Part shown: in pieces, positions 1 through 21,354 of the stretch
How the letters are laid out: each line of letters opens with the position of its first letter
Position numbering within the stretch: position 1 is the stretch's first letter
IMG/VR virus record: IMGVR_UViG_3300027917_003282
Coordinates: 1-21,354 of that record
From: a virus
DNA: 21,354 nucleotides
Direction: 5' to 3' (one strand)
Program-made: the position numbers and the translations under genes
Notes under the pieces: model-generated
Seen by the model: the letters and a program-made list of their open reading frames with translations, nothing else
What the model was told of the DNA's origin: nothing
Databases searched by the model: none

Positions 1-1
1 T

Positions 2-802
2 TTAACCATTACCCCACTCCTTTTTTTGATTCGCTATTATTGAACCTTGTAAAATTTCTCTTTTTTTCCTTTGATATATCATACCGCCATCTCTAACGGT
101 CTTCAAAAACTTAACTTTTCTTGGATGAAAAATATGGTATGTTTTTACACTATTATCTATGATAAAATCCATCTTGGATGCTATAATGCGCTCTAGTAAA
201 TTAACATCTTCCCATCCATAAACTGGACCGAATTCTTCTTCATAACCACCCAATTCAACTAATTTATTAGTGTGCATTGCAAATCCAGCATGGAATGCTC
301 TATAATTATGATTAGTAACACTATGTACACACCTCATTTTTAATTTAGACAAGTCTATTAACGGATTTTCAAAAATTTTAGCTACATCAGATTCCCTCAA
401 TTCCACCATTTCGCATGGACGATATACTTGATTTTCTTCTAAGCAAGATATTGCATTTAAATAATTATTGCCTTCTATGAAAATTTCTGGATCACGAGTG
501 GCCACTATTCGACTTTGTAATCTCCTAAGAATATAATTTCTGATAAGGCATCCGTTGCGCTCTTTGGGGTTTGGCCCTCTTTCAAACGTGAACCAACACA
601 AATTATATTGTTCTGAATCTGATAAATCTTCATGTATACCATCATTAACTACTAAAATGACCCATTGATCTTTAGGTAAATCAAATTTCATTCTTTGTAA
701 TGTTGGGATTAGATAATTTTTGCGACCAAAATTTGGTATATAGACCACAATCCTTTTATTGGTCTTACTCCAATCAAAATTATGTTGATCAATATATGGC
801 AT
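2..802 (-). CDS. GT-A fold glycosyltransferase (family 2-like)
   Basis: Predicted 266-residue cytoplasmic glycosyltransferase that would move a sugar from a nucleotide-sugar donor. The N-terminus has the GT-A beginning, with IVVYIPNFGR at 18-27 and VILVVNDG at 48-55. An acidic DPE at 104-106 sits where the metal-binding DxD is expected. The C-terminal signature FHAGFAM...GGYEEEF...GWEDVNL (about 170-201) matches the galactosyltransferase C-terminal pattern, whose ED pair is catalytic. Histidines 223 and 226 could be metal ligands. The start ATG shares its A with the stop of the upstream mini-gene (TAATG), so translation is probably coupled. No transmembrane segment is seen. The acceptor is unknown; modified phage DNA bases, virion protein or host surface sugars are all possible. 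The family call is fairly sure, the substrate is not. Confidence 0.8.
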   Translation of the reverse strand: MPYIDQHNFDWSKTNKRIVVYIPNFGRKNYLIPTLQRMKFDLPKDQWVILVVNDGIHEDLSDSEQYNLCWFTFERGPNPKERNGCLIRNYILRRLQSRIVATRDPEIFIEGNNYLNAISCLEENQVYRPCEMVELRESDVAKIFENPLIDLSKLKMRCVHSVTNHNYRAFHAGFAMHTNKLVELGGYEEEFGPVYGWEDVNLLERIIASKMDFIIDNSVKTYHIFHPRKVKFLKTVRDGGMIYQRKKREILQGSIIANQKKEWGNG

Positions 803-933
803 TATTCTTTTTTCGTCATTTCCACCAATTTTTTGAAAGCAGCGGCCATACGATTATCTTGCCACCAAATGCCCAAATAAAATCCGTATCCCAATGATAT
901 CAAACACAACACAATAACCCACCAAATATTCAT
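802..933 (-). CDS. Small single-pass membrane protein (43 aa)
   Basis: A 43-codon gene between dnaE and the glycosyltransferase. It begins with an ATG that shares a base with the dnaE stop (TAATG) and ends in another TAATG shared with the next gene. A GGAG lies 7 bases before the start. The protein is one hydrophobic, tryptophan-rich segment (about residues 3-24, NIWWVIVLCL...) followed by a short charged tail rich in lysine and ending in KKE. This predicts an inner-membrane protein with a cytoplasmic tail. I do not recognise a family. The tight coupling on both sides and the good ribosome site argue that it is real. Confidence 0.7.
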   Translation of the reverse strand: MNIWWVIVLCLISLGYGFYLGIWWQDNRMAAAFKKLVEMTKKE

Positions 934-3224
934 TATTTTTCTCCGATGTTATTAATCATTTCCATACATGACCAACACTTATCTAGTGCCGTTACTCCGA
1001 GAACATCAAATTTTACACATCCCAGATATTCTCCCGCAATCATTTCAACACCCACCACACAATCTTTAGATTGAGCATCATAAGCCAAAGGTACTAATTC
1101 TTTGATGGGTTTGTCAGCTATAACAACACCAGCAGCGTGTTTTGATTGATTTTTCTTTGTCCCCTCTATTCGTATGGCTTGATCGAATAATGGCTTATAC
1201 CACTGATAAGCTTCTTTGATAGAATCGATGTGTTCTATAGACCAATTTAAAATTCCATAATCTGGATTATCAGTGGATTTTCGTATCTCTTGTAGATCGT
1301 CTGCTATTGATGCTTCGTCCGGTATATGTTTAGTAATCTCGTTGCATAGGTCGTGTGGAGTCATCCAATTTTTTTGTGGATCTTTACCCTCTTTTGTAGC
1401 CCTTACCTTCATCAAGTGTTTTACTAATTCTGGTTGGGCACGGAAAACCTCTTTGAGTGCAGCTTTTCCTTGCAGTCTTCCAAATGTAATCATTTGAGCA
1501 ACTTTGTCGTCTCCCCACCTTTTTTTCAAATATTCAATAACCTTGGGTTTAAAGTCTCTTCCAACATCAATATCTATATCTGGTAAACTAATATGACCTA
1601 GGTGCGGATTAAAATTCTCCAAAACAACTTTATCAACTAACCCAAAACCATATAAAAGGCGTGAATTATTAGGATTATCTGATCGTTTTTCTAGAGATAA
1701 TAAATCAAATATATATGACCACATATATTGATTATTTTTATCTATCCAATCAACCTCTTTTTGCATCTCATCAGTAAATTCCATTCTACCAGATTTAATT
1801 AATTTACCTAAATATTGAGCAAGCGTTTTACGTTCTTTCGGAACATTTCTATCCCGTAATCCATGAAAATTATCAGAATACCAATCCATAAAAGATAAGT
1901 CACCGTAATTGAAATGTGGGGGTATATTTCTGCTAACATTAAAAAATCGTTCGAAATATAAACCGTGTTCTATTGGATCAATTAGGGTTATATTAGTTAA
2001 ATAATTAATCAGAGAACCAGCACCAGATCCCCTCCCCTTGCCGCGTGGACCATTATTTTTATCGACAAATTTACAAAAATCCCATACAATAAGGAAATAA
2101 TCAGACAAATTGGCGGTTTCTATAACATTCAACTCTCTTTGTAATCTTTCCCAATATTGTTTTTTAGTTGGTTGATCTAAATGACCCAATTTTTGTTTGG
2201 CATTGTTGATACAAATTTCTCTAAGATATGAATGTGAATTTAAATTTTTAGTTTGCATAGTCCGATTGGTAAACTTTGGTAAAGATGGTTTTTGAGCCAT
2301 TTTATAATCTGATATTTTATCAGCTATTTCTAGAGTTGTTTCTAATTCTTTTTCTGTATAATGTTCAAGCATTTCTTCATAAGAAAGCATATAAAAGGTA
2401 TCTCGATAAAAAAAAGACATAGTGTCTGCACCAGATTGTCTTAGTTTTTCTTGTTCCTCTATGGTTGTATGCAATTGAGCACTTAATAAAAGCCTATGAT
2501 CATCTACATCCTCTTTACGACAATAATGACTATCCAAGGTTGCTACTGTTGATAAATCTAATGCGTTACCAATTTCTCTAAGACAATTAACCACAACTAA
2601 CTGGCTTGGCATATTCTCCTCTTGTAATTCGAGATAATAATTTTCTTTTCCAAATATTTTTATATATTCTTCTATTATTTCATATGCAATATTTCTCCAA
2701 TCGTGTTTCAAATATTTTTTAACTTCATCAATTGAATTTGTTTGTTCCCCCACAGATATTGCTTTGCCAACATCATCAAACAAAGATGAAGATAAATGTC
2801 CACCAATACATCCAGAAAGACATATTAAATTTTTACTTTTGTTAAAATTGGCAAGAGTTTCTAGATTTAATCTGGGGCGTCTATAAAAATATTCAGGTCT
2901 ATTTGATTCACTAACTATTTTAAATAAATCTTTTAATCCGTTTGTGTCTTTGCTTAATAGGGTTAGATGATAATGTTTGGAATTTTCTTTATTTTTGATG
3001 GATGGATGCAATTTCGATTGGTATAATTCTATTCCCACAATAGGTTTTACTCCATATTTTTTCCCAGCATTTATAAAATCCACAAAGCCAGCAATGTTTC
3101 CGTGATCAGTTAAACTTGTCGCGGGAGATCCTATTTCTTTAGCTCGTTTAATGATTGCTTTTGGGGAAGGAGTGCCGTCAAGTAGGCTGAAAAAACTATG
3201 TTGATGAAGGCCAGAATATGACAT
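933..3224 (-). CDS. dnaE: DNA polymerase III alpha subunit, PHP-palm half only (split or truncated DnaE)
   Basis: Family C replicative polymerase of 763 residues; bacterial DnaE is usually about 1100-1200. The PHP domain (about 1-250) has LHQHS with H7/H9, TDHG at 39-42, GIEL with E66, SGCIGG near 137 and TLDSHY near 229, so most PHP metal ligands look intact. The palm has YFLIVWDF at 376-383 and GKGRGSGAGS at 395-404. The catalytic aspartates are in PDIDID (D549, D551) and in VKFD (D740). About 110 extra residues (about 432-546) separate ERFFN from PDIDID, a spacing of only about ten residues in E. coli DnaE. The protein stops 23 residues after D740, where the fingers should begin, so the beta-binding and OB parts are absent. 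No frame downstream continues it. The ATG overlaps the preceding stop (TAATG) and follows AAGGA. An intact PHP site might provide proofreading, since no DnaQ is seen here. Confidence 0.93.
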   Translation of the reverse strand: MSYSGLHQHSFFSLLDGTPSPKAIIKRAKEIGSPATSLTDHGNIAGFVDFINAGKKYGVKPIVGIELYQSKLHPSIKNKENSKHYHLTLLSKDTNGLKDLFKIVSESNRPEYFYRRPRLNLETLANFNKSKNLICLSGCIGGHLSSSLFDDVGKAISVGEQTNSIDEVKKYLKHDWRNIAYEIIEEYIKIFGKENYYLELQEENMPSQLVVVNCLREIGNALDLSTVATLDSHYCRKEDVDDHRLLLSAQLHTTIEEQEKLRQSGADTMSFFYRDTFYMLSYEEMLEHYTEKELETTLEIADKISDYKMAQKPSLPKFTNRTMQTKNLNSHSYLREICINNAKQKLGHLDQPTKKQYWERLQRELNVIETANLSDYFLIVWDFCKFVDKNNGPRGKGRGSGAGSLINYLTNITLIDPIEHGLYFERFFNVSRNIPPHFNYGDLSFMDWYSDNFHGLRDRNVPKERKTLAQYLGKLIKSGRMEFTDEMQKEVDWIDKNNQYMWSYIFDLLSLEKRSDNPNNSRLLYGFGLVDKVVLENFNPHLGHISLPDIDIDVGRDFKPKVIEYLKKRWGDDKVAQMITFGRLQGKAALKEVFRAQPELVKHLMKVRATKEGKDPQKNWMTPHDLCNEITKHIPDEASIADDLQEIRKSTDNPDYGILNWSIEHIDSIKEAYQWYKPLFDQAIRIEGTKKNQSKHAAGVVIADKPIKELVPLAYDAQSKDCVVGVEMIAGEYLGCVKFDVLGVTALDKCWSCMEMINNIGEK

Positions 3225-3340
3225 TAATTGTCCTTATTTCGTTCTTCATTTTTTCCAAAAATCTCTTCATGAAAAATCAATAATAAACTACCGATAACAA
3301 ACATTATAGACATTATAGCGCCTTGTGTGCTAGCTAACAT
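3224..3340 (-). CDS. Small single-pass membrane protein (38 aa) upstream of dnaE
   Basis: A 38-codon gene filling the gap between the Fe-S nuclease gene and dnaE. GGAG stands about 8 bases before its ATG, and its stop overlaps the dnaE start (TAATG). The protein has a hydrophobic stretch (about residues 8-23, AIMSIMFVIGSLLLIF) and then a charged, hydrophilic tail (HEEIFGKNEERNKDN). No cleavable signal is obvious, so it is probably an inner-membrane protein with a cytoplasmic C-terminus. No family was recognised. It may act mainly as a coupled leader for dnaE translation, or it may have its own membrane role. Confidence 0.68.
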   Translation of the reverse strand: MLASTQGAIMSIMFVIGSLLLIFHEEIFGKNEERNKDN

Positions 3341-3362
3341 AATAGATCTCCTATTTGTTATA

Positions 3363-4265
3363 TTATACTCGTTTTGGACACGATTGTTTATTTTTTCCGT
3401 ATTTATTTTCTATATATTCCGAACCATACGTGTGTAAATCACTCCATATCCTATTGCACGCATCCTCTTTTTGGAAACCACACATGCGACATTGCCAATT
3501 TCTGTTGCGTATGATTAAAGTATCAGCCTTAACGGTCGAGAAAAATTTAGATAATGCTTCAATAGTTAGTGGTATCTCATAATCAGTTGGTGGAATGGTT
3601 ATAGGTCCACCATCCAGGATAAAGTGAAATGTTATTAAAATATTTTTGTATTGTGGATATAACTTGCAAGCCGCAAAATGATAAAGTCTTAATTGAATGT
3701 CTTCTAGAAGTTTTTTGAAATCATATTCTTTACGAGTGTAGAAATCTTCTCTTTTACCAGTTTTCCAATCTACAATTTCAATCGTATTTTCATCTATTTC
3801 ATGCACTAAGTCCATTAAGCCTCTATTGGTAAATTGTGTGTTGTTGTGAAATTCATCCGTACATTCCCAGTCATCGCCCTCCAATTGAATTTCAAACCAT
3901 CTTTCTGCATCTATAATTTTCATTTTATATGGATTAAAATCACTATTGACAATATGTTCTATACACAAACGACATTTCTTGAAATCAGCAGCTTCTCCGC
4001 GAGATGTTTCACGTCGTATGGCAATGTGGGGATTTAATTTGGTGTGCCAAATCCACGCTTGATCTAAAAGCCACATTGGATCTATGTGTGTTTTATCTTT
4101 TTTCTTGAGTTTTGCCATCCATTCGAAAACCTGATGAACTATTGTGCCTTGAAGTGCTGCCTTTCCAGTTGGCGGTCGTATCTTCAATAATTGTTCTAAC
4201 ATATATTTGAAAGGGCAGTGATAATAAGTTTTAATGGCGCTAGCGCTACATTTACTAATCCTCAT
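3363..4265 (-). CDS. Cas4/RecB-type PD-(D/E)XK nuclease with Fe-S cluster cysteines (copy 1)
   Basis: Predicted 300-residue DNA exonuclease of the Cas4/AddB-like PD-(D/E)XK group. In order: C17 in YHCPFKY (first cluster cysteine), H44 in GTIVHQVFE (motif I), D152 in GLMDLV, D166 and K168 in IVDWKTGK (the D..DxK core), QLRLYHF with Q191/Y195 (the QxxxY motif), and C259, C262 and C270 (CRMC...C), which with C17 would hold a 4Fe-4S cluster. An in-frame ATG also exists at 4289. I prefer 4265 because AGGAAG lies 7 bases upstream and the MRISKCSASAIK start fits the family, with an 11-base overlap onto the kinase gene. It probably processes DNA ends in phage recombination or replication. Apart from the second Cas4-like nuclease, no CRISPR genes are nearby. 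Confidence 0.88.
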   Translation of the reverse strand: MRISKCSASAIKTYYHCPFKYMLEQLLKIRPPTGKAALQGTIVHQVFEWMAKLKKKDKTHIDPMWLLDQAWIWHTKLNPHIAIRRETSRGEAADFKKCRLCIEHIVNSDFNPYKMKIIDAERWFEIQLEGDDWECTDEFHNNTQFTNRGLMDLVHEIDENTIEIVDWKTGKREDFYTRKEYDFKKLLEDIQLRLYHFAACKLYPQYKNILITFHFILDGGPITIPPTDYEIPLTIEALSKFFSTVKADTLIIRNRNWQCRMCGFQKEDACNRIWSDLHTYGSEYIENKYGKNKQSCPKRV

Positions 4266-5016
4266 GGCGAAGCTTCCTAAACATTGCATCTACAATAGGA
4301 TCAAGTAATCTATTTTGTTCTTCTATTGTGTGTTTCTTATTATCGACAATGTACGAATATGATTCGTGTGGGTAATTGTCTAATGCTGTTTCTGATGAAT
4401 GCTCATCTTTGCCAGCGACATTACGCAATAATCTTATTGTTAATCCGCCATTTTGTTGAACACCTTCTATTTCGTTGGGAAATCTGGCATCGGTAATAAT
4501 GGCAAGACGTTTATTGTCACGTCGAATCTTTGCTATAGTGGCATTTACCCATGCGTTACCATACATTTTTCTCACAACATTGGTTCCAAAATATTGCAAA
4601 ATTTCTCTAGCAGCCATGCGAGACTTAATTTTTGTTTTATATTCAATATCATCGACACCATTTAAATAATCATCCACTTCCGGCATGTCTTTCCATAATA
4701 ACGACGTTAAGCTATTTTTTTGTTCTTCTGTTCCATAGCATTGTTCATGTGCCAAACCAAAAACGTCAATACAAAATTCTTTTAATGGATCTGCAAAACT
4801 ATAAAGTTTAATACTCTTATCTGCAAAAAGTCTATTGAATTCTCCTTCATAAACCGAAATCCAGTGATTGTTGACTTTTATGGACAACCAACCATTTTTT
4901 TCAATTCTAAATTGTGTAATAGCACGCATATATTGTAAATATCTACCAGCTATATAGTTGGCTGCTGTATTTTTGCCAGATCTTTTTTTACCAGATAAAC
5001 AACAGATTAATTGCAT
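4255..5016 (-). CDS. Deoxynucleoside monophosphate kinase (T4 gp1-like)
   Basis: A 253-residue P-loop kinase that would phosphorylate dNMPs to dNDPs, feeding phage DNA synthesis in the cytoplasm. The N-terminal LSGKKRSGKN (7-16) is the Walker A loop. It has N16 where S/T or D is more usual, similar to SGKDT in T4 gene 1 protein. Other family marks are SFADPLKEF (about 93-101), AAREILQYFGTNVVR (about 135-149, the conserved region after the insert) and ITDARFPNEIE (about 174-184). The ATG overlaps the primase stop (TAATG), with GGGAG upstream. In T4 this kinase also accepts hydroxymethyl-dCMP, so modified bases are possible, but no hydroxymethylase gene is in the window. Confidence 0.87.
   Translation of the reverse strand: MQLICCLSGKKRSGKNTAANYIAGRYLQYMRAITQFRIEKNGWLSIKVNNHWISVYEGEFNRLFADKSIKLYSFADPLKEFCIDVFGLAHEQCYGTEEQKNSLTSLLWKDMPEVDDYLNGVDDIEYKTKIKSRMAAREILQYFGTNVVRKMYGNAWVNATIAKIRRDNKRLAIITDARFPNEIEGVQQNGGLTIRLLRNVAGKDEHSSETALDNYPHESYSYIVDNKKHTIEEQNRLLDPIVDAMFRKLRHED
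4273..4278 (-). promoter_or_regulatory. Ribosome binding site for the 3363-4265 nuclease
   Basis: AGGAAG on the minus strand, 7 bases before the ATG at 4265 and inside the end of the dNMP kinase gene. It decides the start in favour of 4265 over the upstream in-frame ATG at 4289. Confidence 0.6.
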
Positions 5017-6167
5017 TACTTATCTCCCAAAATTTTCTTTTTAGATAATTGTTGAATTATTGGTATTATCTGCTCGTTAATCTCTCCGAGCAACATGTCG
5101 CCAATATCGTTAACATTATTCGGTGTTATAAACACTAATTTAAAAAACCATTGTAATTCATTGTTTAATTTATCAATAGCCTTTCGTCCAGATTCATCGT
5201 TATCTAATATAAATATTAATGTTAATGCTCCAGCCTTTTGCAATAACAATCTTTGTTGTTTGGATAAATTCAATCCAAACATAGCTACGCTATTTTTAAC
5301 TCCAGCAGATTCTAAAGCCCAAACATCGCCTGGGCCTTCACATATAATGGCGACACCGTTGCTTTTAATAAAATGTTTAGCAATCCAATAATTATACAAT
5401 ACCGATTCTGTTTTAAAATCTTTTGAATGTCTCCATTTTGCATATAATGTTTGATATTTTTTATCGGGACATTTTGGCATAGCCGCATTATGATACAGAT
5501 TACATTTTTCGCATTTATCAAAAATACTTCTACCAGACCATCCAATTACATATTTTCCAGTTTCATCTAAAATAGGGAAAAAGGCTCTATTGAAAAATGG
5601 TTTTTGAGGATTTTGACAAATCGAGATATGATATTTTTTAATTATATTTGATGATATACCACGATTTGGATAATAAACATCGTCTGATGTCAATGTTGAT
5701 AAAATATCATGTAGCGGTATGGAGTTCGCTGGTTTTTGTGCTTTAATTTTCTTTTTATATTCTTTTATGGTTTTATCTATTATTAGTGATTCATCATTTG
5801 TTTTTTGTGTTGATTCATATTTTAACCCCAAAACCCCAACAACAAATTCTACCGCTTGTAAAAAAGTGCATGTTTTTTTTAATCTATTTGACAAAGCTCC
5901 CCTCACCAAACCGAAAATGCTGGATGATGGACCAGTAATCGCGTTTTGCTCACAATGTCTTGTAACACATCTCCAGTGTGGCGTCGGGATAGTCCAATAC
6001 AGTGATCTTGGATTATCACCATTATGAATTGGGCATTTGCATTGCAAATAATTTGGTCTTTCATTATAGTCTAAATCAAGAGCATCAAAAATTTCGGCGA
6101 CTCTATCATTAGCGATTTGTTGAATAGATTCAACTATATTACTATTCATCTGTTGTGTATGACTCAT
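5016..6167 (-). CDS. DnaG-type DNA primase with an extra cysteine insert
   Basis: A 383-residue primase that would make RNA primers for lagging-strand synthesis beside the DnaB-like helicase. The N-terminal zinc site is C45-P-I-H48 and C67/C72 (WRCVTRHC). The basic RNA-polymerase core is seen in VIGWSGRSI at 207-215 and LYAKWRHSKDF...VLYNYWIAKHF (about 241-266). Toprim motifs are IICEGPGD with E277 and ILDNDESG with D322 and D324. An unusual insert at 219-233 (CEKC...H...C) may form a second zinc knuckle inside the core. The usual C-terminal helicase-binding domain is short or absent. The start is uncertain: ATG 6167 overlaps dnaB by 26 bases, the in-frame ATG 6149 overlaps by 8, and neither has a clear ribosome site. 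Confidence 0.88.
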   Translation of the reverse strand: MSHTQQMNSNIVESIQQIANDRVAEIFDALDLDYNERPNYLQCKCPIHNGDNPRSLYWTIPTPHWRCVTRHCEQNAITGPSSSIFGLVRGALSNRLKKTCTFLQAVEFVVGVLGLKYESTQKTNDESLIIDKTIKEYKKKIKAQKPANSIPLHDILSTLTSDDVYYPNRGISSNIIKKYHISICQNPQKPFFNRAFFPILDETGKYVIGWSGRSIFDKCEKCNLYHNAAMPKCPDKKYQTLYAKWRHSKDFKTESVLYNYWIAKHFIKSNGVAIICEGPGDVWALESAGVKNSVAMFGLNLSKQQRLLLQKAGALTLIFILDNDESGRKAIDKLNNELQWFFKLVFITPNNVNDIGDMLLGEINEQIIPIIQQLSKKKILGDK

Positions 6168-7590
6168 TATCTACAGTTGGGTCTTTAACTGCCTCGTAAT
6201 AGGTCTTTCCTTCCATCAGTTTGGCACAAGTTAATTTATCTATAATATTAATATATTCGCCATCTGGAATTCCCGGACCAAATCTGGTGTCAGTAATAAC
6301 CAATTTTTTTGTACCATTTGATGGTGGGTCAATGGCCCTTTCTTTGGTTGTTTTGTCTTTTAAAATAGTAAACGTAGAACATAACCACAAAATTCTATCC
6401 GAACCGGCTGCGAATTCTCCACCTTCTCCCTTAACACCATCCCTATTCAATTGTACTGCGGCCAATATTGGTATTCCCCAATGGAGGGCAAAATCATGCA
6501 AAGCAGACATTAAAAATCCAATTAATTGATATTCTCTCATACTATCTTTTATATCCGATGAATTAGTTAATTTGACATAATCATAAATCAATAAACATGG
6601 ATTGGCCTTGCCTTTATCATTAAAGCCCACATATTTTGATAACCATCTTCTCACAATAGACGTTACTATTTTTATACTTTGTCCGGCTATAGAACAATGT
6701 GTTAATGGTATTTGTTGAATAGCCTCTTTTATTTGCCATACCCTTTTCTTTTCATCATCAAAATCAGCGAATCTACCAGTTTCTAATCTATTTAATGATA
6801 TACCACTCATTAAAGATATCAATCTATATTTTTGTAGTTCATGAGATAATTCTGTATCCAAATATAAAACTGGGACACCATTGGAGGCAACATGATTACC
6901 GACATTTAAACACATAAACGATTTTCCAATTTTGGGCCTAGCTCCCACGATATTAACTGTACCTCTTCTCAAACCACCCCCAATGGCTAAATCCCATTTG
7001 GGGAAGCCAGTAGACAAACCAACCAAATCCTTTTTTTCTTCTGCTAACAATTTAAGCGTATCTAATAAATTATCACATATTGGTTTAATTGTATGTTTAT
7101 CAGAAATAATATCACCAGTTAATTTAAAGATTGGTTTTTCTATTGTGGTTATAATATCATTGATATTTTCACCACCATGCATTTCCAATAAAGCCTTCTT
7201 GGATTTGTCCAAACAAAAAACAGCACTACGAGCTATGGACAATTTTCTAACACATGCTGCTAAATTTAATGTATTCTCATGTGAAATAGAATTAATCAAT
7301 AATGCTTCTATATACTCAACGGCCCTCTCTTCTTTTTCAAAAATCTGATATGAATGTGTTCTGGCGATTCCCAAAATACTGGGCATATCAAAATCTTTAA
7401 CATTTTGATGATGCACAAGTTCTTGTAGAATTTTAAAAATGATCTGATTGTGCGTCCAATAAAAATCTTTAACTGATAAAATTTCCTCAATATCCAACAA
7501 ACAATCTGGACCATGGCATAATATGCCAGACAAAACAGATCTCTCTAAACCTGCATCTTGTAGTGGGGCATTAATCCTTTTATTATTCAT
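6142..7590 (-). CDS. dnaB: Replicative DNA helicase, DnaB family
   Basis: A 482-residue hexameric 5'-3' helicase that would unwind DNA at the fork. The N-terminal helical domain (about 10-110) begins with APLQDAGLERSVLSGIL, the usual DnaB opening. The RecA-like motor has STGFPKWDLAIGGGLRRG (193-210), Walker A GARPKIGKS (216-224), LYLDTELSHE with catalytic E247, Walker B LLIYDY with D337, and AAVQLNRD (377-384), matching DnaB motif 4. Length is normal for the family. Its ATG shares the A with the stop of a zinc-ribbon frame (TAATG), and the downstream primase overlaps its 3' end, so helicase and primase are made together. No distinct ribosome site is seen, which suggests coupling to the preceding frame. 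Confidence 0.93.
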   Translation of the reverse strand: MNNKRINAPLQDAGLERSVLSGILCHGPDCLLDIEEILSVKDFYWTHNQIIFKILQELVHHQNVKDFDMPSILGIARTHSYQIFEKEERAVEYIEALLINSISHENTLNLAACVRKLSIARSAVFCLDKSKKALLEMHGGENINDIITTIEKPIFKLTGDIISDKHTIKPICDNLLDTLKLLAEEKKDLVGLSTGFPKWDLAIGGGLRRGTVNIVGARPKIGKSFMCLNVGNHVASNGVPVLYLDTELSHELQKYRLISLMSGISLNRLETGRFADFDDEKKRVWQIKEAIQQIPLTHCSIAGQSIKIVTSIVRRWLSKYVGFNDKGKANPCLLIYDYVKLTNSSDIKDSMREYQLIGFLMSALHDFALHWGIPILAAVQLNRDGVKGEGGEFAAGSDRILWLCSTFTILKDKTTKERAIDPPSNGTKKLVITDTRFGPGIPDGEYINIIDKLTCAKLMEGKTYYEAVKDPTVDNESYTTDE

Positions 7591-7754
7591 TATCTGGATT
7601 CATGTATATGTTTTTTAAGACAACTCGGGCATTTGCGATCAGTTTTGCCATATTTGGATATAAACTTAGTATCGCATTCATTGCAAATAACTTCAGCTTG
7701 GTCATTTGGTCTTATTTTTCTTGGACCCCTTGCTTCTGCTCTCTTTCTATTAAA
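7590..7754 (-). CDS. Zinc-ribbon frame with no start codon, in frame after the upstream stop
   Basis: Directly after the TAA that ends the 7755-8063 gene, the same frame continues open for 54 codons. It encodes a basic linker (FNRKRAEARGPRK) and a clear zinc ribbon, VICNEC (CxxC) then KCPSC (CxxC), 14 residues between pairs. It ends with a TAA that overlaps the dnaB ATG. There is no ATG, GTG or TTG in the segment. Options are TAA readthrough giving a protein of about 157 residues, a rare start (an ATA about 10 bases after AGGGG is the only suggestive one), a recent nonsense mutation, or a base-call error. Intact paired cysteines and perfect stop-start spacing with dnaB argue that it is or was translated. 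Confidence 0.5.
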   Translation of the reverse strand, partial: FNRKRAEARGPRKIRPNDQAEVICNECDTKFISKYGKTDRKCPSCLKKHIHESR

Positions 7755-8063
7755 TTAACGCTCAGCTTCATTTGTTACATAATTTTTGGATGGATTACCA
7801 TCAGTGATTAATACAGTTTGAGTCCCTAGAATTCCCTTTTGTTCTGTGGGCTGAACAATCGGATTTAATAAATCTTCTTCTTCCTCTTGATTTTTCAATT
7901 CTTCTATTTTATTACATATTTGATCTGAAGTTGCGGGGTTTTCTTTTGAGCCTATTTGATGAACTTGGACTATTGATTCGCCAGTAATTTGACCATAACC
8001 TTGACGAACTAATTCCCACTTTTTTCCTATAATTCCTTGTTTGATTAATTCAAGTGGATTCAT
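7755..8063 (-). CDS. Unknown protein with acidic linker (N-terminal part of a possible zinc-ribbon protein)
   Basis: A 102-residue protein of unrecognised family. The first 55 residues (MNPLELIKQGIIGKKWELV...) look like a small folded domain. A very acidic stretch EEEEDLL (about 60-66) follows, then a polar tail to VTNEAER. The ATG overlaps the previous TGA (ATGA) and has a strong AAAGGAG site 8 bases upstream. Reading past its TAA gives an in-frame zinc ribbon, so the natural product may be longer. Position between a recombination block and the helicase suggests a replication accessory role, but this is inference from neighbours only. Confidence 0.75.
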   Translation of the reverse strand: MNPLELIKQGIIGKKWELVRQGYGQITGESIVQVHQIGSKENPATSDQICNKIEELKNQEEEEDLLNPIVQPTEQKGILGTQTVLITDGNPSKNYVTNEAER

Positions 8064-8473
8064 AAATTATCTCCTTTTTTATATCTGGCAAGACAAAGAT
8101 TGTTAAGTGACCTAGATAAGTCATCGACTTTTTTGGATATAAAAACCAATTTTGTGGCCCTTAATTCAATCGTTTGTTTCCATTGTTTGAGTTTAAATAC
8201 TTCGTCCCCCTGGGCTATATGTCGAACATGGTCGCACCACTGCAAAAAAGTTTGGTATTCATTATATTTGTGTTGTAGAAAAAGAGCATATTGGGATAAC
8301 ATAAATGCATATTCTGCTAATTCTATGGAAGTGAGTTTTCTGATTGTTTTGGTTTGAAGTTGCAATATTGTCTCAATTTCAGATCTTGGTGGTTCATTGA
8401 TTTTTAGTCCAAGAAAATTCTCTAGTTTTGACATTTCATTTTCAAAATGTTCGCGTTTTTCAGTGATGGTCAT
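8060..8473 (-). CDS. Helical protein of unknown function, possible recombination mediator
   Basis: A 137-residue protein that is almost all predicted helix, with heptad-like stretches such as LAEYAFMLSQYALFLQHKY (about 52-70) and ELRATKLVFISKKVDDLSRSL (about 103-123). The tail is basic. No motif is recognised with certainty. Three weak hints allow a UvsY-like recombinase loader: it lies two genes after the RecA-like recombinase, its length equals that of T4 UvsY, and it has the same helical, basic character. I would not name it on this. The ATG overlaps the upstream nuclease gene by 14 bases, and the TGA overlaps the next start. Confidence 0.75.
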   Translation of the reverse strand: MTITEKREHFENEMSKLENFLGLKINEPPRSEIETILQLQTKTIRKLTSIELAEYAFMLSQYALFLQHKYNEYQTFLQWCDHVRHIAQGDEVFKLKQWKQTIELRATKLVFISKKVDDLSRSLNNLCLARYKKGDNL

Positions 8474-8828
8474 CGAAAACTTCTACCAATCTAAAGCCAT
8501 TGATTTGACACCATAATCTCTTCTTCTCGTCTCTAGCTTGTTGTTTATGAAAATCTCTTTTGGTCTTGTGGAAAAACTTGACATGTTCTGAATGTTGTTT
8601 TCCATGACACTCTATAACCAGCTTAACTGATGGAATAAAAAAATCTAATATCAAATTTTCGCCAGGAATACGAACTTCTTCATAAATTAAATCATAGGGA
8701 TATTCTTGTATTAATTTTTGTTTAATGTGGTGCTGAAATCTTGATCTAGATATTGCATTCTGATCCGCCAAAAAATTTTTTATTTTAATATTCACATATT
8801 CGCCATTAATTTTTTTAACTTTCATCAT
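8460..8828 (-). CDS. Small PD-(D/E)XK nuclease-like protein (Vsr/DUF559 type)
   Basis: A 122-residue protein with the compact endonuclease core of Vsr-like and DUF559 proteins. LILDFFIPSVKLVIECHG (59-76) gives D62 on the first strand and E73 with H75 in the position usually written E-x-D/H-G. K77-Q78-H79 follows. A helix with ARDEKK (98-103) and the strand GFRLVEVF (111-118) complete the fold. It would cut DNA in a structure- or site-linked way, perhaps in repair or recombination, as it sits immediately after the recombinase gene with a 14-base overlap. A homing-type endonuclease is less likely because no intron or intein is seen next to it. ATG 8828 or 8825 could start it. Confidence 0.72.
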   Translation of the reverse strand: MMKVKKINGEYVNIKIKNFLADQNAISRSRFQHHIKQKLIQEYPYDLIYEEVRIPGENLILDFFIPSVKLVIECHGKQHSEHVKFFHKTKRDFHKQQARDEKKRLWCQINGFRLVEVFDDHH

Positions 8829-9846
8829 TTAGCTGCATACTGGATTTAATTTCTTGTTCCAATTTTTGTGTAATGTCCGGGCTCTGTTGTAAAAATATTC
8901 TCATATTATCTAAACCTTGGAATTTTTGATCATCATTCAAAATGGTTGGCATTGAATACCAGCTACCTGCCTTTTGTATCAAACCAAGATTTTCTGCATG
9001 ATAAATAATATCCCTTTCTTTATCCACACCATGGCCATATCTTAATGGGATTTCGCATGGTATATATGGTTTCCCCAAAGCTGATGTAATGATTTTGCAA
9101 ACAATATCATGCCCATCCGGCGCATTTGTTTCTATATTTTTTTCCCACTGGCGGGCGAAAGTGACATTAATCCATACTGATACAGCATATTGAATAGCTT
9201 GCCCGCCCTTTTCAACCCATTTAGTTCTAGACATGGGATCTCTGTTTGTCATTAATTGTGAAATAAAAATCAAAATAATATTATTCTTATCTATGATTTG
9301 CTGCATTCTTCTTAAAAATTTGGCCAAAAGTCTTGGTGGGCCACCCATATCTTTATTGGAATCAAGCTTTTCACTACGTTCCATTATGGTAGACAACATA
9401 GCTATACTATCACAAATTATAACAGCATTTTCATGACTTTTTATAATTCTTTCAAGAATATCCAACCATTCTTCCGCTGAAAAAGTTTTTTCATTCTCTC
9501 TTACCATATTAAGTTGTGATAAATCTAATTCCCGAATAGTTTGCAATAAACCAGATTTACATCGCCTTTCAACATCCAAATAGAATGCTGGTCTATTTCT
9601 GTCAATAGCATTTTTTAATATCTGCAAACAAATAGAAGTTTTCCCAACTTTGGGACGACCAGAAAGCAAACAAATACTTCCATCTGGAATACCGCCAGAT
9701 AGTGCTATATCCAAAGACAACGCAATTGGAAGAATTTTTCTTCTTTGTTGGACCATTGAATTAGCTGTTATAAGAATATTTTTACCATGCTCTCTTTCAA
9801 GCCATTGATCGAAAGATTCATTAGATATTCCTTTGCGTTTAGCCAT
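8815..9846 (-). CDS. RecA-like recombinase
   Basis: A 343-residue strand-exchange ATPase, close to bacterial RecA in length and plan. LSLDIALSGGIPDG (43-56) is the RecA pre-Walker signature. Walker A is GRPKVGKT (63-70). FYLDVERR (88-95) holds the catalytic glutamate, E93. Walker B is VIICDS (D146). The sensor and L2 region is IFISQLMTNRDP (193-204) followed by GGQAIQYAVSVWI, like the GGNALKFYASVRL of RecA. The end, GHGVDKERDIIYHAENLGLIQKAGSWYS, matches the RecA C-terminal domain. It would coat single-stranded DNA and drive recombination-dependent replication and repair with the nearby Fe-S nucleases. The usual RecA N-terminal helix is present but diverged. More RecA-like than T4 UvsX-like by eye. 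Confidence 0.92.
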   Translation of the reverse strand: MAKRKGISNESFDQWLEREHGKNILITANSMVQQRRKILPIALSLDIALSGGIPDGSICLLSGRPKVGKTSICLQILKNAIDRNRPAFYLDVERRCKSGLLQTIRELDLSQLNMVRENEKTFSAEEWLDILERIIKSHENAVIICDSIAMLSTIMERSEKLDSNKDMGGPPRLLAKFLRRMQQIIDKNNIILIFISQLMTNRDPMSRTKWVEKGGQAIQYAVSVWINVTFARQWEKNIETNAPDGHDIVCKIITSALGKPYIPCEIPLRYGHGVDKERDIIYHAENLGLIQKAGSWYSMPTILNDDQKFQGLDNMRIFLQQSPDITQKLEQEIKSSMQLNDES

Positions 9847-10276
9847 GCTTTTCTAATTCCCTCAATTTACCCAGGTCTGTTTTAGGTCCGGTATCTATAA
9901 ATTTTTTATTGTTTTCAACGCTAATTCTAGGCGGTTGATTTTGTATGATTTTTTGTTTATTTACTGCTAATCTTTTGGCAGTTAATTTAATAATTTTTTC
10001 AATAGTTTTTTTTGCTAATAATGACTTGATTTTATATTGCTGAATAATTTCTATAATAGCGTTACAAACCATGGGGTCTTTGGGAGTATCAATTTTTTTT
10101 AGTAAATTATGAGCCCCTTTAATCTCTCTTCTGTATTTACTTCCCCAATCATATGGCTCAACATCTAACCAAAATCGTGGGCCAAGTTTTGGATTCATAT
10201 TTAGGCATACCAATTCTATTAAATAATGATTAAAAGCAATCTCCAAGCCAGGGGTTGTGGGTGATTTATATTTCAT
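9839..10276 (-). CDS. Unknown protein upstream of the recombinase
   Basis: A 145-residue protein with no recognised family. It has an aromatic-rich first half (GPRFWLDVEPYDWGSKYRRE, about 32-51), a helical lysine-rich middle (about 73-110) and a low-complexity polar tail. It is soluble by composition. It overlaps the recombinase gene by 8 bases and the upstream orphan by 11, so it is in the same transcription unit. The strongly basic character would suit a nucleic-acid binder, but this is only a guess. Confidence 0.72.
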   Translation of the reverse strand: MKYKSPTTPGLEIAFNHYLIELVCLNMNPKLGPRFWLDVEPYDWGSKYRREIKGAHNLLKKIDTPKDPMVCNAIIEIIQQYKIKSLLAKKTIEKIIKLTAKRLAVNKQKIIQNQPPRISVENNKKFIDTGPKTDLGKLRELEKHG

Positions 10277-10697
10277 CTTTATTTTCTATCAACAAAAACC
10301 CAACATCCTCTTTTGTGCGCTCCTGATTTTCACAATAATCAAAATTTGGTGTTTTATACCACCTCATCAAAACTTTATGTCCATCATAATATCCAATACC
10401 AACAAAATTGGCTTCTCCACCAGGATGTACCTTTTGATGCTTATATCCGAAACAATATCCTTTCTGATTGCTGGGCATTACAATTTCTTTTCCTTTTGGA
10501 CCCTGCAATCGCAAACATGTAATTTGTAATTGTGGATTGGCTTGCATAAATTTGGTTAACCTAGCCCATGCGGTACGTTGTCCGACTCTAGTATCCTCAA
10601 TAACAGTTCTACCATCAGACAATGAAGCCAAAAATCTAATAATTGGGGTTGTTTTGGTTAATTCAAAAGCCAGTGTTTCATCCAATGTTGTATTCAT
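10266..10697 (-). CDS. Unknown phage protein
   Basis: A 143-residue soluble protein without a family I can name. It begins with a beta-rich looking segment, IIRFLASLSDGRTVIED (about 19-35), then WARLTKFMQANPQLQITCLRL (about 44-64), and ends in FVGIGYYDGHKVLMRWY (about 98-114). The LSDG...W.RL arrangement recalls small conserved phage proteins of unknown role. The ATG overlaps the upstream TGA (ATGA). Confidence 0.72.
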   Translation of the reverse strand: MNTTLDETLAFELTKTTPIIRFLASLSDGRTVIEDTRVGQRTAWARLTKFMQANPQLQITCLRLQGPKGKEIVMPSNQKGYCFGYKHQKVHPGGEANFVGIGYYDGHKVLMRWYKTPNFDYCENQERTKEDVGFLLIENKDEI

Positions 10698-10996
10698 GAT
10701 TCAAGCCCTTTCAATTGATCATCTCTCTTCATTGATTCTTGTTCAGTCATAACAACAATACCCCTTTTAATCATCATTGGGTTCTTTCGGGGTTTAACGC
10801 TAAGCGCTTTTCCCTCCATAGCTAAAAATTTCTTTTTCATTTTGGATGATGATTTTTGATTAATACCACAGAATGTCTCAGCCAAATTAATAATCGATGC
10901 AATAAATGCTTGTCTTCTTTCAGACTTTCTGCTAAAATTAATATTCGTATTTTCCAACATTGTCTCTAATTTTTTGATAAATTCTTCCTTATCCAT
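10694..10996 (-). CDS. Unknown small basic protein
   Basis: A 100-residue protein, strongly lysine- and arginine-rich, with an N-terminal helix (MDKEEFIKKLETMLENTNINF) and a central SSSKMKKKFLAMEGKALSVKPRKN stretch that looks flexible (described in parts: SSSKMKKKF, then KPRKN). No cysteines in pairs, no membrane segment. CGGAG lies about 9 bases before its ATG. Family not recognised. Confidence 0.68.
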   Translation of the reverse strand: MDKEEFIKKLETMLENTNINFSRKSERRQAFIASIINLAETFCGINQKSSSKMKKKFLAMEGKALSVKPRKNPMMIKRGIVVMTEQESMKRDDQLKGLES

Positions 10997-11282
10997 TTAA
11001 AAATCTCCGTTCTGCCACAATAAAGTGTGTTCTGTTCTTTGTTTTTAAAAATAGTTTATATGATTCATAACATTCCTTTGTACAAGATTGTAACTTAAAT
11101 AATAAATCCCCCCTTTTCCCGTCCCTATCTGTCAATTTTAATGTTGGATTATTTGGATTAAAAATAATGCCATCTCTTGATGCTAAGATAAAATACCTAT
11201 TTTTTGTTCGTCTGGCTATTGGTTTAAAATCAGTTTGAGAATGATGCGGAGTGCCATTAATATCTATCCATTCTTCTAACAT
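10989..11282 (-). CDS. Unknown small protein
   Basis: A 97-residue soluble protein from the ATG at 11282, which overlaps the upstream TGA (TGATG). A longer frame could begin at TTG 11297, but the coupled ATG with GGAG 11 bases upstream is more convincing. It contains FKPIARRTKNRYFILASRDG and a lysine/arginine-rich rest ending in FIVAERRFLNG. No motif or family recognised. Confidence 0.66.
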   Translation of the reverse strand: MLEEWIDINGTPHHSQTDFKPIARRTKNRYFILASRDGIIFNPNNPTLKLTDRDGKRGDLLFKLQSCTKECYESYKLFLKTKNRTHFIVAERRFLNG

Positions 11283-11614
11283 CAATTCTTGCTCCAAACC
11301 CTAAAAGCAAAATCGCATTCTAGATTACTGTCCACATTTTCAAACCCAAGTTGATCGCTTGCAGATCCAGGATAAAATTGCCCATTTATTTCTGTAAGAT
11401 ATGATCTACCGCCACATAGGCCGCAATTCACAAGAACCTTACAGCAAATAGGAGATAAACCTTCTTTGATTAAATCTTCATTGGTTTTGCATATTTGAAA
11501 AATCATTAATGCCCCACCACAATCTGCACAATTAATATAAACTTTCCCCCTGTTTTTTAATCCAAGTAAAAGTTTTTCTTGTGCTTGCTTAATTTCTATT
11601 TTAGATTTATCCAT
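11282..11614 (-). CDS. Cysteine-rich zinc-finger protein (two CxxCGG motifs)
   Basis: A 110-residue protein with C29-x2-C32-GG and C64-x2-C67-GG, spaced 31 residues apart, plus further cysteines at 42, 57, 58 and 100. The CxxCGG pairs resemble single halves of DnaJ-type zinc fingers and could hold one zinc ion between them. The N-terminus is a helix (EIKQAQEKLLLGLK). No J domain is present, so it is not DnaJ. The ATG overlaps the upstream stop (TAATG). Function unknown; zinc-binding is well supported by the motif pairs. Confidence 0.72.
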   Translation of the reverse strand: MDKSKIEIKQAQEKLLLGLKNRGKVYINCADCGGALMIFQICKTNEDLIKEGLSPICCKVLVNCGLCGGRSYLTEINGQFYPGSASDQLGFENVDSNLECDFAFRVWSKN

Positions 11615-11946
11615 TATGTTTCTCCAGTTTTGATATATTTCTCAGGATTTTTAAGTACATCCATATCTATTTTTTCGCCCCTCCACCATGGTTTTTTGTT
11701 TCTATATTTTTCTTTTAGTTTTTCTGTTGTGCGCTTGCGATACTGCCTCATCTCTTGTCGTTCTTGTTTTTTATAATAAGATTGGTCCCTTTTTATTCTT
11801 ATATTGATATTGTCACTAATCAATCTTATTAATGTTAATTTGTTACACTTGGGGCATTTCTTGAGTGGATCAGATTTAATACTATGTATTATATCGAAAT
11901 TAAATTCACATTCTTTATTTTGACATTCATAACTATACTCAGGCAT
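11614..11946 (-). CDS. FmdB-type zinc-ribbon protein
   Basis: A 110-residue protein starting MPEYSYEC, the hallmark of the FmdB/CxxC small zinc-ribbon family. Ligands are C8, C13 and C31-P-K-C34. The first pair is spaced by four residues instead of the usual two. After the ribbon comes a long, very basic region (RKRTTEKLKEKYRNKKPWW) that probably binds nucleic acid. It is the first gene after the promoter at about 11980-12009, with GGTGAG before its ATG. Many phages encode such proteins; the precise role is not known. Confidence 0.75.
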   Translation of the reverse strand: MPEYSYECQNKECEFNFDIIHSIKSDPLKKCPKCNKLTLIRLISDNINIRIKRDQSYYKKQERQEMRQYRKRTTEKLKEKYRNKKPWWRGEKIDMDVLKNPEKYIKTGET

Positions 11947-11979
11947 TTATGCACTCACCCAATCATCTTTCACTATAAC

Positions 11980-12009
11980 ATTATACCAATTCCTAAATTT
12001 TATTTTCAA
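11980..12009 (-). promoter_or_regulatory. Sigma70-type promoter with extended -10
   Basis: On the minus strand TTGAAA (12009-12004, five of six matches to TTGACA) is followed after 18 bases by TATAAT (11985-11980, perfect). A TGG directly before the -10 gives TGnTATAAT, the extended -10 element. Transcription would start near 11973 and leave a leader of about 27 bases before the FmdB-type gene. It falls in the only notable gap in this part of the window, and its -35 overlaps the end of the preceding gene. It looks host-polymerase dependent. Confidence 0.65.
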
Positions 12010-12505
12010 TGAAAGTTCCGATTTTTTTAGTGAATTTTCTCAATTCTTCTTTATGTTCCGGTCTAAATTCACCGCCATTACTCACTTCATATTTAATTCC
12101 TTTTTTTATGGCGGTCTGAATACTCATATCGCTATTGTAAACTGTTTGAGTCAACAGTTTCAATAAAGTACCTCTCTTAATTATAATTCTAATTAACAAA
12201 AAAGCAGCACCGACAAAGATAATAACTATTAAACTGGTGCCCATAACCACCCATCCAGCGCCACCAAATTTATTGTTAATGGTATCTGCGGTAACATTTT
12301 TGCGCCAAATAGATAATTGTTCGGCTATCTGGGTTGTTTGTTCTATTTTGTTATTAACTTCTTGGATTTTTTGAGCAACAATAGAAGCATCTGCCTTTTG
12401 ATCGACACGGGCCTCAAGAGCACTAAATTTACCATCTACAGCCCCAGGAGATATGCAGCCAGACAAAAAAAACAATATTAGTGGGAGTGGCGTTTTCGCT
12501 TGCAT
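11993..12505 (-). CDS. Lipobox plus transmembrane protein, candidate unimolecular spanin
   Basis: A 170-residue envelope protein. The N-terminus MQAKTPLPLILFFLSGC is a lipoprotein signal with lipobox LSGC (C17). Residues 25-70 are a helical, coiled-coil-prone stretch (ALEARVDQKADASIVAQKI). A strong transmembrane segment follows (about 84-109, WVVMGTSLIVIIFVGAAFLL), then a basic tail of about 60 residues. A lipid anchor at one end with a transmembrane helix beyond a coiled coil is the plan of unimolecular spanins, which fuse inner and outer membranes at lysis. The 66-residue periplasmic span is short and the tail long for a spanin, so a lipid-anchored inner-membrane protein is the alternative. 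AGAGGT 7 bases upstream supports this start, 28 bases inside the RNase H gene. Confidence 0.78.
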   Translation of the reverse strand: MQAKTPLPLILFFLSGCISPGAVDGKFSALEARVDQKADASIVAQKIQEVNNKIEQTTQIAEQLSIWRKNVTADTINNKFGGAGWVVMGTSLIVIIFVGAAFLLIRIIIKRGTLLKLLTQTVYNSDMSIQTAIKKGIKYEVSNGGEFRPEHKEELRKFTKKIGTFIENKI

Positions 12506-12912
12506 TTCGGGAACCTCTTTTCAAACACTTGGCATACTAACGCATCTGCTTTACGGTTTTCTGTTCTTGGTATCCATTGTAGACTCCAATCATCAAATTT
12601 TTCTAATAATTTTAGAATATAATCTCTATGTTTTTTTAGTTCTTGTTTATTGACTTTAAAGGCCCCATTCACTTGTTTAATTATAAGTTGACTATCTCCA
12701 AAAATATATACTTTTTTTATTTTATTTTTAATACATTCTCGCAAACCAGCTATTAGGGCTCTATATTCAGCGATATTGGAACTTCCAGCACCGCAAGTGT
12801 TAGATCCTTTAAACAATATTTTGGATTTATCTTTTATATCATAAGCCAAATACCCGTATGCCATTAATCCATTACGTATGCCACCATCAAAAAATAAAAG
12901 AGCCATTTTCAT
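12478..12912 (-). CDS. rnhA: Ribonuclease HI
   Basis: A 144-residue RNase HI that would cut RNA in RNA-DNA hybrids, for example removing primers made by the phage primase. The four acidic catalytic positions are visible: D9 in LFFDGG, E49 in NIAEYRAL, D73 in FGDSQL and D123 in NRKADAL. WIPRTEN (113-119) is the usual strand before the last motif. The pattern and length match the ypdQ/plant-type branch, lacking the E. coli basic protrusion. The C-terminus is basic (KCKRKRHSH). ATG overlaps the upstream TGA (ATGA). Confidence 0.9.
   Translation of the reverse strand: MKMALLFFDGGIRNGLMAYGYLAYDIKDKSKILFKGSNTCGAGSSNIAEYRALIAGLRECIKNKIKKVYIFGDSQLIIKQVNGAFKVNKQELKKHRDYILKLLEKFDDWSLQWIPRTENRKADALVCQVFEKRFPKCKRKRHSH
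12513..12518 (-). promoter_or_regulatory. Ribosome binding site for the 11993-12505 gene
   Basis: AGAGGT on the minus strand, 7 bases before the ATG at 12505 and wholly inside the RNase HI gene. It supports independent initiation despite the 28-base overlap. Confidence 0.55.
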
Positions 12913-13826
12913 CTTTTACATATTTCAATAAAATGACAAAATTTACACATATTATCATTATCGGTGCATTCAAAAAATGATAGATTATCTCTATTATTAT
13001 GCGCTTCTTCTAATAATTTTGATTCTTCTCTAATGATTTTAGCCTGACGAAGAATTTGTTGTTCTTTTACATTAAGGAATGGAATGGCAGTTTCTTTATT
13101 AGTATGGTAGGCGGCTAAAAAGACTGGGACAATTACAATATCTTCTAATTTTTTTGTCCATTTCTTTTTTAAAGCGTACATCGCATATGTTACTAATTGA
13201 TCGATAACATCATCTTTAATTTTACCAGTTTTCCAATCAAATAAATAGATCTTTCCTTGATAGCGAAAGCCGCAATCAATTTTTACCGAAACCTTTTCTC
13301 CAGTTTTTAAATTAAATGATTGGAATTCTTCTATGCTTAACCAATCATTTTCTGATATTTCATGCATCATTTTAAAGATGGGAGAATCATAAAACGCCCG
13401 TATGCACCTCAATGCCTTTTCTTTTAAACCAATAAGAAAATTTTTATCAACATCTTTACTATAATAATGCTCGAATAGATTAATTTTTCTTTTTGGATCT
13501 TGTTTCCATTCTTGGTTTTGAGATTCAGACCATCCTTTTCTTAACATTTTAGTAACATTATTTTGAGCTATAGATACTGATCTGCAATCTCCTGTTTTGC
13601 GAATTTCGTTAATAATATTTTCAATCTCATTATGCACAACAGATCCAATAAACATATATAGATTAGTCATATTTTTTAAAATGTATGCCCGCCTTTTTTC
13701 GTCTGGCGCTGTTGATAACCATCCTTCCCAGGATTGAATGTAATTTAAAAAATATTTGCGCAAACATTCCCTTAATAATCCGACCCTACTAGTACTCCAT
13801 GCATACGATAACTCTAGCTTTCCCAT
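12909..13826 (-). CDS. Cas4/RecB-type PD-(D/E)XK nuclease with Fe-S cluster cysteines (copy 2)
   Basis: A 305-residue predicted exonuclease with the same plan as the 3363-4265 gene but low sequence similarity by eye. C21 in LRECLRKYF is the first cluster ligand; H65 in GSVVHNEIE is motif I; D184 in KIDCGF, then D197 and K199 in LFDWKTGK form the metal core; Q210/Y214 in DQLVTYAMY is the QxxxY helix. C294, C297 and C303 (CKFC...C) would finish a 4Fe-4S cluster with C21, and an extra C287 precedes them. GGAG stands upstream of the ATG, which lies inside the end of the glycosyltransferase gene. Probably processes DNA ends in phage recombination. Confidence 0.86.
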   Translation of the reverse strand: MGKLELSYAWSTSRVGLLRECLRKYFLNYIQSWEGWLSTAPDEKRRAYILKNMTNLYMFIGSVVHNEIENIINEIRKTGDCRSVSIAQNNVTKMLRKGWSESQNQEWKQDPKRKINLFEHYYSKDVDKNFLIGLKEKALRCIRAFYDSPIFKMMHEISENDWLSIEEFQSFNLKTGEKVSVKIDCGFRYQGKIYLFDWKTGKIKDDVIDQLVTYAMYALKKKWTKKLEDIVIVPVFLAAYHTNKETAIPFLNVKEQQILRQAKIIREESKLLEEAHNNRDNLSFFECTDNDNMCKFCHFIEICKR

Positions 13827-14575
13827 TTTTTATTTGCTCCTAGTGTTAACAACATTTCTTTGTTTTTCCATAATTGAAATGGAAGATGAATGATACAAAC
13901 TGGGGATTTGCCGACATGGCCATTAAGATCTTTCGGATATTGTAGTCTTTTATGCCATTGGTTCAAATCATATTGATTATTAGTGTACGGATAAGAATTA
14001 TAATAATCTTCACTAAATGGCTTTAATTTAATAGGAACAATATCTATACCATTATTTTTATCACATTTTTGTATCAATTTTGTTAAAGAAGATTGATCTC
14101 TTGATGGATTAGAAGATGAATTTTGCAATAAATTCCATTGATAAATAAAGTGATGTGACGCTATTGTTTTACGCATAAAAAGAATTCCACTGCTGATATC
14201 TCCCAATCTTTTGTTCGGTTTTGAATATGGCTTAATGGTGAAACCAATATCAAAATTATCATTAAAAATATGCGATAAATTTTGTTTTATAAAACAATCA
14301 ACATCTAATAATATTAATTTATGAGAAGAAGTAATTTTTAATAATGAATTGAGGGAGCTAGCTTTGCGCGTATAATGCATAGTTGGATCATTAGATAGTT
14401 TAAAAATTGGATATATTTTTATTCTTTCGGATTTTGATATTTCTGGTTCTAATGGATTATCCTGTTCTGTAAAAATATGTATTACTTGTGCATCACTAGT
14501 TAACCATGATGGCAAAAAAGTAAGCAGTGCTGGTTTGTATTTTGCGGAACAATATGTTACTATATCGTATGACAT
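13814..14575 (-). CDS. GT-A nucleotide-sugar glycosyltransferase (GT8/GT77-like)
   Basis: A 253-residue protein with the layout of small GT-A enzymes. The opening strand is YDIVTYCSAKY (3-13). The metal-binding DxD is clear in KLILLDVDCF (86-95; D91, D93). GDISSGILFMRK (125-136) is the acceptor-side strand and RDQSSLTKLI (159-168) matches the DQ..L motif of GT8/GT77-like families. H230 in IIHLPF may be the C-terminal metal ligand. No membrane segment is present. The acceptor cannot be told: phage DNA bases, virion proteins or host glycans. A different subfamily from the glycosyltransferase at the left edge. Confidence 0.78.
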   Translation of the reverse strand: MSYDIVTYCSAKYKPALLTFLPSWLTSDAQVIHIFTEQDNPLEPEISKSERIKIYPIFKLSNDPTMHYTRKASSLNSLLKITSSHKLILLDVDCFIKQNLSHIFNDNFDIGFTIKPYSKPNKRLGDISSGILFMRKTIASHHFIYQWNLLQNSSSNPSRDQSSLTKLIQKCDKNNGIDIVPIKLKPFSEDYYNSYPYTNNQYDLNQWHKRLQYPKDLNGHVGKSPVCIIHLPFQLWKNKEMLLTLGANKKWES

Positions 14576-14576
14576 A

Positions 14577-15752
14577 TTAATCTACAAAAATTGGTGCCTC
14601 TATAGTTTTCCCTCTTTTTGAATTAACCAGGAAAAACGCTTGTTGTGGTTTTTCAAAACTTGCTTTTATGCTCATCGCATATGCGTTATAGCCGATAATA
14701 GATCCATTTATAACGAGATCTTCCGTAGAAAACCTTTGATGCCAATGTGCGGCCACATCCAAATTAACTTTTTGGGCCTTATTCCATTGAGCAATTGCTT
14801 TATTAAATGGAATACTTATTCCACCAACTCCACCCGCATATCTTATACCTTCTCCGTGATGAAATCTAATTAAATATCCGTCAATATCTAAGAGATTATG
14901 ATAACTTCTTGTTAGATTAAATTTTAATTTAGACTCTTCCCGATAATATTTAACTAAGAAATTATAAATCATCCATTCTAAGCTATTTTGTACATTTGTA
15001 GCTACTCGTCTTTCTTTGGTTATTCTGGAATGGTTTCCAACACTACATGGAATAATTAATTCATCCAAATCACCGTAATCAATTAAATAGTTAATGCCAG
15101 ACACTATTAATTCAAAAACTTCCAGACATGAATCGATTGGCGACATTGCCCCTGTTTCTACTAAATCTTCATGTATGTTACCTGAGATCAAGTCGCCGCC
15201 TAACCACAATATGCATTTTTTAATATCAGATTTACTTCTGGTCATTTCAATTAATTTTAATGAGTTTTCAAAAAATTTATTGGATCTTTTCTTGGCTATT
15301 TCTGGATTATATTCGTTTAGTCCATTAACCGTTCTTGAATCAACCATTTCCTCAAAATGTAAATCGGAATATAATAAAACAGCAACGGATTCATTTTTCT
15401 TTAGATTGTTTATCTTGCGAATTTTATCTGCAATAATACTATCCGATTTATTCTCGAATACTTCGAACATTGATAATTGTTGTCTTTGTTCCTCATTCAT
15501 TCTTAAGAGTTCGTTATATTTATTTCTCAATTCTCTATTTTCTTTATTAATTTTCTTTATTTTAGATTCTATAGCTACCTCATCCTCGGTATCAATAATC
15601 GGAATATCAGCGACATATCCCAGATCTAATGCTTTATTATATCTGCCACTTAATGTTTTTCTGGGAATTTTAAGTTTTTTAGCAGCTTCAGTGATAGATC
15701 CGTATTTTTTTACACTATCTATGGCTTGTTTTAATTTTTCTTTTTCTGTCAT
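14577..15752 (-). CDS. HTH-coiled-coil-metallophosphoesterase
   Basis: A 391-residue three-part protein. Residues 5-45 form a helix-turn-helix (GSITEAAKKLKIPRKTLSGR). Residues 55-100 are a coiled coil (KIKKINKENRELRNKYNELL). The rest is a calcineurin-like phosphoesterase with SDLH (D130, H132), GGDL (D187), GNH (N240, H241), FHHGEG (H298/H299) and AHWHQ (H336, H338), so all metal ligands are present. Such proteins are common in phages beside replication genes, and their substrate is not settled; nuclease or phosphatase activity on DNA ends is possible. The HTH suggests it binds DNA directly. It follows the ribonucleotide reductase gene after 15 bases. Confidence 0.88.
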   Translation of the reverse strand: MTEKEKLKQAIDSVKKYGSITEAAKKLKIPRKTLSGRYNKALDLGYVADIPIIDTEDEVAIESKIKKINKENRELRNKYNELLRMNEEQRQQLSMFEVFENKSDSIIADKIRKINNLKKNESVAVLLYSDLHFEEMVDSRTVNGLNEYNPEIAKKRSNKFFENSLKLIEMTRSKSDIKKCILWLGGDLISGNIHEDLVETGAMSPIDSCLEVFELIVSGINYLIDYGDLDELIIPCSVGNHSRITKERRVATNVQNSLEWMIYNFLVKYYREESKLKFNLTRSYHNLLDIDGYLIRFHHGEGIRYAGGVGGISIPFNKAIAQWNKAQKVNLDVAAHWHQRFSTEDLVINGSIIGYNAYAMSIKASFEKPQQAFFLVNSKRGKTIEAPIFVD

Positions 15753-15767
15753 TTATATCAACTTTTT

Positions 15768-17528
15768 CTAAATATCACATACCCCACTATTACATTCTAC
15801 CACTGAAGCGGCAGATTCTTTAATTTGGTTTAAAATTTTTGAAACTTCTTCGATTGGAATTGGTTCAAGCGGACTTTCGCCTTTTGATGCATCTACATAA
15901 ACAGTCATGCCTTTCAAACCACGTATATATTTTAATATAATGGTTGATAAATCTTTTTTGGTAGTTTTTTTGGATAAATTAATTGTTTTCGAGCAAGCAT
16001 TGTCCAAATGTTTTTGAACTACTAATTGAACTTTGCAATGATGATCTGGGCTAATCTCATGAGCACCCTCAAAATGAGAATAGTCCTTTTGATCTTTAAT
16101 AAATTGCTCCAATAATGGATGAACAACAATTTCACTTGATTGATTGGCCATTTCTGATGTAATATCTTTATGTTTGTTGAATCTTCTTTTATATATTGGG
16201 GCAAACATTGGTTCGATGCCAGAACTGCATCCAGCAACTATACTGGTAGTCCCAGTTGGTGCCACTGTGAGTAAAAATGAGTTACGGATTCCATATTCTA
16301 AAATCTTTTTGCGCAATGCTGGGGTCAATGATTTTTTACAAAATCCAGCTTGAATGAATTTTTCTCTATCCAATAATGGAAATTGTCCTTTTTCAACAGC
16401 GAGAAAAATACTTGCTTCATAAGCTTTCTTTTTAATAAAATTCATTACTTTATCTATGATTTCAATGCTCTTTTCCGAACTATATTTTATCCCCATCTTT
16501 AAAAGCATATCATGAAGACCCATGATGCCCAACCCAATTCTGCGTTCCTTTTGGGCTATTTCTTTAATGATTTGAATTGGATATTCATTTTTATCTATTA
16601 CATTGTCTAAAAATCTTACAGCAAGCCTTATTGTATCATCTAACAACCCGAAGTCTATTTCTCCATTATCTTTTATGTGGGTTGGCAATATTATAGCTCC
16701 TAGACAGCATACAGAATGTGGAGGCAATATTTGTTCAGCGCACGGATTTGATACAGTTTGTTCTCGACACCATGCCAGATTATTCATTTCTCTAGCTAGT
16801 CCTAAATTTAAAAATCCTGGATCTCCAGTCTTTAACGAGTTTTCTACTACTTTATCATATAACCATTTAGCTTTAATGGTCTTAAGTAATTTATCTTGCC
16901 ATTTAAGTTCTATATCTCCATTCGATTCTACTAAATCAAAAAACTTATCATCTACAATAATACTAATATTTGCATTATTTAATTCTTTTTTATCAAGCTT
17001 AACATGTAAAAATTCTTCTATATCAGGATGCCAATAACTTAATCCATACAATAAAGCGCTACGACGCCCTCCCCCCTCTCTTAATTCATTACAAACACCA
17101 TTCACAATTTTCATGAGAGATACAGAACCAGTAGCTATTCCTCCAGTTCTTTTAATTTCAGATCCCCTCGGGCGAATATTATCAAACGATATTCCTATCC
17201 CCCCCCCAAGGCCAGTGATTATTGTTACATCATGCAAAAGTTGCGCCCATCCCTCTCGACTATCTTCTGATGGTAGGACAAAGCAATTCATCATGGCACT
17301 GATTTTACGTCCAGCACCACGCCAAATACGACCCCCAGGCGAAAAGCGAGATTGGCTCATGATTTCAAAAAATCTTTGTTCAAAATGTTTTATTTTTTCA
17401 CCCTCTTCGGCACTCGCTATAAATGAACTAATGCGCTGGCAAGCCTCTTGGAAAGTTTCGCTTTCTGATATGGCATATCTATCTTTGAAAATTTGCAAAG
17501 CAAATCCTGTTGGTTCATAGGGTTCCAT
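15768..17528 (-). CDS. nrdJ: Adenosylcobalamin-dependent (class II) ribonucleotide reductase
   Basis: A 586-residue enzyme reducing ribonucleotides to deoxyribonucleotides, using coenzyme B12 rather than an iron subunit. FSPGGRIWRGAG (62-73) and MMNCFVLP (79-86, C82) are the N-terminal class II marks. NPCAEQ (261-266) contains the thiyl-radical C263 with N261 and E265. VAPTGTTSIVAG (422-433) is the phosphate-binding loop. The C-terminal pair C579/C584 (ECNSGVC) would pass electrons from thioredoxin or glutaredoxin. No small subunit gene accompanies it, as expected for class II. The ATG overlaps the dCMP deaminase stop (TAATG). It depends on the host for B12 and implies growth independent of oxygen for dNTP supply. 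Confidence 0.93.
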   Translation of the reverse strand: MEPYEPTGFALQIFKDRYAISESETFQEACQRISSFIASAEEGEKIKHFEQRFFEIMSQSRFSPGGRIWRGAGRKISAMMNCFVLPSEDSREGWAQLLHDVTIITGLGGGIGISFDNIRPRGSEIKRTGGIATGSVSLMKIVNGVCNELREGGGRRSALLYGLSYWHPDIEEFLHVKLDKKELNNANISIIVDDKFFDLVESNGDIELKWQDKLLKTIKAKWLYDKVVENSLKTGDPGFLNLGLAREMNNLAWCREQTVSNPCAEQILPPHSVCCLGAIILPTHIKDNGEIDFGLLDDTIRLAVRFLDNVIDKNEYPIQIIKEIAQKERRIGLGIMGLHDMLLKMGIKYSSEKSIEIIDKVMNFIKKKAYEASIFLAVEKGQFPLLDREKFIQAGFCKKSLTPALRKKILEYGIRNSFLLTVAPTGTTSIVAGCSSGIEPMFAPIYKRRFNKHKDITSEMANQSSEIVVHPLLEQFIKDQKDYSHFEGAHEISPDHHCKVQLVVQKHLDNACSKTINLSKKTTKKDLSTIILKYIRGLKGMTVYVDASKGESPLEPIPIEEVSKILNQIKESAASVVECNSGVCDI

Positions 17529-18091
17529 TAATTGTTCGCCAATCTCTTCAATAAATCTCTGTTCTCATCCATTACAGTGGTGATCATCACTAGTTGTCTA
17601 AGACTATCGAGTTCATCCAAAATAAGTGAACGATTTTGGGGTTTCCATCGGACAATTTCTACATCGTGATTTTCTAACATATCTTGTACAACTTGAGTTA
17701 AATGGCCTTCCTTAGACTCTTTGGAATATGCACCTTCACTTGACATTGTGATGGGACCATAAACTACTCGTTTGATACCAACTTGAATCATTTGTGCCCA
17801 ACAATGAACACATGGTGGGCCTGTGATATATGCAGTTGCCCCGTCTAAAGATCCGGTGCAATTCAGAATAGCATTATTCTCACTGTGAATTATAGGTCCA
17901 TATTTAGCTGGACGGTCTTGTGGCATTTTATCAAAATCAACTTTTCTTGGATGGCCATTATATCCCTGGCCGATTATTCTATTTTTACTATCTACAAGAA
18001 TGCAACCACATTTTGTACTATAGTCTTGACTCCGGGTTCGAGTCCAAAGGACTTGAACCATAAAATAATCATCGAAACTCAATCTATCCAT
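17528..18091 (-). CDS. Deoxycytidylate (dCMP) deaminase
   Basis: A 187-residue zinc deaminase that would turn dCMP into dUMP for thymidylate synthesis. Zinc site: H69-S-E71 (HSENNAI; the usual form is HAE) and P93-C94-x-x-C97 (GPPCVHC). GYNGHPR (43-49) is a family signature near the substrate site. The length beyond residue 150 is a helical tail. Shared TAATG junctions link it to the HD gene upstream and to the ribonucleotide reductase downstream, forming a dNTP supply group. No thymidylate synthase is in the window. Confidence 0.9.
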   Translation of the reverse strand: MDRLSFDDYFMVQVLWTRTRSQDYSTKCGCILVDSKNRIIGQGYNGHPRKVDFDKMPQDRPAKYGPIIHSENNAILNCTGSLDGATAYITGPPCVHCWAQMIQVGIKRVVYGPITMSSEGAYSKESKEGHLTQVVQDMLENHDVEIVRWKPQNRSLILDELDSLRQLVMITTVMDENRDLLKRLANN

Positions 18092-18735
18092 TAGACACCA
18101 GTAATACCAAAAAAACCTTCTGTTGAAATTTCTCCAGGTGTAAATTCCAATTCAATTGATTCTCTGATTTCTTCAAAAACTATATTTTTAAATGGTAACA
18201 AAATTTCTTTACAATATGTTTTAAAACAGTATTTGGTGTGTGTTCTATAAGAGCGTGAATCAGCTTCTCTTACATAAAACCAATTAGATACATTATCATA
18301 TCCAACTTTAGCAATAAAATTTCTTATTAACCCCTGATTTATATTAGTTTTAATATCAAACATATGTGTTTGTATAATCCTAACAACTCTATCCCTAACA
18401 GCCAATGTTGATTGCCATAATGTCAATTTATCCCAGGCTATATCTGCTGAATAATATTCATGGTGATGATAAGTTACAACATTATCATCATTGATTTGAC
18501 GCGCTTTTTCTTTTCCTAAATCATGGAATAATGCAGCAAATAAAGTAATTTCATTTTTAACTTCCAAACAATCTAAGACATTCATTGTATGATCAAAAAT
18601 ACTCTCATTATTTTTAAGTATGACCCCCTTAGATCTTTCTAATTCTTCAAAAGATTTAGGGATTTTTTTCCAAAAACTGCTTGGTGTTTTGGATGCAAGC
18701 ATACCAGAAATTAAAAAATCAGTATCAGTTTTCAT
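18091..18735 (-). CDS. HD-domain phosphohydrolase (CCA-enzyme/nucleotidase-like HD)
   Basis: A 214-residue metal-dependent phosphohydrolase. HD ligands are H49 (FDHTMNVL), H71-D72 (LFHDLGK) and D159 (READSRS), with an extra HHH at 90-92. The arrangement SIFDHT...FAALFHDLGK...YHHHEYYSADIA recalls the HD half of bacterial CCA-adding enzymes and related 2',3'-cyclic or nucleotide phosphatases. The nucleotidyltransferase half is absent. Between a protease and dCMP deaminase genes, a nucleotide-recycling or signal-nucleotide-cleaving role is possible, such as breaking host defence messengers. ATG overlaps the protease stop (ATGA). Confidence 0.83.
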   Translation of the reverse strand: MKTDTDFLISGMLASKTPSSFWKKIPKSFEELERSKGVILKNNESIFDHTMNVLDCLEVKNEITLFAALFHDLGKEKARQINDDNVVTYHHHEYYSADIAWDKLTLWQSTLAVRDRVVRIIQTHMFDIKTNINQGLIRNFIAKVGYDNVSNWFYVREADSRSYRTHTKYCFKTYCKEILLPFKNIVFEEIRESIELEFTPGEISTEGFFGITGV

Positions 18736-19529
18736 GATTTATCCATAACTGAATTTGCTATTAACAAATCTTTTAAAATTTCTACAGAGATAGAATATGC
18801 TCTATGAGAAACAAAACGACCATAGAAAACATCAGTTTTAGAAGAAATGCCTATTAAATAATAATGATCATCAAATTGTCTAAATAAACCTCCACCACTA
18901 GAACCAGGCGCAATTTCTGCGTTTGTTAAAAATCCAGAAAAATAATTATTTTTAATAATTCCAGAAATGATACCATCGGTCGGAGCAGGTTTTTCTCCCA
19001 ATTGACAACCGACAGCGTATACTCTATCAAAAACTTGTAATTTATCCAACATTTCTTTCGAAGCAAGACGAGCAAGGGGATACATGATTTCTGATTGGAA
19101 TCTCAATATTGCGAGATCTTTTTGGGGTTCCTGGATGGCTACTTTACCATCATATGTATGCCATTTGGAGGTTTGTTCTTGAAATGGAGTGATTCTTGGG
19201 GGTATATAAAACGTTTGGTAAATTTCTTTTCCGGTTATTCCATCTATTTTAAATAAGACCCTATATTTATCTATATTGATAACATGATAATTAGTAACTA
19301 CTAAATAAATATACACTTTACTATCGGGCATGAATTGGCGATGAATAATAACACCAGACCCATGTTTCCCCCCACGATAAATATGAACGATAGGGTCTAC
19401 CATGTCGGAATATTTTGTGATAGCATCATTGAAAACAACGGCTATTGAATCATCGATAGGAGACACTAATGAACACAATGATATTGCAATAAGACACAGA
19501 AACTTAAAAGGGGTAGATTGAATAAGCAT
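18732..19529 (-). CDS. Exported trypsin-fold serine protease
   Basis: A 265-residue protein (from ATG 19529) with an N-terminal signal, FKFLCLIAISLCSLV (about 8-22), and a chymotrypsin/HtrA-type protease domain. The triad is visible: H82 in VVTNYHVI, D138 in KDLAILRF and S211 in APGSSGGG. GSGVIIH (57-63) is the usual strand before the histidine. No PDZ domain follows, unlike HtrA. It should act in the periplasm or outside. A longer frame could begin at 19562, but 19529 lies one base after the upstream stop and gives a cleaner signal peptide; neither start has a strong ribosome site. Placed directly after two lipoprotein genes, it may act at the cell envelope. Confidence 0.85.
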   Translation of the reverse strand: MLIQSTPFKFLCLIAISLCSLVSPIDDSIAVVFNDAITKYSDMVDPIVHIYRGGKHGSGVIIHRQFMPDSKVYIYLVVTNYHVINIDKYRVLFKIDGITGKEIYQTFYIPPRITPFQEQTSKWHTYDGKVAIQEPQKDLAILRFQSEIMYPLARLASKEMLDKLQVFDRVYAVGCQLGEKPAPTDGIISGIIKNNYFSGFLTNAEIAPGSSGGGLFRQFDDHYYLIGISSKTDVFYGRFVSHRAYSISVEILKDLLIANSVMDKS

Positions 19530-19530
19530 T

Positions 19531-19941
19531 TTATAGAGTTTGCTTATACCAATTAATACCATCTACGCTACCGCGAAGACCCGCCAGAATCAAACCCTTT
19601 GCGTCTTGTATTTCTTGTGATTTAATGAAACGATCTATAATATCATAAAGCGTTAATAGAACAGGTATGTTGTCTTGAGTCAAAAGAGTTTTTAGGTCTT
19701 CTAAATAATTTTCACTATTTTGAATTGTTTGTTGGATAAAAAGTATTTGGGATTCTAATTGTTCAACTTTGACAAGTGGGAATTCATCCTGTTTTTCTTT
19801 TAAGACAATATAAGTTCCGATTTTTGTAAATTGATAAATGTTATTTTTGTGACGATCTAATGGATATTTATTTAAGGTCGCACATCCACCAGCCAACAAA
19901 ACACCAACACACAAAACGCTCAAAATCATACCTTTTAACAT
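19531..19941 (-). CDS. Lipoprotein of unknown function (136 aa)
   Basis: From ATG 19941 the protein has a short lipoprotein signal (MLKGMILSVLCVGVLLAGGC; lipobox ending at C20). A mature region of about 116 residues with a coiled-coil-like helix follows (VEQLESQILFIQQTIQNSEN). The first base run before the ATG is GAGGTGA with a 5-base spacer, which fixes the start; an upstream ATG-less extension to 19989 overlaps another gene and is unlikely. Outer-membrane anchoring facing the periplasm is predicted. No family recognised. It is followed by the protease gene after one base. Confidence 0.78.
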   Translation of the reverse strand: MLKGMILSVLCVGVLLAGGCATLNKYPLDRHKNNIYQFTKIGTYIVLKEKQDEFPLVKVEQLESQILFIQQTIQNSENYLEDLKTLLTQDNIPVLLTLYDIIDRFIKSQEIQDAKGLILAGLRGSVDGINWYKQTL

Positions 19942-19946
19942 TTGAA

Positions 19947-19953
19947 TCACCTC
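19947..19953 (-). promoter_or_regulatory. Strong ribosome binding site for the 19531-19941 lipoprotein
   Basis: GAGGTGA on the minus strand, 5 bases before the ATG at 19941. It is one of the best Shine-Dalgarno matches in the window and sets the start so that the signal peptide begins MLKGM. Confidence 0.65.
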
Positions 19954-19969
19954 ATTAGCTTTATACACC

Positions 19970-20464
19970 CTACTTATTATTATCACCAATCAATTGTTCC
20001 CAGTTTTCTAATTCTTTATTTTTTTCGACAATCTTCGGCTTGGGGAATAATATTTGGTATAAGTGATACCAAATGGATTTATTTTTTTCTAAATAATAAT
20101 CAACTTGAATAAAATATTGATCTACTCTTTCTCCGTTTATTAATAAGAAAATAAGATACGCGAAATTTTTAGATATAACAATTTCATCCCGACCCATTTC
20201 CTCCTCTAAATTAGATAGAATAGACTCAGCTTCTTCCGCGCTAATTTGACCATCCTGACTATGTTTTAATACATCAATTGTGGCACGAGCCAACCATTTT
20301 TGTCTTGATTCATTATTTAAAGCTCGATTAAGACCCCATGCCTTAATAAATAATGCTTGTTTTGTTTGAGTATTATGTTCCATACCCTTATCGAGAGATA
20401 TTTGTGCCTTAGATGCACTGCATCCACCGATTAAGAAACATAGGATAAACAATCTGAGCCACAT
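19970..20464 (-). CDS. Lipoprotein with EF-hand-like loop (164 aa)
   Basis: From ATG 20464 the protein starts MWLRLFILCFLIGGC, a lipoprotein signal with lipobox ending at C15. A TTG five codons upstream is an alternative start. The mature part is helical. The segment HSQDGQISAEEAE places D, G, I and E as in positions 5, 6, 8 and 12 of an EF-hand loop, although position 1 is lysine, so calcium binding is doubtful. A later region (about 130-150) is rich in tyrosine, tryptophan and lysine. GGTGG precedes the start. No family recognised; an envelope function is inferred from the anchor. Confidence 0.76.
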   Translation of the reverse strand: MWLRLFILCFLIGGCSASKAQISLDKGMEHNTQTKQALFIKAWGLNRALNNESRQKWLARATIDVLKHSQDGQISAEEAESILSNLEEEMGRDEIVISKNFAYLIFLLINGERVDQYFIQVDYYLEKNKSIWYHLYQILFPKPKIVEKNKELENWEQLIGDNNK

Positions 20465-20465
20465 A

Positions 20466-20732
20466 TTATTTTCCACCAAACATAGATAAAATTCTAATGG
20501 CTATTAAAAATCCCTGTGACCAATCTTTAAATTTAATCGCAGACACTAATTCTTGCCTAGCTTCTCTTAATTCCTCTTGACTACAAAAATTCACTATAAT
20601 ATTAAATTTATCAGTATCTCTTAATCCAACTGATTTATTGGCAATATTTTGTGTAGACGGATCTAGGGATAGGGCTATTAGGTCATCTACTAAATTTACA
20701 GTATTTATACATATTTTTTGGGTTAATTCCAC
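20466..20732 (-). CDS. Unknown small protein (88 aa, GTG start)
   Basis: An 88-residue protein beginning at GTG 20732 with AAGGAAA about 8 bases upstream. Helical by composition, with EELREARQELVSAIKF (about 54-69) and a C-terminus FLIAIRILSMFGGK that is fairly hydrophobic but short for a membrane helix. It ends one base before the lipoprotein ATG (TAATATG). No motif or family recognised. Confidence 0.65.
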   Translation of the reverse strand: MELTQKICINTVNLVDDLIALSLDPSTQNIANKSVGLRDTDKFNIIVNFCSQEELREARQELVSAIKFKDWSQGFLIAIRILSMFGGK

Positions 20733-20744
20733 TAAGTAATTTCC

Positions 20745-20927
20745 TTATTTGGTCTCTCTGAGTTTCGCCGCACATCTATGACAATAGAAATTACCATATA
20801 AAACTTGTCCATTGTTAGCAAAGCTTTGTATCCACGTTGCATTTAAAAAACACTTCTCTGTCCTGCATTTTGATGGTGGTTTTATATCTGATTCCAACCA
20901 ACTTTCTTTTAGTGTTTTTTCGTACAT
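20745..20927 (-). CDS. Small zinc-binding protein (60 aa)
   Basis: A 60-residue protein with C21-x4-C26 and C49-x2-C52 (YCHRCAAK), 22 residues apart, enough for a single zinc site as in treble-clef or recycled zinc-finger mini-proteins of phages. The rest is polar. The ATG shares its A with the upstream stop (TAATG) and follows GAGGTGG by 5 bases, a strong ribosome site. Function unknown. Confidence 0.7.
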   Translation of the reverse strand: MYEKTLKESWLESDIKPPSKCRTEKCFLNATWIQSFANNGQVLYGNFYCHRCAAKLRETK

Positions 20928-21354
20928 TATTCCACCTCACAATCCCCAGGACACGGCCCAAGGATATCACCGTGTAACAAATGCCTTTCGACAGCATTTT
21001 TGCTAATCATAATGGTATGACGATTGTTGGGATTTCCAGGTGGCACATGGCAGACTATTTCTTTGTGTGGTGGGGGATCATAGACTGTTTCACAATCGAC
21101 AATTTGTTCACATTCGATATCATCAAACGTCATAGCCACGGAAGCATTTGTGACTACGGCATCTTTCTCTGTCTCATAAAACTCTACGCCTACGACTGTA
21201 AAACATCCACCGTCACTAAAGCCCGTTAAATTAGATAGTTCGACAGCTAGTAAATCGCCTTGCGCGAGGTCAGCAGGGAAATCCAAGCCATTTGGCGTAT
21301 TAACGGGGAGATCAATTACTAGAAGAGTACCATAGGGATCTATTTCGGCGGGTG
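20927..21354 (-). CDS. Partial Cys-rich protein with CHVPPGNP/HGD-type C-terminal domain
   Basis: The frame is open to the right edge with no start codon that must be used (a TTG at 21286 is internal), so at least 141 C-terminal codons are present and the N-terminus lies beyond the window. The visible part starts with a beta-rich region (GTLLVIDLPVNTP, FSDGGCFTVVGVEFYE). It ends with CHVPPGNPNNRHTI, then AVERHLLHGDILGPC and PGDCE. This C-x-PPGNP...HTI...A..HL.HGD..GPC arrangement is a well-known motif of secreted and surface proteins in bacteria. It suggests an exported or virion-surface product, with disulphides likely. The TAA overlaps the next ATG. Confidence 0.8.
   Translation of the reverse strand, partial: PAEIDPYGTLLVIDLPVNTPNGLDFPADLAQGDLLAVELSNLTGFSDGGCFTVVGVEFYETEKDAVVTNASVAMTFDDIECEQIVDCETVYDPPPHKEIVCHVPPGNPNNRHTIMISKNAVERHLLHGDILGPCPGDCEVE

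What the first reader, a model, noticed from the sequence alone, without database searches (positions are those of the whole stretch)
933..3224. DnaE that ends at the palm-fingers boundary
The frame carries all three catalytic aspartates (D549, D551, D740) and an apparently intact PHP site, yet stops 23 residues after the last one. Fingers, beta-clamp-binding and OB regions are missing. The following bases encode an unrelated mini membrane protein and a glycosyltransferase, in coupled frames, so this is not a simple frameshift. Either the phage encodes the second half in another gene that joins non-covalently, or the protein is a partial polymerase with another role. A split at this domain border would be unusual, since the known cyanobacterial split lies further along and uses an intein.
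Basis: partly seen in the sequence, partly recalled or inferred. Interest (0 to 1): 0.85.

Follow-up and report, generated by a model that had tools for sequence, protein, structure and literature searches.

The report
Phage DNA polymerase made in halves
This phage and dozens of its relatives encode their bacterial-type replicative DNA polymerase as two separate proteins, cut between palm and fingers; the second half lies a few kilobases further along the genome, just past where this sequence fragment ends.

Summary
Window 933-3224(-) encodes a 763-aa DnaE N-half with an intact PHP site and all three catalytic Asp, stopping at E. coli DnaE position ~577. It is not an assembly error or a pseudogene. 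The window is a 21-kb linear fragment ending 932 bp downstream.

Sixty other contigs with the same break were examined (some near-duplicates); 51 also carry the missing half. That half is a separate 470-650-aa gene (fingers, HhH/beta-binding region, OB) beginning at E. coli ~580, same strand. In the window's clade it usually lies 5-12 kb downstream, behind a glycosyl-/methyltransferase cassette that the window enters at 2-802. The nine contigs without it end within 7.5 kb. No PolA was found in 37 contigs, no PolB in 26.

AlphaFold models of the halves align to complementary parts of one DnaE chain (3-578 and 580-1074). Both halves are under strong purifying selection; no intein lies at the break. 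Best reading: a two-gene ('genes-in-pieces') replicase that reassembles non-covalently.

The same site was split at least twice, once in the isolate Rossellomorea phage phiT1 (gp20/gp18). Precedents: split PolB of Aeromonas phages and a different split minimal Pol III alpha in jumbo phages. New variant of a known kind.

The parts
933..3224 (-). dnaE-N: N-terminal half of DNA polymerase III alpha (PHP, palm/thumb; ends at E. coli DnaE ~577), 763 aa
   Evidence: AF2 model pLDDT 88.2, aligned to E. coli DnaE residues 3-578
2619..3209 (-). PHP domain, all nine metal-ligand positions intact
   Evidence: Pfam PF02811 E 2.6e-40; alignment check
1572..1580 (-). catalytic DID motif, D549 and D551 (E. 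coli D401/D403)
1005..1007 (-). third catalytic aspartate D740 (E. coli D555)
1596..1928 (-). ~110-aa clade-A insert (residues 433-543) just before the DID motif; site of an HNH-endonuclease insertion in relative L152
954..992 (-). last palm helix (residues 745-757), the end of the N-half
   Evidence: AF2 secondary structure
802..933 (-). 43-aa ORF, predicted single membrane segment, start overlaps the dnaE-N stop by one base; start of the inter-half cassette
2..802 (-). glycosyltransferase-like gene, first substantial gene of the cassette that separates dnaE-N from dnaE-C in relatives; the contig ends here
   Evidence: weak Pfam; orthologues in the same place in L126 and L150
3363..4289 (-). 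PD-(D/E)XK nuclease directly upstream of dnaE-N; conserved replication-module neighbour
5016..6167 (-). Toprim (DnaG-like) primase of the replication module
6142..7590 (-). DnaB-like replicative helicase of the replication module

Best explanation
Window 933-3224(-) is the N-terminal half of a two-gene Pol III alpha. The phage's other half (fingers, HhH/beta-binding region, OB) is a separate gene expected 5-17 kb beyond the contig end, on the same strand, behind a cassette of sugar- and methyl-transferase genes. Each half is translated from its own start to its own stop, and the two fold as complementary lobes that dock without a peptide bond at the palm-fingers junction (E. coli ~577/580). 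Together they form the phage's own and probably only replicative polymerase. Shown here: the break, the second gene in relatives, the clean complementarity, co-occurrence, shared divergence, purifying selection, and no detected PolA (37 contigs) or PolB (26 contigs). Inferred: physical docking, activity, the position of this phage's own C-half, and origin by insertion of mobile or accessory DNA (for example an HNH homing endonuclease) into dnaE.
For: N-halves from dozens of contigs end at the same place. A finger-domain gene starting at E. coli ~580-584 is found in 51 of 60 split contigs, on the same strand, downstream; in two records it fits only if the record wraps round. The nine contigs lacking it stop 0.8-7.5 kb downstream. 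In the window's clade the gap is 5.0-12.3 kb and holds glycosyl-/methyltransferase genes; the window's own cassette begins with the orthologue of L126's first gene. Upstream gene order is conserved in L126, L150, L008, L009, L058, L127 and L144. AF2: N-half pLDDT 88, C-half (from L008) pLDDT 86; they align to 5fku_A at residues 3-578 and 580-1074 respectively. pN 0.10-0.16 against saturated pS 0.73-0.94 in within-clade comparisons of both halves. N/C identity matrices correlate at 0.94. Catalytic residues and the YQEQ/GKKK/FNxSH finger motifs are conserved. No PolA or PolB. No intein at the break, although relatives carry inteins elsewhere in both halves. L152 shows an HNH endonuclease that has cut dnaE-N again. 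Documented analogue: split PolB 43A/43B of Aeromonas phage 25 co-purify and polymerise (PMC2988022).
Against: The window's own C-half is not in hand. No complex was modelled or measured. None of the contigs is a certified complete genome, so absence of another polymerase is not absolute. Some contigs are near-duplicates. A trans-splicing step through an undescribed element cannot be strictly excluded (Rfam found none).
Confidence: 0.87

Rival explanations
1. The halves are joined covalently after transcription or translation (split intein or split intron at the junction), as in cyanobacterial DnaE.
For: Inteins are common in this clade: L143 and L147 carry them inside both halves, so the protein-splicing habit is present.
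Against: The N-half ends 5-35 residues after the last palm helix with no intein-like tail, and the C-half begins with Met shortly before homology resumes. No Rfam intron at gathering threshold in the window, L008, L010, L036 or L126.
Confidence: 0.04
2. The N-half is a partial polymerase with another role (for example a PHP nuclease), not part of a replicase.
For: The PHP site is complete and the N-half is predicted to fold on its own.
Against: The palm triad is invariant in the split enzymes, the second half co-occurs wherever the contig is long enough, both halves are under strong constraint, and no PolA or PolB was found.
Confidence: 0.04
3. Assembly error, frameshift or recent decay of a normal dnaE.
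For: The window is a metagenomic fragment.
Against: The same break occurs in dozens of independent contigs and at the same site in the isolate phage phiT1; no finger sequence follows in any frame; the downstream gene is conserved in L126 and L150.
Confidence: 0.02
4. Rival about the origin of the break only (compatible with the best explanation): dnaE was cut by insertion of the dnaQ-like exonuclease gene or other cargo, rather than by a homing endonuclease with cargo arriving later.
For: In clade B a DnaQ-like exonuclease follows dnaE-N in nearly all contigs whose gap was read.
Against: L152 has an HNH endonuclease ORF overlapping the stop and start of two dnaE-N pieces, and an HNH ORF lies in the G002 cassette, which shows endonucleases at work in this lineage. 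The original event is old and not preserved.
Confidence: 0.4

Closest known systems
Bacterial DnaE / Pol III alpha (E. coli, Taq, M. tuberculosis DnaE1)
   Same: Domain order, PHP ligands (as in Taq and M. tuberculosis type enzymes), catalytic Asp triad, finger motifs YQEQ/GKKK/FNxSH; the halves align to complementary parts of the same chain.
   Different: One polypeptide there; here two genes up to 12 kb apart. Of 80 loci in bacterial/archaeal genomes with DnaE, 78 were unbroken and two were cut by a contig end.
Split family-B polymerase of Aeromonas T4-like phages (43A/43B) and split nrdA of Aeh1 (PMC2988022)
   Same: A phage replication enzyme in pieces, with mobile or intergenic DNA between the genes; the split pieces were shown to be active there.
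   Different: Family B, not family C; the elements between are an endonuclease or untranslated sequence, not a 5-12 kb glycosyltransferase cassette or a dnaQ gene.
Split minimal Pol III alpha of group 2.2 jumbo phages (Iyer et al. 2021, PMC7824862)
   Same: Pol III alpha catalytic module encoded by two distant genes in phages.
   Different: That version is minimal (core catalytic and template-binding parts only) and accompanies a family-B replicase. Here PHP, palm, fingers, HhH and OB are all retained, and no PolB was found.
Cyanobacterial DnaE split by a split intein
   Same: dnaE in two genes.
   Different: That break lies further along in the fingers and is healed by protein splicing (own knowledge); here the break is at palm-fingers and shows no intein.
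Rossellomorea phage phiT1 gp20/gp18 (PV767480.1)
   Same: DnaE split at the same site (E. coli 1-574 and 584-1052; a 49-aa ORF between). Both genes are annotated as DNA polymerase III subunit alpha. An isolate, hence testable.
   Different: About 30% identical to the window protein; groups with L064, and one origin with the main clade is rejected (AU p 0.007).

Membership tests
C-family DNA polymerase, DnaE type | PHP domain plus Pol-beta-like palm with the DxD...D triad | tested here: met
C-family DNA polymerase, DnaE type | Fingers, HhH/beta-binding and OB regions present in the enzyme | tested here: met
   Met in trans by the separate C-half of relatives; the window's own C-half lies outside the record
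C-family DNA polymerase, DnaE type | Polymerase activity | not testable with these tools
   needs purified halves
Genes-in-pieces phage enzyme (as 43A/43B) | Two ORFs homologous to consecutive parts of one enzyme, each with its own start and stop | tested here: met
   in relatives:
Genes-in-pieces phage enzyme (as 43A/43B) | Pieces associate into an active enzyme | not testable with these tools
   only structural complementarity was seen
Split-intein DnaE (cyanobacterial type) | IntN tail on the N-half and IntC head on the C-half | tested here: not met
   (by reading the ends); inteins occur elsewhere in the halves
Split minimal Pol III alpha of group 2.2 jumbo phages | Core catalytic parts only, without the other Pol III alpha domains; PolB also encoded | tested here: not met
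   PHP present; HhH and OB present in C-halves; no PolB in 26 split contigs

The most novel reading that the evidence does not exclude
The palm-fingers junction of family-C polymerases is a natural, repeatedly used break point at which the enzyme works as a stable two-subunit machine. In the main clade the C-half gained a conserved Cys cap (C-x-C ... C) at its new N-terminus that stabilises or regulates docking, and the gap between the genes became a slot for variable cargo genes (DnaQ, nucleases, glycosyltransferases).
Probability: 0.3. Interest if true: 0.75.

Novelty: new variant of a known kind. Interest (0 to 1): 0.62.

Why it matters
Pol III alpha is the replicative polymerase of bacteria and is regarded as one continuous catalytic chain. 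A widespread phage lineage that keeps its domains but makes it as two proteins cut next to the active site gives a natural test of how much covalent continuity a replicase needs, and a ready split-polymerase design. It also means that automated annotation of such phages will report 'truncated' polymerases or miss one half, and it shows how a replication gene becomes an insertion slot for cargo.

Tried and rejected
Assembly error or frameshift: rejected. Intein or intron at the junction: none seen. The 'open_frame_aa' values of 1,310-2,042 first suggested fused frames with an inserted intein; direct translation showed separate ORFs with stops, so that idea was dropped. Own beta clamp: only sub-threshold hits in 1 of 19 contigs, left open. 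A cultured member of the window's clade was not found among 50,697 phage records (best identity ~33-36%). One origin for all split genes: rejected (AU p 0.007); one origin for the main clade: not rejected (p 0.07).

Full report
CHECK. The window is an entire IMG/VR record of 21,354 bases, linear and probably a fragment. ORF 933..3224(-) encodes 763 aa with PHP (E 2.6e-40) and DNA_pol3_alpha (E 1.4e-63) domains. Against solved DnaE chains it aligns from residue 1 to E. coli ~577. D549, D551 and D740 match the catalytic triad, and all nine PHP ligand positions are intact. No finger domain is present anywhere in the record. The stop overlaps the start of a 43-aa ORF, whose stop overlaps the start of a glycosyltransferase-like ORF.

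RELATIVES. An alignment-based scan of viral contigs gave L008, L009 and L058 at 56-57% identity and about fifty more at 34-41%. In nearly all of these the ORF ends at the same point. A second scan gave some 25 further members of the window's clade on contigs up to 181 kb. In 60 split contigs searched whole (some near-duplicates), 51 hold a second gene that starts at E. coli ~580-584 and carries the finger domain (PF17657), the HhH motif (PF14579) and an OB domain. The other nine end 0.8-7.5 kb downstream of dnaE-N. The second gene is on the same strand and downstream; in G044 and G054 this holds only if the record is circularly permuted.

TWO LAYOUTS. Clade A (window, L008, L009, L058, L126-L154) has halves 5.0-12.3 kb apart (8.7 and 17.3 kb for the two wrapped records), C-halves of about 650 aa, and between them a changing set of glycosyltransferase, methyltransferase and related genes. 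The window's GT gene is the orthologue of the first gene after dnaE-N in L126 (52%) and of a gene shortly after it in L150 (49%), so the window simply stops inside this cassette. An SSB gene follows dnaE-C in G001 and, by similarity, in G002. Clade B (mostly L010-L056) has halves usually 0.66-1.6 kb apart (up to 4.75 kb), with a DnaQ-like exonuclease between them and up to three extra genes. PF00929 detected no DnaQ in G000-G003; their intact PHP site could proofread, as reported for M. tuberculosis DnaE1 (own knowledge; inference). The same model also missed several clade B exonucleases that are visible by eye, so this absence is weak.

IS IT THE REPLICASE? No PolA was found in 37 split contigs and no PolB in 26. 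The module also encodes a DnaB-like helicase, Toprim primase, RecA-like protein and nucleases, in conserved order across seven relatives. Both halves are under purifying selection: pN 0.10-0.16 with saturated pS within clades. N-half and C-half identity matrices across 44 contigs correlate at 0.94; this shows shared history, not contact.

STRUCTURE. AlphaFold2 gave pLDDT 88.2 for the window N-half and 85.6 for the L008 C-half. Aligned to the same E. coli chain 5fku_A they cover 3-578 and 580-1074: nothing missing and nothing duplicated at the break. The N-half ends just after its last palm helix. Most main-clade C-halves start with a short Cys-containing cap (C-x-C ... C), absent from L158, L163, L179, L190, L064 and phiT1. 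A zinc-binding cap is a guess.

MECHANISM. The simplest account is non-covalent reassembly of two polypeptides. Inteins exist inside both halves in L143 and L147 but none was seen at the break, and no Rfam intron was found. Origin by insertion is plausible: in L152 an HNH endonuclease ORF overlaps the stop of one dnaE-N piece and the start of the next, giving a three-piece polymerase. This matches the documented genes-in-pieces enzymes of T4-like phages, whose split PolB co-purifies and is active (PMC2988022).

HOW OFTEN. On trees of the N region the split label needs three changes. The main clade has an unsplit member, L057, inside or next to it. L064 and the isolate Rossellomorea phage phiT1 form a second group; one origin for all is rejected (AU p 0.007), while one origin for the main clade is not (p 0.07). 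In phiT1 gp20 covers E. coli 1-574 and gp18 584-1052, with a 49-aa ORF between; both are annotated as Pol III alpha. Of 80 DnaE loci from bacterial and archaeal genomes, 78 were unbroken and two were cut by a contig end. These trees are quick searches, so counts of origins are provisional.

KNOWN OR NEW. Iyer et al. (PMC7824862) described a split Pol III alpha in group 2.2 jumbo phages, but that one is a minimal catalytic module beside a PolB. The case here keeps all DnaE domains, and no PolB was found. I found no paper describing it in the open-access library, which does not cover most subscription journals. Verdict: new variant of a known kind, with the physical assembly still to be shown.

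Noticed in passing
L143 9821-13459 and 20575-23409; L147 7944-11402 and 18163-20994: Relatives carry in-frame inteins inside dnaE-N (after 'KPIIGC') and inside dnaE-C at several finger sites, but none at the gene break.
   Followed up: partly
L152 9986-12950: dnaE-N is itself cut in two by an HNH endonuclease ORF (11356-12015) that overlaps both flanking ORFs, so DnaE would be in three pieces.
   Followed up: partly
window 1596-1928: About 110-aa insert before the catalytic DID motif, in the window and most clade A members but apparently largely missing in L150; it is also where L152 is cut.
   Followed up: partly
L058 205-2544 and 4412-7114: RecA-like (779 aa) and DnaB-like (900 aa) genes are much longer than in the window, probably intein-bearing.
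   Followed up: no
L278 3489-6771 (Rossellomorea phage phiT1): Isolated phage with dnaE split at the same site and a 49-aa ORF between the halves: a possible laboratory model.
   Followed up: yes
L016/L017, L011, L028, L024 between dnaE-N and dnaE-C: The gap between the halves holds varying accessory genes: nuclease-like, ThyX-like and cytidylyltransferase-like ORFs by eye.
   Followed up: no
L163, L179, L190: More split dnaE genes on a branch next to the main clade, lacking the Cys cap on the C-half.
   Followed up: partly
window 8060-8473, 9839-10276, 10266-10697: Small genes conserved in order across the clade without any PHROG match; two of the three were also scanned against Pfam and gave none.
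   Followed up: no
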